Below, one piece after another: positions 1 through 64,000 of a stretch of DNA of 64,000 nt. The notes beneath the pieces were generated by a model, which searched no databases, was not told the origin of the DNA, and saw only the letters and a program-made list of their open reading frames with translations. A program made the translations under genes and the position numbers. Within the stretch, counting starts at the first letter, position 1. Each line of letters opens with the position of its first letter. Source of the DNA: Hyphomicrobiales bacterium (lineage in GTDB: Bacteria; Pseudomonadota; Alphaproteobacteria; Rhizobiales; Rhizobiaceae). The stretch spans positions 126,388 to 190,387 of the forward strand of contig UCJH01000020.1 of assembly GCA_900472785.1 (NCBI GenBank), written 5' to 3'.

Positions 1-32
1 ACAGATGTTGCATGCCGATTGCATGATGGTTC

Positions 33-2264
33 CTAAGACATTTCCGGTGGCTCAGCGCTGGTGACATCCCAATCCGTCCGCACCAGTCGAGCATGATCCT
101 CGAAAAACCGGGTGATTTCACGCGCTCCGTTCGTCCATTTGATGGCGCGGCAGCGCGTGGCGATGCGATGGCGTTCGGCGGGATCGAGCAATTGCTCGAT
201 ATGATCTGGCACATGCGCCAGATCATAGTCCCGGCGCATCACCAGGCCATGTCCCGTCAGTTCCGCCCAGCGCGCGCGGTTCAACTGCAGGTCCATCTCA
301 TCCGCCTCATTGGGTACGAAAAGCGTGGGTATGGCGCCCAGGACATGTTCATGGAATGTGTTGTAGCCGGCAGCCGTCACGGCAGCATCGAAAGCGCGGC
401 TGTAGCGGAAACTCGGGAAAAGCTCTGCGGTGCGATAACGCGGATGCTTCGGTGGGGCAGCAACCGTCTCCGCTGCGATCGGCGATCGCAGGTCGAGCAG
501 CAGGGTGTCGGGCCGCGCCAGAACGGCGGCGATGACAGCCTCGCGGATCGGTGCCATGTCGAAATTGGCGCCGGAGCCAAGCTGCAGCGCGACCACCGTC
601 AGGCCTTCCGGAAGATCGAGGGCCGCCCTCGCCGCCTCGCGGCTCATCCGCTCCTCCGGCTCGACGTGCAGCACCGGCGGTACGAGCAGAACCTTTCCGC
701 GTTCTGATTTTGTCGGGCCTTGATCGAAATCCTGGGCGAGCTCAGCCGGTTCGATGACCGCATCGAAATGCACGGATTTTTCCAGAAATTGCCGATGGCT
801 TTCGCGCCACATCGGGCGGCGGACCCATACGGAAAAGCTGTTCGGGAACATGGCCATGACATCCACGATGCCGCTATATACGGCCGTTGCGTCATAGGCG
901 AAGATGGTCGGGCGAAGATGGGCGAGGAGTTCGAACACTTCCTCCGCCAATGTCCGGTTCCAGTCCTCCGTGTCGGCGTTCAGATGCCGGTGATAGGTCA
1001 GGAAATGTGCAAGATATCCCTCCTGAACCACAGCCTTCATGGAATGGGACATGGTGGCGAACACGGCCCGTAGGTCCGGCGGAAGATGGCGGGCTATCGA
1101 AAGCTGCCTGGCCAGATGGCCCATGCCGATGCCGTTGGAGGAAACAAACAGAATATTGCGGGTCGGCAATGGCTGCGGCAATCCGCTGGGTTGCGGCGCC
1201 GGTACCCCGAAAGCATCGCGCAACCGTCCGATCCGCCCCTCATAGACATCGGCCGAGCACATGTTGACGGCAAAGCTGCGGGCCTTGCGGCCTTGCGATT
1301 CGTAGGCTGCCGGGTGCGAGACAAAACGGCTGATCTCCGCTTCCACCTGATCGGGTGTCGCATAGATGGCCGCGCCGCCGAATATGGTTTCGAAGTGTGG
1401 CGGCAGGATCACCACCAATCCGACCGCAAGCGCCTCGAGTATGGTACGGCCAAAAGCTTCCGACCATTTTTCATCGTGATAATAGACATAAAAATCCAGC
1501 GATGCGAGGAAGGCGGCAATTCCCGTCCAGGCAAAAGGGAGTAGTTCCCAATTGGCGGGAAGCGTGCCGTATTTCTCCTGCAGGAAGTCGCCAGCGCCGA
1601 GGACGCGGACATGGTACCGTTTCCCGTCCGGCGGATAGGCCAGCCACGCGTCCTCCCTGGATGGCCATTTGAGCGCATCAGGCCTTGAATGCCGGCCGAT
1701 CACGATCGGCTTTCCAACCGGCCGAGTTTTGCGCGCCGGCCAATCGTCGATGTCGATCAGGTTCATCCAGTCCTCATCAAGGACGGTCACATGTTTCGGC
1801 AGGGATCGGGTCAGGCTGTTGCGAACGACGCCGCTGACCGGCGCGAGGGCAGGCCACAGCCCGAAAGCGGTCCAGCAGTTTTTTGCAACGATGAACGGGT
1901 CATACTGCATGTTCCCATGTCGATCGAACATCGGATGATGCAGGACAACGACAAGCGCACGGGTCTCGACGCGCAACGGTATCGTTGGACGGTTTGACAT
2001 GATGGTCGGATGATGGATCAGGACGATTCCGGCACGTATAGGCGAAGCCGGATCGACACGCTCGACAAGACCCGTCTCTATCAGGGCGCGTATCTCGGGA
2101 TGCATAGGAGACGGAAGGCCAAGGAGAGGTCCCTTGACCGTCATCAACCCGCAGCGAAATCCGGCGCGGGCTGCGGCACGTATTTCCACGACGATAGCCG
2201 TGGATGTGCCGCCATCGAACCGGGTATCGGCGACAAAAAGGATGTCGAAATCAGCGATGCTCAT
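33..2264 (-). CDS. Two-domain glycosyltransferase (GT4-like half + MurG/GT28-like half)
   Basis: A 743-residue cytosolic protein built from two GT-B-type glycosyltransferase halves. The N-terminal half (about residues 1-370) carries a GT4-like signature, EAFGRTILEALAVG, which resembles the E-x7-E donor-binding motif. The C-terminal half (about 375-720) restarts with NILFVSSNGIGMGH, the GMGH loop of MurG/GT28-type enzymes, and has a late AAGYNTFHE segment like the family's donor site. The ATG at 2264 is preferred because GGAGG lies just upstream and it overlaps the TGA of the gene before it by 14 bp, suggesting translational coupling; a longer start at 2300 lies fully inside that gene. The acceptor is unknown; surface polysaccharide or glycolipid assembly is a guess. 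A fusion of two distinct transferases suggests two successive sugar additions. Confidence 0.75.
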   Translation of the reverse strand: MSIADFDILFVADTRFDGGTSTAIVVEIRAAARAGFRCGLMTVKGPLLGLPSPMHPEIRALIETGLVERVDPASPIRAGIVLIHHPTIMSNRPTIPLRVETRALVVVLHHPMFDRHGNMQYDPFIVAKNCWTAFGLWPALAPVSGVVRNSLTRSLPKHVTVLDEDWMNLIDIDDWPARKTRPVGKPIVIGRHSRPDALKWPSREDAWLAYPPDGKRYHVRVLGAGDFLQEKYGTLPANWELLPFAWTGIAAFLASLDFYVYYHDEKWSEAFGRTILEALAVGLVVILPPHFETIFGGAAIYATPDQVEAEISRFVSHPAAYESQGRKARSFAVNMCSADVYEGRIGRLRDAFGVPAPQPSGLPQPLPTRNILFVSSNGIGMGHLARQLSIARHLPPDLRAVFATMSHSMKAVVQEGYLAHFLTYHRHLNADTEDWNRTLAEEVFELLAHLRPTIFAYDATAVYSGIVDVMAMFPNSFSVWVRRPMWRESHRQFLEKSVHFDAVIEPAELAQDFDQGPTKSERGKVLLVPPVLHVEPEERMSREAARAALDLPEGLTVVALQLGSGANFDMAPIREAVIAAVLARPDTLLLDLRSPIAAETVAAPPKHPRYRTAELFPSFRYSRAFDAAVTAAGYNTFHEHVLGAIPTLFVPNEADEMDLQLNRARWAELTGHGLVMRRDYDLAHVPDHIEQLLDPAERHRIATRCRAIKWTNGAREITRFFEDHARLVRTDWDVTSAEPPEMS

Positions 2265-2697
2265 CGGTCCCCGCCTCCGCACGATCGGCAACGGAAGCAA
2301 GATATGATTCCATGTTCTGTCCGTAGGCGAGGACGTGGAGCGGCTTCCATTTTTCCAGAAGCAGGTCCCAGCGGCCGTTCAGATAGCTCTGCCAGGGCAT
2401 GACGTTTGCATGTTTGCGCTGCTCGTGAAGCGGCGGAAGATATTCGAACATGACGCCTTGCCGCCGGAACCGCATGAAATCCAGGCTATCCGTAATGAAA
2501 ACAAGTCGATGGCGCTTCGAAAACTTTGCCTTTGCGACGGAGATGATCTCGTCGATATGGGAGGATTCGACGCTAAGAACGGTAATCATGATCACTGAAA
2601 TAGACGTGTCCGAAGCATAGATATGGATAGTTTCCGGATCTTCTTCACGCGGTTGTTCTTTTTTCCGAAAATTTGAAAACCAGTTTGGAACCGACAC
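2251..2697 (-). CDS. Small protein of unknown function, partner of the glycosyltransferase
   Basis: This 148-residue protein starts at a GTG preceded by GGGGGCG and ends 14 bp inside the glycosyltransferase gene, so the two form one transcription unit. Residues 30-85 have alternating beta and alpha character (SVIMITVLSVESSHIDEII, HRLVFITD). That resembles the start of a Rossmann-like or GT-A nucleotide-binding fold, but I see no DxD motif. No signal peptide or membrane segment is visible. Sequence pattern and the overlap suggest a role in the same glycan pathway, perhaps as a partial glycosyltransferase or accessory subunit. I do not recognise a named family. Confidence 0.6.
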   Translation of the reverse strand: MSVPNWFSNFRKKEQPREEDPETIHIYASDTSISVIMITVLSVESSHIDEIISVAKAKFSKRHRLVFITDSLDFMRFRRQGVMFEYLPPLHEQRKHANVMPWQSYLNGRWDLLLEKWKPLHVLAYGQNMESYLASVADRAEAGTDEHR

Positions 2698-2936
2698 CTA
2701 CGCCCCCGAAATCAGTCATAACAATTATTTCGGCAATTTAAGCACGCCTGTCTGAAACAGGAAACAGATTTGCCAACAATTACTTTGATTTCAAGTATTC
2801 GTACATCGCTGTTTAATTTAGGAAAGTCTGAAAAATTATAAGACATTGCACACCAGCCGGTGGCGTGTAATCCAGATTTGCGGCGGACATTGGCGCAGGC
2901 TGCAAAGCAGCGCGATCAGGTGCTTGGAATTTGCAC

Positions 2937-4241
2937 CTAGACCCTGACCGATTGTTCGACGAAATCCTCGGTACCGAAGAATTTCAGGTAGCGCTCGACC
3001 TCGGCCGGCTCCCCGGTCGCCTTGCGCGGATTATCCGACAGCTTGACGGCCGGGCGGCCGTTGGCATCGCTGACCTTGCAGACGATCGAAATCGGGTTGA
3101 GCCCGCGGATTTCCATCGGGGCGCAATCGGCAAAGTCGTTGGTCAGGTTCGTCCCCCAGCCGAAGCTCATGCGCACCCGGCCGTCGAAGTGGCGATAGGT
3201 CTCAAGAATCGTTTCGGCGTCCAGCCCGTCCGAAAAAATCAGCAGCTTTTCCTTAGGATCGCGGCCCATCTTCTTCCACCAGGCGATGATCTTTTCGCCG
3301 CCTTCGATCGGTGGGGCGCTGTCGGGCCGGAAACCTGTCCAGTCGGCGACCCAGTCCGGCGCGCTGCGCAGGAATGCGGCCGTGCCGAAAGCGTCCGGCA
3401 GGACGATCAGAAGGTTGCCGCCATAGAGCTGGTTCCAGTCCTGCAGGACCTTGTAGGGGGCTGCCGCCAGTTCCGCATCTGTCTTTGCCAGCGCTGCGAC
3501 GACCATCGGCAATTCATGGGCATTGGTCCCGAGCGCCTCAAGGTCCGTATCCATGGCGAGTAGCACGTTGCTGGTGCCGGAGAAGGATGCGCCAATGCCT
3601 TCCTTCAGCGCCTCGACACACCAGCGCTGCCAAAGAAAGCTATGCCGCCGCCGCGTGCCGAAATCGGAAATCCGCAAATCCGGATAGGCCTTCAGCTGCT
3701 CCACCTTCGACCACATCTTGGCCTTGGCGCGGGCATAGAGCACATCAAGGGCAAAAGGCCCCATATCCTTCATCGCCGTTCGCGAGCGCAGTTCGTTGAT
3801 GATCGCCAATGCCGGGATTTCCCACATGGTGGTGTGGGTCCATTTGCCCGGAAAGGTCAGTTCGTACTGGCCGTTGCGGCGCGAAAGCTCATAGTCGGGC
3901 AGCTGGAAATCGGCGAGCCAGGCGAGGAATTCCGGCGCGAAAATCTGCTTGCGCCCGTAGAACGTGTTGCCGGCCAGCCAGATCATCTCCTTCTTGGTCA
4001 GTCGCAGGCTGCGCACGTGGTCGAGCTGCTCGCGCAATTCCTGTTCGTCGATCTCGTCGGTTAAAAGCACGGTCTTCGTGCGATTGATCAGCGCGAAGGT
4101 TGCATCGACCTCAGGGTAAAGCCGCCAGATCATTTGCAGCATGAGAAGCTTGTAGAAATCCGTATCGAGAAGACTTCGCACGACGGGATCGAGTTTCCAG
4201 GCATTGTCGTAAACGCGCCGGGCGATATCGGTCTTGGTCAT
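2937..4241 (-). CDS. pncB: Nicotinate phosphoribosyltransferase
   Basis: PncB condenses nicotinate with PRPP, coupled to ATP hydrolysis, to give nicotinate mononucleotide in the cytosolic NAD salvage pathway. The 434-residue length is normal for the bacterial enzyme. The N-terminus has the family opening [16 protein letters not shown], the core has [12 protein letters not shown], and GTSNVLLA leads to GTNAHELPM, which carries the histidine that is transiently phosphorylated in this family. C-terminal phosphate-binding text FSDGLD and FGWGTNL is intact. The ATG at 4241 is preceded by GAGAGGGACAG. The gene stands alone, convergent with nothing obvious, and appears to be a core housekeeping gene at the edge of the accessory region. 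Confidence 0.95.
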
Positions 4242-4479
4242 GTCCTGTCCCTCTCATGCACGGCGCAATATCTTGAATTTCCGGCTTTGCCAGAACGCTG
4301 TCCCTGTTTCAGGCAACCCATGGCCATGTGACACTCATGACATGTCGTGCCCCACACTCGCAACCGTCTCCGGGCGGTATGCCAACCGGAACGTCCGATT
4401 GCGGCTTCACTCTTTCGCCGGATCGTGGTGTCGTCATGCGATTGGAATCACAATCCGAAGCTGCAGAAAAATGGGATCG

Positions 4480-4800
4480 ATGGTGAATATCGAAACTCCG
4501 GAAGGCATCTATGCCCATATCGCACAGTCCCTTATCGGCAGTGTCGCCGACGCTTGGTTGGAAATCCGTCTGCACGTCGATGTCATCGATGGTTCGGTCG
4601 GGCTGACAGGCGAATGCGATCTAAGCTCCGGCCGCACAACCGATCTCGATGTGCGCAAGCTGAATTACACAGTGTCCAAGGCAATTCGGAATCTTCATCG
4701 GCAGATGTCGTCAGCCGGTCAAGAACCATGGTGTCGTGCGGTTTTCGTCCTCAAGCCCGACGGGTTGTTTGAATTCCGATTAAGCCCTCCATCGGTCTAG
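4480..4800 (+). CDS. Small YezG/DUF600-like protein
   Basis: A 106-residue acidic protein. The pattern (an N-terminal helix, a central beta section ending in a DLDVRKL stretch, then WCRAVFVLKPDGLFEF) resembles the YezG/DUF600 fold, which includes immunity proteins of polymorphic toxins. The WxxAxFxLxPDGxF stretch is the most characteristic part. The ATG at 4480 is chosen because GGGA lies 4-8 nt upstream and homology-like sequence starts here; an ATG at 4471 is also possible. No toxin-like gene is adjacent. It could be an orphan immunity protein or a housekeeping member of unknown role. The assignment rests on pattern memory only. Confidence 0.5.
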   Translation: MVNIETPEGIYAHIAQSLIGSVADAWLEIRLHVDVIDGSVGLTGECDLSSGRTTDLDVRKLNYTVSKAIRNLHRQMSSAGQEPWCRAVFVLKPDGLFEFRLSPPSV

Positions 4801-4857
4801 GCTGCCGAGACCAAAAGTGCATCCACCCATCTTTAGGACGGGGGTTCCTGCGCGAAT

Positions 4858-5577
4858 TCAGGTTTGCTGACGTAAAAACTCTTGACTGGCGTCTATCGTC
4901 GAAACGGTTACCGCGCGTGGATTGGGATGGCGCAAGGCGAGGGCCATCACGTGGTCGTGTGTCGGCTGGAAACGGCGGAACAACCAGTGCGCGGGATTGC
5001 CGGCTCGCTCGCTATCGAACTGGATCGATGGCGGATCGAGCTTAAAGGCAAAAGAGTCCAGCGGCTGTGCCATGCCCTTGCCGATCGCTTTCACATAAGC
5101 CTCCTTGAGGGTCCAGTAAGTCAGGAAGATTTCATGGGTCAGCCCCGGCGCGACAGCGGCGAGGTGCGCGCATTCGGCGGGCGCGAAGAAATGCTGGGCC
5201 GGCTCGGTGATGGGTTCGCGACCAAGCCACTCCACATCGATCCCTATGTCATGGTCAAAAGTGAGTGCTGCGGCAGCCAGTCCAACCGTATGCGATAAAT
5301 TGAGGCGGAGCCGCTGCTCAGAATGTGGCGAGAGGACTTCCGGCTTTCCATGATCGCCGGTCACGAAGCGCCAGCCGGTCGGATCGCCGCCGGCATGCGC
5401 CGACAGCAGAATGCGCCCGAGAGCATGGGCGGCAATGTAGGATAAACGGTCGCGCTGGAAGTGAAAACGGGCGGCGCGAGCCTGCTCATCGCTGTCGAGC
5501 ATTGTTTCCAAACGAGATAGATTGACTCCGGCATCGTCGGTGCGGAGCCACCAGACGACGACGTTATCCCGCGTCAT
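4858..5577 (-). CDS. 4'-phosphopantetheinyl transferase, Sfp/EntD type
   Basis: The enzyme moves phosphopantetheine from CoA to the serine of carrier-protein domains, here most likely the thiolation domain of the nearby NRPS. The 239-residue length fits the Sfp class. Both signature motifs are present: GIDVEWLGR (Mg-binding, about residues 110-118) and FLTYWTLKEAYVKAIGKGM (the WxxKEAxxK motif, about 162-180). An N-terminal RDRLSYIAAHALGR stretch matches the CoA-binding P1/P1a region. The ATG at 5577 is favoured over a GTG at 5586 because AGGGTG lies at proper spacing. It is the last gene of the leftward group that begins with the ECF sigma factor, which supports a siderophore role similar to vbsP of vicibactin. 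Confidence 0.92.
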   Translation of the reverse strand: MTRDNVVVWWLRTDDAGVNLSRLETMLDSDEQARAARFHFQRDRLSYIAAHALGRILLSAHAGGDPTGWRFVTGDHGKPEVLSPHSEQRLRLNLSHTVGLAAAALTFDHDIGIDVEWLGREPITEPAQHFFAPAECAHLAAVAPGLTHEIFLTYWTLKEAYVKAIGKGMAQPLDSFAFKLDPPSIQFDSERAGNPAHWLFRRFQPTHDHVMALALRHPNPRAVTVSTIDASQEFLRQQT

Positions 5578-5631
5578 CGTGATCACCCTGCTTACCGTTT
5601 GCGGCCTGATCGATGAGAAAGCCGCCGGCTG

Positions 5632-6534
5632 TCAACGTATCTGCCTGAAAGCAATTTGGACCGCCCTATTCAAGGCGACCGGAAGAACCGACATGTGATT
5701 TTCGCCCTGATATTCTTCAAAGGTCGCTCTTTCGAGCACTGTTGTCGATGCAGCCAGCCTATCAGCCATTTCTTTGGCATAGCCGACTGTCCGCGTTTCC
5801 CCGGCGCGCTCCTGTCGCTTCTGTTCTTCGGGTGTGCCCTTATGAAAAGGCGCAAGCAACTCTCCTTCATATTGGCCAGCGGAAAGATGCAGTTCGATAT
5901 CGAGGCAGGCTTTGTGTTCCTCCAGAAAGGTGCGCTCCGCCGTAAGAATCGCCGCATCTTCCCAAAAGATAGCAGGGCTTGCCGCGACCCATCGATTGAA
6001 GGCGTCCGGTTTCGAAAACAGGGCGTAAAGAGTAAAAAGCCCGCCGAAGGAATGACCGAACAGGGTCTGGCGCGAGCGGTCGATGGAGACCTGTTTTTCG
6101 ATCCAGGGTTTCAGCTGATCCTCGATGAGGGCCAGGAAACGCTCGCCTCCCCCCGTCCTGACATCCGGGGTGTCCGGAAAGAACGGTGGGTAAACCCGTC
6201 CGGGTGGCGGGCTCAAATCCCAGGAACGCCGGAGCGGATCATATGGTTGATCCGATGGATAGCCGATGGCAACGATGACGCCGTCGCAGACATTGGTTCC
6301 ATTCGGGTAGGCGGATTGTATCTTGAGAGCATCCACTGCCGTCGCGAAACAGGCATTCCCATCCGTCAGGTACAGGACCGGCCATCCTTCTGCCGGAGGT
6401 GCTTTGGCGGGATGGTAAAGAAGGATGCGATAGGACTCGTCCGTATTTTCGAATTTCAGATCTGCGAAAGACGTTTCGGCGATCGTCACGGGCGCGAGCG
6501 ACGCCTCGATTGCTTGGGATGACGATTTGGGCAT
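5632..6534 (-). CDS. Alpha/beta-hydrolase of the Fes/IroE siderophore-esterase family
   Basis: A 300-residue alpha/beta hydrolase. It has the family order: WPVLYLTDGNACFAT, the long loop ending in ERFLALIEDQLKPWIE, the nucleophile elbow GHSFGG (about residues 163-168), and a late GENHMS that can supply the catalytic histidine. IroE and Fes homologues open ester siderophores or release iron from them; with an NRPS cluster this may cleave an ester bond in the secreted siderophore. No clear signal peptide is seen from the chosen start, so a cytosolic location is likely. The ATG at 6534 has GGAGA upstream; a longer start at 6600 would add a composition unlike the family. It sits 55 bp before the PPTase gene. 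Confidence 0.85.
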   Translation of the reverse strand: MPKSSSQAIEASLAPVTIAETSFADLKFENTDESYRILLYHPAKAPPAEGWPVLYLTDGNACFATAVDALKIQSAYPNGTNVCDGVIVAIGYPSDQPYDPLRRSWDLSPPPGRVYPPFFPDTPDVRTGGGERFLALIEDQLKPWIEKQVSIDRSRQTLFGHSFGGLFTLYALFSKPDAFNRWVAASPAIFWEDAAILTAERTFLEEHKACLDIELHLSAGQYEGELLAPFHKGTPEEQKRQERAGETRTVGYAKEMADRLAASTTVLERATFEEYQGENHMSVLPVALNRAVQIAFRQIR

Positions 6535-6715
6535 GGTTTCTCCGCAAGACTGAAAAACTGATAGAGCAGCGCCATTCCAAGGAGAACAGCGCCGACTCAA
6601 ACATGAAGAAATTCCTCATATTATTTGGGGGTTGTTCTGGCAACCGACGTCCAAGCTCCGGTATCGAAACGCGACGAGGCTGCACGGTGCAGGTGCAGGA
6701 AACCAGCATGCGTGG

Positions 6716-7246
6716 TCAGGGGATTGCCGGAAGCGGCTTGACGAAGAACAGGCAGGGATGGTCTTCATGCCAGAGCGTTGGAAAAACCTCTGCGCGGATG
6801 AAGCCGTTCCTGTCATAGAAGGCACGGGTTGCATCATATTGGGGCTCAGTCTTTCCGCGATATGCCAGCGTCTTGACTGTTAGGATCCTGCACCCGGACG
6901 CACGGGCGCAATCCTCGGCAGCGGCAAGCAGCCGCCGCCCGACCCCGCTGCGGTGATAAGCGGTGCGTGTTGCAATAACCAATATTTCCATGGCGTCCGG
7001 CGGATGCGACCGCATTGCGACGAAGCCGGAAATCCGGTTTCCGTCGACGCACGCAAACATCGGCAAGGCCTCGACGGCCGCCGCGCACGCCTCGATGACC
7101 TCGGGTTCGCTGAACCAGTCCGTCAACTCCGACATGATCTCGCGGCAAATGTCACTTTTGTCGACGGTGATCTCTACCGCAGCCTGCATCGTCTTGTACC
7201 CTTGCGAAGACTCCAGACCCTCTTCGGCAACTCCGGCATCGCGCAT
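6716..7246 (-). CDS. GNAT-family N-acetyltransferase
   Basis: A 176-residue GNAT protein. The acetyl-CoA loop is RSGVGRRLL (about residues 108-116), preceded by MEILVIATRTAYHRSG and followed by ATRAFYDRNGF, the usual C-terminal core. The ATG at 7246 lies one base after the TGA of the upstream sigma-factor gene, so translation is probably coupled; a longer in-frame extension lies antiphase inside the sigma gene and is rejected. The substrate is not known. Because it is cotranscribed with an ECF sigma factor and siderophore genes, it may acetylate a precursor (for example an alpha-amino group, as in vicibactin) or serve self-protection. Those are inferences from position. Confidence 0.8.
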   Translation of the reverse strand: MRDAGVAEEGLESSQGYKTMQAAVEITVDKSDICREIMSELTDWFSEPEVIEACAAAVEALPMFACVDGNRISGFVAMRSHPPDAMEILVIATRTAYHRSGVGRRLLAAAEDCARASGCRILTVKTLAYRGKTEPQYDATRAFYDRNGFIRAEVFPTLWHEDHPCLFFVKPLPAIP

Positions 7247-7247
7247 G

Positions 7248-7838
7248 TCAGGCCCCCATTTCACGAAGCCGCTGGGGACGATGACGCTCCCGGCCGCTGC
7301 CGGCTTCCATTCTGTGATCGGCATCCGGCGATATGGCCGCAAGGCAGCGCGAATGGGCGTCCCTGAGCAACCCGCAGACAAGCGCGCAGGAAACACCGGC
7401 CTTGCGCGCGATGACATTTTGCGGGACGTCGTCGAAATAATGTTCCTCGTAGAATTTCCGCGTCCTGGCGGGCATCGCTTCGACTGTGCATCGAAAAGCC
7501 ATATAGGCCTCGGTTTCGCGCAGCCGCTCTTCCGGACTTCCATAGGCGGAGGTGCTGCCGCCGATTTGCTCTTCGACAAACAGGCCTCTTTCGTAGCGGA
7601 GCCGACGCATATGGTCCCGGGCGAGATTGCGCACCATGCGCATCACATAGGATGATGGCGCGGCAATATCGGTTCTCAGCGGTTTGGAGACCAGCTGAAG
7701 GAGAACTTCCTGAACAACATCTTCGGCGAGCGTTTTGCAGCCAGTAATCCGCCGCGCGCTGGCCAGAAGTTTGGGATAGGTGAGGAGCGCTGCTTTGAGC
7801 TGTTCATTCGATATCGACTGTGAAGCATTGACTATCAT
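7248..7838 (-). CDS. ECF sigma factor, PvdS/RpoI/FecI-like
   Basis: A 196-residue extracytoplasmic-function sigma factor. Region 2 is visible as LLASARRITGCKTLAEDVVQEVLLQL then SYVMRMVRNLARDHMRRLRYER; region 4 is MPARTRKFYEEHYFDDVPQNVIARKAGVS, the helix-turn-helix that reads the -35 box. The ATG at 7838 is preceded by AGGGAGAG; a start at 7859 lacks a good ribosome site. There is no neighbouring FecR-type anti-sigma gene, as with PvdS and rhizobial RpoI, whose activity follows iron supply. In R. leguminosarum RpoI drives vicibactin genes; here the likely targets are the two divergent promoters near 13.75 and 13.83 kb. An untypical feature is the translationally coupled GNAT gene downstream. 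Confidence 0.88.
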   Translation of the reverse strand: MIVNASQSISNEQLKAALLTYPKLLASARRITGCKTLAEDVVQEVLLQLVSKPLRTDIAAPSSYVMRMVRNLARDHMRRLRYERGLFVEEQIGGSTSAYGSPEERLRETEAYMAFRCTVEAMPARTRKFYEEHYFDDVPQNVIARKAGVSCALVCGLLRDAHSRCLAAISPDADHRMEAGSGRERHRPQRLREMGA

Positions 7839-8225
7839 GTCGGCTCTCCCTGAAATCAAAGGTTGAATTCTGATTTCCTTTCAATTTTTCAGGGCACCAT
7901 AAAAAACATGATAAAAGATAAAAATACCGCAGTGCGATATTTGATCTTATCTCCATAATTTCACTTGGTTTTTGCGTTTTTCTTACTGTTTCGGACTTGT
8001 CGCAGAACGATAAGAACTTCGCCTTGTGACATGTGCGGCGGCTGGTTCAGACTGAGCAGCGTTCATGACGTGATCGACTGAAAAAACTCCGCGCCAACCT
8101 TTTCCGCATCACAAAGAATACAGCCACTGATTTCATGCGCGCAGGTTTAAGTTTGAGTTGCCGCCGCGCAGATGCGCGATGTCAAGTGGACCTACGTGGC
8201 GGTTCGGTGAATGGCGATGAGGAGG
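7839..8225. other. Intergenic region upstream of the sigma-factor gene
   Basis: About 390 bp without a convincing gene. The part next to the sigma gene (7860-7990) is markedly AT-rich compared with the surrounding coding DNA and should hold its promoter; iron control is expected here. I looked for TGA-N9-TCA (iron-responsive RirA-type) and found only TGA-N7-TCA at 7871 and 8070, so I do not call an operator. The part from 8000 to 8225 is GC-richer and probably contains the 3' end signals of the hydroxylase transcript. Confidence 0.5.
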
Positions 8226-9545
8226 CTACTCAGCTGCTTGTCCCATATGTGCGGGAATACGCAATGTAGAATCCTGCGATTCCCATTGGACAATCGGATC
8301 GAGTTGGCCGAGATCGAAATGCGCTCTGCCGAGCAGGGCATTGGCAATGACGGCGCTTCGCCATGCGGCGAGGCTGAGCTGAGGTTCGGCAATCCCGTGG
8401 CTGTGGCGCCCCGCGTTCAGTACGAAAATCCGGTTCTCGCCTGGCCCATCCCATACAACTGAGAAGTCGCTTTCCAGAATAGGCTCGCCGATGGAATTCA
8501 GCGCAATACGGTTCTGCAGGGCCTGAAGGAAGTCTGGAAGCACGAAGCGATACCCTGTCGCAAACACGACCAGATCGACGTCGATCGTCTCGACGCTGTT
8601 GTCAAAGCCGTTGCGCATGGTCAATTCGATCTCGGGACCGTTGCTCGTGGCGGCGATGACGTCGCGATACGGGCGGAGAGAAATTCCGCGGTCGGTTCCG
8701 TCAGGCGCGTCGAATTTTCTTTCGTAGAGGCGACGATACAGCTTCTTCAGGGTTGCGGGGGAGACGCCGTCGCTGGCAAGCACCTGCCGGCGCGTATGTG
8801 TCAGCCGCAGGTTCTCCGGCAAGCCGTGGAAGCGCTCCATGTAGCCCGGCGTGAAGAGCTCGTTGGTAAAGGGCGTTGCATCAAGCGGCTCGAAATTGGG
8901 GCGGCGGCTAAGCCAGTGGACCGACGAGACGGCGTCGAGGCCCATCAGGGCATCGACGATCTCTGCCCCGCTCTGCCCGCCGCCGATCACGGCAACGCGC
9001 CGCGCCTTCAGATCGCCCAGCCGCAGCGCCGCCTCACTGCTGTGGAAGGAGAGCGATTTCGGCAGGTTCTCGGCCCATGTGGGCCGTACCGGGATCTTGC
9101 CGACCCCGACGCAGAGGTTGCGGGCATGAACATGTCCGCCATCGACGGCAACCGAAAACAGGCCGTCATCCACCTGAACGTCGCGCATGCTCGTGCCGAA
9201 GCGAAGCGACGTCAGTCCCTGTGCCACCCATCCGAGATAGTCCGCAAACTCCTTGCGAGGCACAGCCTCATATTCCGCGTTGAGAAACTGATAGAAGCGT
9301 TTGTGCGTCACCAGATAGGAAAGAAAGCTCCAAGGACTTGTCGGGTTGGTGGCAGTCACAAGATCCTTCAGAATAGAGGTCTGCATTTCAGCGCCCGGGA
9401 GCATCATTCCCGGGTGCCAGCTGAAGGACCGTCGCTTTTCGAAAAAGCGGACCGACAGTGTCGGAATGGAATCGAGCTGTGCGGCAAGACTGAGGTTGAA
9501 CGGACCAATTCCGGCCCCCGCGAGGTCGAGCACTTGAGATGTCAT
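8226..9545 (-). CDS. FAD/NADPH-dependent amino-acid N-hydroxylase, IucD-like (lysine or ornithine)
   Basis: A 439-residue flavin monooxygenase that hydroxylates the terminal amine of lysine or ornithine, the first step toward a hydroxamate. The FAD site is GAGIGPFNLSLAAQL near the N-terminus; SFSWHPGMMLPGAEMQTSILKDLV, the family's substrate/flavin region, follows; the NADPH site is VIGGGQSGAEIVDAL; and the C-terminus has VFATGYR and HGIAEPQLSLAAWRSA. From memory these segments and the overall length agree closely with E. coli IucD, a lysine N6-hydroxylase. Motifs alone do not separate lysine from ornithine enzymes. It follows the NRPS gene by 32 bp with GGAG before the ATG, so the two are cotranscribed, matching the vbsS-vbsO order. 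Confidence 0.9.
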   Translation of the reverse strand: MTSQVLDLAGAGIGPFNLSLAAQLDSIPTLSVRFFEKRRSFSWHPGMMLPGAEMQTSILKDLVTATNPTSPWSFLSYLVTHKRFYQFLNAEYEAVPRKEFADYLGWVAQGLTSLRFGTSMRDVQVDDGLFSVAVDGGHVHARNLCVGVGKIPVRPTWAENLPKSLSFHSSEAALRLGDLKARRVAVIGGGQSGAEIVDALMGLDAVSSVHWLSRRPNFEPLDATPFTNELFTPGYMERFHGLPENLRLTHTRRQVLASDGVSPATLKKLYRRLYERKFDAPDGTDRGISLRPYRDVIAATSNGPEIELTMRNGFDNSVETIDVDLVVFATGYRFVLPDFLQALQNRIALNSIGEPILESDFSVVWDGPGENRIFVLNAGRHSHGIAEPQLSLAAWRSAVIANALLGRAHFDLGQLDPIVQWESQDSTLRIPAHMGQAAE

Positions 9546-9577
9546 GATGAAGCTCCAGAATGATATCGGAAGGGAGA

Positions 9578-12500
9578 TTATTTGGTCTTGCGCGCGCGCG
9601 GGAATGCCGTTTCGAAGGCCTGGTCGAGCCGCCGGGCAAAGCGTTGGTGGAAAGGCGTCTTGCCGATAATCGTCAAATGGTTTGTGCCCGTGACGATTTC
9701 GGAAGCCGTGGCGTTGGGCGAGTAGCGGCGCCAGTCGATGACGTTCAGCGAGCGGGTCAACGAATCCTCGGCGGCAAAGGCATGAATGCGGAAGTCGGCG
9801 GGCTTCAGCTGATAGTTCCGGAAAATCATCGCATTATCGATCAGGATCCAGAATGTGTGTTCCTCTGAGCCGATATCCGGGCCGTCCGATGGCAGAACGA
9901 CATTGTGCTTGACGATGTGATTGAGGAACTGCTCGTAGACCTCCTCGTCCATCGCTGCGAACAGTCTCATCCAATCCGCCCGCATCGGCGCTGTCGCCAG
10001 CCAGCGCTGAACCTTTTCGTGGGTTTTATCGCGGACGCCATCGTTGAAACGCGGCAGAATGCCGAGGGTGAATTCCTCGTCCATGTCGCAGACGTCCACC
10101 ATGCCGATCATTCGGAGATCGATGTCATCTCCGAGCTGGCGAGCGGCTTCGTAGGCAAGCAGGCCGCCCCAGGACCAGCCGAGAAACGCGCATGGACGGC
10201 CCTTGGCCTGTTTTCGAACGGCTTCCGCATAGCGCGCCGTGATGTCCTCGACACGGGTGCTGAGCGCCTTGGATTCCGTCAGGGAATAGCAGATGAAGCC
10301 AGTGGCCGGCTGCTCCGGACCAAGGTAGTCGACGAGCCGCATATATTCGCGCGTACTGACCAGAAGACCAGGGAAGCAGTAAAGAAGAGGCCGGTCGCCG
10401 CCCCGGCGCAGGTAGACCATATCGACACCGGCCTCGTCGCGCGTCCCTTCGATGGCAATCGCAAGATCCCGGATGGTCGGATAGTTGAACATGTCGGCAA
10501 TCGTCAAAGGCCAATCCGGATGGCGGGTCTTCAGACGAGAAACGATACGGACGGCGGCCAGCGATTGACCGCCGACATCGAAGAAGTTCTCCGTGACGCC
10601 TATTTCCGGAGTGTCGAGAATATCCTTCCAGACGTCGAGGATCACTCTTTCCTTTTCGCTTGCAGGGGCAACCAGATCTCTTGCCGTCCTCGGGGCAGGA
10701 AGTGCGCTTCGGTCCAGCTTGCTGTTCGGTCCCATCGGTAGCCGGTCCAGCAGCATGATTGTTTGCGGTACCATATAGTCCGGCAAAGCGGCCATCGCTG
10801 CCCGCCGGAGGTCTGTCGTGCTGAGCCTTTCCCCCTCGCGGGCCACGACATAGGCGATCAGTGCGCTACGCCCACCCTCCTGATGCAGCAGCACTACGAC
10901 CTCGGCGACGCTCGGGCTGGATCTTAGAACCGCCTCGATTTCGCCGGGCTCGATGCGATAACCGCGCAATTTGATCTGGTGATCCACTCGTCCGGCAAAC
11001 TCGACGATCCCGTCCTCCCGCCAGCGGCCAAGATCGCCCGACCTGTAGAGCCGCCCACCGCTCGTCGAGAATGGATCAGGCACGAAACGTTCCTCGGTAA
11101 GTTCCGGTTGACCGAGATAACCCCGGGCAATTCCACCGCCACCAATATAGATTTCCCCGATCACGCCGACCGGAACGGGTGCAAGATCTGCGTCCAGCAC
11201 ATAGATGCGCCTGTCGCCGACGCCCCGGCCAATTGGAGCGACTGCGCCCTCGAAACGCGTGCCTGCAGGTATCTTCCAGATCATCGGGGTCATGATCGTT
11301 TCGGTCGGCCCATAGCCGTTGATCAGCATCTGCGCCTGCAGATTTTCGGTGATCATGTCGAACACCGCCTGCGACAGCGCCTCTCCGCCGAAAGAATAGA
11401 GCCGCAGCCGCGGTATCTCGCCGTTCTCACCGGCATATTCGGCAAGCCCACGCACATAGCTGGTCGGAAGGCTGGCATTGTTGACGCCGTGTCGGCGCAT
11501 CATCGCAAAGGCATCTTCCGGGGTCGCCAGCTTGTCCTGCGTCAGCACCACGCCCCCGCCGGCCATCAGCGGTACTATCCAGCGTTCGTGTCCGCCGTCG
11601 GAAGTAAAGGGCAGCACCGGATATTCGCAGGATGCCTCGCTCATTTCGTAGATGCGCAGGGTCGCCTTGCAATGATGGGCAAGCGGTCCGTGTTCGACGG
11701 CCACACCCTTGGGTATCCCTGTCGATCCGGACGTATAGATCACATAGGCAAGTTGCCGCTCCGCGATGCGCACCATGGGCGCCTCCACGCTTTCCAAGGA
11801 AAGATCGATTGCGTCGAGATTGAGCATCGGCGCCGCGATATCCGCCGGCAGATTGGCAATCGACCGCATGCGTGAAATGATCAGCGACAGGCCGGCTGCG
11901 CTGAGAATATGGCGGTTGCGCGTTTCCGGATGATCCGGTTCGACAGGCGTGAAGGCGCCGCCCGCCTTGAGCACGGCGAGAATGGCGACGATCGCGTCGA
12001 TCGACTTGTCGAGGGCGATTGCGACGCGTTTTTCGGGCCCTATGCCCATGGCGACCAGACGATGGGCCAGTCGGTTGGCGGCTGCTTCCAGTTCGCCATG
12101 CGTTATGGATTTTTCCCCCTGCGCAACAGCGAAGGCATCCGGCCGGCGTCTGGCCTGCGCCGCGATTACCTCGTGGACCGGCAAGCCGTCGTCGGCTTCC
12201 GGCTGATCGGGATAAGGCGCCGAAAGCCTGTCCAGTTCCTCCCGCGAAACAAACGGGATGCCTCTGATCAATTGACCCGGTTGGCTGCGGAGAACTTCAA
12301 GCGCGGTTGCCAGATCGTTTGCAAAGCGGGCGATATGCGCCAGTTCGTATTTCTGCGGATCGAAACCGAACCGCATCTTTGCGCGGTCGCGGGAGGTCCT
12401 GGAAATGGTGATGACGAGCTCGGCATCGCGGCGTGCAGGCGGTTCTGCGAGAGTGCGAACCGCCGCTTCATGCGCTTCAGCTTCGAAATGGTAGGCCGGG

Positions 12501-13579
12501 CGGATGTCGAGAAGAGTCTTGACGAGGCTTGTCGTATCGAAAAGTTCGTCGCGCTGCAGCAGGGCATCGGCCAATCCCTCGAAAGGCAGGGCTTGCATGG
12601 CGGCAGTCGCCAAGCCGTCGGAAAGCGCCTCGCGTGCCTGTCGGAGCGTCATCGCACCGTCGATCTCAGCGGTCGCGACCAGAATGTCTTCCGTGCGGGC
12701 CGTCGCTACGGTTTTCTCCGGCCTCGTGACAAAACCTATTCTTTGCGTTCCGTGGCCCGAATAACGACGCAGCGCCACGGCGAGAGCCGCGAGGATGTCG
12801 GCGGAGAGTTCCGCCTTGTTGTTGCCGGCATAGGTCAGCGCCGGCGTTTCGATCACGTGTTCGCACCAGGCGGCGTCTTGCAATTCCTTTGCAGCGGATG
12901 CCTGAGGCGTGAGCGCTGCGATGTTTTCCTGTGCCGTCAGCCGACGGAACCAGAAGTCCACCCGCTCCGCCGAAGGGCGGCAGGGGGCTGCGTTGTCGAT
13001 CATCCATGCGGTGGAATCGGGACGCGCGCTTTCCGCGAAGCCGGTCCCGAAGGCAGAGGAATGGCCAATATTCCGAATGAAGTCGGTTGCGATCCGGTCG
13101 AGCGCCACGCTATCGCCGATGACGGCATGAAGGGAAAACAAAACGCCGACAGCCTGTTGCCACTGATTGACCAAAAGCACGAAACGCGCCGGATGCCCGG
13201 CTTGCAGATCGATCGGCCTCAGTCGTTCCGCCTCGATTGCGGCAGGCAGTGCCTCTTCGAGGCCTTCGCCATCCGGCAAACTGCTTTCGATGATCTCGAT
13301 GCGACGATCATCACCCAGGCTCTGATAGACGGTGCCGCCGGGACGCGCCTCGAATTTGCGGGTAATCAGAGGATGACGCTCCGACAGGGCGGCAAGTGCC
13401 TTGTTTGCTGTCGATACCGCCACCGCGGCAAATCCGATCCCCAGGGTCTGCCGTCCGAAAACCGCTTCGTTGCCAGTTTCGGAGAGAAGCCAAATTCGCG
13501 ATTGCGCCGAAGACAGCGGGCACGTCGCGACTTGATCCGAGCCATCATCTGCCTTGGTATTCCTATCGTGAATTGTCAT
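9578..13579 (-). CDS. Single-module NRPS (C-A-T-TE) for a hydroxamate siderophore
   Basis: A 1333-residue cytosolic NRPS. Domains: condensation about 20-440; adenylation about 465-955 with YTSGSTGIPKG (615-625), GYGPTE (755-760), YRSGDL (845-850), RVDHQIKLRGYRIEPGE (864-880) and NSKLDR (952-957); thiolation with the phosphopantetheine serine in GGQSL (1003-1007); thioesterase with nucleophile motif GWSWGG (1134-1139). The condensation motif, normally HHxxxDG, reads LHAVIGD at 150-156: the catalytic second histidine is kept but the Asp/Gly order is altered. Lining residues read by eye against PheA give roughly D-G-E-S-Y-F-G-M-T, not one I can assign. One module plus TE suggests iterative oligomerisation and cyclisation, as for vicibactin's VbsS. 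It starts at ATG 13579 and is followed by the N-hydroxylase. Confidence 0.93.
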   Translation of the reverse strand: MTIHDRNTKADDGSDQVATCPLSSAQSRIWLLSETGNEAVFGRQTLGIGFAAVAVSTANKALAALSERHPLITRKFEARPGGTVYQSLGDDRRIEIIESSLPDGEGLEEALPAAIEAERLRPIDLQAGHPARFVLLVNQWQQAVGVLFSLHAVIGDSVALDRIATDFIRNIGHSSAFGTGFAESARPDSTAWMIDNAAPCRPSAERVDFWFRRLTAQENIAALTPQASAAKELQDAAWCEHVIETPALTYAGNNKAELSADILAALAVALRRYSGHGTQRIGFVTRPEKTVATARTEDILVATAEIDGAMTLRQAREALSDGLATAAMQALPFEGLADALLQRDELFDTTSLVKTLLDIRPAYHFEAEAHEAAVRTLAEPPARRDAELVITISRTSRDRAKMRFGFDPQKYELAHIARFANDLATALEVLRSQPGQLIRGIPFVSREELDRLSAPYPDQPEADDGLPVHEVIAAQARRRPDAFAVAQGEKSITHGELEAAANRLAHRLVAMGIGPEKRVAIALDKSIDAIVAILAVLKAGGAFTPVEPDHPETRNRHILSAAGLSLIISRMRSIANLPADIAAPMLNLDAIDLSLESVEAPMVRIAERQLAYVIYTSGSTGIPKGVAVEHGPLAHHCKATLRIYEMSEASCEYPVLPFTSDGGHERWIVPLMAGGGVVLTQDKLATPEDAFAMMRRHGVNNASLPTSYVRGLAEYAGENGEIPRLRLYSFGGEALSQAVFDMITENLQAQMLINGYGPTETIMTPMIWKIPAGTRFEGAVAPIGRGVGDRRIYVLDADLAPVPVGVIGEIYIGGGGIARGYLGQPELTEERFVPDPFSTSGGRLYRSGDLGRWREDGIVEFAGRVDHQIKLRGYRIEPGEIEAVLRSSPSVAEVVVLLHQEGGRSALIAYVVAREGERLSTTDLRRAAMAALPDYMVPQTIMLLDRLPMGPNSKLDRSALPAPRTARDLVAPASEKERVILDVWKDILDTPEIGVTENFFDVGGQSLAAVRIVSRLKTRHPDWPLTIADMFNYPTIRDLAIAIEGTRDEAGVDMVYLRRGGDRPLLYCFPGLLVSTREYMRLVDYLGPEQPATGFICYSLTESKALSTRVEDITARYAEAVRKQAKGRPCAFLGWSWGGLLAYEAARQLGDDIDLRMIGMVDVCDMDEEFTLGILPRFNDGVRDKTHEKVQRWLATAPMRADWMRLFAAMDEEVYEQFLNHIVKHNVVLPSDGPDIGSEEHTFWILIDNAMIFRNYQLKPADFRIHAFAAEDSLTRSLNVIDWRRYSPNATASEIVTGTNHLTIIGKTPFHQRFARRLDQAFETAFPRARKTK

Positions 13580-13747
13580 TCTCTACCGGCCTCCAGATTC
13601 GTTTAGCAGTAAAAACTCATAGATTCTGATAACTGCAATTTATTGATCGAATATTTTATAATACTTTTATGTATTATCTAATATTTTATCCAACGGCAAA
13701 TGATCATATATTCGATCTAAACGTCTACAAATTCAGTTCTTCTGTAA

Positions 13748-13772
13748 GACGAACGGATGTATCAAAAGTTCA
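13748..13772 (-). promoter_or_regulatory. ECF-type promoter for the NRPS operon
   Basis: Read on the minus strand this is TGAACTTTTGATACAT followed directly by CCGTTCGTC. The TGAAC element resembles an ECF -35 box and CCGTTCGTC an ECF -10 box (CGT core); 12 nt separate the TGAA tetramer from the second box. The identical second box with the same spacing appears in mirror image at 13807-13831. It lies about 170 bp before the NRPS start codon. Confidence 0.6.
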
Positions 13773-13806
13773 GGAAAATATTTAAAAATAAATTCGAGGA
13801 ATATTT

Positions 13807-13831
13807 TGAATTTTGTATGCTGCCGTTCGTC
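13807..13831 (+). promoter_or_regulatory. ECF-type promoter for the acyltransferase-exporter operon
   Basis: TGAATTTTGTATGCTG followed directly by CCGTTCGTC. The TGAA-to-CCGTTCGTC offset (16 nt) and the 9-nt second box are exactly those of the mirror copy at 13748-13772. It lies about 70 bp before the acyltransferase ATG, a normal leader length. The obvious candidate reader is the sigma factor encoded at 7248-7838. Confidence 0.6.
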
Positions 13832-13899
13832 CTTGCAGGATCAGCGCCGTGCCCGGCTTCACGGGAATGATGGGCGCGGGTTAAGTTTGGAGACTGAAC

Positions 13900-15048
13900 A
13901 TGGATGCTTCTGGTGCGGCCTTGTGTGGAACCGCGGTGGCTCGATCGTTTGATCAGCGCCTGCCTCTTGAAGGATTTGCGAGCCACGCACTTGCGCTCGG
14001 ACTGCCTGTCGTTGTTGTGCCGGTGCCGGGCGGCTTTCGGGCCAAATATCTTGGCACCGATGTCGCTTCGGGACGGTTTTCGGCCTCGACTCGGCCACTG
14101 CTGGCCTTCGACCAGATATCGGCCGGTAACGGAGAGTTATTGCCAGAAGATGTCGTCAATGCCGTGCTGGATGCCGTGCTGACCTGTCATCCGGAGCTGA
14201 ATGGCGTCGATATCGCTCTTGAGGATGGTGCCCTTCTGGCGCGCTTGTTGGCATCAGGTGCCGTCGAGCAGCGTGAGGATCGCGTTGTCGCGCGTCCGCA
14301 GGCCTTTTTCCAGCAGGCAAAGCCCTGGCTTGGCAATACGCCTTGCGTCTATCCGGACACGCCGGTTCTGACGAACGGCGTTCTCCATCCCCTGCGGGCA
14401 CCAAAATCTGCCGGCACGGTCTATAACCGGTACATTCCCTGGCTGGACATGCCGATCGGCTTTCATGTCGCCGATATCGATGAGGATCTGCCCCATTTCC
14501 ATCGCTGGATGAACGACCCGCGCGTCTCGGCCATCTGGGAGGATGACGGCAACCTGTCCTATCATCGTGATTTCATTGCAGGCCGGCTCGCTGATCCGCG
14601 GACTTTGCCGCTGATCGGAACATTCGGCGGCGTGCCCTTCGGCTATTTCGAGCTTTACTGGGCCAAGGAGGATCGCATCGGCCCGCATTATGAGGCAGAA
14701 GGACACGACCGCGGCTGGCACGTCGCCATTGGCGAAGACGCCTTTCGCGGAAAGCCGTTCGTGAGTGCCTGGCTGCCGTCGCTGATGCACTATATGTTTC
14801 TGGCCGACCCGCGCACTCGGCGTATCGTCGGCGAACCGGTCCATCATCACCGTCAACAGATCCGCAATCTGGACAGGTCGGGCTTCTCGAAGATCAAGCA
14901 TATCCAGTTTCCTCACAAGACTGCATTGCTGGTGATGCTCTTGCGCGAGCGGTTCTTCATGGACCGGTTGCTCTCGCCCGATCTCTCTGGCCTTTCGGGG
15001 AAAGACGGCTTACCGGTTCGCGGCTCCTTGCCTCGTGACGCCGCGTGA
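13900..15048 (+). CDS. IucB/VbsA-like hydroxylamine acyltransferase
   Basis: A 382-residue acyltransferase expected to acylate the N-hydroxylated side-chain amine of lysine or ornithine from acyl-CoA, forming the hydroxamate iron ligand. The C-terminal GNAT-like domain (about 190-350) has the family text FHVADIDEDLPHFHRWMNDPR, SAIWEDDGN, YFELYWAKEDRIGPHY and DRGWHVAIGEDAFRG, typical of IucB, RhbD and VbsA. The N-terminal 170 residues form the extra domain these siderophore enzymes share. The ATG at 13900 has GGAG 8 nt upstream and follows the ECF-type promoter. Its stop codon overlaps the next start (TGATG). The acyl group cannot be read from sequence. Confidence 0.88.
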   Translation: MDASGAALCGTAVARSFDQRLPLEGFASHALALGLPVVVVPVPGGFRAKYLGTDVASGRFSASTRPLLAFDQISAGNGELLPEDVVNAVLDAVLTCHPELNGVDIALEDGALLARLLASGAVEQREDRVVARPQAFFQQAKPWLGNTPCVYPDTPVLTNGVLHPLRAPKSAGTVYNRYIPWLDMPIGFHVADIDEDLPHFHRWMNDPRVSAIWEDDGNLSYHRDFIAGRLADPRTLPLIGTFGGVPFGYFELYWAKEDRIGPHYEAEGHDRGWHVAIGEDAFRGKPFVSAWLPSLMHYMFLADPRTRRIVGEPVHHHRQQIRNLDRSGFSKIKHIQFPHKTALLVMLLRERFFMDRLLSPDLSGLSGKDGLPVRGSLPRDAA

Positions 15049-16415
15049 TGACGACAGCGGTGGATATGAACGACCCGCGCGTCGCGCGGCTCGTTCTGAG
15101 GGTCGCCCTGCCGGCGGTGGCCGGATTGGCGGCGAGTGCCGGCCATCATGCAATCAACGCGGTTTTCATCGGTGCCCTTGGACCGGATGTACTTGCAGGA
15201 ATCAGCCTCGTCATGCCGCTGTTCCTGCTCGTCGCAGCCATGGGACAGGGGCTTGGTATCGGACTTGCAACCCTTCTTGCGCGCCATCTTGGCAAGGGCG
15301 ACGTCACCGCGGCCTCGTCGGTCGCGGCAACCGCATTGGCCGTGACAATCCCGATCGGTGCCATCCTGTCGGTCCTGATCTACCTTGGATTGCCCGGTTT
15401 CGTCGGGGCGCTCGGTGCAAGCGACGCCCTTCTGGCACCTGGCCTCGTCTACGGACGATTGCTGGCCTTTGTCGTGACACTCGGACTGCTCCAGGCGGTC
15501 TGCGATTTCATTGCGATTGCCGAGGGAAATTCACGCTTTTCGATGATCGTGCTGATTGCCAGTTTCGCGCTCAATGCCGTTCTTGATCCCGTCCTGATCT
15601 TCCTGTTTGAATTTCGGGAAGCGGGCGCAGCTTTCGCCACCATCCTTTCGTCCGTGGCGGCACTTCTCTGCTATGCCGCTTATTTCTGGCGCAGATTGGG
15701 CAAGGTCAGGGTATCGGTGCGGCTTGTCCGGTGGCAATTGCTGCGACCGATCGCAAGGATCGGGATCCCTGCCGCGGCAACAAGCGTCGTTACCGGCCTG
15801 GGGTTCCTCGTTCTTCTGCGCGAGGCAGCCGTTCACGGCGGCGATGACGGGGTGGCTGCGACGGCGATCGCCATCCGCCTGATCACGCTGGGCCAGCTTC
15901 CCATCTTCGGCTTTTGCCTCGGGGCACAAAGCGTTGTCAGCCATGCTGTCGGGGCCGGCGACCTCTTGCGTTTAAGGGCTGCTATCAGCGTCATGCTGGC
16001 TGTGACGGTCCCGATCGCATCGCTTTATTCCATCCTGCTGTTTCTGGGAGCGGAACCGATTGCGCGCCTGTTCACAGATAGTCCGACCGTCGCAGCCGAA
16101 GCGGCAGCATTTTTGCGGGCGCTTTTCCCGGTCTTCCCCTTGGCGGCGTTCCAGTCTGTCCTGCTCGTGATGCTCCAGTCGCGTGGTCGGGCCGCGCTCT
16201 CCGCCGTCGTCGGCCTTGCGCCGCAAGGCTATGTGTTCATCCCCTTGCTGCTTTTGCTGCCATCCTGGATGGGCTTTACCGGCGTCATTCTTGCTCCGGC
16301 CGGCGCTGCGATCCTCGCAGCCGTGCTCGGTCTCATCATCGCCCAGCGTGAATGGCTGGCCGTCTTACCAACAAACACCGGCCATCTGGTCGGCCAGTCG
16401 TCACTCCATCCCTAA
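15048..16415 (+). CDS. MATE-family exporter, probable siderophore efflux pump
   Basis: A 455-residue inner-membrane protein with about 12 hydrophobic segments in two similar halves, the MATE arrangement. Recognisable parts are LPAVAGLAASAGHHAINAVFIGALG at the start and GFCLGAQSVVSHAVGAGD in the second half, matching the conserved MATE loop after TM7. It starts at an ATG overlapping the acyltransferase TGA by one base, so it is coexpressed with siderophore assembly. The likely job is proton- or sodium-driven export of the finished siderophore from the cytosol. It could instead export toxic intermediates. No other exporter is present in the cluster. Confidence 0.88.
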   Translation: MTTAVDMNDPRVARLVLRVALPAVAGLAASAGHHAINAVFIGALGPDVLAGISLVMPLFLLVAAMGQGLGIGLATLLARHLGKGDVTAASSVAATALAVTIPIGAILSVLIYLGLPGFVGALGASDALLAPGLVYGRLLAFVVTLGLLQAVCDFIAIAEGNSRFSMIVLIASFALNAVLDPVLIFLFEFREAGAAFATILSSVAALLCYAAYFWRRLGKVRVSVRLVRWQLLRPIARIGIPAAATSVVTGLGFLVLLREAAVHGGDDGVAATAIAIRLITLGQLPIFGFCLGAQSVVSHAVGAGDLLRLRAAISVMLAVTVPIASLYSILLFLGAEPIARLFTDSPTVAAEAAAFLRALFPVFPLAAFQSVLLVMLQSRGRAALSAVVGLAPQGYVFIPLLLLLPSWMGFTGVILAPAGAAILAAVLGLIIAQREWLAVLPTNTGHLVGQSSLHP

Positions 16416-16431
16416 AAAAACGAGGAACGTC

Positions 16432-17613
16432 ATGAATGAGACACCCAGGTTCGATGCCTTTGATCGGGCTATTACCAACGCGCTGATGCCGGTCCGGGAC
16501 GATCCGTTCAATGCCGCCGTACCGCCGATCTACCAGACGTCGCTCTTCCTGTTCGACAGCTACAGCGAGCTTGAGGACGTCTTTGCCGGGCGGTCGACAA
16601 AGCCCATCTATTCGCGCGGCGACAATCCAACGGTAAAACTGCTGGAGCGCCGGATAGCCGAAATGGAAGGGGCGGAAGAGGCGCGCGCCTTCTCGAGCGG
16701 CATGGGTGCTATCGCGGCTGCGGTCTTCGCCTTCGTCAAGCCGGGAGACCGCATCCTCACCGTCCCGCATGTTTATAGCGATGCCTTTCGCTTCTTCGAA
16801 AAAGTGTTGAAGCGTTTCGGTGTCGTTGTCGATTATGTCGACGGAACCGATACGGAAAAGATGATTGCGGCTCTTCCCGGTGCCACGCTCGCCTATCTCG
16901 AAAATCCGACCTCGATGGTCTTTGAACTGCAGGATCTGACGGCCATCGCCGAGGCAGCCCGCCGGCAGGGCGTATTGACGATCGTCGATAATTCATGGGC
17001 AACGCCGCTCTTTCAGAATCCGCTTCACGTCGGCATAGATCTGGTGATCCATGCAGCCTCGAAATATCTCGGCGGGCAAAGCGACACGGTTGCAGGTCTT
17101 GTCGCGGGGTCGCATGCGCTGATTGGCAGAATTAACAGCGAAATCTATCCCTATACAGGTGCAAAACTCGCACCATTCGAGGTATGGCTGGTCCTGCGCA
17201 ACCTCGAAACCCTGCCGTTGCGCATGCGGCATCACCACGAGGCAGGTCTTGAGGTTGCATCCTGGTTGAAATCGGCCAATGCGGTGGAAACCGTCATGCA
17301 CCCCGCTTTTTCCGCGCATCCGGGGAAAAAAACCTTCAGCGGATTTGGTGGTCTTTTCTCCTTCGAGGTTGCGGACCATATCGACGTCGCCTCCTTCGTC
17401 GATGCCTTGCGGCTCGTGCGGATCGGGGTCAGTTGGGGAGGGCCGGAAAGCCTCGTCGTTCCGGCAAAGGCGGCTTTGAGCATTTCGCCCGAGACGAATG
17501 TCTTTGCGCGTTTCGGCGTCAGCGACCGCACGATCCGCCTCAACGTCGGCCTCCATGATCCAAAAAGTGTCATCGCGGATCTGGAACAAGCCTTCTCGGC
17601 GGCCGCGAAATAG
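16432..17613 (+). CDS. PLP-dependent Cys/Met-metabolism family enzyme (cystathionine beta-lyase-like)
   Basis: A 393-residue fold-type I PLP enzyme of the cystathionine gamma-synthase/beta-lyase superfamily. It shows YSRGDNPTVKLLERRIAEMEGAE, the SSGMGAIAA phosphate-binding stretch, the aspartate-bearing TIVDNSWATPLFQNPL, and the PLP lysine in ASKYLGGQSD. The ATG at 16432 has GAGG upstream; it starts 16 bp after the exporter. Members cleave or form C-S bonds, and some do gamma-replacement in natural-product pathways. Inside a siderophore operon the job is unclear: sulfur amino-acid supply or synthesis of an unusual amino-acid building block are both possible. A hairpin follows the stop codon. 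Confidence 0.85.
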   Translation: MNETPRFDAFDRAITNALMPVRDDPFNAAVPPIYQTSLFLFDSYSELEDVFAGRSTKPIYSRGDNPTVKLLERRIAEMEGAEEARAFSSGMGAIAAAVFAFVKPGDRILTVPHVYSDAFRFFEKVLKRFGVVVDYVDGTDTEKMIAALPGATLAYLENPTSMVFELQDLTAIAEAARRQGVLTIVDNSWATPLFQNPLHVGIDLVIHAASKYLGGQSDTVAGLVAGSHALIGRINSEIYPYTGAKLAPFEVWLVLRNLETLPLRMRHHHEAGLEVASWLKSANAVETVMHPAFSAHPGKKTFSGFGGLFSFEVADHIDVASFVDALRLVRIGVSWGGPESLVVPAKAALSISPETNVFARFGVSDRTIRLNVGLHDPKSVIADLEQAFSAAAK

Positions 17614-17652
17614 GCAGGATTCTCAGCAGGTTCCGAATGGAAACGCAAAACG

Positions 17653-17679
17653 GGGCGGAGTGACTTCGGCATTCCGCCC
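17653..17679 (+). terminator. Hairpin after the PLP enzyme gene
   Basis: GGGCGGAGTG and CATTCCGCCC form a 10-bp stem (one G-T pair) around a 7-nt loop. There is only a short T stretch further downstream, so this may be a weak terminator or a transcript-stabilising stem between the PLP enzyme gene and lysA. Confidence 0.45.
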
Positions 17680-17792
17680 GCCTGTTTGCCAATATCCCTT
17701 GCCAGGACATGGATGAAAACGCTGAAGCACTCCCGTGCAGTTCATATCTGTCGCATGGCCTCCCAACCCTGCCCTCAATCGACTGAGAGAAA

Positions 17793-19037
17793 ATGACCAT
17801 TCCTACCAACGAAACCCTGTCCCTGCTCGCCACCGAATACGGGACACCGCTCTGGATCTACGATGCCGAATCCATTCGGCGCCGGATCCGGCAATTATCG
17901 GCCTTCGACGTGATCCGTTTTGCGCAGAAGGCCTGTTCGAACATTCACATCCTGCGGGAAATGCGCAAGGCGGGTGTTTTCGTCGATGCCGTTTCGCTCG
18001 GGGAGATCGAACGGGCGGTGCGCGCAGGTTTCGCTGCGGGCAGCACATCCGAAGCGGCGGAGATCGTGTTCACGGCGGATGTCTTCGATCGCCCTATCCT
18101 CGACAGGGTCGTTGTCGATAGGATCGAAGTCAATATCGGCTCGATCGACATGTTGCATCAGCTCGGCCGGCGTTCGCCCGGTCACAGGGTCTGGCTTCGC
18201 GTGAATCCCGGTTTCGGCCACGGGCACAGCAACAAGACCAATACCGGTGGCGAAAACAGCAAACATGGCATCTGGTTCGAGCAGTTGCGCGAGGCGGTGG
18301 CTGTCGCGCGGACCTATTCACTGACGCTTGTCGGACTGCATATGCATATCGGTTCCGGCGTCGATTATGGTCATCTGCAGCGTGTGTGTGGCGCGATGGT
18401 CGAGTTCTGCTGTGATCTTGATGTTGATATCGAGGCGGTTTCCGCCGGCGGTGGTCTCTCCGTGCCCTACAAGAAGAGCGAGGAGGAGATCGATCCCATG
18501 CATTATTTCTCGCTTTGGGATGAGGCGCGACGGCGGATCGAGGCGCACTTCGGACATCCGATCCGACTGGAAATCGAGCCCGGCCGCTTTCTTACGGCCG
18601 ATTCCGGTCTGCTGATCACGGAAGTAAGGGCGGTCAAGACCATGGGCCGGAACCGGTTCACGCTTGTTGATGCCGGTTTCAGCGATCTCGCCAGACCGGC
18701 GATGTATGGCAGTTACCACCACATATCCGTCATTTCCACGGCCGCACCTAAGGCTCTTTCCACTGCAACTTTTCCGACCGTCGTCGCTGGTCCGTTATGC
18801 GAATCGGGGGATGTCTTCACCCAGACCGAGTTTGGAACCGTTGAGAAACGGAACCTGCCTGAAACGCAGGTCGGGGACTATCTTGTGTTTCATGGCACCG
18901 GTGCATATGGCGCGGCAATGTCATCGAACTACAATAGCCGGTTATATGCTCCCGAAGTGCTTCTGGACGATGGCGCGTTCAGGTTGATCCGCAGGCGTCA
19001 GACGCTGGAAAGCCTGCTTGAGCTCGAAGACATCTAA
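17793..19037 (+). CDS. lysA: Diaminopimelate decarboxylase, enterobacterial-type LysA
   Basis: LysA decarboxylates meso-diaminopimelate to L-lysine, PLP-dependent, in the cytosol. This 414-residue protein keeps all active-site motifs: PLP lysine in RFAQKACSNIHIL, HMHIGSGVDY, GGGLSVPY, EPGRFL, CESGDVF and GAYGAAMSSNYNSR. Text such as WLRVNPGFGHGHSNKTNTGG and the RLIRRRQTLESLLELE C-terminus matches, from memory, the E. coli LysA form rather than the shorter-loop LysA usual in rhizobia, which points to transfer from a gammaproteobacterium. It starts at ATG 17793 after GAGAG. Beside an IucD-like hydroxylase it probably raises lysine supply for the siderophore. Confidence 0.9.
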   Translation: MTIPTNETLSLLATEYGTPLWIYDAESIRRRIRQLSAFDVIRFAQKACSNIHILREMRKAGVFVDAVSLGEIERAVRAGFAAGSTSEAAEIVFTADVFDRPILDRVVVDRIEVNIGSIDMLHQLGRRSPGHRVWLRVNPGFGHGHSNKTNTGGENSKHGIWFEQLREAVAVARTYSLTLVGLHMHIGSGVDYGHLQRVCGAMVEFCCDLDVDIEAVSAGGGLSVPYKKSEEEIDPMHYFSLWDEARRRIEAHFGHPIRLEIEPGRFLTADSGLLITEVRAVKTMGRNRFTLVDAGFSDLARPAMYGSYHHISVISTAAPKALSTATFPTVVAGPLCESGDVFTQTEFGTVEKRNLPETQVGDYLVFHGTGAYGAAMSSNYNSRLYAPEVLLDDGAFRLIRRRQTLESLLELEDI

Positions 19038-19057
19038 AAATGCCCTCATTCGAGAAG

Positions 19058-19090
19058 GGTCGGCAAAATCCCCCCGGGCGTTTGCCGACC
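19058..19090. terminator. Bidirectional terminator-like hairpin
   Basis: GGTCGGCAAA and TTTGCCGACC form a perfect 10-bp inverted repeat around a 13-nt loop, located between the convergent ends of lysA (+) and the dehydrogenase gene (-). No long T run follows on either strand, but the position between two converging operons supports a transcription stop for both. Confidence 0.6.
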
Positions 19091-19143
19091 GAGGGGACAC
19101 GCAATACTTCAGGCAGATGAGGAGCAGCGTCCTTGAAAGGCTC

Positions 19144-20139
19144 TCAGATGCTTGCCAATTTTACACTCTGACCGGATTTGGCCGAACGTGTTGCGGCCTC
19201 GGCGACGGCAAGCGCGTTGACGCCGTCATCAAGCGTGACAGGCAGCGGCGAGCCTGCGTTGACCGCGGTCACAAACGCATGCCATTCCGCAGAATAGGCG
19301 CGCATATACCGCTCCAGAAAAAAGAACTCCGGCTTTGCGGAGGCAACCCCATCCTTCGTCGCCTTGGAGACGGTGTTCTCAAGGACATTGCCGGCCGACA
19401 ACAGTCCCTCCGAGCCGAGCAGCTCGACGCGCTGGTCGTAGCCATAGACAGCGCGACGGCTGTTCTTGATGACGGCGATGCGACCGTCGGCAAAATGCAG
19501 CGTCACCACCGCGGTATCGACATCGCCGGCGGCGCCGATGTCCGGATCAACAATCGAGCTTCCAACGGCCGTCACCGTTTCGGGGAAGCCGCCCATCAGC
19601 CAGCAGGCCATATCGAAATCATGGATCATCATGTCGCGGAACAGGCCGCCCGATACCTTGACGTAGGAAACCGGCGGTGGCGCGGGATCGAATGAGGTCA
19701 CCGACAGCAATTCGGTCTTTCCGATCTCGCCGCGATCGACGGCCGCCTTCAGAGCTGCAAAATTGGGGTCGAAGCGACGGTTGAAACCGATCATCACCGG
19801 GCGCCCGTTTTTCGCTGCGGCTTTCTGGCAGGCGCGTGCCCGCTCCAGGCTGAGATCAACCGGCTTTTCGCAGAGAACCGCCTTGCCGGCTGCAGTCGCC
19901 GCCTCGATCAGGTCGGAATGCGTATCCGTGGAGGTCGCCACGAGCACGGCGTCGATCGACGGGTCATTGATGATATCGTCCGTTGACCTCGCCTCCGCGC
20001 CGTACTGCTCGGCGAGCTTCCGCGCCGCATCCATATTGACGTCCGAGATGGCAACGAGAGTGCTGCCAGGGTGAGAAGAGATTGCCCTGGCGTGCACATT
20101 GCCGATGCGGCCGGCGCCAAGGAGGCCAATTTTGAGCAT
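19144..20139 (-). CDS. mocA: Gfo/Idh/MocA dehydrogenase (inositol 2-dehydrogenase / MocA-like)
   Basis: A 331-residue NAD(P)-dependent oxidoreductase. The Rossmann motif is IGLLGAGRIGNVHARAI, the catalytic lysine sits in LCEKPVDL, and the C-terminal half has the HDFDMACWLMGG histidine/aspartate motif. The family includes myo-inositol dehydrogenase (IolG/Idh) and MocA, which oxidises the inositol ring in rhizopine breakdown. The ATG at 20139 fits the family start; a second ATG five codons earlier is less likely. It is the last gene of the leftward moc-like operon, which supports oxidation of a scyllo-inosamine or inositol-type intermediate. An iolG label would be equally defensible. Confidence 0.85.
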   Translation of the reverse strand: MLKIGLLGAGRIGNVHARAISSHPGSTLVAISDVNMDAARKLAEQYGAEARSTDDIINDPSIDAVLVATSTDTHSDLIEAATAAGKAVLCEKPVDLSLERARACQKAAAKNGRPVMIGFNRRFDPNFAALKAAVDRGEIGKTELLSVTSFDPAPPPVSYVKVSGGLFRDMMIHDFDMACWLMGGFPETVTAVGSSIVDPDIGAAGDVDTAVVTLHFADGRIAVIKNSRRAVYGYDQRVELLGSEGLLSAGNVLENTVSKATKDGVASAKPEFFFLERYMRAYSAEWHAFVTAVNAGSPLPVTLDDGVNALAVAEAATRSAKSGQSVKLASI

Positions 20140-20199
20140 GTCTATTCCTTTCATCGAGCGGTCGAAGGCCGCCTTTTCTTCAGTCGTGGTGGGTGGATG

Positions 20200-21012
20200 T
20201 CAGGCGCCGATGCCCGCTGCAAAACGCTCGAACTCGGCGTCCGCTATCGGCACGGCATGCTGCCGGGCCGGATAGGCGCCCGTCTCCACATCCGAGATGA
20301 ACTCCTTGAAGGCGGCCACTCTCTCCTGCTGGAGTCGCGCATATTCGGCGGCAAAGTTGCGATAGGTCTTTGCGTGCCGCGGCTTGTGACCGCTCGTATG
20401 GCCGAGAACGTCCTCGGCGAAGAGGTATTGTGCATCGGCCCCGGCCCCGGCGCCCATGCCGAGCATGATCAGCGACGTGTTCCGGGATATGACCTCACCC
20501 ACACGATCCGGAACGACCTCCAGTTCCGCACCGAAGCAGCCGATCGCTTCCAGTCGCTTGACGTGGTCCCACACGGCCTTCGCGCTGTCTGCTGTCTTGC
20601 CGACCGCCTTGAAGCCGCCGGTCCAGGTGGCCTGCGACGGGATCAGTCCCACATGGGCGACCACCGGAACGGCGTTGTCGCAAAGCGCTTTCTGGATATC
20701 GAGCGAGGCGGCGCAATAAATGCAGTCCGCGCCGACCGCCATAAAGCGGAAAGCTTCGCGCAAATAGTCTTCGGCGGTTGCGAGCGTGCCGAAAGGTCCG
20801 AACGGCAGCCCGACCTGCACGAAGCAGTTTCCGGCAGCGTCGCGCATTTCGGGGCTGAAGAAACGCCCCTCGATCGACAACATGTCGATGCCCGCTGCGT
20901 TGGCTGCGGCTGCCTCTTCCAGTGTCGTGACATAGAGCATGGAAATCTTCTGGCCCCGCGCCTTCATGGCACGGATGTCGGCGACCGTCGGACGGGTGTG
21001 ATAGAGGCCCAT
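20200..21012 (-). CDS. PanB (ketopantoate hydroxymethyltransferase) homologue with altered active site
   Basis: A 270-residue TIM-barrel protein aligned by eye over its whole length with E. coli PanB. Matching pieces include AHVGLIPSQ...GGFKAVGKT, LEVVP, and SGHKPRHAKTYRNF. However the metal-ligand position D45 (VGDS) reads IEGR, D84 (ADLPF) reads VGLPF, and K112/E114 (VKIEGG) read IYCAAS; only the catalytic-base position E181 (LEVVP) is kept. True ketopantoate synthesis is therefore unlikely. The start is ATG 21012; the open frame continues upstream but without family similarity. It is the next-to-last gene of a moc-like operon that should release formaldehyde by O-demethylation, which makes a one-carbon or ring-opening role worth testing. 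Confidence 0.8.
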   Translation of the reverse strand: MGLYHTRPTVADIRAMKARGQKISMLYVTTLEEAAAANAAGIDMLSIEGRFFSPEMRDAAGNCFVQVGLPFGPFGTLATAEDYLREAFRFMAVGADCIYCAASLDIQKALCDNAVPVVAHVGLIPSQATWTGGFKAVGKTADSAKAVWDHVKRLEAIGCFGAELEVVPDRVGEVISRNTSLIMLGMGAGAGADAQYLFAEDVLGHTSGHKPRHAKTYRNFAAEYARLQQERVAAFKEFISDVETGAYPARQHAVPIADAEFERFAAGIGA

Positions 21013-21023
21013 TGGCTTCCCTT

Positions 21024-21809
21024 TCAAACTGTGAATGCGTTGCGGAACGCTTCGAGCGCGGCGTCCGCATCGCCGGAGGCGAAGGCTTCCATGCCGACCG
21101 GGCCGGAATAGCCCATGGCTTTCAGTGCTTTTGCGATGCCGGTCCAGTTCACTTCTCCGGTTCCGGGTTCGAATCTCCCCGGAACATCGGCAACCTGAAT
21201 TTCGCCGATCCACGGAAGGGATTTGCGGCAAAGCTCGATCAGGTTCCCCTCGCCGATCTGCGCATGATAGAGATCGAGATTGAGCCGCAGGCGCGGATGG
21301 TTCACGCTCGAAACGAGCGCGAGGGTATCCTCGGCGCGGCCGAAGGGCACGCCGGGATGATCGACCGGCAGGTTCAAATTCTCAAGCGTAAAGGTCACGC
21401 CCTCCTCTTCCGCGAGGTCCACAATTCGGTAGAGGGTGTCACGCGCTTTCAACCACATCGCACCCGTCACGACGTCGATCGGCTGGACCGGTAGACCACC
21501 CTCCCCCAGACCGGTTCCGTGCAGGTTCAGCCGTTGCACGCCGAGGCGCTTGCCGACCTGAGCCGTTTCACGCGCTGTCTTCAGAAGTTCTGAAGCGCCC
21601 TCGTCGTCGGTCAGGCGGCCGCGCAGATAACCATTCATGATGGTGAAGGTGGCGCCTGTCGCTTCCAGCTTGGACAGATCGTGCTCCGGCCAATTCCAGA
21701 GCCCGACACCAAAGCCTAAGTCTTTCAGCCGGCTGGCTCGCCACTCTATCGGGCGATCGCGCCACAGCATTTCAGCGCAGGCGGCAAGGGCAAAATGTTC
21801 TGTTGTCAT
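21024..21809 (-). CDS. mocC: Xylose-isomerase-like TIM-barrel protein, MocC/hydroxypyruvate-isomerase type
   Basis: A 261-residue TIM barrel of the AP-endonuclease-2/xylose isomerase family. Recognisable pieces are FALAACAEMLWRD at the start, NLHGTG, the metal-ligand glutamate in FTLENLNLPVDHPG, LNLDLYHAQIGEG (Asp/His) and IGEIQVADVPGR, closing with a GMEAF glutamate. This pattern matches hydroxypyruvate isomerase (Hyi) and the MocC/IolE/IolH group that acts on inositol-derived ketones. The start is ATG 21809, 3 bp after the Rieske gene. In the moc context isomerisation or dehydration of an oxidised inosamine is likely; the exact substrate is inference. Confidence 0.82.
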   Translation of the reverse strand: MTTEHFALAACAEMLWRDRPIEWRASRLKDLGFGVGLWNWPEHDLSKLEATGATFTIMNGYLRGRLTDDEGASELLKTARETAQVGKRLGVQRLNLHGTGLGEGGLPVQPIDVVTGAMWLKARDTLYRIVDLAEEEGVTFTLENLNLPVDHPGVPFGRAEDTLALVSSVNHPRLRLNLDLYHAQIGEGNLIELCRKSLPWIGEIQVADVPGRFEPGTGEVNWTGIAKALKAMGYSGPVGMEAFASGDADAALEAFRNAFTV

Positions 21810-21812
21810 GGT

Positions 21813-22124
21813 TCAAATCTCGATGAATACGCGGTCATTTTCGACCTTGGCTGCATAAGTCTTCAGGTTGATGCAAACGGGCATCCGCATTGCCTCGCCC
21901 GTCCGGTAATCGAAGACGCCGCTGTGTTTCGGGCATTCGATCGAATGGTCCATGACCAGGCCATCGGCGAGATGAACCTTCTCGTGCGTGCAGAGACCAT
22001 CCGTGCAGTAGAAGTCGTCCTCCGGACTCCGAAAAATGCAGAATGTTCGGCCCTGATGGTCGAACCGAAGGACTTCTTCCTGTTCCACGTCGTCGGTTGC
22101 GCAGGCTTCCACCCATTGGGGCAT
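21813..22124 (-). CDS. mocE: Rieske [2Fe-2S] ferredoxin, MocE-like
   Basis: A 103-residue soluble ferredoxin that delivers electrons to an oxygenase. The cluster ligands are visible as CTH...CPKH (C-x-H, 16 residues, C-x2-H) around residues 44-65. Its length is that of BphF/NdoA-type Rieske ferredoxins. The ATG at 22124 is chosen because the Rieske fold begins there; sequence further upstream is a hairpin region. In R. leguminosarum MocE works with MocD (hydroxylase) and MocF (reductase) to demethylate the rhizopine 3-O-methyl-scyllo-inosamine. A MocD-like gene is upstream in the same operon, but no MocF-like reductase is in this window. Confidence 0.88.
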   Translation of the reverse strand: MPQWVEACATDDVEQEEVLRFDHQGRTFCIFRSPEDDFYCTDGLCTHEKVHLADGLVMDHSIECPKHSGVFDYRTGEAMRMPVCINLKTYAAKVENDRVFIEI

Positions 22125-22165
22125 GTCACAATACTTTCTTGTCTGTCGGCGGTTGAGGGTTATAC

Positions 22166-22191
22166 GGCCCGGATTTTTTGAAATCCGGGCC
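22166..22191. repeat. Perfect hairpin between transporter and catabolic genes
   Basis: GGCCCGGATTT and AAATCCGGGCC form a perfect 11-bp stem with loop TTTG, extendable by one C-G pair. It lies in the 161-bp gap between the ABC ATPase and the Rieske ferredoxin genes, inside the operon. No T run follows in the direction of transcription, so partial termination or mRNA processing is more likely than a full stop. Confidence 0.6.
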
Positions 22192-22285
22192 GCGGCAGAA
22201 GTCCGCACGTGGAGGTGCACGGACCGGGAGAACATACGGACCATAACGCTGCGGGCTGGTCACCTGCGCAGTGTCCGATACTGCG

Positions 22286-23110
22286 TCAATGCGCGTGGAT
22301 CGCCGGATCAGGGTGACCGTCGCCTGCAGCCATGTGGTTTTCGATGCCGGCTTCCAGTTCGACCATCTGCTCGCCGCCCGCCATCAGATCGGTGATTTGT
22401 TCGCGGGTCTTTTCGCCCTTGCGGAAATCGGCCGCGATGGCACCGCGGATCAGCACGGCAAAGTGATCGCCGACGGCCATGGCGTGCATGACTTGGTGGG
22501 TGATGAAAATCACCCCGAGGCCCCGCCGCCGGGCTTCGTTGACGATGCGCAGGACATGCGCTGCCTGTTTGACCCCCAAGGCTGCGGTGGGTTCGTCGAG
22601 GATCAGGACGCGGGCGCCGAAATGGACAGCGCGTGCGATGGCCAGAGCCTGCCGTTCGCCGCCTGACAGACCGCCGACCAGTCGGTCGCCGTCGTCAATG
22701 CGGGTGATGCCGAACGACTGCACCGCTTTGACGGCGGTATCGTTGGCCAGCTTGCGGTCATAGATTTTAAAAGGCCCGACCCACTTCGTCGGCTCTCGTC
22801 CGACGAAGAACGATCTCCCGACGGACATCAGCGGAAAGGTTCCGCCGAACTGGTGGACCGTTGCGATGCCGTGGTCGGCGGCCTCGCGCGGATTGGCAAA
22901 GACCACTGGCTTGCCGTCCATCGCCATCACGCCCGAGGTGGGTTTGTGTACCCCGGAAAGCAGCCGGATCACCGTGGACTTGCCGGCACCGTTGTCGCCC
23001 AGCAGACAGAGCACTTCCCCGGCCCGCACGTCGAGATTGATGTCGTGCAGCACATCGATCGGACCAAAGCTTTTGTTGATGTTCTTCAGCGAAAGGATTG
23101 CCTGTGACAT
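22286..23110 (-). CDS. Sugar/polyol ABC importer, ATP-binding subunit (single ATPase domain)
   Basis: A 274-residue cytosolic ATPase with Walker A GDNGAGKST, signature LSGGERQALAIARA, and Walker B VLILDEPT followed by FITHQ. Unlike the two-domain RbsA type used elsewhere in this window, it holds only one ATPase domain and so must dimerise, as FrcA and similar rhizobial sugar importers do. It overlaps the permease gene by one base. The ending is a histidine-rich tail (GDGHPDPAIHAH). The substrate is inferred from the moc-like neighbours to be a rhizopine or inositol-like compound. Confidence 0.9.
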   Translation of the reverse strand: MSQAILSLKNINKSFGPIDVLHDINLDVRAGEVLCLLGDNGAGKSTVIRLLSGVHKPTSGVMAMDGKPVVFANPREAADHGIATVHQFGGTFPLMSVGRSFFVGREPTKWVGPFKIYDRKLANDTAVKAVQSFGITRIDDGDRLVGGLSGGERQALAIARAVHFGARVLILDEPTAALGVKQAAHVLRIVNEARRRGLGVIFITHQVMHAMAVGDHFAVLIRGAIAADFRKGEKTREQITDLMAGGEQMVELEAGIENHMAAGDGHPDPAIHAH

Positions 23111-24120
23111 TATTTGCCCCCCGTCTTCCTGGGCGCATAGGACAGCGCCATCTTGCGGAACGTGTTGTTCATCAAGACAGCGACGAGCAACAGGATGCCG
23201 ATGATCAGCGACGACCAGTTGCGGTCGAAATCGGTGTAGTAGATGCCTTGGTTGACGATCGCGAAGGTGATGGTCCCGAAGAAGATTCCGACGATCGACC
23301 CGAAGCCGCCGGTCAGCAGGACGCCGCCGACCACGACCGAGATGATGGCGTTGAAGATAAAGCTTTGCCCACCTGCGACCTGCGCCGAGTTATAGAGGAT
23401 CGCCTGACAGAGGCCGACAAAGGCAGCCGAGGTTGAGGACAGCACAAACAGCAGGATTGTCATCCGCTCGGTTGGGATACCGGCATTGCGTGCCGAAACC
23501 TTGTCTCCGCCCATCGCGAAAATCCAGTTTCCGAAGCGCGAAAAGTGAACGAAGAAGATATAGGCGGCGGTAATGGCAAGCCACCACAGAACCATCACCT
23601 GAACCTGACCGTTGAAGAGGAAATCGCCGAAGATTGTCTTGGCCACGCCCTCGGTGACCAGCGCGACACTCGTGGATTTAGTGATGAGAACCGTGAGGCC
23701 AAGGACGATGCCCTGTACGGCAAAAAGCGTGCCCAGCGTGACGATCAAGGACGGTACGGCGGTGCGGATCACCATATAGCCGTTGATCAGGCCGATCAGC
23801 ACACCGAAAGTCAGGGCGACCGCGATGCCGAACCAGATCGGCAGGTCATAGTGACCGGAGACGACGGCAACCGTCATCGCACCAAACGGCACCATCGCAC
23901 CCACCGAAATGTCCAGCTCTCCGGCGATCATCAGCAGGCCGACGGGAATGGCGATCACACCAAGGTTCGATGCCACGTTCATCCAGCTGGCCATGCCCGC
24001 GGGTTGCAGAAAGGTCAGGCCGCCAAAGATTCCGAAGAAGATCAGCACGGCCAAGAGACCAAGAAAGGCGCCAGCCTCTGGGCGGCGCAGCAGGGCGCCT
24101 GGTGAAAAGCTACTTTGCAT
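23110..24120 (-). CDS. Sugar/polyol ABC importer, permease subunit
   Basis: A 336-residue inner-membrane permease of the RbsC/FrcC family with about eight to ten hydrophobic segments. Typical text includes GELDISVGAMVPFGAM, SLIVTLGTLFAVQGI and the late VGGVLLTGGFGSIVGIFFG loop that contacts the ATPase. The ATG at 24120 is chosen because it follows a strong GGGGAGAGGG ribosome site; the open frame continues upstream without hydrophobic character. It works with the ATPase downstream and the binding protein upstream. Confidence 0.9.
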   Translation of the reverse strand: MQSSFSPGALLRRPEAGAFLGLLAVLIFFGIFGGLTFLQPAGMASWMNVASNLGVIAIPVGLLMIAGELDISVGAMVPFGAMTVAVVSGHYDLPIWFGIAVALTFGVLIGLINGYMVIRTAVPSLIVTLGTLFAVQGIVLGLTVLITKSTSVALVTEGVAKTIFGDFLFNGQVQVMVLWWLAITAAYIFFVHFSRFGNWIFAMGGDKVSARNAGIPTERMTILLFVLSSTSAAFVGLCQAILYNSAQVAGGQSFIFNAIISVVVGGVLLTGGFGSIVGIFFGTITFAIVNQGIYYTDFDRNWSSLIIGILLLVAVLMNNTFRKMALSYAPRKTGGK

Positions 24121-24226
24121 GGGATCCCTCTCCCCGGATTTTAAGTGTTCGATCAGCCGGAACCGATCCCGCTCGCCTGGAATCCGGCCCGCAGAATCTG
24201 TCCGCGGGCCGGCCCATGCGTGACGA

Positions 24227-25198
24227 TCAGCGAGCGCCTTTTTCGACACCGGCCAGAGTGGCATCGATATTGACGGTGTCGACGATGCCCGGGCCGGTCA
24301 GCACCGGATAGGTCGGCAGTGAAGTGCCGAAGTCGATGGCCGCGGCCAGCAGGCTGACCGCCAGATAGCTTTGCAGGTAGGGTTGCTGGTCGATCGCGAA
24401 GGTCTGGGTGCCGCCCTTGATGCGTGCCAGGCCTGCTGCGTTCATATCGAACGAGCCCAGTGACACCGTCGCAATGCCCGACTGCTGGATGCCGGTCGCC
24501 GCTGCATCCGCGTCGCCGGCCGAGATCGTGATGACGCCGTCGATCGTGGTGTCCTTCAACAGCGTCGCCTTGATGGCTTCTGCCACGGCGGTCGGGTCGC
24601 CGAAGCTGGTCGTGGGCAGGGGCAGTTGCTCGGCAGCGCCGCCGCCGGCAACCATGCCGTCGGTCACGCCCTTACAGCGCGCTTCGGTGTTGTTGGCGCC
24701 CGGCAGAGTGTTCACGCACAGCACATGCTTCTTGCCGTGGCTGGCGAAATAAGCGCCGCCAGCCTGGCCGGCAACATATTCATCAGAACCGACATAATTG
24801 ATCGCGCCCAATTCGCGGGCCTTGTCGGCGCCGCCGGCGTTCATCAGGATGACCTTGATGCCGGCCGCAATCGCGTCCTTGATCGCCGGGTCTTCGGCTT
24901 CGGGCACCCAGTTCGGGATGACCAGGCCGTCAACCTTCTGGCTGATCGCGGTACGGATCAATTGCACCACGTCCGGCGCGAAGTTGTCGTAGTTCTGAAG
25001 CCGCAGATAGTTGACCGAACCGCCATTGGCGACAACGGCCGGGGTGGCGTCGTCAATGCCCTTCTTGATCAGGTTCCAGAAAGCGTCATCGTTCGAGCCG
25101 CCTACGACGGCAATGGTTGCCGCAGTTGCCGGCGATGCGGCCGATGCCATCAGCGCCACAACGGCCGCAGCCCTCATCAGGTTCTTTATGAGTCTCAC
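24227..25198 (-). CDS. mocB: Periplasmic sugar-binding protein, MocB-like
   Basis: A 323-residue periplasmic binding protein of the ribose/galactose type (PBP1 fold). A Sec signal peptide covers about residues 1-27 (RAAAVVALMASAASPATA, cleaved after the Ala-rich end). The mature part opens with IAVVGGSNDDAFWNLIKKG and has the cluster-B features VDGLVIPNWVP, HVLCVNTLPGANNTEARCKG and VSLGSFDMN. The start is a GTG at 25198 behind a perfect GGAGGAGAA ribosome site, better than an internal ATG at 25177. MocB of S. meliloti is the rhizopine-binding protein; the name here rests on operon context. Confidence 0.85.
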   Translation of the reverse strand: MRLIKNLMRAAAVVALMASAASPATAATIAVVGGSNDDAFWNLIKKGIDDATPAVVANGGSVNYLRLQNYDNFAPDVVQLIRTAISQKVDGLVIPNWVPEAEDPAIKDAIAAGIKVILMNAGGADKARELGAINYVGSDEYVAGQAGGAYFASHGKKHVLCVNTLPGANNTEARCKGVTDGMVAGGGAAEQLPLPTTSFGDPTAVAEAIKATLLKDTTIDGVITISAGDADAAATGIQQSGIATVSLGSFDMNAAGLARIKGGTQTFAIDQQPYLQSYLAVSLLAAAIDFGTSLPTYPVLTGPGIVDTVNIDATLAGVEKGAR

Positions 25199-25326
25199 GT
25201 TATTCTCCTCCCGGGTTTCGCCATTTTGGCGGGTTTGAAATATTGTTCAGGCGCAGACGACCGATTGCCGGATCGTCTTGACGGTCGGGCGCCGCCTCCT
25301 CGCGGAACCCGATCCGATTTCGAATG

Positions 25327-26349
25327 TCAGGTGGTGGTGCCGCTCGCCTTGGCGTTCAGCCGCGCCTTTTTTTCCTGGAACCGCGCCTGCATCTGGGCGT
25401 CGCCTTCCTTGGTGCCGTCGTGCCAGGTGCCGAACCACTTATCGAGCGGGACCAGCCCGTCGCCGCCGTAGTTCACCTCGAAATACTTGTGGTGCAGGTA
25501 ATGCGCATAGGCGTGGCTATCGACGGCGGTTTCCTCGGTGACTTCGAGCTTTTCGAAGCCGATATGGCCGTTGACCGCGCCAAAGCCGGCAATGTGCAAC
25601 TGAAAGAGCGCGACGATCGGATTGGACGGGATGACAAGGTGCCACAACGCCACGGCGTGGTAGAGAAAGCCTTCCACAGGATGCATGGACAGCGACGACC
25701 ACGGAGACGGATTGACCGAATTGTGGTGCACGGAATGAATCCACTTATAGAGCAGCGGCGTGTGGATCAGTCTGTGGATCAGGAAGAAATGCACCTCGTG
25801 GATGACCGGCGCGATAAGCACGAGCAGCGCCAGATAATAGGGATGTTCGTCCCAATTGACCCATGAGGCAGAGCCGTTTGCAAAGCTCCAGAGCATCAGC
25901 ACTTCGACGACGGTCCACAGCGGGATCGAGATGAAGAAGCTGCGCATGAAGTTGTCGATGTTCTGGCTCTTGAACCAGAAGACATCCGACGGTTGCTCGG
26001 ATGGGAACTTTGCATTGTATTTGAAGCGGTTTCCCTGAACGCGCTTCACGTAATAGAAAAGCTCGATCGAGCCGTACATGACGAAGATCGCGGCCGCGTT
26101 CACCGCATAGAGATAGAGCGGCCAGCCCCAGCTCAATGTCTTCATCGTCTCGACATCCGGAACGACGAGGTACCAATAGGCGAGTGCGGTTGCCATGTGG
26201 AAGGCATTCCACGGAAAGAGGTATTCCGGCAGCCAATGCAGGACTTTCAGGAATTTCGGGGGCCAGGCCCAGAACGGTGCAACTTCTATGCGGCCGCTAG
26301 GCGCCCAGTCGCCGCGCTTGTTTCGTGTGCCAAACTTCAGATCGTCCAT
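25327..26349 (-). CDS. mocD: Membrane di-iron hydroxylase (sterol-desaturase/fatty-acid-hydroxylase superfamily), MocD-like
   Basis: A 340-residue integral membrane oxygenase. The iron-binding histidine boxes are HRLIHTP, HSVHHNS, and HAYAHYLHHKYFE, spread over about residues 180-285, with hydrophobic segments before them (about 45-65, 75-95, 125-150, 165-185). In R. leguminosarum MocD with MocE and MocF removes the O-methyl group of 3-O-methyl-scyllo-inosamine. It is the promoter-proximal gene of this operon. The ATG at 26349 is preceded by GAGGA; a TTG six bases upstream is less likely. Without the context it would be called a generic fatty-acid hydroxylase. Confidence 0.82.
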   Translation of the reverse strand: MDDLKFGTRNKRGDWAPSGRIEVAPFWAWPPKFLKVLHWLPEYLFPWNAFHMATALAYWYLVVPDVETMKTLSWGWPLYLYAVNAAAIFVMYGSIELFYYVKRVQGNRFKYNAKFPSEQPSDVFWFKSQNIDNFMRSFFISIPLWTVVEVLMLWSFANGSASWVNWDEHPYYLALLVLIAPVIHEVHFFLIHRLIHTPLLYKWIHSVHHNSVNPSPWSSLSMHPVEGFLYHAVALWHLVIPSNPIVALFQLHIAGFGAVNGHIGFEKLEVTEETAVDSHAYAHYLHHKYFEVNYGGDGLVPLDKWFGTWHDGTKEGDAQMQARFQEKKARLNAKASGTTT

Positions 26350-26564
26350 GTTCAATCCTCATGTGAGCAGTGCGTTGCTCGACGGCCGCTTTGATGTCAG
26401 GAGCTATTCAACAGGCACACACAGTCCTTCGGCCCATCGGGCCGTTTTGCCGTCTGCGGTAAAGTTGCTGCTACTTCCCTGAACGCGCGGGCTTGCCGGC
26501 ACCGTTTGTCTGGGCCAAGTAAAGGACTTGACGTCTTCCAACGCAAGTGATCTTGATCTTAATA

Positions 26565-26587
26565 GATATGAATGTCTCATTTATATC
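26565..26587. promoter_or_regulatory. Candidate LacI-type operator of the moc-like operon
   Basis: Arms GATATGAATG and CATTTATATC, separated by TCT, form a near-perfect inverted repeat (9 of 10 positions). A third related half-site (TGATATGAAATG) begins at 26602, running into the regulator gene start. The palindrome lies between mocD and the divergent lacI-type gene, the expected place for control of both. Confidence 0.6.
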
Positions 26588-26629
26588 ATGAAGACGAAAA
26601 ATTGATATGAAATGAAACGTGGGGCGATG

Positions 26630-27658
26630 ATGACGCGGCCAACAATACAGGATCTTGCTGATGCGGCGGGCGTATCGATAGCCACGGCAAACCGGGTGAT
26701 CGGCGGGCGGGCAAACGTTCGGCAATCCACGATGCAGCGGGTGAAGGACGCAGCGCAAGACATCGGCTTTTACGGTCTCGGTACGATCGACAGCCGGATC
26801 GCTGCCGCCAAACCGAAGCATCGGTTCGGCTTTGTCCTGCATCAGCCGTCCCGGCAATTCTACCTGAACCTTGCCCAGGCCCTGCAAGCCGCCGCTGCGC
26901 GAACCCCTGACTGCATCATTGATATTCGTATCGAGTTTCTGGAGGATTTGTCGCCTCAAAATACCGCCGCAAGAATGCTTGCCTTAGCCGAGACCTGCGA
27001 TGCGATCGGTGTCGTCGCCGCCGTCCATCCCATCGTCAACCAGGCAGTGGAAGCGCTGCAACTTCAAGGCAAGCCGGTCTTTGCACTGATTTCCCAGATC
27101 GCGCCGACCGGACAAGTCCATTTCGTCGGGCTCGACGGTTGGAAAGTCGGGCGCACGGCTGCCTGGATGTTCGAGCATGTCTGCAAGCAGCCAGGCAAGC
27201 TCGGAGTTCTTATGGGAAACCCTCGATATCGATGCCAGGAGATGAACGAGAGTGGGTTTCGATCCTACTTTCGGGAATACGCCTCGGATTTCACCATTCT
27301 GGAGCCGCGCTCAACGTTTGAATCCAAGGCCGTCGCCGAAGAAATGACGGAGAATCTGTTGCGCGAGCATCCGGACCTGCAGGGCCTGTATGTGGCCGGC
27401 GGGGGCATTTCCGGCGCTCTGGCGGCGTTGAGAACGACAGGCAATGCCGGGACAGTCATGCTTGTCGGTTACGAGCTCATGGATGTGACGCGAGAAGCGC
27501 TTCTTGATGGCACCATGACATTCGTCATTTCTCATCCGCTCGCCCGCCTCGCCGAAGAGGCTTTGTCGGGCATGGTTCGCGCATTGAAAGTGAAAGGCGG
27601 TGACGGCAATTTTACAAGCGTTCTTCCCTTCGAGATTTATACGCGTGAAAATATCTGA
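26630..27658 (+). CDS. LacI-family transcriptional regulator of the moc-like operon
   Basis: A 342-residue repressor. The N-terminal helix-turn-helix and hinge are PTIQDLADAAGVSIATANRVIGG (about residues 4-26), followed by a periplasmic-binding-protein-like effector domain (AKPKHRFGFVLHQPSRQFYLNLAQAL onward). It is divergent from mocD with a palindrome between them. The start may be ATG 26627, 26630 or 26612; 26630 has GGGG at the best spacing. The natural effector is probably the operon's substrate or an early intermediate. Rhizopine operons of S. meliloti use a GntR/MocR regulator instead, so this is a different control design. Confidence 0.88.
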   Translation: MTRPTIQDLADAAGVSIATANRVIGGRANVRQSTMQRVKDAAQDIGFYGLGTIDSRIAAAKPKHRFGFVLHQPSRQFYLNLAQALQAAAARTPDCIIDIRIEFLEDLSPQNTAARMLALAETCDAIGVVAAVHPIVNQAVEALQLQGKPVFALISQIAPTGQVHFVGLDGWKVGRTAAWMFEHVCKQPGKLGVLMGNPRYRCQEMNESGFRSYFREYASDFTILEPRSTFESKAVAEEMTENLLREHPDLQGLYVAGGGISGALAALRTTGNAGTVMLVGYELMDVTREALLDGTMTFVISHPLARLAEEALSGMVRALKVKGGDGNFTSVLPFEIYTRENI

Positions 27659-27821
27659 GAGAAAATTCGCATGCGTTTCTGATATCTTTATTTCATCAAG
27701 ATAGCAATAATATCATTCGGTATAGTGACCGATCGTGGTGGTCAAAAGCCGCCCAAGTCGCGATGCGGCCCAATGGAGATTCGGCCGGCGCGAGGTAAAG
27801 AGGCTGCCCGCAATACGGTCC

Positions 27822-29495
27822 TCAGAGGTGTACACGGTTGAAGGCTGTCAGCTGAGCCGTGACAGCTGCAATTTCCGCCTTGCGCCGGTTCTCGTCCCAA
27901 CCGAGCGCATGCGCAGCAACGGTGGTGATTTCGGCAAGTCCCGCAACCGTCAGCTTTCCTTCGATGGCAAGGGTCGTCCGGCGCATGACGATGTCGGTCA
28001 AATGCTCGATCATCTCGTTGCGGGCAATCCAGTCTATTTCGGCGCTGCTGTAACCTTCGACGGCGGTCAGCGGTGCATCGCCACGTTCAGCGATATGAAC
28101 AAGGATGGCGTCTGCGGTGGTGCCATAACGGGAAAGAAGCGCCTCGATACGCGCGGCCGGCAAGCCGCGTATCGCGGATCGTTCGGAAATCCAGGCATGC
28201 CGGGCCGCTGGATCTGTCGGAAAGGCGCGCCCGCCACCGATCGGCAGCATCTGGGTGTTGGTCTTGCGGTTGCGGCGCAGGCGGGACAGGATCGTATCAG
28301 AGACCTCTTCGGCGAAGCCGCGGAACGTGGTCCATTTGCCACCAACCAGCGATATCACGGGAAATGGGCGCACGTCGTTCGGCTCGGCCACCGGTGCCGA
28401 ATGGTCGCGGCTGATGAGGCCGGGCTGGCTTGCATCGGACGCCGGAAGCGGCCTGATGCCGCTATAGGCGTAGACGATCTGGTCGTGATCGAACGCCAGT
28501 CCCGGCAGAAGCGAACGGAGGCTGGCGAGGAAATAGTCGATCTCGTCCTCTTCGCAACGCACCGTTTCCGGGTTGTCGGCCTTGATATCGGTCGAGCCGA
28601 CGAGCGCCAGGCCGAGAAAGTCGTAGACAAGGCAAATCCGCCCGTCATCCGCCTCGAAATAGATCATGCGACCTTTGAGGCTTTTGACGAGCTCGGGATG
28701 CCGCAGCAGGATATGCGAGCCTTTCGTGCCGCCGATCAGCGTGCCGGGAACGCCGAGGGCCGCGTTGACATGGTCGATCCAGGGGCCGGCGCCGTTGACC
28801 AGGATGGCCGGACGGACCAGCCGCTCGCCACCGTTCGGGTCGCGAAGGCGGAGCATGCCGTTCTCCTGTCCCAGCAACGTCGTGAAATTCACGGCGCTGG
28901 AGTCCGGGCTGGCGTCAAGGCCGTCGCGCACGAGTTCCCAGACCAGTCGCTCCGGCCGGCTGATCTTGGCATCGTAATAGATACCGCCCGCGACGATGCG
29001 CGGCGTGATAACAGGCATTTCCTCCAGCGCCTTGCGGCGAAAGAAGAACTGATGTTTTGGCATGACGCGGTGGCGTGCGCCGTAGAGATCATAGAGCGCA
29101 AGGCCGATCTTGATCAGTACTGCACCACGACTGCGCGGCGCGGTCGTCGACCCGAGCAACGTGCGAAATGCTGCCCAAGCTCCCTTCATCAGCGAGAAAG
29201 AGGGAATGAAGGTTGGCAGCGGTTCGACGCAATGCGGTGCGTTGCGCAGGAGCAAGTTTCGTTCCAGTGTCGACTGCGCGACAAGGCCCAGTTCACCCGT
29301 CTCCAGATACTTGATGCCGCCATGGATGAGGCGGGAGGGCGCAGCGCTGGTGCCGGAACCGAAATCCGCCTTGTCGACGATCAGGCATTTCAGGCCTTGA
29401 AGGCAGAGGTCACGGAAGAGCCCTGCGCCATTAATGCCCGCACCGAGGATGATGACGTCGAAGGTCTCGACCGGGCCGGCTATCGTGTCCGTCAT
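27822..29495 (-). CDS. FAD-dependent polyol-phosphate dehydrogenase, GlpD/EryB family (second copy)
   Basis: A 557-residue flavoprotein related to aerobic glycerol-3-phosphate dehydrogenase. It has the FAD motif VIILGAGINGAGLFRD, the GlpD signature GTSAAPSRLIHGGIKYLE, and VGSTDIKADNP plus the VGGKWTTFR C-terminal motif. The ATG at 29495 follows the kinase gene by 16 bp. It would oxidise the phosphorylated polyol made by that kinase, passing electrons to quinone at the inner membrane. Glycerol 3-phosphate is the default family substrate, but the neighbouring erythritol locus suggests another tetritol or pentitol phosphate. It is clearly distinct from the EryB copy at 38752. Confidence 0.85.
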   Translation of the reverse strand: MTDTIAGPVETFDVIILGAGINGAGLFRDLCLQGLKCLIVDKADFGSGTSAAPSRLIHGGIKYLETGELGLVAQSTLERNLLLRNAPHCVEPLPTFIPSFSLMKGAWAAFRTLLGSTTAPRSRGAVLIKIGLALYDLYGARHRVMPKHQFFFRRKALEEMPVITPRIVAGGIYYDAKISRPERLVWELVRDGLDASPDSSAVNFTTLLGQENGMLRLRDPNGGERLVRPAILVNGAGPWIDHVNAALGVPGTLIGGTKGSHILLRHPELVKSLKGRMIYFEADDGRICLVYDFLGLALVGSTDIKADNPETVRCEEDEIDYFLASLRSLLPGLAFDHDQIVYAYSGIRPLPASDASQPGLISRDHSAPVAEPNDVRPFPVISLVGGKWTTFRGFAEEVSDTILSRLRRNRKTNTQMLPIGGGRAFPTDPAARHAWISERSAIRGLPAARIEALLSRYGTTADAILVHIAERGDAPLTAVEGYSSAEIDWIARNEMIEHLTDIVMRRTTLAIEGKLTVAGLAEITTVAAHALGWDENRRKAEIAAVTAQLTAFNRVHL

Positions 29496-29511
29496 GATGG
29501 GTATTCCTGTT

Positions 29512-31035
29512 CTATTGCGCCGCGCCGCCAAGACGCCGGAGCGTCGGCCAGAGCGGTTTCATGGCGTCCGCGAGATCGAGGAATGCCCGATGTTTTTCAT
29601 CATAGGCGCGCTGTCTGTCCGGGTTCGGCTGGTAGGTCGTTTCGATCGATGCAAGGTCACGTGGATCGTCGGTGGGAGAGGCAAAGAGACCACCCCCCGC
29701 ACCGGCACAGAGCGCCGCGCCCCAGGCGGCCGCTTCCTCCGTACCGGTCGCCGTCACCGGCAGGCCGAGGATATCGGCAAAAAGGCCCGCCATGGCGGGA
29801 TTGCGCGAGATACCGCCCGTCAGACGGGCGGAGGTCGGCGCAAAACCGTCACGCAGCGCATCGACATGGACACGGTGATTAAAGGCGATACCCTCCAGCA
29901 CGGCCCGCACCAGATCGCCCCGGTCGTGCCAGGCATTGAGCCCATAAAAGCCAGCACTCGACGCTCCGCCGAAGGGGGAACCGAAGAGATAGGGATGGAA
30001 GAAGGCGCTCGACGGGCGCTGGCGTGCGACCTCGAATTCCTTGCCGAGGATGGCATGGATGCTCTCGCCGGAGGCCTCGGCCTGCCGCGCATCGGCGGCG
30101 CAGAACTGTTCGATGAACCAGTCATAATTGGCGGTCGAGGCGGGCGAGATGGACATGTTGTTCCACTCGTCCGGCAGGATGCCGTTGCGGCAGAACCATC
30201 GGCCATCGACTTTCGGCGCAGGCGATACCGTCTCGTTGATCGAATAGGTGCCTGCGATCACGGCGATCACGCCCTCGCCATAACCGCCCATCCCAAGTGC
30301 CGAGGCCGTGACGTCATGCAGGCCAGCCATGACTGGTATACCGGCAACCAGCCCCGTTCGCCGCGCAGCCTCGGCCGTCACGCCGCCAACGATTTCGGTC
30401 GATCCTGCCATTGGCGGCTGCCGGCCGGCAAGCCTCTGCAGCCCGAACAGGTGGAAAGCGTCGTCGGCATAGTCCTGCGTCCGCACATTGGTGAAGGATG
30501 TGCTCGCTTCCGTGCGGTCGGTTCCAATCGTTCCGCAAAGGCAGAAGCGCAGCCAGTCTTTTGCGGCTATGAAATGTGCAATCCGGGCATAGCGCTCCGG
30601 TTGGTGATCGCGGATCCAGCGCAGGATGGCGGAGGGCGCCGAGGCGTGCGGTTTCTGGCCGGTCAGTATAAGCGACTGTTCGCCGACGTCGCCCTCATTC
30701 CATGCGTCGGAAATTGCGCCGGCGCGCGTATCGAGCGAGACGATGGCGGGACCGAGCGGCCTCTTGTCTTCATCGAGCAGATAGATGCCGTCGCCATGCG
30801 CGGTGGCAGCGATGGCAATAATATCGGATGCCGGGCGTCCGCAGGCTTCGACCACTTCACGAATGGCATCCGCCGTTGCGGACCAGAGTCCGTCCATGTC
30901 GCGCTCGACATGCTGGGGTGCGGGGATCAGTTGCGGAACGCGGCGGCGCGCGATGGCAAGCACCGTTCCGTCCGCGTCGAAGATGATGGCCTTGGTCACC
31001 GTCAACCCGCTGTCTATACCCATGATGCAGGGCAT
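29512..31035 (-). CDS. FGGY-family carbohydrate/polyol kinase (second copy)
   Basis: A 507-residue FGGY kinase that should phosphorylate a polyol or ketose using ATP. The N-terminal phosphate loop reads MGIDSGLTVTKAIIFD; ATAHGDGIYLLD and the ATP-binding GGISRNPAMAGLFADILG with TEEAAAWGAALCAG follow the family order. The ATG at 31035 is preceded by GGAGG; an earlier ATG at 31053 is not. It lies between a DeoR regulator and a GlpD-like dehydrogenase, making a compact regulator-kinase-dehydrogenase unit. Its sequence differs from EryA of the same locus, so a different substrate is likely. The substrate cannot be read by eye. Confidence 0.87.
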   Translation of the reverse strand: MPCIMGIDSGLTVTKAIIFDADGTVLAIARRRVPQLIPAPQHVERDMDGLWSATADAIREVVEACGRPASDIIAIAATAHGDGIYLLDEDKRPLGPAIVSLDTRAGAISDAWNEGDVGEQSLILTGQKPHASAPSAILRWIRDHQPERYARIAHFIAAKDWLRFCLCGTIGTDRTEASTSFTNVRTQDYADDAFHLFGLQRLAGRQPPMAGSTEIVGGVTAEAARRTGLVAGIPVMAGLHDVTASALGMGGYGEGVIAVIAGTYSINETVSPAPKVDGRWFCRNGILPDEWNNMSISPASTANYDWFIEQFCAADARQAEASGESIHAILGKEFEVARQRPSSAFFHPYLFGSPFGGASSAGFYGLNAWHDRGDLVRAVLEGIAFNHRVHVDALRDGFAPTSARLTGGISRNPAMAGLFADILGLPVTATGTEEAAAWGAALCAGAGGGLFASPTDDPRDLASIETTYQPNPDRQRAYDEKHRAFLDLADAMKPLWPTLRRLGGAAQ

Positions 31036-31104
31036 CCATGCCTCCATTCTCAAGCGAATGGCGAACGGAAACCAGCAATCCGGGCATCCGCGACAGCGGA
31101 AACC

Positions 31105-31944
31105 TCAGCCGGCCCGTTCCCCGTCCGCCACAATGACGTTGATCCCCTTCGATCGCATGCGCGACAGATGGGAGATGGGGATATCCTCATCGACGATCAC
31201 CGCGTCGAATTCCTGAAGCGTCGCGAAATGATGCAGCGCGCGCCGCTCGAACTTGGTGTGGTCAGCGAGCAGAACGCGCTTGGCCGCGCTTTCGAACATC
31301 GCCCGTTTGGTTTCCACCGTCTCGGGGGACTGATGGTAGACGACATCCTCGACGATGGCCGACAGCGACATGAACACGGTGTCGGCGCGCAGCCGGCGAA
31401 TTTCATTGGTGGTGATGTGGCCCATGAAGGCATTGCACCAATTGTAGAACTGACCCCCGAGACAGACGAGGTTGAGATCGCTGACTTCTTTCAGCTCGTT
31501 GATGAGGACGAGCGAATTGGTGATGACCGTCAGCGGCACCTTGGCCGGCAAGAAACGCGTCATCTCGTGCACGGTCGTGGCGTCGTCCATGAAGATCGCC
31601 TGTCCCGGCTCGACGAATTGCATCGCCGCCCTGGCGATCGCCTTCTTCTCCTTGGCCTGTTTGGTGGCGCGATAGGCGTCGGACGATTCGATAAGACTCG
31701 TTGGCGCTGCGGAGACGATGCCACGCGTCTTGCGGAAAAGGCCGCGGCTGACGAGTTCGTCGACATCGCGGTGGGCGGTCATCAGGCTGATCCCGAAGCG
31801 CTCTGTCAGGTCCTCGATGCGGATCGAACCTTCGGCGATCACCGTCTCGGCGATCGTCTGGCGCCGCACGAGCTGGCGGGCATGCCGGCTGTCGCTCGGC
31901 AGTTCTTCCGAAAGCAAATCCTTGACGTCGACTTTCTTGTTCAC
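31105..31944 (-). CDS. DeoR-family transcriptional regulator
   Basis: A 279-residue repressor with an N-terminal DeoR winged helix (RRQTIAETVIAEGSIRIEDLTERFGISLMTAHRDVDELVSRG, about residues 27-68 of the open frame's shorter form) and a C-terminal sugar-phosphate sensor domain with FMDDATTVHEM, TVITNS, LGGQFYNWCNAFMG, and SAIVEDVVYHQSPETVETKRAM. The GTG at 31944 has AGGGA upstream and is preferred. It precedes the second kinase/dehydrogenase pair on the same strand and likely senses their phosphorylated intermediate. A hairpin separates it from the importer genes upstream. Confidence 0.85.
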   Translation of the reverse strand: MNKKVDVKDLLSEELPSDSRHARQLVRRQTIAETVIAEGSIRIEDLTERFGISLMTAHRDVDELVSRGLFRKTRGIVSAAPTSLIESSDAYRATKQAKEKKAIARAAMQFVEPGQAIFMDDATTVHEMTRFLPAKVPLTVITNSLVLINELKEVSDLNLVCLGGQFYNWCNAFMGHITTNEIRRLRADTVFMSLSAIVEDVVYHQSPETVETKRAMFESAAKRVLLADHTKFERRALHHFATLQEFDAVIVDEDIPISHLSRMRSKGINVIVADGERAG

Positions 31945-32045
31945 GGGGTGTCCCTGCCATGCTTCGAGGATAGAGGTGTCGTATCTCGTATCGGGCGACA
32001 AGGAAAATGCCAAGCGGCCCAGCGGCGACTTGGGGGATGCGAAAT

Positions 32046-32070
32046 GGGAGCGCCCTCGACAGGCGCTCCC
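32046..32070. terminator. Hairpin after eryG
   Basis: GGGAGCGCC and GGCGCTCCC form a perfect 9-bp stem with a 7-nt loop, just past the stop codon of the binding-protein gene. The T stretch on the minus strand is short (ATTT), so it may only reduce read-through into the deoR-kinase genes. Confidence 0.55.
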
Positions 32071-32077
32071 GTCTGGA

Positions 32078-33025
32078 TCACTCGCTCAAAGTAAAGGGGG
32101 CGGTGTACTTGTCGATATTGTCCTTGGTGATCAGGAGGCAATCGAAGAGCTGCTTTTCGGTGGCCACGCCGGTGCTGCCGTTCTTGATGACGTTGTCGGC
32201 CTGCTTGACGGCTTCCGCCGAAAATACCGCAACTGGCTGGAGAACGGTGTATTGCAGTTCACCGGCCTTGATGGCGGCAACAGCATCCGGCGAACCATCG
32301 AAGCCGCCGACCTTCACCTGGTCGAGCTTGCCGGCTTCCTTGAGGGCGGCGATCGCACCCAGCGCCATTTCGTCGTTGCCGCTGATCACGCCGACAATAT
32401 CGGGATGGGCCTGAAGCATCGACTGCATCTTGGCGTGCCCCTTGGTGCGATCCCAGTCGGCGACTTCCTTGGCCGCCTTTTCGAGGTCGGGGTACTGCGT
32501 CAGGACGGTTTCATAGCCGTTCGACCGGGTTGCCGCATTGTTGTCGGCCGGGTTGCCGAAGAGTTCGGCATATTTGCCCTTGTCGCCGACTGCTTCGACC
32601 CACTGCTGCGCACCGAGAGCAGCGCCCTGGGCGTTGTTCGATACGAGCTGTGCCTTGGCAAGACCTTCCTGGTTGATCTCGGCATTGACGAGAATAACCG
32701 GGATGCCGGCCGCAACGGCTTTCTTGACCGCGCCGACCGAACCATCGGCGTTTGCCGGATCGAGGATGATGGCGACCGACTTGTTGGTGATCGCGGTGTC
32801 GATCATGTTGCTTTCAGTGTTGGTGTCACCCTTGTGAGCGCCGACATTGGCCGTGTAGCCGAGCTTTTCGGCCGTCGCCTTCGCGACTTCGCCTTCGGTG
32901 AACCAGTACGGATTGGACGGATCGTTGACGATGACCGTTATCAGGCCTTCCGCCCAGGCCGAACTGAAGAGCAGCGGCATAACGGCAGTTGCTGCAAAGA
33001 GGACACGCATACCTTTTTTAAACAT
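32078..33025 (-). CDS. eryG: Erythritol ABC importer, periplasmic binding protein
   Basis: A 315-residue ribose-type binding protein. The signal peptide covers about residues 1-24 (RVLFAATAVMPLLFSSAWA). The mature protein opens with LITVIVNDPSNPYWFTEGEVA and has the typical IILDPANADG, GDKGKYAELFGNPADNNA, ISGNDEMALGAIAALKEAG and GGFDGSPDAV segments. The ATG at 33025 has GGGAG upstream. The gene is the third of eryE-eryF-eryG, the importer divergent from eryABCD in R. leguminosarum. Substrate assignment rests on that conserved arrangement. Confidence 0.88.
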   Translation of the reverse strand: MFKKGMRVLFAATAVMPLLFSSAWAEGLITVIVNDPSNPYWFTEGEVAKATAEKLGYTANVGAHKGDTNTESNMIDTAITNKSVAIILDPANADGSVGAVKKAVAAGIPVILVNAEINQEGLAKAQLVSNNAQGAALGAQQWVEAVGDKGKYAELFGNPADNNAATRSNGYETVLTQYPDLEKAAKEVADWDRTKGHAKMQSMLQAHPDIVGVISGNDEMALGAIAALKEAGKLDQVKVGGFDGSPDAVAAIKAGELQYTVLQPVAVFSAEAVKQADNVIKNGSTGVATEKQLFDCLLITKDNIDKYTAPFTLSE

Positions 33026-33142
33026 AGTCTCACTCCCTTTGTTGAGTTGGGTTTCGCCGACGATCGGCAATACTTTCTGCTGCCGGGCCAATTGATGCCC
33101 TGCCTCTCCCGGTCGCAGTCAGTTTCAGTCGGTCGCCGTATT

Positions 33143-34183
33143 CTAACGGCGGCCGTATTTGATGCTGTTCAGAAGAACGGCGGTAACGATCACGGCGCCG
33201 GTAAAGACCGTCTGCCAGTAGGCGGAAACCCCGATGATCACGAGACCGTCTGACAGGAAGCCGATCACGAACGCGCCGAGCATGGTGCCGATGACCGTGC
33301 CGCGGCCGCCCGTCAGGGCCGCGCCACCGATGACGACGGCGGCGATGGCCGTCAGCTCGTAGGTGGTACCGGCGGTCGGTCCGGCCGAGGTCAGCTGCGA
33401 GGAGAGTACCAGGCCGGCGACAGCCGCACAGATGCCGGAGAGCACATAGACTGTGATCTTCACACGCTTCACCGGCACGCCCGAGAGTTCGGCCGCACGC
33501 TCGTTGCCACCGGAAGAATAGAGCCAGCGGCCAAAGGCGGTGCGGGCCAGCAGGACGTGGCAGGCAACCGCGAAGACGATCAGTGCGATGACGCCGATCG
33601 GCACGCCGGCCAGCCGGTTGAAACCGAGCCAGTCGAAGCCGGTATTGCCGAGTTCCGGGCGTCCGCCGAGATTGTTGTAGGTGAGGCCATTGGTCATCAA
33701 AAGCGCGATGCCGCGCGCAACATAGAGCACGCCGAGCGTCGCGACGAAGGCCGGCACACGCAGATAGGCGATCAGCACGCCGTTGACCGCGCCGACCACG
33801 GCGCCGAGCAGACAGGTCAGCACCACCACGACCCAGACCGACGGATAGAGGATCACGCCGACCTGCGGTAGCGCCACCCCCTGCATCAGGAAGCCTGCGA
33901 CGACGCCGGCAAGGCCAAGCGTGGAGCCGACGGAGAGATCGATGCCGCCGTTCAGGATAACCAGCAGCATGCCGATGGCCAGAAGGCCGAAGATTGCCAC
34001 ATGCGATGCCATGATCAGGAAATTGCTGATCGTGAAATAGTTTGGCGACATCGATGAAAACACGACAACGATAGCGATCAGCGCGAAAAAGGCCCGGCCT
34101 TCGAAAAGAAGCTCGACAAAGCTCTTCTTGCGCTTGCCGCCGCGGACTGCTGCCTTGGTGTCGATTGCAGTTGTGACTGACAT
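33143..34183 (-). CDS. eryF: Erythritol ABC importer, permease
   Basis: A 346-residue inner-membrane permease of the RbsC family with about ten hydrophobic segments. The conserved text NGGIDLSVGSTLGLAGVVAG, VPAFVATLGVLYVARG, GNERAAELSGVPVKRVKI and IGGAALTGGRGTVIGTMLG is complete; the latter two are the ATPase-coupling loops. The ATG at 34183 has AGGAG upstream and lies 13 bp after the ATPase gene. It forms the membrane channel with EryE and EryG. Confidence 0.9.
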   Translation of the reverse strand: MSVTTAIDTKAAVRGGKRKKSFVELLFEGRAFFALIAIVVVFSSMSPNYFTISNFLIMASHVAIFGLLAIGMLLVILNGGIDLSVGSTLGLAGVVAGFLMQGVALPQVGVILYPSVWVVVVLTCLLGAVVGAVNGVLIAYLRVPAFVATLGVLYVARGIALLMTNGLTYNNLGGRPELGNTGFDWLGFNRLAGVPIGVIALIVFAVACHVLLARTAFGRWLYSSGGNERAAELSGVPVKRVKITVYVLSGICAAVAGLVLSSQLTSAGPTAGTTYELTAIAAVVIGGAALTGGRGTVIGTMLGAFVIGFLSDGLVIIGVSAYWQTVFTGAVIVTAVLLNSIKYGRR

Positions 34184-34196
34184 TGCTTCAGCGCTC

Positions 34197-35738
34197 CTAA
34201 TGGGCATGCACGGCTTCGCCGGAAGCAGCCATGATCTGTTCTTTGGTCGCATCCGGACCGAATTCCGCGGAGATGCGACCGCGCCGCATGACGATGATGC
34301 GGTGGGCAATGCTCAGGCATTCGCCGACCTCGGACGTGGTGTAGACGACGGCGAGACCTTGCCTGGCGCGTTCCGCGAGCAGCTTGAAGACTTCGGCCTT
34401 CGCGCCGATGTCAATGCCGCGGCTCGGCTCGTCGAGCAGGATGACCTCCGGATTGGTCGCCAGCATCTTGCCGATGACCACCTTCTGCTGGTTGCCGCCG
34501 GACAGCGAGCCGATGGGAGCGGCGCCACCATCGGTCTTGATATGCACCTTGCGGATTGCATTGCCGACAAGGTCGGCTTCGCGAGAGGTGGACGTAAACA
34601 GCCCGCGGGTGAAGGCGCCGAGGTTTGCAAGCGACAGGTTGCGGCCGACAGTCATGGTCTGCACGAGGCCGTCGCGCTGCCGATCTTCCGGCACCAGGAC
34701 GAGTCCGTCTCGAATGCAGCTGGCGATCGATCGGCCGGTCATGTCGCGGCCTTTGAGCACGACCTTGCCGGCCGTAGGTTTGAGGCGGCCGGCGACCGCT
34801 TCGAGCAGTTCCGTTCGCCCTGCCCCCATGAGGCCATAGATACAGACGACCTCGCCGGTGCGAACCGAGAGCGAAAGTCCGTCGACCACCGCATAGCCGG
34901 CGCCGCCCGGATCCGGTACCGTCAGGCCCTCGATCGACAGCGCCACATCGCCCTTGTCGTAACCCGAAGGCGGCGAGCCGAGGTCGAAATTGTCGCCGAC
35001 CATGTGACGGACGATCCATTCGAGATCAATGTCCTTGCGTTCGGCATAGGCGGTCATTGCGCCGTCGCGCAACACGACGGCGTGGTTGGTGATCAGCAAC
35101 GCCTCTTCGAGGTGGTGCGAGATATAAACGATGGATACGCCGCGGCTCTTCAGGTCGCGAATGACTTTGAACAGCACCTCAACCTCGGTGGCGCTGAGTG
35201 CCGAGGTCGGCTCGTCCATGATGAGGATGCGCGAATTGACCGAAAGGGCCCGCGCGATCTCGACGATCTGCTGCTGGCCGAGGCGCAGATCCTCGACGGG
35301 CGTGAGAGGATCAATGTCCTCCTCGAGTTCGGCCATCAGGAGGCGCGTCTGGCGCTCTTCCTCCGCGAAGTCCACGCCTGTCGTCGTCATGATTTCGCGA
35401 CCCATGAAAATGTTGTCGCGAACGTTCATGTTCGGCGCGAGGCTCAGCTCCTGATGGATGATGGAAATACCGCGATCGCGTGCTTGGGAGGACGACGCGA
35501 AAACGATAGGCTCTCCATCGAGAACGATCTCTCCGGAGGTGGGCTGCACCACGCCGGATAGAATTTTCATAAGGGTCGACTTGCCGGCACCGTTCTCGCC
35601 GAACAGCGTCGTTACCTGGCCGCGGTGAATATCGAAATTGACGCCCTTGAGGGCATGGATGCTGCCATAGGACTTTGCCACGTTCCGCGCGGCAAGCACG
35701 ACTTCACCATTCTGAGCGGAGCCGGGAAGCGCTGTCAT
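34197..35738 (-). CDS. eryE: Erythritol ABC importer, two-domain ATPase
   Basis: A 513-residue RbsA/XylG-type protein with two ATPase domains. The first has GENGAGKSTLMK, LRLGQQQIVEIARA and ILIMDEPT; the second has the usual degenerate P-loop YGLMGAGRTEL, then LSGGNQQKVVIGK and ILLDEPSRGID. This asymmetry is normal for the family. It overlaps the preceding DUF2291 gene by 4 bp, so the two are translated together. EryE powers import of erythritol in rhizobia with the same gene order. Confidence 0.9.
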   Translation of the reverse strand: MTALPGSAQNGEVVLAARNVAKSYGSIHALKGVNFDIHRGQVTTLFGENGAGKSTLMKILSGVVQPTSGEIVLDGEPIVFASSSQARDRGISIIHQELSLAPNMNVRDNIFMGREIMTTTGVDFAEEERQTRLLMAELEEDIDPLTPVEDLRLGQQQIVEIARALSVNSRILIMDEPTSALSATEVEVLFKVIRDLKSRGVSIVYISHHLEEALLITNHAVVLRDGAMTAYAERKDIDLEWIVRHMVGDNFDLGSPPSGYDKGDVALSIEGLTVPDPGGAGYAVVDGLSLSVRTGEVVCIYGLMGAGRTELLEAVAGRLKPTAGKVVLKGRDMTGRSIASCIRDGLVLVPEDRQRDGLVQTMTVGRNLSLANLGAFTRGLFTSTSREADLVGNAIRKVHIKTDGGAAPIGSLSGGNQQKVVIGKMLATNPEVILLDEPSRGIDIGAKAEVFKLLAERARQGLAVVYTTSEVGECLSIAHRIIVMRRGRISAEFGPDATKEQIMAASGEAVHAH

Positions 35739-36385
35739 TTGACGTCGAGCCTCACCGGCGTGACGATCCAGCTCTTCGGATTGACGAGCTTGAAGACACC
35801 GATCACCGTTACGGTCTTGCCTGTCAAACCTGCCGGGTCGACACCGGCGAGAACGACCTTCTTTACCTCGTTGTTGATGGCCGAGCCGGCGTCTTGGTAC
35901 TCGATCTGGTTCTTGAACTGGCCAAACTCGATTTGGCCCGTTGCATCGCGAAGATCGGTGCCATTGAGTGCCGGCCCGGTTTGGACGCGCACCGTGAGTT
36001 CCGGCGGAAGCCCCTCGACGGCAACCACATTATAGTTTGCCTTCCGCTCGCCGACGACGCCAGTGAACTTCACCGGCACGACCGGGCCTGCCGATGTCGC
36101 GACGCCGTATTTTTCGGCCGCCGCTTTCTTGTCTGCAACAATCGCCCGTGAAAGTTCGACGGCATCGACCGCACGTGTCTCGACACTCTGCTTGATGAGC
36201 GGAAACTGTTCGGTACCGAAGCCTTCCGGCGAGAATTTCTGCACCTGAACGTCCTTGTCGGAGCCGATGCGCACGATCGTCGTGTCGAAGATCATAGCGC
36301 CGACAAGCACGATGCCGGCAGCGATGCCGATCCACCGATAGCTGCGCACGGGCTGGGGCGTTTTCGGTAGCGTGACGTCAGTCAT
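35735..36385 (-). CDS. DUF2291 protein, membrane-anchored, first gene of the eryEFG operon
   Basis: A 216-residue protein with one N-terminal membrane anchor (WIGIAAGIVLVGAMIFDTTIVRI, about residues 18-40) and a periplasmic domain. The domain has VPVKFTGVVGERKA, TVRVQTGPALNGTDLRDA, FGQFKNQIEYQDAGSAIN and TVTVIGVFKL, which match the same positions of the lipoprotein at 50044-50688. I recall this family as DUF2291. It is translationally coupled to eryE. Function unknown; the repeated link with ribose-type importers suggests it helps importer assembly, stability or substrate delivery at the outer face of the membrane. Confidence 0.78.
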   Translation of the reverse strand: MTDVTLPKTPQPVRSYRWIGIAAGIVLVGAMIFDTTIVRIGSDKDVQVQKFSPEGFGTEQFPLIKQSVETRAVDAVELSRAIVADKKAAAEKYGVATSAGPVVPVKFTGVVGERKANYNVVAVEGLPPELTVRVQTGPALNGTDLRDATGQIEFGQFKNQIEYQDAGSAINNEVKKVVLAGVDPAGLTGKTVTVIGVFKLVNPKSWIVTPVRLDVK

Positions 36386-36595
36386 GTCGATTGGCCTTGC
36401 GATTGAACGATGGAAGCGCAGGGGAAACCGCCGCGCGGGCCGAGGGCGGGCGCGGGCTGCAAAGCGACCCGGGTGCGCGATGCCGCCGGGTATTGCTGCC
36501 TTTCAAACAAGACTGTCCCATGATGTCCTCCCCGACACATTGCGTTTGGCAGATCTCCTCACCTGCCTTGCGCTGCACACCTTTTCGCAGTTGCG

Positions 36596-36628
36596 ATATA
36601 TATGTGTGATATGCAGAAATATATATGT
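36596..36628. promoter_or_regulatory. Tandem repeat ATATATATGT, candidate operator for eryEFG
   Basis: Two identical copies of ATATATATGT (36596-36605 and 36619-36628) lie 23 bp apart, about two helical turns, so a regulator could bind both on one face. They sit about 210 bp upstream of the DUF2291 gene. Simple AT composition means chance cannot be excluded. Confidence 0.4.
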
Positions 36629-36980
36629 TAACTTAACGCGACCTGTCAATCGGGCTTTTTCGTATCCCACGGTGTTAAGCGGCGGTTTTATTCCATCCGC
36701 GTGCCAATGCATGGAATCGCAGGCTTCGATACTCCAAGCTACATGCGGCGTCTCCGCTGCGCTTGTCTGACAAGTGATACTTTAACCCAATGCCGTGTTT
36801 AAAAAGATAAATATTGTACGCTTGATGCGTGCAGGTGGCTGGAAATCGGTCTCCAGTACCAGCGTAATCCACGGAAATGGACAGCAAAGCCACCGTGATC
36901 ACCTCTCTATTCCCTTGCGAATTGCCCTCCATCATAAATGAAAAAAAATTCGAAACGAGAAAATTTTTACGAGACATGTG

Positions 36981-36995
36981 ATAACTTTATGTTAT
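36981..36995. promoter_or_regulatory. Inverted repeat upstream of eryA, candidate operator
   Basis: ATAAC-TTTAT-GTTAT is an inverted repeat about 160 bp before the eryA start codon. Its right part TTTATGTTAT matches the ATAATGTTAT repeat before eryR (42268-42299) at 8 of 10 positions, suggesting a shared regulator (EryD or EryR). Confidence 0.45.
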
Positions 36996-37153
36996 GTTCT
37001 TCTTCAAGCTTGGGAGAGCAGCGGCAATTCCTCCGGTAGGTATAAGGGAGGAGCCGTAAAAGGCTTTTTTGAGAGACGACCGGGAGGATCGAATGCTGGG
37101 TTTCGGATCAGGCGAAGCGACGCGGGATGTCGCGCGGTCCGCAGGTGCGTGCC

Positions 37154-38704
37154 ATGACTGAGCTCACGGATCTGATCATCGGCATCGACGCGGGCACCTC
37201 CGTCATGAAGGCCGTCGCCTTCACGCTTTCCGGCCGCCAGCTTGCCAGCGCCTCGGTACGCAACGCCTACAAGACCGGCGATGACGGTTCCGTCACCCAA
37301 TCGCTTGATCAGACCTGGCTCGACTGCACCCGCGCCTTGCGCGGCCTTGCCGAAAAAGTCGAAAACCTGGCCGGTCGCACCGTCGCGGTTGCGGTTACCG
37401 CCCAAGGCGACGGCACCTGGCTCGTCGGCTCGGAAAACCGCCCTGCAGGCGACGCCTGGCTGTGGCTTGATGCCCGCGCCGCACCCACCGTCGAGCGGCT
37501 TGCCGCCGAAGATGCCGATCGGCAGCGCTTCGAGGCAACCGGCACCGGACTCAACACCTGCCAGCAAGGTTCGCAGCTCGCTCATATGGACCGCTATTTT
37601 CCGGAACTGCTGGCCGGCGCCGAGACGGCCCTGCATTGCAAGGACTGGCTCTACCTGAACCTGACCGGCGTCCGCGCCACCGATCCGTCGGAAGTGAGCT
37701 TCACGTTCGGCAATTTCCGTACCCGGAAATATGATGGTGACGTTCTTGCGGCGCTTGGCCTGGCGCACCGCCGCCATCTGCTGCCTGAGGTCATCGAGGG
37801 CACGGAGACCACGCATCCGCTGACGGCGGAGGCAGCTGCCGCGTCCGGCCTCAGACCTGGTACACCTGTCTGCCTCGGCTATGTCGACATGTGCATGACG
37901 GCGCTGGGCGCGGGTGTACGCAGCGAAGGCCGCAATGCCGCCTGTTCTGCTATCGGCTCCACTGGCGTGCACCTGCAAGCGAAACTCGTCTCGGAGGTCG
38001 TGTTGAATGCCGAGCGCACGGGCTATGTCATCGCGCTCCCCATTCCCGGCATCGTCACTCAAGTCCAGACCAATATGGGCGCGACGATCAATCTCGACTG
38101 GTTGCTCCAGCTCGGCGCAGACCTTTTGTGCGAATTCGGGATCACCGTCGGGCTGAACGACATGATCGGCCGCGTCGATCAGTGGTTTGCCGCCAGCAAG
38201 CCCGGCAACATCCTCTACCATCCCTATATTTCCGAGGCCGGCGAGCGTGGCCCCTTCGTCAACGCCCGCGCCCGGGCGAACTTAACCGGTCTTGCCAGTC
38301 GTCACCGTTACCCTGATCTCGTGCGCGCCGTCGTCGAAGGCCTCGGCATGGCGACACGGGATTGCTACGCCGCCATGGGTGCGCTGCCCTCGGAACTGCG
38401 CGTCAGCGGCGGCGCTGCCCGGTCCGCCTCGCTGCGCAGAACACTTGGCGCTGCCCTCGGCGCGCCGGTTCGCGTCAGCACCCGTGAAGAGGCCGGCGCC
38501 GCCGGCGCCTCAATGATGGCCGCTGTTGCAATCGGCGCCTACCGTACCATGGACGATTGCATCGCCGATTGGGTCACGCCCGAGCTCGGCGAAGCCGAAC
38601 AGCCGAAAGCAGACGACACAGAACGCATGACGCGCCTGTTTGCCGCCTATGCGGATGTCCGCCGCGGCATAACACCGGCCTGGGACATCCTCGCTGCGCG
38701 TTGA
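37154..38704 (+). CDS. eryA: Erythritol kinase
   Basis: EryA phosphorylates erythritol with ATP to L-erythritol 4-phosphate in the cytosol. This 516-residue FGGY kinase starts with the phosphate loop IIGIDAGTSVMKAVAFTL and contains AVTAQGDGTWLVG, DPSEVSFTFGNFRT, the adenosine region RVSGGAARSASLRRTLG and EEAGAAGASMMA. The length and sequence agree with Brucella and rhizobial EryA. The ATG at 37154 is the family start; an ATG at 37127 is a weak alternative. It is the first gene of eryABCD, with eryB 47 bp downstream. Confidence 0.93.
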   Translation: MTELTDLIIGIDAGTSVMKAVAFTLSGRQLASASVRNAYKTGDDGSVTQSLDQTWLDCTRALRGLAEKVENLAGRTVAVAVTAQGDGTWLVGSENRPAGDAWLWLDARAAPTVERLAAEDADRQRFEATGTGLNTCQQGSQLAHMDRYFPELLAGAETALHCKDWLYLNLTGVRATDPSEVSFTFGNFRTRKYDGDVLAALGLAHRRHLLPEVIEGTETTHPLTAEAAAASGLRPGTPVCLGYVDMCMTALGAGVRSEGRNAACSAIGSTGVHLQAKLVSEVVLNAERTGYVIALPIPGIVTQVQTNMGATINLDWLLQLGADLLCEFGITVGLNDMIGRVDQWFAASKPGNILYHPYISEAGERGPFVNARARANLTGLASRHRYPDLVRAVVEGLGMATRDCYAAMGALPSELRVSGGAARSASLRRTLGAALGAPVRVSTREEAGAAGASMMAAVAIGAYRTMDDCIADWVTPELGEAEQPKADDTERMTRLFAAYADVRRGITPAWDILAAR

Positions 38705-38751
38705 AGGAAAACGATTGCGCCGCCCGATGGGTTGCGTCGAAGGAGATTGAG

Positions 38752-40263
38752 ATGAACGAGCCCGAGCTTATTGACCTCTTCGTGATCGGCGGCGGCATCA
38801 ATGGTGCCGGCATTGCACGCGACGCGGCCGGCCGCGGCCTGTCCGTCGTGCTCAGCGAAAAAGGCGATCTGGCCGAAGGCACCTCTTCTCGCTCGGGCAA
38901 GCTGGTACATGGCGGCCTGCGTTATCTCGAATATTACGAATTCCGGTTGGTACGCGAGGCTCTGATCGAACGCGAAGTCTTGCTCAACGCCGCCCCGCAC
39001 ATCATCTGGCCGATGCGTTTCGTCCTGCCGCACAGCCCGCAGGATCGCCCAGCCTGGCTCGTGCGGCTCGGCCTATTCCTCTACGACCACCTCGGCGGTC
39101 GCAAGAAGCTGCCGGGCACGCGCACGCTCAATCTCGCGCGAGACCCCGAGGGCACGCCGATCCTCGACCAATACACCCGTGGCTTCGAATATTCCGATTG
39201 CTGGGTTGATGACGCCCGGCTGGTGACGCTGAACGCGGTGAGTGCCGCTGAAAAGGGCGCCATGGTGCTGACCCGTTCGCCGACCGTGTCCGCCCGCCGC
39301 GAAAGCGGTGCCTGGACGGTGACGACGAAGAGCAGCGCGACGGGCGAGACGCGCACCTTCCGCGCGAAATGTCTCGTCAACTGCGCCGGCCCCTGGGTCT
39401 CGGACGTCATCAACCGCGTCGCGGGCTCCAACTCCTCGCGCAATGTGCGCCTCGTCAAGGGCAGCCACATCATCGTTCCGAAATTCTGGGCTGGCTCGAA
39501 CGCCTATCTCGTGCAGAACCACGACAAGCGCGTCATTTTCATCAATCCCTACGAGGGCGATAAGGCGCTGATCGGCACCACCGACATCGGCTATGAAGGC
39601 CGCGCCGAGGATGTCTCCGCCGACGAGACCGAAATCGACTACCTGCTTACGGCGGTCAACCGCTACTTCAAGGAAAAGCTGCGCCGCCAGGACGTGCTGC
39701 ACTCCTTCTCCGGCGTGCGCCCGCTGTTTGACGACGGCAAGGGCAACCCCTCCGCCGTCACCCGCGATTATGTCTTCGACCTAGACGAGGCCGGCGGCGC
39801 GCCGCTGCTCAACGTCTTCGGTGGCAAGATCACCACCTTCCGCGAGCTGGCCGAGCGCGGCATCCACCGCCTTGCGCACATCTTCCCCAAAATGGGCGGC
39901 GACTGGACGGAGAAGGCCCCGCTTCCGGGCGGTGACATGCCGAATGCCGACTATGAAACCTTCGCCAACAGCCTGCGCGACATGTATCCCTGGATGCCGC
40001 GAAAGCTCGTCCATCACTACGGCCGACTGTATGGCACGCGCACGAAGACCGTCGTTGCCGGCGCGAACAACCTTGAAAGCCTCGGACGGCATTTCGGCGG
40101 CCAGTTCTATGAGGCGGAAGCGCGTTATCTCGTTGCCACCGAATGGGCACAGGCGGCGGAGGACATTCTTTATCGCCGCACGAAACACTATCTGCACCTG
40201 ACTGCGGCCGAGCGTGCGGCCTTCGCCGACTGGTTCCAGTCCGCCCGCCTTGCTGCCGCCTGA
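38752..40263 (+). CDS. eryB: L-erythritol 4-phosphate dehydrogenase
   Basis: EryB oxidises L-erythritol 4-phosphate to L-3-tetrulose 4-phosphate (D-erythrulose 1-phosphate), FAD-dependent, at the inner membrane. The 503-residue GlpD-family protein has FVIGGGINGAGIARDAAGRG for FAD binding, GTSSRSGKLVHGGLRYLEYYE, LIGTTDIGYEG and NVFGGKITTFRELAE. The ATG at 38752 follows AAGGAG. It lies between eryA and eryC with 8-47 bp gaps. Its closer agreement with known EryB than the copy at 27822 and its place in the operon make the name firm. Confidence 0.92.
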   Translation: MNEPELIDLFVIGGGINGAGIARDAAGRGLSVVLSEKGDLAEGTSSRSGKLVHGGLRYLEYYEFRLVREALIEREVLLNAAPHIIWPMRFVLPHSPQDRPAWLVRLGLFLYDHLGGRKKLPGTRTLNLARDPEGTPILDQYTRGFEYSDCWVDDARLVTLNAVSAAEKGAMVLTRSPTVSARRESGAWTVTTKSSATGETRTFRAKCLVNCAGPWVSDVINRVAGSNSSRNVRLVKGSHIIVPKFWAGSNAYLVQNHDKRVIFINPYEGDKALIGTTDIGYEGRAEDVSADETEIDYLLTAVNRYFKEKLRRQDVLHSFSGVRPLFDDGKGNPSAVTRDYVFDLDEAGGAPLLNVFGGKITTFRELAERGIHRLAHIFPKMGGDWTEKAPLPGGDMPNADYETFANSLRDMYPWMPRKLVHHYGRLYGTRTKTVVAGANNLESLGRHFGGQFYEAEARYLVATEWAQAAEDILYRRTKHYLHLTAAERAAFADWFQSARLAAA

Positions 40264-40271
40264 GGACGACC

Positions 40272-41207
40272 ATGCCGCTGACGCTCTCGCTGAACACCAA
40301 TCCGCTGGTCAACCGTTTCGCCGATCCAGACGACCTGATCGAGACCGTTGCTCGGGACCTGCGCCTGCGCGACCTGCAGCTGACCCACGAATTCATCAAT
40401 CCAAGCTGGAGCGCCGCCACCATCCGACGGCGGACGCGGCAGATGGACAGGGCGCTGCAACGGACCGGCGTTCGCGTCACTTCGGGCATGACCGGCCCCT
40501 ACGGCCGGCTTAACCATTTCGGCCATCCGGATGCGGATGTGCGGCGCTATTATATCGACTGGTTCAAGACGTTCGCCGATATCATCGGCGATCTCGGCGG
40601 CAGCTCCGTCGGCACGCAGTTCGCGATCTTCACCTACAAGGATTATGATGACCCGGTGCGCCGCGAGAATCTGATCAGAATCGCGATCGACTGCTGGGCG
40701 GAGGTTGCAGAACATGCAAAAAGCGCCGGTCTCTCCTATGTCTTCTGGGAACCGATGAGCATTGGCCGCGAGTTCGGCGAAACGATTGCCGAATGCATCA
40801 AACTTCAGGACCGGCTGACTGCCGCCGACATGGCCATCCCCATGTGGATGATGGCCGATATCGACCATGGCGACGTGACCTCCGAGAACCCCGACGACTT
40901 CGAGCCCTATGCCTGGGCGCGCGCCGTGCCGAAGGTGTCGCCGATCATCCACATCAAGCAGAGCCTGATGGACAAGGGTGGTCACCGGCCGTTCACCGCT
41001 GAGTTCAACGCAAGGGGCCGCATCCAGCCGGAACCGCTGCTGAAAGCCTTTGCCGACGGCGGAGCCATCGACAACGAGATTTGTCTGGAGCTTTCCTTCA
41101 AGGAGCGTGAACCGAACGACCGGCAGGTCGTTCCGCAGATCGCAGAAAGCATCGCCTTCTGGGCGCCGCATGTCGATACCGGCGTATCCGATCTGAAGCT
41201 GGGCTGA
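40272..41207 (+). CDS. eryC: D-erythrulose 1-phosphate 3-epimerase (tetrulose-4-phosphate racemase)
   Basis: EryC interconverts L-3-tetrulose 4-phosphate and D-3-tetrulose 4-phosphate (D- to L-erythrulose 1-phosphate). It was once called a dehydrogenase but belongs to the xylose-isomerase TIM-barrel superfamily, as shown in Brucella. This 311-residue protein has LTHEFINPSWSAATIRRR at the start, the metal-site glutamate in YVFWEPMSIGREFG, MADIDHGDV, IHIKQS and a final LELSFKERE glutamate. The ATG at 40272 is 8 bp after eryB with GAGGAC upstream. No Rossmann motif is present, consistent with an isomerase. Confidence 0.9.
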   Translation: MPLTLSLNTNPLVNRFADPDDLIETVARDLRLRDLQLTHEFINPSWSAATIRRRTRQMDRALQRTGVRVTSGMTGPYGRLNHFGHPDADVRRYYIDWFKTFADIIGDLGGSSVGTQFAIFTYKDYDDPVRRENLIRIAIDCWAEVAEHAKSAGLSYVFWEPMSIGREFGETIAECIKLQDRLTAADMAIPMWMMADIDHGDVTSENPDDFEPYAWARAVPKVSPIIHIKQSLMDKGGHRPFTAEFNARGRIQPEPLLKAFADGGAIDNEICLELSFKEREPNDRQVVPQIAESIAFWAPHVDTGVSDLKLG

Positions 41208-41304
41208 TCGACAGGGTTCGCTTGCGGGAGTGTCGGCGCGAGGGCTAAGACTGGTCGTAAGACCGCTTCCGCTTCCGGTTGCAACGCAGGACAGGACGCC
41301 GCTG

Positions 41305-42249
41305 ATGACTGACAATGAAGACTCACTCGCCGTCCGCGCCGCCTGGTTGCATTATGTCGGCGGGTTCACCCAGTCCGCGGTCGCCAAGCGCCTCGGCATT
41401 CCATCCGTGAAGGCGCATCGGCTGATCGCGCGCGCGGTGGCCGAGGGCGTGGTGAAAGTCAGCATCGACGGCGATATCGCGGAATGCGCCAACTTGGAGG
41501 TGGAGCTTTCTACCCGTTATGGGCTCGACTATTGCGAGGTCTCGCCCGATGTCGATGACGATCCTCTGGCGTTGACGACACTTGGCCATGCCGGCGCGAA
41601 TTTTCTGCGACGGGAGATCGAGCGTGGCGAGGCTCCGGTCATCGGTCTTGGCCACGGACGCACGCTCTCGGCCGCCGTTCGTCACCTGCCGCGCCTCAGC
41701 GCCAGCAGCACGCGTTTCGTCTCGCTGTTGGGCGGCCTGACGCGCAATTATGCTGCCAACCCCTATGACGTCATGCATCGCCTTGCGGAAAAGACTGGAA
41801 CGCAGGCCTATGTGATGCCCGTTCCGTTCTTTGCAAACACCGAGGAGGACAAAGAGGTGCTGCTCTCCCAGCGCGGTGTCAGCGAGGTCTTCAATCTCGC
41901 CCGCAGCGCCGATCTCAAGATCGTCGGCATCGGCACCGTCGACAATCAGGCCCATCTGGTGAAGTCCGGCATGCTGCAGCCGGACGAACTGGAGGAGATC
42001 GCGGCACTCGGCGGCATCGGCGAATTGCTGGGACACTTCTTCGACAACAAAGGCCGCATCCTGGAGACATCGGTGACGGCAAGGACGCTTTCCGCTTCTT
42101 TTTCAGAGAATGGAAAGGACCGGATTGTCGCGGTCGCCGGAGGTCCGGTCAAGACCGAGGCAATCCGTGCCGTGCTGCACAGCCACAAGCTGCATGGTTT
42201 GATCACGGACGAGCGCACGGCCAGGACACTCCTGCGAAGTTCTGCGTAA
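41305..42249 (+). CDS. eryD: Erythritol operon repressor, SorC/DeoR-like
   Basis: A 314-residue regulator of the SorC sugar-binding family. The N-terminal helix-turn-helix is LHYVGGFTQSAVAKRLGIPSVKAHRLIARAV; the C-terminal sugar-phosphate domain has VIGLGHGRTLSAAV, FVSLLGGLTRNYAANPYDVMHRLA, and VAVAGGPVKTEAI. In Brucella EryD represses the ery operon and is relieved by erythritol. The ATG at 41305 follows a 97-bp gap after eryC. Two copies of a 10-bp repeat lie just past its stop codon, before eryR. Confidence 0.9.
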   Translation: MTDNEDSLAVRAAWLHYVGGFTQSAVAKRLGIPSVKAHRLIARAVAEGVVKVSIDGDIAECANLEVELSTRYGLDYCEVSPDVDDDPLALTTLGHAGANFLRREIERGEAPVIGLGHGRTLSAAVRHLPRLSASSTRFVSLLGGLTRNYAANPYDVMHRLAEKTGTQAYVMPVPFFANTEEDKEVLLSQRGVSEVFNLARSADLKIVGIGTVDNQAHLVKSGMLQPDELEEIAALGGIGELLGHFFDNKGRILETSVTARTLSASFSENGKDRIVAVAGGPVKTEAIRAVLHSHKLHGLITDERTARTLLRSSA

Positions 42250-42267
42250 AATATCAAAATCACAAGA

Positions 42268-42299
42268 ATAATGTTATAATTTACCCTAGATAATGTTAT
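42268..42299. promoter_or_regulatory. Tandem repeat ATAATGTTAT before eryR
   Basis: Two identical copies of ATAATGTTAT (42268-42277 and 42290-42299) lie exactly 22 bp apart, two helical turns, in the 82-bp gap between eryD and eryR. Each copy is itself partly palindromic (ATAA..TTAT). A related element lies before eryA at 36981. This is the expected form of a DeoR-family operator with two sites, possibly for EryR autoregulation. Confidence 0.55.
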
Positions 42300-42331
42300 G
42301 AACCTTGCGGGCTGAATAAACGGAGGTTGGC

Positions 42332-43108
42332 GTGAAGCGGGAAGAGCGCAGGCAGGAGATCATCAATCTTCTGGTCGAAAGCCGGGCCGTCGATCTCGAC
42401 GACATCGCGGCGCGCTTCGGCGTTTCGAAAATGACCATCCATCGCGACCTCGACGATCTTGAGCGGGCTGGCGTGCTGCGCAAGGTGCGCGGCGGTGCGA
42501 CCATCGATCCAGGCACCCGGTTCGAAAGCGATTTCCGCTTCCGCGAACTGCAGGAAGCTGACGTCAAGCGCGCCCTGGCGGAGACCGCAGCCGATTTGGT
42601 TGAGCCCGGCATGACTGTCATGATCAATGACGGCTCCATGGCATCGGTGCTTGGCGACGTATTGGCCGAAAAGAAGCCGGTGACCATCATCACCAACAAT
42701 GCCGCGATCATGGAGCGCCTGAAGGGTCTATCCGGCGTCACGCTGATCGGCCTTGGCGGCATCTATTCCGCCAAGTTCAATGCGTATTTCGGCATCGTCA
42801 CGGAAGAGGCGTTGTCGCGGCTGCGCGCCGACATCGCTTTCATCTCGACACCTGCCGCATCGGGCCGCCTTGCGTACCATATGGATGAAGCCGTGGTTCG
42901 CACCAAGCGGGCAATGATGACCTCCAGCCGCCGGACCTGCCTTCTGATCAACAGCCGCCGCTTCGGGCATACGGCGCTGCATGTGCTCGCCGATCTCGCC
43001 GAATTCGACACGGTCATTTCAGACAAAGCCCTGCCCCATGACACGTCGGCCGACCTCGCTGACGGGAAAACCGCGGTGAGGATCGCCAACAAGGAGAAAA
43101 CGACATGA
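42332..43108 (+). CDS. eryR: DeoR-family regulator of the erythritol locus
   Basis: A 258-residue DeoR protein. The winged helix is EERRQEIINLLVESRAVDLDDIAARFGVSKMTIHRDLDDLERAG (about residues 4-46), followed by the sensor domain with INDGSMASVLGDVL, TIITNNAAIM, LGGIYSAKFNAYFG and DEAVVRTKRAMM. It begins the second rightward unit eryR-eryH-eryI, which in R. leguminosarum is adjacent to eryABCD. Its stop overlaps the eryH start by 4 bp. It probably responds to a tetrose phosphate and controls the isomerase genes. Confidence 0.88.
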   Translation: MKREERRQEIINLLVESRAVDLDDIAARFGVSKMTIHRDLDDLERAGVLRKVRGGATIDPGTRFESDFRFRELQEADVKRALAETAADLVEPGMTVMINDGSMASVLGDVLAEKKPVTIITNNAAIMERLKGLSGVTLIGLGGIYSAKFNAYFGIVTEEALSRLRADIAFISTPAASGRLAYHMDEAVVRTKRAMMTSSRRTCLLINSRRFGHTALHVLADLAEFDTVISDKALPHDTSADLADGKTAVRIANKEKTT

Positions 43109-43875
43109 GCCAAAGCCGGCAATTCTGGGTTGGCACCAGCTGGAAGATGAACAAGACACTTGCCGAGGCGAAAGTGTTCGCCGAGGGGCTCGCTGCGGCG
43201 GATGGCGGCCGCGATGCCCGCATCCAGCGTTTCATCATTCCGCCCTTTACCGCCGTGCGCGAGGTCAAGGCGATGCTTGCCGATACGTCCGTGAAGGTCG
43301 GCGCGCAAAACATGCACTGGGCTGATGAAGGCGCCTGGACCGGCGAGGTTTCTCCGGCAATGCTGAAAGACTGCAACCTCGACCTCGTCGAACTCGGTCA
43401 TTCCGAGCGCCGCGAGCATTTCGGCGAGACGGACGAGACGGTCGGCCTCAAGACGGAGGCGGCGGTGCGGCACGGCCTCGTGCCGCTGATCTGCATCGGA
43501 GAGACGCTTGCCGACCGCGAGAGCGGCAACGCCACGGACGTGCTGGAAAAGCAGGTTCGCGGCGCGCTTTCCCGCCTCGACGCCGGGCAAAAGCAGGCCG
43601 AAATTCTGCTCGCCTACGAACCCGTCTGGGCGATCGGCGAAAAGGGTATTCCGGCGACAGCTGATTATGCCGAGGCGCGGCACGCGGAGATCGCCGAGGT
43701 GGCGGAAAGCATCCTCGGCCGCCATATCCCTTGCCTCTACGGCGGTTCGGTCAATCCGCAGAACTGCGAGGAACTGATCGCCTGCCCGAACATCGACGGG
43801 CTCTTCATCGGCCGCTCAGCCTGGAAGGTTGAAGGTTATCTCGACATCCTGGCGCGCTCAGCCGCCATCATCTGA
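43105..43875 (+). CDS. eryH: L-erythrulose 1-phosphate isomerase (TpiA2)
   Basis: A 256-residue triosephosphate-isomerase homologue. It keeps the TIM catalytic set: [14 protein letters not shown] (Asn/Lys), [18 protein letters not shown] (His electrophile), YEPVWAIG (Glu base), YGGSVNPQN and [11 protein letters not shown]. In Brucella and rhizobia the paralogue acts on D-3-tetrulose 4-phosphate, equal to L-erythrulose 1-phosphate, giving D-erythrulose 4-phosphate. It overlaps eryR by 4 bp. Its substrate is also the product of the RuBisCO-like enzyme encoded at 45355, so this enzyme should serve both pathways. tpiA2 and lerI are synonyms. Confidence 0.9.
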
Positions 43876-43888
43876 AAGGAGACTTACC

Positions 43889-44350
43889 ATGAAACTCGCT
43901 ATTGCCGGTGACAGCGCGGGCGAAGGCCTCGCCAAGGTTCTCGCCGACCACCTGAAGGATCGCCACGACGTGCACGAAGTCTCGCGCACCGATGCCGGCC
44001 CGGACGCCTTCTACGCAACCCTCTCCGATCGCGTTGCCTCCGGCGTCATCGCTGGAGAATACGATCGCGCGATCCTCGTCTGCGGCACCGGCATCGGCGT
44101 CTGCATCTCGGCCAACAAGGTGCCCGGCATCCGCGCCGCACTGACGCACGACACCTATTCCGCCGAGCGCGCAGCCCTTTCCAACAATGCCCAGATCATC
44201 ACCATGGGCGCCCGCGTCATCGGCTCCGAACTCGCCAAGGCCATTGCCGACGCCTACCTCGCCCAGACGTTCGACGAAAACGGCCGCTCGGCCGGCAATG
44301 TCCAGGCGATCAACGAGGTCGATGCCAAATACAGCGGCGCCAGCAAATAA
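43889..44350 (+). CDS. eryI: D-erythrulose 4-phosphate isomerase (RpiB family)
   Basis: A 153-residue RpiB/LacAB-family isomerase that converts D-erythrulose 4-phosphate to D-erythrose 4-phosphate, an intermediate of the pentose phosphate and aromatic pathways. Visible motifs are [18 protein letters not shown], the catalytic-cysteine loop [24 protein letters not shown], and the [14 protein letters not shown] stretch. The ATG at 43889 has AAAGGAG upstream, 13 bp after eryH. It is the last rightward gene before the apiose genes. rpiB and derI are synonyms. Confidence 0.9.
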
Positions 44351-44362
44351 CGCCAAGTGAAC

Positions 44363-44398
44363 GACGGCGCGCCGACCAGCAAGTTCGGATGCGCCGTC
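44363..44398. terminator. Hairpin between eryI and the GntR gene
   Basis: GACGGCGC and GCGCCGTC form a perfect 8-bp stem with a 20-nt loop in the gap between two convergent genes. There is no T run, so it is only a possible bidirectional terminator. Confidence 0.4.
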
Positions 44399-44444
44399 AG
44401 CGGAAGAGATTGTCGGCCACCGGGCTGCCGCGAAATCGCAAAAA

Positions 44445-45152
44445 TTATTTGGGCGTGTAGAGCGCTCGTGAGCGTTCCAGATGCTTGAGTACCGCCTGTT
44501 CGGCGGCATCAGGGTCGCCGGACTCGATGCACTGGATGATTTCCTCGTGCTCGGTCAGTGTGAACTTTTCCTTGCCGGTCCAGATCAGCATTTCGGTGTG
44601 ATATTCCTTCAGCCAGGCGAGCATGGCTTCGCTGACCGCAAGGTAGATGGGATTGCCGGATATCCGCGCGATCCGGGCGTGGAACTCCATGTCGGCCGAG
44701 ATGAAATCGTCCGCATCGCCGAGCGAAACACGCTGCCGTTCGAGAATGGCGCGCAAATCGTCGATGTCGGACGCATTGGCCTTCACTGCCGCTTCCCGCG
44801 CCATGCCGCGTTCGAAGAAAATGCGCGCGCTCTTCAAATGCTCAAGCGAACCTGAAGATTTTGCCAGCATCATCTTCGCCGTCATATCCATCTGGCGGAA
44901 AATCGACTGTGCCGTCAGTTCCAGCACTTTTGCCCGCTCGCCGTGGGAAATCGCCACCAGTCCCATGCCGGCCAAGGCTTGCATGGCCTCCCGGATCGCC
45001 GGGCGGCCGACGCCGAAGCGCTCCATCAGTTCCCGCTCGGACGGCATCTCGTCGCCGGGTTGCAATTCGTCCGACGTGATCATGGCCCGAAGCCGTGCGA
45101 AAACTTCGTCGGATAGTTTACGGCGCACGATCTGTTCGGTCTGCTGGCTCAT
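44445..45152 (-). CDS. GntR-family (FCD/FadR-type) regulator of D-apiose catabolism
   Basis: A 235-residue repressor. The winged helix is LSDEVFARLRAMITSDELQPGDEMPSERELMERFGVGRPAIREAMQALAGMGL (about residues 14-66), and the C-terminal all-helical FCD domain includes FISADMEFHARIARISGNPIY and HEEIIQCIESGD, with metal-binding His positions. The ATG at 45152 is preceded by GAGAG; the upstream extension lacks family similarity. It is divergent from oiaX. A 16-bp motif before oiaX recurs before apnO, making this protein the likely reader. The effector is probably a D-apiose-derived acid. Confidence 0.87.
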   Translation of the reverse strand: MSQQTEQIVRRKLSDEVFARLRAMITSDELQPGDEMPSERELMERFGVGRPAIREAMQALAGMGLVAISHGERAKVLELTAQSIFRQMDMTAKMMLAKSSGSLEHLKSARIFFERGMAREAAVKANASDIDDLRAILERQRVSLGDADDFISADMEFHARIARISGNPIYLAVSEAMLAWLKEYHTEMLIWTGKEKFTLTEHEEIIQCIESGDPDAAEQAVLKHLERSRALYTPK

Positions 45153-45284
45153 GGTCTCTCGCTGTTTGACGTCCGTTCCCGTTATGCACCGCCTGGATTG
45201 ACAAGGAAATGGATGCTTCCAACTCAGACGGTATCGTCCACATTCATTGTCCGGAGTGCAAGCTTTCTCTTGCGCAATTGATAT

Positions 45285-45300
45285 ACTCATTATACCAGTT
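45285..45300. promoter_or_regulatory. Candidate GntR operator upstream of oiaX
   Basis: ACTCATTATACCAGTT lies 55 bp before the oiaX start codon and 130 bp from the divergent gntR start. The same sequence with a single change occurs at 48061-48076. The ATACCAG part resembles half of the TGGTAT-type sites used by FCD-class GntR regulators. Confidence 0.6.
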
Positions 45301-45354
45301 GGCATCATTGCACCAGCGGGACTGGTCGCGGACCATGGAGAAATTTGAGCGGTC

Positions 45355-46608
45355 ATGATCGTCGTCACCTACAGGATCGAAACAACCGGAAGCGTCGAGG
45401 CCATGGCGGAAAAGATCGCCAGCGACCAGTCGACGGGAACCTTCGTGCCGGTTCCAGGCGAAACGCCGGAGCTGAAAGCGCGCGTAGCAGCCCGCGTGCT
45501 CGCCATACGTCCGCTCGCCGATGCGACATCCCCAAGCTGGCCGGAAGCACCCTTGAGCCATGGCACCATCCATCGTGCCGATGCCGATATCGCCTTTCCA
45601 CTCGATGCCATCGGAACAGACCTGTCCGCCCTGATGACGATCGCAATCGGCGGCGTCTTTTCCATTCGCGGCATGACCGGCCTGCGCGTCGTGGATCTGA
45701 AACTGCCGGAGGCCTTTCGTGACGCCTATCCCGGACCGCAGTTCGGACTGCCCGGCAGTCGAAGGCTCACGGGCGTCTACGACCGCCCGATCATCGGCAC
45801 GATTGTCAAGCCTGCACTCGGATTGCGCCCGCAGGAAACCGCGGAACTGGTTGGTGAACTCATCGAATCCGGGGTCGATTTCATCAAGGATGACGAGAAA
45901 CTGATGAGTCCGGCCTACTCGCCGCTGAAGGACCGCGTTGCTGCCATCATGCCGAAAATCCTCGATCACGAGCAGAAGACCGGCAAGAAGGTGATGTATG
46001 CTTTTGGCATTTCCCATACCGATCCCGACGAGATGATGCGAAACCATGATCTTGTTCTGAACGCCGGCGGCAATTGCGCCGTCGTCAACATCAATTCGAT
46101 CGGCATGGGCGGCATGGCGTTTCTCCGCAAGCGCTCCGGCCTCGTGCTGCACGCCCATCGCAACGGCTGGGACGTGCTGACGCGGCATCCCGGCATCGGT
46201 TTCGACTTCAAGGTGTGGCAGCAGTTCTGGCGCCTGCTGGGCGTCGACCAGTTCCAAATCAACGGCATCGGCGTCAAATACTGGGAACCTGACGACAGTT
46301 TTGTCGAGAGCTTCAAGGCTGTGACCACGCCGCTGTTCGACGCTTCCGACTGTGCACTCCCCGTCGCCGGTTCCGGCCAATGGGGCGGGCAAGCACCGGA
46401 AACCTATCGCCGCACCGGCCGCACAACCGATCTCCTCTATCTGTGCGGCGGCGGCATCGTCAGTCACCCGGGCGGACCTGCTGCCGGCGTGCGTGCCGTA
46501 CAACAGGCCTGGCAAGCGGCAGTCGCTGACATTCCGCTTGAAACCTATGCGCAGGACCATCCGGAACTCGCGGCATCGCTCAGGAAATTCGGTGGCGGAG
46601 GCGAGTAG
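45355..46608 (+). CDS. oiaX: 3-oxo-isoapionate 4-phosphate decarboxylase (RuBisCO-like protein)
   Basis: A 417-residue form-IV RuBisCO-like protein. It decarboxylates 3-oxo-isoapionate 4-phosphate to L-erythrulose 1-phosphate in D-apiose breakdown. It retains GTIVKPALGL (catalytic-lysine strand), VDFIKDDEKL with the carbamylated lysine and the Asp/Glu metal ligands, LHAHRNG, GSGQWGG and LCGGGIVSHPGG (phosphate site). Therefore it is a Mg-dependent enolising enzyme, but not a CO2-fixing RuBisCO. The neighbouring OiaK and ApnO genes make this role much more likely than methionine salvage. The ATG at 45355 lies after GAGCGG; the stop is 4 bp before oiaK. Confidence 0.9.
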   Translation: MIVVTYRIETTGSVEAMAEKIASDQSTGTFVPVPGETPELKARVAARVLAIRPLADATSPSWPEAPLSHGTIHRADADIAFPLDAIGTDLSALMTIAIGGVFSIRGMTGLRVVDLKLPEAFRDAYPGPQFGLPGSRRLTGVYDRPIIGTIVKPALGLRPQETAELVGELIESGVDFIKDDEKLMSPAYSPLKDRVAAIMPKILDHEQKTGKKVMYAFGISHTDPDEMMRNHDLVLNAGGNCAVVNINSIGMGGMAFLRKRSGLVLHAHRNGWDVLTRHPGIGFDFKVWQQFWRLLGVDQFQINGIGVKYWEPDDSFVESFKAVTTPLFDASDCALPVAGSGQWGGQAPETYRRTGRTTDLLYLCGGGIVSHPGGPAAGVRAVQQAWQAAVADIPLETYAQDHPELAASLRKFGGGGE

Positions 46609-46612
46609 ACCC

Positions 46613-47953
46613 ATGGCAAATCAGGATCTGCTCCTTTCCTATTATGGTGATGATCTCACAGGTTCTACCGATGTGATGGAAGCCCTTGCCTCCAACGGCG
46701 TCGAAACGGTCCTTTTCATGGATGTGCCGGATTCAAGCCTTCTGGAACGCTTTTCCCATTGTCGGGCGATCGGCCTCGCCGGCACCAGCCGAAGCGAGAC
46801 GCCGGAATGGATGGACGACCATCTGACGCCCGCTTTCGCCTGGCTGAAAGGCCTGAATGCCGCTATCTGCCATTACAAGGTCTGCTCGACCTTCGACTCC
46901 AGCTCGCGGATCGGCAATATCGGCAAGGCCGTCGAGATCGGAAAGGCGCTATTCGGCCAGAACTATGTCCCCCTTCTGGTCGGTGCGCCGCAGCTGAAGC
47001 GCTATACGGCCTTTGGGCATCTCTTCGCCGCCTATCAGGGGGAAATGTACCGCATTGACCGCCACCCGGTGATGAGCCGCCATCCGGTGACACCCATGGC
47101 GGAGGCGGATTTGCGTCTGCACCTCAAAGAGCAGACGGCGCTTCAGACGCGGCTTGCCGATCTCTCGATGCTGGCAGCGACCGATGCGGACGAGAGAATC
47201 GATGCCCTGTGCCGTAGCGCTGACGGCATGGTGCTCTTCGATGTCGACAGTGCCGAAAGCCAGGTTCATGCAGGCCGGCAGCTCTGGCGGCTGACGCCCG
47301 ACAAAGGCTGGTTTGTGGCCGGATCGTCCGGTGTAGAATATGCGCTGTTGACGGCTTGGTCAAAGGCCGGTCTGACGCAAGGCCGCAAGGTGTTTCCCCT
47401 GCCCGGCAAGGTCGATCGCCTCGCGGTGGTGTCCGGCAGCGTTTCGCCCACGACGGAACGGCAGATTCGCAATGCGACGGAGAACGGCTTTACCGGAATC
47501 AATCTCGATCCGATCGAATTGCTGGGAGAGAATGGGAGTATCGTGCTGGAACGTGCCGTCGTTGCCGGTATTGAAACTCTGGAAAACGGCCGCAGCGTCA
47601 TTCTCAATACGGCGCTTGGTCCCTCCGCCGATCGTGGCGGCGACATCGACAGGGTTCCCGGCAGCCGTCATCGTCTCGGCCGCATGCTTGGCACGATATT
47701 GCGCCGCCTTGTCTCAGAACAGCAGCTGACCCGCGCCGTGATCGCAGGTGGCGATACCTCCAGCCATGCACTGCGCGAGCTTGACGTCACAGCATTGACC
47801 ACACTTCTACCGCTGCCTCAAACGCCGGGCTCCCCCCTGTGTACGGCTTACGGATCCAACGCGGCGACAAACGGCCTGCAGATCGCGCTCAAAGGCGGCC
47901 AAGTGGGATCGGATGCGTATTTCTCGCAGATCAGGGACGGTTTGCAGGGATAA
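46613..47953 (+). CDS. oiaK: 3-oxo-isoapionate kinase (DUF1537/four-carbon acid sugar kinase family)
   Basis: A 446-residue member of the DUF1537 acid-sugar kinase family. The N-terminal domain has LSYYGDDLTGSTDVMEAL, which binds the acid-sugar substrate; CSTFDSSSRIGNIG follows; the C-terminal nucleotide domain has VVSGSVSPTTERQI and the AGGDTSSHAL glycine-rich motif. OiaK phosphorylates 3-oxo-isoapionate on its 4-hydroxyl to feed OiaX. The ATG at 46613 follows GGAGGCGAG; only 4 bp separate it from oiaX. Length is near the family norm of about 420-450. Confidence 0.9.
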   Translation: MANQDLLLSYYGDDLTGSTDVMEALASNGVETVLFMDVPDSSLLERFSHCRAIGLAGTSRSETPEWMDDHLTPAFAWLKGLNAAICHYKVCSTFDSSSRIGNIGKAVEIGKALFGQNYVPLLVGAPQLKRYTAFGHLFAAYQGEMYRIDRHPVMSRHPVTPMAEADLRLHLKEQTALQTRLADLSMLAATDADERIDALCRSADGMVLFDVDSAESQVHAGRQLWRLTPDKGWFVAGSSGVEYALLTAWSKAGLTQGRKVFPLPGKVDRLAVVSGSVSPTTERQIRNATENGFTGINLDPIELLGENGSIVLERAVVAGIETLENGRSVILNTALGPSADRGGDIDRVPGSRHRLGRMLGTILRRLVSEQQLTRAVIAGGDTSSHALRELDVTALTTLLPLPQTPGSPLCTAYGSNAATNGLQIALKGGQVGSDAYFSQIRDGLQG

Positions 47954-48060
47954 TTTGGGACGTCCGGTGCGCCTGTTGCGATGGCTACCATCGCCTCGAG
48001 GCTGGCGATCACGATGCAATGTCACACAAAAAAACACATTATCACATCACATGATGATTG

Positions 48061-48076
48061 ACTCATCATACCAGTT
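48061..48076. promoter_or_regulatory. Candidate GntR operator upstream of apnO
   Basis: ACTCATCATACCAGTT matches the site at 45285-45300 in 15 of 16 positions and lies about 40 bp before apnO. Its presence suggests that apnO and the genes after it form a second GntR-controlled unit rather than simple read-through from oiaXK. Confidence 0.6.
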
Positions 48077-48115
48077 ATCTATAACGTCTTTCGAAAGACA
48101 CATCGGGTGGAAAAA

Positions 48116-48943
48116 ATGACTTCGATCGCACTGTTTGGCGCCGGCGGCAAAATGGGTTACCGGCTTGCCAAGAACCTCAAAGGCTCGCGTTTCGACGTGC
48201 GCCATGTCGAGCTGAGCGATGCCGGAAAGGCGCGTCTGCAAACCGACCTCGGCCTCTCCTGCGTCGATGCCGACACAGCGCTTTCGGGTGCTGCAGTCGT
48301 GGTGCTCGCCGTGCCGGATACCGCCATCGGCAAGGTTGCCGCCGGCATCGTCGACAAACTCGCCGCAGGCACCATCGTCATCGTTCTCGATGCCGCAGCC
48401 CCGGCCGCCGGTCATCTGCCCGTGCGTGACGACCTCACCTATTTCGTCACCCATCCCTGCCATCCGCCGATCTTCAACGACGAGACCGACCCGGCCGCCA
48501 AGCGCGACTTCTTCGGAGGCGTCGCTGCCAAGCAGCACATCGTCTCCGCTCTGATGCAGGGCCCGGAAGAGCATTTTGCGCTGGGCGAAGAGGTGGCCAA
48601 GGTCATCTGGGCGCCGGTCATGCGCTCGCACCGCGTCACCGTCGAGCAGATCGCACTTCTGGAGCCCGGCCTGTCGGAAACCGTCTGCGCCTCGCTGCTG
48701 GTCGTCATGCGCCAAGCAATGGACGAATGCGTTGCCCGCGGCGTGCCGAAAGAAGCCGCCCGCGACTTCCTGCTCGGCCACATGAACGTGCTCGGCGCGG
48801 TGATCTTCGAAGAGACGCCGGGCGTGTTTTCCGATGCCTGCAACAAGGCCATCGAATTCGGCATCCCCGTCCTGATGAAGGACGACTGGAAGAAAGTCTT
48901 CGAACCCGAGGAGATCGCCGAAAGCATCCGGCGCATCACCTGA
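48116..48943 (+). CDS. apnO: D-apionate oxidoisomerase
   Basis: A 275-residue NAD-dependent enzyme that converts D-apionate to 3-oxo-isoapionate. It has the N-terminal Rossmann loop SIALFGAGGKMGYRLAKNL, VLAVPDTAIG, the TYFVTHPCHPPIFNDET segment that is distinctive for this family, and a helical C-terminus with MRQAMDECVARGVPKEAARDFLLGHMNVL like 6-phosphogluconate dehydrogenase relatives. The ATG at 48116 has GGGTGG upstream and is favoured over a GTG at 48107. It is followed by the D-apiose importer genes. Confidence 0.9.
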   Translation: MTSIALFGAGGKMGYRLAKNLKGSRFDVRHVELSDAGKARLQTDLGLSCVDADTALSGAAVVVLAVPDTAIGKVAAGIVDKLAAGTIVIVLDAAAPAAGHLPVRDDLTYFVTHPCHPPIFNDETDPAAKRDFFGGVAAKQHIVSALMQGPEEHFALGEEVAKVIWAPVMRSHRVTVEQIALLEPGLSETVCASLLVVMRQAMDECVARGVPKEAARDFLLGHMNVLGAVIFEETPGVFSDACNKAIEFGIPVLMKDDWKKVFEPEEIAESIRRIT

Positions 48944-49969
<1,026 letters not shown>

Positions 49970-49983
49970 TCCTTCCAAATGAC

Positions 49984-50021
49984 ACGCACAGGGTGGAGCA
50001 TCTCTGCCCTGTGCGTTTTTT
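49984..50021 (+). terminator. Intrinsic terminator/attenuator after the binding-protein gene
   Basis: ACGCACAGGG and CCCTGTGCGT form a perfect 10-bp stem with a 13-nt loop, followed directly by six Ts (50016-50021). This is a full Rho-independent terminator signature placed inside the operon, expected to let only part of the transcripts continue into the ATPase and permease genes. Confidence 0.85.
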
Positions 50022-50043
50022 GCTATAGGACGGAGTGACTTTC

Positions 50044-50688
50044 ATGCCGAATTTCCGGGCCGCTGCTGCAATCTCGCTGGCTATTGCGTTGGCATTGCCC
50101 GGCTGCAAGATCATCAAGACCCCGACCGCCGAAGAGGCCGCTGCCGAAGCCAGCGGCGGCTTTGCCCCCGACAAGCAGGTCGCCGATCTCTGGAACGCCA
50201 AGGTCATCCCCTTCCTTGAAAAAAGGGCCGGTTCCTTCCAGGAGGTTTCCGCACTGGCGACCTCAGACCTCAATGCCGCCGCCGCCAAATACGGCCACAA
50301 GGAAAAGGACGGAACCGCCCCCTGGACCTTTGCCGCGAAAGTTTCCGGAACGATCATCAAGGCGGAAACCAAGTCTCGTGCCGCCTATCTCGACACCGAT
50401 GTCGATGGCGACGGCAAAGCGGATGTCCGCATCCAGATCGGTCCGGTCATCAAGGGCACGGCGATCCGCGACAGCCTCGATTTCGTGAATTTCAACGAAT
50501 TCAAGAACCAAATCCAGTGGGCCGAATTCGGCAAGGCGTTCAATGTCCATGTCAACGGCCTGACGCTGGAAAAGCTGCCGCGCGGGGACCTCGAAGGCAA
50601 AACGGTGGAAGCGCTCGGCGCCTATCCTCTCCCGTCAAGCGGCCAGCCCGCCCTTTTGACACCCGTCACCATCATGATCGGCGGCTGA
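50044..50688 (+). CDS. DUF2291 lipoprotein of the D-apiose importer
   Basis: A 214-residue probable lipoprotein. The signal ends in ALALPGCKI, a lipobox with the cysteine near residue 21. The C-terminal half has FAAKVSGTIIKAETKSRA, VRIQIGPVIKGTAIRDSLDF, FNEFKNQIQWAEFGKAFN and KTVEALGAYPLP, aligning with the DUF2291 protein at 35735-36385. The ATG at 50044 has GGAG upstream and fits the signal sequence better than the GTG at 50035. It lies 1 bp before the ATPase gene. Function unknown; it is likely an importer accessory. Confidence 0.78.
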   Translation: MPNFRAAAAISLAIALALPGCKIIKTPTAEEAAAEASGGFAPDKQVADLWNAKVIPFLEKRAGSFQEVSALATSDLNAAAAKYGHKEKDGTAPWTFAAKVSGTIIKAETKSRAAYLDTDVDGDGKADVRIQIGPVIKGTAIRDSLDFVNFNEFKNQIQWAEFGKAFNVHVNGLTLEKLPRGDLEGKTVEALGAYPLPSSGQPALLTPVTIMIGG

Positions 50689-50689
50689 C

Positions 50690-52249
50690 ATGGCGGCCGA
50701 AGCGCACGACACGATCCTGAAACTCGACGACGTCACCAAGGTCTATTCCGGCATCGTCGCCGTCAAGCATGCGAGCCTCGAGCTGAAGCGCGGCGCCGTC
50801 AACGTGCTGGTCGGCGAAAACGGTGCGGGAAAATCGACGCTGATGCGCATGATCGCCGGCGTCGAGAAACCCTCGCTTGGCCGCATCCTCCTCGACGGCA
50901 AGGAAGTTGAGTTCAACTCGCCCGCCGACGCCCAGAAACACGGCATCGGAATGGTGTTCCAGGAGCTCAACCTGTTCGGCAACCTCTCGGTCGCCGAAAA
51001 CATCTTCGCCACGCGCGAGATCACCCGCGGCCTGCGTGGCATCGACCACAAGGCGCAATTCGAGAAGGCCAATCACTTCCTCGACAAGCTCGATGCCGGG
51101 ATCAGCGCCGAAACCATGGTCGAGGACCTGCCGATCGGCCAGCAACAGCTCGTCGAAATCGCCAAGGCGATTTCGCTCGACACCCGCATCCTCATTCTCG
51201 ACGAGCCGACCTCGGCTCTGTCTGCCGCCGAAGTCGATATCCTGTTCAAGGTGATCGGCGAGTTGAAGGCGCAGGGTGTCGCCATCGTCTATATCTCGCA
51301 CCGTCTCGAAGAGCTGATGCGCATCGGCGACTACATCACCGTGCTGCGTGACGGCCAGATCACCGGCCAGGCCATGGTGCGCGACATCGACACCAAGTGG
51401 ATCGTCCGCTCGATGATCGGCTCGGACGCCAAGGATTTTGCCAAGTCCGTCGATCACAAGCTCGGCAAGGAGGCCTTCCGCGCCGAGGATATCTGCTTGC
51501 CGCGCCGGACCGGCGGCCTCGCCGTCGATCACCTGTCGATCTCGGTCAAGGCAGGCGAAGTGCTGGGGATTTACGGCCTGATGGGCGCCGGTCGCAGCGA
51601 ATTCTTCGAATGCGTCATCGGCCAGCATGCGCATTCCACGGGCAAGATTTTCGTCGCCGGCGAGGAAATTGTCGCGAAGGATACCTCCACCCGCATCAAG
51701 AAGGGGCTGGCGCTGATCCCGGAAGACCGCCAGCGCGAAGGCCTCGTCCAGGTGCTGTCTATCGCCTCCAACCTGACGCTGGCGAGCCTCGAAAAATTCG
51801 TCAGGTTCGGCTTTCACATTTCTGGCGACCGCGAGCAGTCCGCCATCAAGGAGCAGGTCCGGAACCTGTCGATCAAGGCGCCGAACCCGGATTTCGATGT
51901 CACGTCCATGTCCGGCGGCAACCAGCAGAAGGTCGTCATCGGCAAGGCATTGATGACCAATCCGAAGGTTCTGCTGATGGACGAACCGAGCCGCGGTATC
52001 GATGTCGGCGCGAAAGCTGACGTTTTCCGCACCATGCGCCGGCTGGCGGGCGAAGGGCTCGCCATCCTGTTTTCCACTTCCGATCTGGAAGAAGTCATGG
52101 CGCTGTCCGACCGCATAGCTGTCATGAGCAACGGCCGCGTGACGACGATCCTCGATCGGGCAGACGCCACCGAAGAGCTGATCGTGAAGGCTGCGTCCGA
52201 GGGACACAAGTCGGCAGAACACAAGATTATTGAGGACATTGCGCGATGA
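50690..52249 (+). CDS. D-apiose ABC importer, two-domain ATPase
   Basis: A 519-residue RbsA-type ATPase. Domain 1 has GENGAGKSTLMRM, PIGQQQLVEIAKA and ILILDEPT; domain 2 has the variant P-loop YGLMGAGRSEFFE, then MSGGNQQKVVIGKAL and VLLMDEPSRGID. It overlaps the permease gene by 4 bp. Similar in design to EryE in the same window (both follow a DUF2291 gene), so the two importers look like relatives. Substrate by context: D-apiose. Confidence 0.9.
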   Translation: MAAEAHDTILKLDDVTKVYSGIVAVKHASLELKRGAVNVLVGENGAGKSTLMRMIAGVEKPSLGRILLDGKEVEFNSPADAQKHGIGMVFQELNLFGNLSVAENIFATREITRGLRGIDHKAQFEKANHFLDKLDAGISAETMVEDLPIGQQQLVEIAKAISLDTRILILDEPTSALSAAEVDILFKVIGELKAQGVAIVYISHRLEELMRIGDYITVLRDGQITGQAMVRDIDTKWIVRSMIGSDAKDFAKSVDHKLGKEAFRAEDICLPRRTGGLAVDHLSISVKAGEVLGIYGLMGAGRSEFFECVIGQHAHSTGKIFVAGEEIVAKDTSTRIKKGLALIPEDRQREGLVQVLSIASNLTLASLEKFVRFGFHISGDREQSAIKEQVRNLSIKAPNPDFDVTSMSGGNQQKVVIGKALMTNPKVLLMDEPSRGIDVGAKADVFRTMRRLAGEGLAILFSTSDLEEVMALSDRIAVMSNGRVTTILDRADATEELIVKAASEGHKSAEHKIIEDIAR

Positions 52250-53310
52250 CCACGGCAACCGCGACCGACAAAGCACCCGCAGCCGACGGCGGCTCGATCC
52301 TGCTGACGCTGATGAAGCTTCGCACCTTCATCGCGCTCTTCGCAGTCATCGCCTTCTTCTCGATCTTCGCGCCGAACTTTCTGTCGACGGCGAACATCAT
52401 CCTGATGTCGAAGCATGTGGCGCTCAACGCCTTCCTCGCCATGGGCATGACCTTCGTCATCATCACCGGCGGTATCGACCTTTCGGTCGGCTCGATCGTC
52501 GGCCTGTGCGGCATGGTCGCCGGCGGCCTGATCCTGCACGGCATCGATTTGCAGATCGGCTATACGATGTATTTCAATGTCGTCGAGGTCTGCCTGATCA
52601 CGCTGGTCGTCGGCGTCGTTATCGGCGCCGTCAACGGGCTGCTGATCACCAAGCTCAACGTCGCCCCGTTCATAGCCACGCTCGGTACGCTCTATGTCGC
52701 CCGCGGCTTCGCGCTGCTCTCATCCGACGGCCAGACCTTTCCGAACCTCGTCGGCAAAGCGGATCTCGCCACCACCGGCTTCGGCTTCCTCGGTTCCGGC
52801 CGCATCATCGGTCTGCCGGTGTCGATCTGGATTTTGATCGTCGTGGCGCTCGCCGCGGCCTACGTCGCCAAATACGTGCCGATCGGCCGGCAGATCTTTG
52901 CCGTCGGCGGCAACGAGCGCGCCGCCCGCATGTCCGGCATCCGCGTCGACCGCGTGAAAATGTTCGTCTACATGTTTTCCGGCTTTTGCGCCGCGATCGT
53001 CGGCATCGTCATCTCGTCGGAACTGATGGCCTCGCACCCGGCAACCGGCAACTCCTTCGAACTCAACGCCATCGCGGCAGCTGTTCTCGGTGGCACCTCG
53101 ATGTCCGGCGGGCGCGGCACCATCGGCGGCACCATCATCGGCGCCTTCGTCATCGGCATCCTCTCCGACGGGCTCGTCATGATGGGCGTCTCGTCCTTCT
53201 GGCAAATGGTCATCAAGGGTATCGTCATCATCGTCGCCGTGGTGGTCGACCAGGCGCAGAGACGCCTGCAGCAGCAGGTGACATTGATGCAGCTGGCGAA
53301 GAAGGGCTGA
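52246..53310 (+). CDS. D-apiose ABC importer, permease
   Basis: A 354-residue RbsC-type inner-membrane permease with about ten hydrophobic segments. Conserved text: ITGGIDLSVGSIVGLCGMVAGG, VAPFIATLGTLYVARG, GNERAARMSGIRVDRVKM and LGGTSMSGGRGTIGGTIIG. It is coupled to the ATPase by a 4-bp overlap and completes the importer. The gene is followed by a 237-bp gap holding a long imperfect palindrome. Confidence 0.9.
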   Translation: MTTATATDKAPAADGGSILLTLMKLRTFIALFAVIAFFSIFAPNFLSTANIILMSKHVALNAFLAMGMTFVIITGGIDLSVGSIVGLCGMVAGGLILHGIDLQIGYTMYFNVVEVCLITLVVGVVIGAVNGLLITKLNVAPFIATLGTLYVARGFALLSSDGQTFPNLVGKADLATTGFGFLGSGRIIGLPVSIWILIVVALAAAYVAKYVPIGRQIFAVGGNERAARMSGIRVDRVKMFVYMFSGFCAAIVGIVISSELMASHPATGNSFELNAIAAAVLGGTSMSGGRGTIGGTIIGAFVIGILSDGLVMMGVSSFWQMVIKGIVIIVAVVVDQAQRRLQQQVTLMQLAKKG

Positions 53311-53324
53311 TCGCAAGTTTTCAC

Positions 53325-53524
53325 CCCTCACCAAGCGCGTCCAGTGATTGGCTTGCGCCTCTCACGGACTTGCTATCCTCTTCCACAAGGGGAGAGGTAG
53401 GGGGTGCCACGAAGACCACGCTCGCTTGAGGCAAGGTGGATACTACGGGTTTACCTCTCCCCTTGCGGGAGAGGATACGAAGGCCGGGCGAGCAAGGCGA
53501 GCCCTTGGCCGAAGTTGGTGAGGG
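53325..53524. repeat. Intergenic mosaic palindrome (RIME-like)
   Basis: A 200-bp imperfect palindrome fills the gap between the permease and apsD. The outer arms are CCCTCACCAA (53325-53334) and TTGGTGAGGG (53515-53524). The inner arms are 27 bp each (53374-53400 and 53451-53477) and match as reverse complements in 24 of 27 positions, including ACAAGGGGAGAGGT against ACCTCTCCCCTTGC. This composition is typical of the palindromic intergenic elements repeated through rhizobial genomes. It could form a large hairpin in the operon transcript. Confidence 0.65.
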
Positions 53525-53547
53525 ATAGTCCCCGGGAGTAGATTGAA

Positions 53548-54582
53548 ATGACCGACCTCAAAGGCGCTCTCATTGGCTGCGGCTTCTTCGCCGTCAACCA
53601 GATGCATGGCTGGAACGACGTCAAGGGCGCCGACATCGTCGCCATCTGCGACCGTGACCCCGAGCGCCTGAAGATCGTCGGAGATCAGTTCGGCATCGCG
53701 CGCCGTTATACCGATGCGGACCAGATGTTCGCCGATGGCGGCTTCGATTTCGTCGATATCGCCACCACGGTCAGCAGCCACCGTGCGCTGGTCGAGATGG
53801 CCGCCGCCCACAAGGTTTCGGCCATCTGCCAGAAGCCGTTCGCTCCGACACTTGCCGATGCTAAGGCCATGGTCGCCGCCTGCGATGCCGCCGGCATTCC
53901 GCTGATGATCCATGAAAACTTTCGCTGGCAGACGCCGATCCAGGCCGTCCGCAAGGTGCTGGTATCAGGCGCAATCGGTACACCCTTCTGGGGTCGTTTC
54001 TCGTTCCGCTCCGGTTACGACGTCTTTTCCGGCCAGCCTTATCTTGCCGAAGGCCAGCGCTTCATCATCGAAGATCTCGGCATCCACACGCTGGATATCG
54101 CCCGCTATATTCTGGGTGACGTGACATCGCTGACGGCTCGTACCAGGCGCGTCAACCCGAAGATCAACGGCGAGGATGTCGCCACCATCCTGCTCGATCA
54201 CGAAAACGGCGCGACCTCCATCGTCGATGTCAGCTACGCGACGAAACAATCGATCGAACCCTTCCCGGAAACGCTTGTTGAAATCGACGGCACCGAGGGT
54301 TCGATCCGTCTGTCCCAGGGCTACGGACTGCAGGTCACCAATGCTGAAGGCACTGTCAATACCGACGTTGCACCAACGCTTCTCGCCTGGGCCTCGCGCC
54401 CCTGGCACAATATCCAGGAAAGCGTATTCGCCATCCAGCAGCATTGGGCCGACAGCCTGATCGCGGGAGCGGAAACCTCCACGTCCGGCAAGGACAATCT
54501 GAAGACGTTTGCGCTTGTCGAGGCCGCCTATAAAAGTGCTGCCTCGAAAGCCACTATCGACATCGGAAGCCTGCTTCAATGA
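53548..54582 (+). CDS. apsD: D-apiose dehydrogenase
   Basis: A 344-residue Gfo/Idh/MocA-family dehydrogenase that oxidises D-apiose to D-apionolactone with NAD. The Rossmann motif is KGALIGCGFFAVNQMHGW, with an ICQKPFAPT loop carrying the catalytic lysine (QKP in place of the commoner EKP) and IEDLGIHTLDIARYILG carrying the His/Asp pair. Segments HENFRWQTPIQAVRKVL and GRFSFRSGYDVFSGQPYL look specific to the apiose group. The ATG at 53548 is preceded by GGGAG. It overlaps apnL by 4 bp, so oxidation and lactone opening are produced together. Confidence 0.88.
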   Translation: MTDLKGALIGCGFFAVNQMHGWNDVKGADIVAICDRDPERLKIVGDQFGIARRYTDADQMFADGGFDFVDIATTVSSHRALVEMAAAHKVSAICQKPFAPTLADAKAMVAACDAAGIPLMIHENFRWQTPIQAVRKVLVSGAIGTPFWGRFSFRSGYDVFSGQPYLAEGQRFIIEDLGIHTLDIARYILGDVTSLTARTRRVNPKINGEDVATILLDHENGATSIVDVSYATKQSIEPFPETLVEIDGTEGSIRLSQGYGLQVTNAEGTVNTDVAPTLLAWASRPWHNIQESVFAIQQHWADSLIAGAETSTSGKDNLKTFALVEAAYKSAASKATIDIGSLLQ

Positions 54583-56522
54583 CCGACGTGGCCACCGCTT
54601 TCAGGCTTTATGGAACCACGCAGCCCGAGCCCGTCTCGCGGCTCCTGAAGGCAGGAAAGCTGACCGCGCACCTCACCGGCGGCAACCTGCGGACGATCCG
54701 CTATGATGGCGTCGAGGTTTTGCGTGCCATCTCGTACCTGGTTCGCGACCGCGACTGGGGCACCTACGATCCGGAACTCTCCGCCCTCGCCGTCACGGAA
54801 ACCGCCGAAGGTTTCTCCGTCTCCTACGTTGCGCACTGCACCGCTCCGGATGCGACCACACTCGAAATCTCGGCGTCGATAGAAGGCACGGCAGACGGCA
54901 AGTTGACCTTCAAGGGTATCGCCCACTCACCCACTGGTTTTACGACCAACCGCTGCGGCTTCTGCATCCTGCATCCGATCGTCGGCGTCGCCGGGACACC
55001 CGTGACCGTCGAGCATGTCGATGGTGCTGTCGAGGCGACGGATATGCCCGACCTGATCGAGCCCTGGCAACCGTTCAAGGACATGCGTGCCATCACCCAC
55101 ACCGCCCTTCCCGACGTTCGTGTCGAATGTCGCATGGAAGGCGATACATTCGAGATGGAGGACCAGCGCAACTGGTCGGATGCTTCCTACAAGACCTATG
55201 TCCGGCCACTGGCCCTGCCCTGGCCCTACAGTATCCCGGCAGGCGAACCGGTCAGCCAGCAGATTACGCTTAGGATCACAGACAGCCGCCCGGCTTCCGA
55301 TCGTTCGGTCTCGTCCGCTGGCGGCCCAGACGTCATCCGTCTGATACCCGGCGAAGCCTCCGGCGTTATGCCCGCCATCGGCCTGTTGATCACGCCCGAG
55401 GAAGCCACGGCCAGCCTCGCCGCCTTGCAGCAACGCTGCGCTCCCCAGGTGCAGGACCTGCTCTTCCATTTCGACCCCACGGCCGGTCACGGCGCGCCAG
55501 CGTTCAAAGATTTCGCCGCAATCGCCGCCATCCATGCCGGCACCACGACGCTTGAAATCGCCGTCCCCTGCCAGCGCCCGCTGGACACGGAAATGCAGGA
55601 AATCGCCGGCTGGATGGAGGCCGCCAAATTCCGACCCGACGCCATCATGGTCTGCCCCTCCGTCGATCGGCAATCAACGCCGCCCGGTAGCCAATGGCCG
55701 GACTGCCCACCGCTGGAAGACGTTTACGCGGCGGCCGCCAAGGCTTTCTCGAAGGTCCGTCTCGGCGGTGGCATGCTCTCCTATTTCACCGAACTGAACC
55801 GCAAGCGCGTGCCGGCGGAAAACCTCGCTTTCGTGAGTCATTGCACCAACCCGATCGTCCACGCTGCTGATGATGTCAGCGTCATGCAGACGCTTGAGGC
55901 CCTGCCCTTCATAACCAGGTCATTGCGCGCCATTTACGGCGAAAAACCTTACCGCCTTGGCCCATCGACTATCCCCATGCGCCAAAACCCCTATGGTAGC
56001 CGCACGATGGACAATCCGGACGGTGGTCGTATCCCGATGGCCAATCGCGATCCCCGCCACAACGGCCAGTTTGCAGCCGCTTTCGCCGCCGGATATGTTG
56101 CGGCGGTGCTGGATGCGGACCTTGAAACGTTGACGCTGTCGGCGCTGACTGGACCTTTCGGGCTCGTTGCCGGCAAGGCGGAGCCCGTTGCGGAGGGTGG
56201 AAAACGGCCTCTTCATCACGTTGTCGAGGACATTGCCGGCGTTGCGGGCCACCAATGGCGATCCGTCGTTGCTTCTCATTCGGCAAAAGTCGTTGCCTTC
56301 GAGACGGTAGCAGACGGCAGGACCGCACTATGGATCGTCAACCTGACCGGCGAATCCCAACCCGTGGACATGGCCGCATTGAACCTGCAACCCTCCGTGC
56401 ACTCGCGTGTGCTTGACGTGAAGACGATAACGGATGCGGCGTGGATACGTCCGCAGTCAACGCCGTTTGTCCACGAACAGTTGACGCTTGCTCCGTTCGC
56501 CATCGTCCAAATTCACACCTGA
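54579..56522 (+). CDS. apnL: D-apionate lactonase
   Basis: A 647-residue cytosolic enzyme that opens D-apionolactone to D-apionate. It is far longer than common sugar lactonases but matches the known apionate lactonase size. Distinctive stretches are RLLKAGKLTAHLTGGNLRTIRYDGVEVLRAISYLVRDRDWGTY at the start, NRCGFCILHPIVGVAG, TFEMEDQRNWSDASYKTYVRPLALPWPY and a late SHCTNPIVHAADDVSVMQTLEALP. No signal peptide. The start overlaps the apsD stop (ATGA). It ends 46 bp before the convergent lacI-type gene. The name relies on the adjacent apsD/apnO/oiaK/oiaX set. Confidence 0.88.
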   Translation: MTDVATAFRLYGTTQPEPVSRLLKAGKLTAHLTGGNLRTIRYDGVEVLRAISYLVRDRDWGTYDPELSALAVTETAEGFSVSYVAHCTAPDATTLEISASIEGTADGKLTFKGIAHSPTGFTTNRCGFCILHPIVGVAGTPVTVEHVDGAVEATDMPDLIEPWQPFKDMRAITHTALPDVRVECRMEGDTFEMEDQRNWSDASYKTYVRPLALPWPYSIPAGEPVSQQITLRITDSRPASDRSVSSAGGPDVIRLIPGEASGVMPAIGLLITPEEATASLAALQQRCAPQVQDLLFHFDPTAGHGAPAFKDFAAIAAIHAGTTTLEIAVPCQRPLDTEMQEIAGWMEAAKFRPDAIMVCPSVDRQSTPPGSQWPDCPPLEDVYAAAAKAFSKVRLGGGMLSYFTELNRKRVPAENLAFVSHCTNPIVHAADDVSVMQTLEALPFITRSLRAIYGEKPYRLGPSTIPMRQNPYGSRTMDNPDGGRIPMANRDPRHNGQFAAAFAAGYVAAVLDADLETLTLSALTGPFGLVAGKAEPVAEGGKRPLHHVVEDIAGVAGHQWRSVVASHSAKVVAFETVADGRTALWIVNLTGESQPVDMAALNLQPSVHSRVLDVKTITDAAWIRPQSTPFVHEQLTLAPFAIVQIHT

Positions 56523-56568
56523 TTGTCGTCCTCCCTTCTGATGAAAAAGCGTTATCCCTGCGGATGCT

Positions 56569-57612
56569 TCAATGTGTGCCGCTACCCGGGAGCAGGCGCC
56601 CACAGGATCCCCGCTCAATGATCGTGCAGCCCAGTTCTACCCGGCGTGGCGGGAGCTGTTCTCCCAGCGTGCGCAGGCAATATTCCATTTCATCGAGTGC
56701 CATGCGGCCGATCTGAGCGAGAGGCGCGTGCACCGTGGACAGCGGCGGGTCCATCATCTGGCCGCGCAGAATGTCGTCGAAACCAAGCACCGAGACATCC
56801 TGGGGAACCCGGTACCCCTTCTCTTTCAAGGCCTGGATAACGCCGATGGCGATATTGTCGGCGAGGCAGAACATGGCAGTCAGGTCGCCGAGGCCGCCGT
56901 TCTCCTCCAGCCAGCGCCGCATATCATGCGTCGCCTGCTCCGGCTCGAAACTGTCGAACATGATGATCGAGCCGCACGCGCCGATCGCCTCGTGATCGCG
57001 GATCGCCTCGCTGTAACCGTCCTGCCGCTGGCGGATCGTATATCGTCCAGGCCAGCCGACCAGCGCGATATTGCGGTGGCCGAGGTCGAGCAGATGCTGC
57101 ACCCCGAGGCGCGCGCCGTAGCGGTTGCCGATGCCGACGGAACCGACCCGCATGGTCGGGTCCTGTCCCGCCAGGAGCAGGGCTGGCCGATCGAGCCGGG
57201 ATACGGCTTCGAGCAACTCCGGATTTTCGTCGAAATAGACGATAATTCCGTCGGACTGCATCTCTTTCACCCGGCTCAACACCGGTCCGGGACTAAGACG
57301 TTTTCCCTCGGTCACCAGTGGCTTGATCTGGACGCCACGCGCCGCACATTCCTTTCGTAGGCTTTCCAGGATGGTCCAGGAAACATAGTTCGTGTCGTTC
57401 TGCGGCAACATCTCGGCCGAAGCCACGAGCATGATGGACTTCAGCGTCGGCTGCATGGCGCGGCGGATGCGTGAATCGAGATATCCGCTTTCGCGCGCGA
57501 CCGTCATCACACGCTCGCGCACGCCTTCGGAAATCTTCGCGGTGCCGTTGAGCACATGGCTGACCGTACTGACCGAGACGCCGCTCTGTTCCGCAATCTT
57601 CTTGATGCTCAC
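56569..57612 (-). CDS. LacI-family regulator of the GH105/oligosaccharide importer operon
   Basis: A 347-residue LacI-type repressor with N-terminal SIKKIAEQSGVSVSTVSHVLNGTAKISEGVRERV and an effector domain showing LLLAGQDPTMRVGSVGIGNRYGARLGVQHLLDLGHRNIALVGWPG and LGFDDILRGQMMDPPLSTVHAPLAQIGRMAL. It is the last gene of the leftward operon, only 4 bp after the permease. A regulator at the operon end suggests autoregulation with the transport genes. The operator is expected upstream of the first gene, outside this window. Confidence 0.9.
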   Translation of the reverse strand: MSIKKIAEQSGVSVSTVSHVLNGTAKISEGVRERVMTVARESGYLDSRIRRAMQPTLKSIMLVASAEMLPQNDTNYVSWTILESLRKECAARGVQIKPLVTEGKRLSPGPVLSRVKEMQSDGIIVYFDENPELLEAVSRLDRPALLLAGQDPTMRVGSVGIGNRYGARLGVQHLLDLGHRNIALVGWPGRYTIRQRQDGYSEAIRDHEAIGACGSIIMFDSFEPEQATHDMRRWLEENGGLGDLTAMFCLADNIAIGVIQALKEKGYRVPQDVSVLGFDDILRGQMMDPPLSTVHAPLAQIGRMALDEMEYCLRTLGEQLPPRRVELGCTIIERGSCGRLLPGSGTH

Positions 57613-57616
57613 GAGG

Positions 57617-58660
57617 TCATTTCACTCCGCTGCTGGCTACGCCTTCGGTGATATATTTCTGCAGGAAGAGGAATACCACGGTTACCGGCAGCAAGGTAAC
57701 GACCGTCATGGCCAGAATATAGTGCCATTGCACGTTGAACTGGCCCTGCAGGGCGTTGAGCCCGATCTGTAGCGTATAGTTGTCGGGGCTGGACAGAACG
57801 ATCAGCGGCCAGAGGAAATCGTTCCAGCGCCAGATGACCGAGAAGATCGCAAGAACCGCCAGCGCCGGGGCGCAGAGCGGCAGCACGATGCGCCAGTAGA
57901 TGCGGAATTCGGAGGCTGCGTCCACCCGGGCAGCCTCGATCAGATCGTCGGGAATGGTCAGCATATATTGGCGCAACAGGAAGACGCCTGTCGGCGTCGA
58001 AACGGTCGACAGGATTACGCCCCACAGATTGTCCGCGAGATTAAGGCCGACGATCACCATGAAGGCGGGTACCATGATTACCGAAAGCGGGATCATCATG
58101 GTCGACAGAATGAGCGCGAACACGGCATTGCGGCCGGCGAACCGGTATTTCGACAGCGCAAAGGCAGTGAGGGAATTCAAGAACAGCGTCAAGGCCGTGG
58201 CAACCACCGTTACGAACACCGTGTTCCAGAGATAACGCAGGAAATTGAACTGCTTCAGCGGCTCGGTGTAGTTGGACCACTGCAGGTGAAACGCCTTGAG
58301 CTGGCTGAGTTCGGACACCGGAACAGGGAACGTTTCCTGCGGCTTGGCCGGATTCAGCACGGTCGCCGACAGACCGATGCGGCGGACGAGCGCCACCGTC
58401 TGTTCGGTACCGTCGGCAGCCTTGCGTACCCAGACCGACAAGGGCTTTGCCTGGCCCTCGACTGTGATCGTCTGCGCTGCGCGCGGAACGAGCGCCGGCG
58501 GAAAGGAATTGATCTCGGCTTCCGTCTTCAGGGAGGAGATGACGGCCCAGGCAACCGGAATAGCGACAACCAGCGTGCCGAGAATGGCCCAGCCCCAAGC
58601 GAGCCAGTCCGTCAAATCCATCCGGCCTTTTTGCCGGGTGCGGGTGAGAAAGGCAATCAT
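57617..58660 (-). CDS. Carbohydrate ABC importer, MalG-type permease
   Basis: A 347-residue inner-membrane permease of the MalG family with six main hydrophobic segments. The coupling EAA loop is DLIEAARVDAASEFRIYWRIVLPLCAPALA. An unusually long periplasmic loop (about 40-140) follows the first membrane segment and contains VEGQAKPLSVWVRK. The ATG at 58660 has GGAGG at ideal spacing and begins right after the MalF-type stop codon. It pairs with the MalF-type subunit for oligosaccharide import. Confidence 0.88.
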   Translation of the reverse strand: MIAFLTRTRQKGRMDLTDWLAWGWAILGTLVVAIPVAWAVISSLKTEAEINSFPPALVPRAAQTITVEGQAKPLSVWVRKAADGTEQTVALVRRIGLSATVLNPAKPQETFPVPVSELSQLKAFHLQWSNYTEPLKQFNFLRYLWNTVFVTVVATALTLFLNSLTAFALSKYRFAGRNAVFALILSTMMIPLSVIMVPAFMVIVGLNLADNLWGVILSTVSTPTGVFLLRQYMLTIPDDLIEAARVDAASEFRIYWRIVLPLCAPALAVLAIFSVIWRWNDFLWPLIVLSSPDNYTLQIGLNALQGQFNVQWHYILAMTVVTLLPVTVVFLFLQKYITEGVASSGVK

Positions 58661-58661
58661 G

Positions 58662-59681
58662 TCAGACCTCCGCTTTCTTGGCGAGCCAGAGCTGCGACAG
58701 CGTGAGGACGAGCAGGGCGACACCCATCAGGACGGAAGCAGCCGAGGCCAGTCCATAGAGACGCAGGTCCGGCGAAAAGGCCGTCTGATAGATGAACTGG
58801 ACGATGAACGTGTTCGCCGTTCCCGGTCCGCCACCGTTGGTCAGCACCCAGGCTTCATCGAAAACCTGTACGGAGCGGATGAGAAGCAGCACCGTGACGA
58901 CGAGCAGGTTGGGCGTCAAAAGCGGCAAGGTCAGGCACCAGAATTGCCGCCACTGCGACGTTCCATCGATCTGGGCCGCTTCGTAGATATCGCGTGGGAT
59001 CGCCTGCAGACCGGCAAGGATGATCAGCATGTAGAAGCCCATGTGGAACCAGATGGAGACATAGACGACCCATACACGCGACCAGCCGACTTCCAGCAAG
59101 AAGATGATCCGGGTATCGAACCACTCTGTCAGGAAGCCGTTGAGCAGGCCCTCGCGCGCCAGGAACCATTGCCAGACCAGACCGACGACGACGGGAGACA
59201 GAAGCACCGGATAGAAGAAGACCGCCCGAAAAAAACCACGACCCCAGGTCAGCCGATTGAGGACAAGCGCCGTCACCAGCGCGAAGAACAGGGTGCCGAG
59301 CGTATTGAGCAGGGTATACCACCAGGTATTGTGAACGGCGGTCCAGAACAGATTGTAGCGGCAGGTGGAGGGTTCCAGATAGTTACCGCAATCCAGCAGC
59401 GCCTTGAAATTCTCAAGCCCGACGTAAGGCCGGTCCCAGATCAGGAGATTGGTGCCGCCGGTAAAGGCATAGGCAACGGCAAGGCCGACCGGCACGAAGA
59501 CGAAGATCGTAAACAGCACCATGTTCGGCAGGATGAAGACATACGGTATGCGCGCGACGCCGATGAGACGCTGCAGCGCGGCCATCGGCGCCTCCACGAC
59601 GCGCATCACCGCGTCAAGCCCATTGCCGACACGTTCGCCGCGGGCAACGGCGCGAGGCGCGACACTGGCGGGCGCGCTCAT
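58662..59681 (-). CDS. Carbohydrate ABC importer, MalF-type permease
   Basis: A 339-residue inner-membrane permease with six to seven hydrophobic segments (IPYVFILPNMVLFTIFVFVPVGLAVAYAF first). The EAA coupling loop is DIYEAAQIDGTSQWRQFWCLTLPLLTPNL. A TNGGGPGTANTFIVQFIY segment is characteristic of sugar permeases of this class. It overlaps the ATPase gene by 4 bp and the next permease starts one base after its stop. The importer lacks a visible binding protein, which is probably encoded upstream of the window edge. Confidence 0.88.
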   Translation of the reverse strand: MSAPASVAPRAVARGERVGNGLDAVMRVVEAPMAALQRLIGVARIPYVFILPNMVLFTIFVFVPVGLAVAYAFTGGTNLLIWDRPYVGLENFKALLDCGNYLEPSTCRYNLFWTAVHNTWWYTLLNTLGTLFFALVTALVLNRLTWGRGFFRAVFFYPVLLSPVVVGLVWQWFLAREGLLNGFLTEWFDTRIIFLLEVGWSRVWVVYVSIWFHMGFYMLIILAGLQAIPRDIYEAAQIDGTSQWRQFWCLTLPLLTPNLLVVTVLLLIRSVQVFDEAWVLTNGGGPGTANTFIVQFIYQTAFSPDLRLYGLASAASVLMGVALLVLTLSQLWLAKKAEV

Positions 59682-60784
59682 CGCCTTGCCTCTTTCAGCG
59701 ACACGCCGCTGGCCGCCGAAAACAGATGGGCGAAGGCAGGATCGAAGGTGAAGGCGAGGCTTGTCCCGATCTCCGCCTCGAAATGTCCCGGCACATGGAC
59801 GATCGTCAGGTCTTCGCTCTGGCTGGTCCGACCGTAGACGAAGGTCTCATGGCCCATGCTCTCGACCTGTTCCACGGTCATCGTTCCGCCGCCCGCTCCT
59901 TGGTCGGCGGCTCCGAGCCTCAGATGGGAGGGACGCAAGCCGATGACGATGTCCTCCTCCGCCTCGATGCCGGCAATAGCGTGCGGCAGGGTGAAGCGTC
60001 CAAGGTGAACGCTTTCCACGGTGACGCTGCTGCCGTCGGCCGAGATGATCTTGCCCGGATAGATGTTCATTCGCGGCGAGCCGATGAAGCCGGCGACAAA
60101 CAGGTTGGCGGGTCGTTCGAACAGGTCGAGCGGGCGGCCGATCTGCTCGACCTTGCCCTTGTTGAGGACGACGATTTTCTGCGCCATGGTCATGGCCTCG
60201 ACCTGATCATGGGTCACGTAGATCATCGTCGTCTTCAATTGCTTGTGCAGCTTGGTGATTTCCGACCGGGTCTGGACCCTGAGCTTCGCGTCGAGATTGG
60301 ACAGCGGCTCGTCAAACAGGAAGACGCGCGGCTGACGCACGATCGCCCGGCCAATCGCGACACGCTGACGCTGGCCGCCGGAAAGCGCTTTCGGCCGCCT
60401 GTCGAGATAGCCGTCGATCGCCAGCATGCGTGCGACCGCCTCGACACGGCGATTGATCTCCGCCCTGTCCATACGCAGGTTCTCGAGCCCGAAGGACAGG
60501 TTCTTGCGCACGCTCATATGCGGATAGAGGGCATAGGACTGGAACACCATGGCGATCTGGCGCTCGGCAGGCGAAAGGTCGTTCACGCGCTGGTCGTCGA
60601 AGCTCATCTGCCCGGCCGATATCGGTTCGAGCCCGGAGATCATCCGCAGAAGCGTTGACTTGCCGCAACCCGACGGCCCGACAAGAGCGACGAACTCGCC
60701 GGAGTCCACGTCGATATCGATTCCGTGGATAACTTCCAGCGATCTATAGGATTTGCGCAGATCCTTCATGGATATTGCGGTCAT
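59678..60784 (-). CDS. Carbohydrate ABC importer, MalK/UgpC-type ATPase
   Basis: A 368-residue ATPase with Walker A GPSGCGKSTLL, the Q-loop MVFQSYALYPHMSV, signature LSGGQRQRVAIGRAI, Walker B VFLFDEPLSNLDAKLR and H-loop YVTHDQ. The C-terminal regulatory TOBE domain starts near residue 235 (GSPRMNIYPGKI). It energises the MalF/MalG-type pair. In multi-sugar systems one such ATPase can serve several importers. It sits 63 bp after the GH105 gene. Confidence 0.9.
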   Translation of the reverse strand: MTAISMKDLRKSYRSLEVIHGIDIDVDSGEFVALVGPSGCGKSTLLRMISGLEPISAGQMSFDDQRVNDLSPAERQIAMVFQSYALYPHMSVRKNLSFGLENLRMDRAEINRRVEAVARMLAIDGYLDRRPKALSGGQRQRVAIGRAIVRQPRVFLFDEPLSNLDAKLRVQTRSEITKLHKQLKTTMIYVTHDQVEAMTMAQKIVVLNKGKVEQIGRPLDLFERPANLFVAGFIGSPRMNIYPGKIISADGSSVTVESVHLGRFTLPHAIAGIEAEEDIVIGLRPSHLRLGAADQGAGGGTMTVEQVESMGHETFVYGRTSQSEDLTIVHVPGHFEAEIGTSLAFTFDPAFAHLFSAASGVSLKEARR

Positions 60785-60847
60785 TTGCTCTTCCTCCCGA
60801 TTTCCCTGCCGGATGCGCTATTTGTGGGCAAAGGCGTGTCCTCCACC

Positions 60848-61912
60848 TCAGCGCGCGTGTCGTCTCGATTCCATCAGGAACAGGCCTCCCAGCGCCTGTC
60901 CGTAGGGTGTCGGCAGATTTTTGATCCGCCGATAAAAATCTAGGTTCTCACCCATCGGCGTCCCGTCCGAAACATCCGTCAAAAGGCCCGTCTCGTCGAT
61001 TCGCGAGAGGATGGCGTTGAGTGATCGCTCCGCGGTCACCCTGAAGCTCTCATCGATCAGACCCTCCCGGATGCCGGCAAGAATACCGTAGCCGATACCT
61101 GCCGTGGCGGAAGCCTCGACCGGGCTGCCTGTGTCGTCGAGCAGCGTGTGGAACATACCCTCGTCGTTCTGGAGAGCCTGAAGCGTCGCTACCTGGGTCC
61201 GGTAGACCTCCTTCAGATAGCGGGCGATAGCGCCTTCCGGCGGGGCGAGACGGAACAGTTCGGGGATGGCGATGGTGATCCAGGCATTGCCCCTCGCCCA
61301 CAACGCACGCGCATAGTTGTGCCGGCCGAGAAAGGTCCATCCGTGGAAGAACAGACCGCTCGGCGGATCGCCCAGAAACCGGATATGGCAGAGGAACTGG
61401 TAATGCGCATCCTCGATCCAGTCTGGTCGCTTGCACAACCGGCCCGCCGTCGTCATGAACAGCACGGCCATGAACAAAGTATCGTCCCAGAGCTGACCCT
61501 CATTGTCGCGTTCCTTGACGAGGTGCTGGTAGCCGCCCTCCTCGGTGCGGGGCATCTCGTCAAAGATCCACAGCGCCCAGTCTCTGACGATCAGCTTCCA
61601 GTCTTCCCGCTGGAATTTTTCCGCCAGCAGCGAAAACACCAGCATCGGAGACGTGGAGTTCACCTGGCGGCGCGGCAGGCCGCGGGCGATCTGGTTTTCG
61701 TACCAGCGGATCAGCCTGCCGAAGGCAGCCTCATCGTCACGTTCCTCTGCGTCGCGGAAATAGCCATATAGCCCGACGCCGACCTCCCAGTCCCACTCGT
61801 CGAAGACGATTTCGCCCGTATCGGCATTGGCAGCATCGCCGATGCCCCTCAAGCGGCGAAAGCCACGGGAAATCTGCGAAATGGCTGATGTGATGTCCGC
61901 GGCCGGGATCAT
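60848..61912 (-). CDS. Glycoside hydrolase family 105-type unsaturated uronyl hydrolase
   Basis: A 354-residue (alpha/alpha)6-barrel enzyme of the GH88/GH105 group (YteR/YesR-like). These remove the unsaturated galacturonyl or glucuronyl unit left by pectin and rhamnogalacturonan lyases. The key aspartate lies in GQLWDDTLFMAVLF, and the family's WARGNAWI stretch, including the second acidic/aromatic region, is present, followed by EASATAGIGYGIL. No signal peptide, so it acts on imported oligosaccharides in the cytosol. The ATG at 61912 overlaps the preceding gene by 4 bp. It links the importer operon to pectin use. Confidence 0.85.
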   Translation of the reverse strand: MIPAADITSAISQISRGFRRLRGIGDAANADTGEIVFDEWDWEVGVGLYGYFRDAEERDDEAAFGRLIRWYENQIARGLPRRQVNSTSPMLVFSLLAEKFQREDWKLIVRDWALWIFDEMPRTEEGGYQHLVKERDNEGQLWDDTLFMAVLFMTTAGRLCKRPDWIEDAHYQFLCHIRFLGDPPSGLFFHGWTFLGRHNYARALWARGNAWITIAIPELFRLAPPEGAIARYLKEVYRTQVATLQALQNDEGMFHTLLDDTGSPVEASATAGIGYGILAGIREGLIDESFRVTAERSLNAILSRIDETGLLTDVSDGTPMGENLDFYRRIKNLPTPYGQALGGLFLMESRRHAR

Positions 61913-64000
61913 ACGGAAAGCTCCTTCATGACAGTCCAGGGATGAAGCGCGCCACCATCGACGCCGATTTGCGGCACGGTGGACAGCGGCTTAAAAGGCA
62001 TGGGTGTTCCGGCACGTCGCAACTCTCCCTCGAACGGGAGCATCAGCGTGCCATCGGGATGATCGAGCGTCAGGCTGACCGCATCCGCATCGAAACGCGG
62101 GGCAAGGGCAAGGCAGCTGTCCCGAAATGCCGAGAAGTCGTCGTGCACCTCGGCGCTGCCGGCTACCATCAGCCAGGCCGCCTTCTCCGCATGCATGCGC
62201 CATTCCATGCCGGCAAACAGGCCTTGTTGGAGAGCCTCGAGCGCAGAGGACCCGTAGACGCCGACATAGCCGTCCGCGACGCGCGCAAAGATCCAGTGCG
62301 CCTCGACAACGATCTCGTCGCAAAGCTCGACCGGCACGAACACGTGGGTGAAGCGAATGGGATGGGTATGACGCGTCAGGTCGAACAACTTGAGTGCCAC
62401 ATTGTCGTATTGGGCTACGCGTGGATTGATGCCGTTGCCGGCCCAGTAGGACGGGCGGCTGCCGCCCCAGACCTTAAGGTCGCCCGGGTGATTGACCCAG
62501 AAACGCGCCAGCATGTGGCCGGAAAGCTGTATATCGGCCATATGCTGCTGGTGGCCGAGCTCGCCGGTCTTGTACTCTGCAACGCTGGACAACTGGGCGT
62601 CCGCGCATTTCTAGAGCGAGAGTTTGGCATTCCTGTTCAGCCCTTGGGTATAGCGGGCATTAAGCCGCTTGCCCTTGGGCGGAAACGCAAAGCCGGAGGT
62701 GAGCGCCGGCGGCTCATAGCTCGACAGTGCCAGAAGCGCGGCGGCGCGATCATGACCGGCGTACCAATCGCCGCCGAAAGCGATCGCCGCCACGGAGGCA
62801 AGCTCGGTTGCCGACCCGGCAAACAGTTCCTTCTCGTAGATTCGGCCCTGCGATCCGGATGGCACGCTTTCCAGTGTATGCAGGGCCGTCATGACGAAGA
62901 TCTGGTCCAAAAGCGCCCGCGTTCGCTCCTTCAGGCGCAGATCATCGGTGTTCTCGAACAACGTGAACAGGCCGAGGAAGTCGATCGGGTAATAGGCGGC
63001 AGAGTTCCATTCCGCCAGATCATGCTCGTCGACCGCATCGAACCAGCGGTGCAGACGCTTCTCAGCCTGGGCCCGATGCTCCGAGCCGGTTTTGCCGCTG
63101 TTGGGAAAGATCTCGTCCGGGAAAAGGTCGCCGGCCAGAAATTGGGCGATGTGGAAGCACAGGACATGGTTCTCGCTCCAGTACCACATCACGTCGTTGC
63201 CGGGTTCATCCAGCCAGTAGCGGAAATTGAGGATAACGCTGTGCAGCCGCCTCCAAAGGTCGTCCGGCAGCTGCGTTCTCGCGTGCTTGCGGTAAATCCA
63301 CAAAAGCGGCAGCAGCCAGAAATCGGCGCAATCATGGCGCTCGATGACTGACGGCAACGCGTTCTCGATCAGCTGCAAAGCCTGTTCGGGTTCTTTGCCG
63401 ACCGCCATCAGCACGAGCGCGCGCGACGGCTCGTTCTTGCCACCGGCGGACATGATATCAAGGGCCGCCCGCTTGCGGTCGGTAATATGGCTCTGACTGA
63501 ACCTGAGCGACGGCGGCAGGATGGAGGTGCCGAGCCCACGCTCGATCCGCACACCGCCGATCTGAACGACAAATGTCAGGGAAATGCATCCGGCCCTGAG
63601 GCCGGCAATATCGAATAACTCCGCCGTCGGGCTGTCCTTGGATATCGTAAACCGGATCGGTTGTGCCGACTTGCCGACTCCGTCCGGCAGCACATTCATC
63701 GTCACCGTTTCGGACGGGTGCCAGTCGGGTCCAAGCTCGATCTCCACCGAGCGATCGGGCAGATAGTCGGCAATCACCCGCACCGTTCCCTTGTCATAGA
63801 ACAGACGGTCGGTGCGAAGGCCGTTCAGCGTCGCCTCGACCTCGCGCATCGAATGGCTGTCGATCTCGGCCTGAATACCCGCGGCAACACCGCTTTCCTC
63901 AAGCAGCGTCAGCTTGAAGAAGCAACTGGTGTCGCGCTCATGCAGGTCTTCCAAGAATACGGTCAGAACGCTTTCGCCCTTTGGAAGATCGGCGGAAAAG
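61909..64000 (-). pseudogene. Large protein of unknown function, split by an in-frame amber codon and truncated by the window edge
   Basis: One continuous reading frame runs from the window edge to 61909 except for a TAG at 62611-62613. Both pieces are in the same frame and read smoothly across it (KLSL-stop-KCADAQLSSVAEYKTG), so this is a single nonsense codon, not a frameshift. At least 696 codons are visible; the 5' end is outside. The piece before the stop contains a helical section with WYWSENHVLCFHIAQFLAGDLFP, suggestive of an alpha/alpha-toroid glycan-active fold. The piece after has LARFWVNHPGDLKVWGG. The gene overlaps GH105 by 4 bp, so a role in oligosaccharide processing is likely. 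It may be inactive, or suppressed, or a sequencing error. Confidence 0.7.

Follow-up and report, generated by a model that had tools for sequence, protein, structure and literature searches.

The window analysed here, a stretch of 64,000 nucleotides, contains a run of eight minus-strand genes in the order oxygenase, binding protein, permease, ATPase, MocE ferredoxin, MocC-like protein, PanBL and MocA/IolG-like dehydrogenase, with spacing that ranges from overlaps to about 160 bp and with a divergent LacI-family regulator (26612-27658, plus strand). Families were assigned by Pfam and NCBIfam, both of which underlie the calls for the regulator, the ATPase and the MocC-like protein. The first gene (25327-26355) encodes a membrane oxygenase that matches the FA_hydroxylase/sterol-desaturase family PF04116 only and not the desaturase type PF00487; we take it to be a di-iron enzyme from its membership of this Pfam family, and it is the putative O-demethylase of the operon. 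It is followed by a periplasmic binding protein that resembles rhizopine-binding proteins but scores below cut-off (24227-25198; 160.1 bits against 420), an ABC transporter permease (23110-24114; Pfam) whose mechanical ORF reaches 24264, a sugar-type ABC transporter ATPase (22286-23110), a MocE-family Rieske ferredoxin (21813-22124; 174.4 bits, cut-off 136.15) whose likely ATG at 22124 lies within a longer mechanical ORF ending at 22244, and a TIM-barrel isomerase/epimerase family protein (21024-21809) for which MocC-like is a working label. The seventh gene (20200-21012) encodes PanBL, which has the PanB fold but lacks the metal/ketoacid site of PanB, and the eighth (19144-20154) a dehydrogenase of the inositol 2-dehydrogenase family (436.5 bits, cut-off 355). 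No reductase gene is present among the genes of the operon.

An earlier note had described this as a rhizopine-type operon with MocD/MocE-like proteins, a description that is borne out in part. The ferredoxin and the inositol 2-dehydrogenase both exceed their cut-offs, whereas the score of the binding protein and the regulator, which is LacI rather than MocR-like, lead us to reject a strict rhizopine assignment. Likewise the MocE half of the comparison stands, whereas MocD is counted by one paper among fatty-acid-desaturase-like proteins (PMC2593844) and the oxygenase of the window belongs to PF04116, so that the two may differ in family. Compared with MocDEF of Sinorhizobium meliloti L5-30, the operon shares a MocE-family ferredoxin with a membrane oxygenase and an inositol-like catabolic setting, and differs in its LacI regulator, in PanBL, in lacking a reductase gene and perhaps in the family of its oxygenase. 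An O-methylated inositol or sugar as the substrate would fit the LacI regulator, the ABC transporter and the inositol-type dehydrogenase.

The PanBL reading frame is intact and encodes 270 amino acids. Its score with the Pfam family Pantoate_transf is 142.9 bits (cut-off 28.7), which places it within the PanB family profile, and the Pfam scan returned no other family; its score with the panB equivalog TIGR00222, at 97.5, is below the cut-off of 207.55. The AlphaFold2 model (pLDDT 85.2, pTM 0.86) is predicted to have the PanB fold, as the first 28 PDB matches found by Foldseek are all PanB chains (1m3u, 3vav, 3ez4; E 8e-19, TM about 0.77 to the 3vav chains). Residue numbers and catalytic roles of E. 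coli PanB follow the earlier note and general background on the enzyme. In PanB, E181 is the base that deprotonates the ketoacid, and the aldol chemistry depends on the metal/ketoacid site. At the positions D45, S46, D84, K112, E114, H136 and E181 the window protein reads G-R-G-Y-A-H-E: the D45 column holds G49, D84 has become G68, K112 Y99 and E114 A101, whereas H136 and E181 are retained as H120 and E165.

These changes characterize the whole subfamily. When 84 PanBL sequences, the window protein among them, are aligned with 31 true alphaproteobacterial PanB proteins, D84 is replaced by glycine and K112 by tyrosine in all 84 rows, E114 is likewise replaced, about 20 residues that follow D45 are deleted, and H136 and E181 are unchanged throughout. 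Positions near what was the active site are strongly conserved, with G68, Y99, T129 and T131 in 84/84 rows and W130 in 82/84. An alignment of 191 rows that adds distant relatives comprises 51 PanB rows (from 31 distinct genes, as 20 genes appear twice) reading D-[S/T]-D-K-E-H-E, eight rows reading D-S-C/S-K-Q-H-E (the DSxKQ class), 125 rows of a class with G and Y at D84 and K112 (G-Y), and seven distant others; thus G-Y is found in 125 of the 132 rows outside the PanB and DSxKQ classes, and the H136 and E181 positions are invariant in 191/191. Of the 125 G-Y rows, 112 have an acidic residue at most one residue from the D45 column (E48 in the window protein), so that a shifted ligand is possible at the D45 site alone; the E114 position is acidic in none of the 125. 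The family alignment and structure model for which the earlier note had called therefore uphold its claims that metal and substrate residues are lost (D84, K112 and E114 replaced, and the D45 column glycine, albeit with the adjoining acid) and that the fold markers and E181 are kept. PanBL resembles PanB in its fold, in the second half of its sequence and at the H136 and E181 positions, and differs from it in the replaced residues, the deletion and the sub-cut-off equivalog score. The ratio dN/dS of the window gene is 0.04-0.06 (NG86, against three close orthologues), which rules out a decaying pseudogene, and a chance or frameshifted ORF is ruled out by the intact frame and by the 331 stretches elsewhere that encode relatives. 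PanBL is thus a conserved PanB-fold subfamily.

A search of the genome of the window (5.4 Mb) finds three PanB-family genes, namely a normal panB beside panC (contig C35), the window gene, and a paralogue (C50) that is 57% identical to the window protein and adjoins a reductase, a MocE ferredoxin and an FA-desaturase-type oxygenase. A relative has been studied in Rhizobium etli CFN42, in which plasmid p42e carries RHE_PE00443, a second putative panB with 5 of 12 invariable active-site residues and with no metal-binding domain detected; the R. etli panB mutant is a pantothenate auxotroph, and constitutive expression of RHE_PE00443 failed to complement it (PMC3082293). A search of the whole p42e record, which does not carry the old locus tag, found one PanB-family gene, a PanBL, and we therefore equate it with RHE_PE00443. 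It is 55% identical to the window protein, has identical site changes and is annotated within a run of desaturase, MocE, reductase and PanBL; the R. etli operon differs from that of the window in its FA-desaturase-type oxygenase, in its reductase and in nadABC downstream, and MocA and MocC, kinds of gene that are both present in the window, are not annotated there. Residue losses, a separate panCB and the failed complementation of the relative (PMC3082293) together support the proposal of the earlier note that the window PanBL should not form ketopantoate, and for one member of the subfamily, that of R. etli, this conclusion is already published. On the residues, the equivalog cut-off and the complementation result we reject a PanB function for PanBL (PMC3082293). 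In the literature searched, no paper was recognised that addresses what PanBL does. The label 3-methyl-2-oxobutanoate hydroxymethyltransferase on PanBL genes can mislead pathway reconstruction; in one genome (G070) the sole PanB-family match found is a PanBL.

The gene neighbourhood was surveyed in several samples. From the 331 stretches found in named genomes the best 80 loci, which lean to close relatives, were kept, and 63 of these are flanked by 4 kb or more on each side, the other 17 being dropped by this flank rule. An oxygenase of FA-hydroxylase or FA-desaturase type lies within 8.5 kb of PanBL in 62 of the 63 well-flanked loci among the best 80; the same 63 contain a MocE in 56 cases, a binding protein in 57, MocC in 49, MocA in 44, a reductase in 11, purU in 9 and folD in 7, by profile thresholds that were chosen after the data had been seen, and the gene caller missed two loci in the clustering of neighbours. 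At 20 loci of true panB genes, drawn from a survey of the class, none of the nine genes counted, oxygenase included, reaches threshold (0/20), a control that informs on panB genes and not on matched genomes, since the 20 genomes were not picked for MocE. The operon-context survey that the earlier note had suggested thus finds the oxygenase and MocE to be the constant partners, whereas MocA, MocC and transporters vary.

A wider survey covered 397 genomes of the order, in which 38 genomes carry 61 copies of PanBL (at least 160 bits) and 57 genomes carry 86 copies of MocE over cut-off. The two occur together in 32 of the 397 genomes (Fisher p 1e-25, a value that overstates independence because the genomes are related). 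A MocE gene lies within 5 kb of 42 of the 61 PanBL copies, and 44 of the 86 MocE copies have no PanBL within that distance; such oxygenase-MocE pairs without PanBL, together with the rhizopine moc genes, described without a panB in the excerpt of PMC10107442, where panB is not mentioned, indicate that PanBL is not obligatory. Neighbours were counted in 56 loci of the order (48 of the 61 PanBL copies and eight DSxKQ relatives), and an oxygenase is found by the profiles used in 42, comprising 39 of 41 G-Y loci, three of seven others and none of the eight DSxKQ loci. MocA and MocC are found in 8 and 4 of the 56 (thresholds 300 and 200 bits), with weaker dehydrogenase relatives in others.

The 66 G-Y rows of an 88-row tree group together in a single supported clade (96/84). 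An oxygenase or MocE lies within 6 kb in 62 of the 66, and an oxygenase within 10 kb in 61, of FA-hydroxylase type in 29 and of FA-desaturase type in 32. On a tree of these 61 rows, which omits the five without an oxygenase within 10 kb, the oxygenase class switches five times, and at least four of the switches are forced by well-supported branches; the label changes counted on the 88-row tree (6 and 9) include, besides real changes, effects of truncated contigs and of distance limits. The annotated gene runs read desaturase, MocE, reductase and PanBL on S. meliloti pSymB as in R. etli, and desaturase, ferredoxin and PanBL followed by inositol genes in Aestuarium. As the oxygenase class alternates and the sugar genes and transporters vary, PanBL accompanies an oxygenase plus ferredoxin rather than any single oxygenase family, and the constancy of this pair points to the demethylation step. 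The constant partnership of PanBL with a membrane oxygenase and MocE is new here.

For the function of PanBL the earlier note had offered two proposals, a retro-aldol or C-C cleavage on a ring-opened inosamine and a one-carbon capture. The constancy of oxygenase and ferredoxin against variable sugar genes favours the second, which is the better of the two, being supported by the oxygenase in 62 of the 63 well-flanked loci of the best 80 and weakened by a purU/folD excess that is not significant. We propose, with somewhat less than even confidence, that PanBL works in concert with an oxidative demethylase as an enzyme of one-carbon capture and places formaldehyde-level carbon onto tetrahydrofolate. 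Electrons would pass from a reductase and the MocE ferredoxin to the membrane di-iron oxygenase, which would hydroxylate a methyl group of a sugar- or inositol-like substrate; the methyl carbon would depart at the formaldehyde level, as formaldehyde or as a hemiacetal, and PanBL would condense it with tetrahydrofolate to 5,10-methylene-tetrahydrofolate, which FolD and PurU, where present, would convert to formate. Of the PanB reaction, PanBL would thus retain the folate/hydroxymethyl half, to which the H136 and E181 positions belong, whereas the half that involves the metal and the 2-ketoacid would be gone. We infer three elements of this scheme, namely demethylation by the oxygenase, binding of tetrahydrofolate and formaldehyde by PanBL, and catalysis of their condensation. 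No folate-binding motif or site was identified in PanBL, and the role of E181 as ketoacid base counts against capture, in that a retained acid would favour carbon-acid chemistry.

The loading of formaldehyde onto tetrahydrofolate is only partly explained, since the spontaneous reaction is judged too slow for growth on C1 feedstocks (PMC7073904) and the role of DmmD, the partner of dimethylamine monooxygenase, in turning formaldehyde into methylene-tetrahydrofolate is proposed and not proven (PMC4543880). He et al. weighed PanB among two E. coli enzymes that possibly help formaldehyde to reach tetrahydrofolate, imagining a route via a ketoacid with ketopantoate as the carrier, and deletion of panB together with ltaE left growth unchanged (PMC7073904). 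As this route needs a ketoacid that PanBL should not bind, it is a lead and not a precedent (PMC7073904). The proposed role of PanBL matches that of DmmD, with oxygenase-derived formaldehyde converted to methylene-tetrahydrofolate and FolD and PurU downstream (PMC4543880). The formaldehyde-activating enzyme Fae offers a likeness of reaction type, formaldehyde plus a pterin carrier, and differs in that its carrier is tetrahydromethanopterin, against the tetrahydrofolate proposed for PanBL, and in that the Pfam scan of PanBL gives Pantoate_transf only. DmmD, in turn, is presumably a GcvT-family protein and so of another Pfam family than PanB. A more specific version of the capture reading, which we regard as possible and rather less than probable, is that PanBL is a dedicated tetrahydrofolate-dependent formaldehyde-activating enzyme with a PanB fold, the folate counterpart of Fae. 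It would have evolved by shedding the ketoacid site, and two families of membrane di-iron demethylases, with methylated sugars and inositols as their substrates, would share it. Conserved and tied to probable demethylases, PanBL is a concrete candidate for the loading step, and its genes lie in tractable rhizobia.

Genes for the downstream steps are present at a minority of loci. A purU, a folD or both lie near PanBL in 16 of 137 loci, most of them from related rhizobia, and neither was found by the searches used in the remaining 121 or in the operon of the window. The layouts are several: MocA-folD-purU in Mesorhizobium (L038, L066), MocA-reductase-purU/folD in Rhizobium and Ensifer (L051, L074), reductase-purU behind a regulator (L006), folD immediately 3' of PanBL in an Oceanospirillaceae MAG (L067), purU immediately 3' of PanBL (L143), and two looser cases (L008, L177). 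Two of the purU examples and one folD example pass curated models. The genome of the window has two purU and one folD over cut-off, and seven other PanBL carriers that were checked have up to five purU that likewise exceed it; from such copy numbers, chance proximity within about 17 kb is expected at near 1-2% per locus. Compared with MocE loci that have no PanBL (20 regions from 19 of 25 MocE-only genomes; 0/20), the excess at PanBL loci is not significant (p 0.23). A glutathione-type formaldehyde dehydrogenase shows the opposite distribution, in 4 of the 20 MocE loci without PanBL (L206, L208, L209, L213) against 0 of 137 PanBL loci (p 2e-4), where L208 passes the curated model and the other three are assigned by similarity; the FrmA proteins of L209 and L213 are alike and that of L206 is encoded on the opposite strand at a distance of about 5 kb, so that the independent cases number fewer than four. 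It is as if a locus carried either the glutathione formaldehyde route or PanBL. In Pseudomonas putida, O-demethylation of vanillate frees formaldehyde that is handled by a glutathione-type formaldehyde dehydrogenase (PMC10949508). On R. etli p42e, genes annotated as dmmA-family, aminomethyltransferase, folD and purU (L231 161-3791) lie about 27-30 kb from PanBL. GcvT-family genes are not general partners of PanBL, as a query with the R. etli aminomethyltransferase matched L173 only, a locus outside the PanBL clade in which a PanB relative (D-S-S-K-Q) has a VanA-type oxygenase on one side and a GcvT-family folate protein on the other.

The main alternative is that PanBL, without folate, serves the oxygenase as a partner that is non-catalytic or handles a hemiacetal, either by binding the hydroxylated product and aiding its breakdown or by stabilising the oxygenase-ferredoxin complex. 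It draws on the same constant oxygenase association, and it agrees with the finding that, of the PanB active-site residues tested, most are lost and with the lack of folate genes at most PanBL loci. Nevertheless, the invariance of H136 and E181 and the strong conservation at positions of the former site suggest catalysis by PanBL, about half of the MocE copies stand without a nearby PanBL, and this reading would leave the purU and folD genes near PanBL unexplained; we consider this alternative unlikely, though to be taken seriously. A synthetic role, in which PanBL passes a hydroxymethyl group from methylene-tetrahydrofolate, or formaldehyde, to an acceptor other than a 2-ketoacid, is improbable: the retained PanB fold with its two catalytic positions and the nearby folate genes of the 16 loci would suit it, but no constant acceptor-using gene was recognised among the clustered recurrent same-strand neighbours, and the LacI regulators and sugar transporters give the context a catabolic look.

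The first of the two earlier proposals, the retro-aldol or C-C cleavage of a ring-opened inosamine or inositol product, now appears quite doubtful. It draws on the inositol-type dehydrogenase and MocC-like genes in the window operon and on the retained fold and E181 position, but close relatives of MocA and MocC occur at only part of the loci (44 and 49 of the 63 well-flanked loci among the best 80, and 8 and 4 of the 56 in the wider survey), the R. etli and S. meliloti operons are annotated with desaturase, MocE, reductase and PanBL only, and the PanB metal/ketoacid site is lost; from locus to locus the sugar genes differ, and PanBL keeps its oxygenase and ferredoxin. That PanBL is a degraded or redundant ketopantoate hydroxymethyltransferase, the name under which named records label the matches, is hardly credible given the missing residues, a dN/dS of about 0.05, the separate panCB and, for the R. 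etli relative, refutation by the failed complementation (PMC3082293).

Several observations lie to the side of this argument. The DSxKQ class comprises eight PanB relatives (L167-L174) in which D84 is replaced by C or S and E114 by Q. The two members tested, L170 and L173, score 279 and 256 with the panB equivalog, above its cut-off of 207.55, so that annotation will name them PanB despite their changed metal-site residues. Pfam detects an FA_hydroxylase near the DSxKQ gene of L174 and the VanA-type oxygenase near that of L173, both missed by the oxygenase profiles. A PanBL that is 80% identical occurs in a Trueperaceae (Deinococcota) MAG (L018) and reflects either a binning error or transfer. 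On R. etli p42e the desaturase-type PanBL operon is followed by genes annotated as nadC, L-aspartate oxidase and nadA (L231 26354-29731), and nad-like genes, judged by eye, similarly follow the PanBL operon in L131, L132 and L144. Elsewhere in the window, a minus-strand ORF of 1333 amino acids (9578-13579) reads by eye like a nonribosomal peptide synthetase, and beside it lie a 382-amino-acid ORF and a transporter-like ORF (13900-16415), which by the same judgement may form a siderophore cluster with it.
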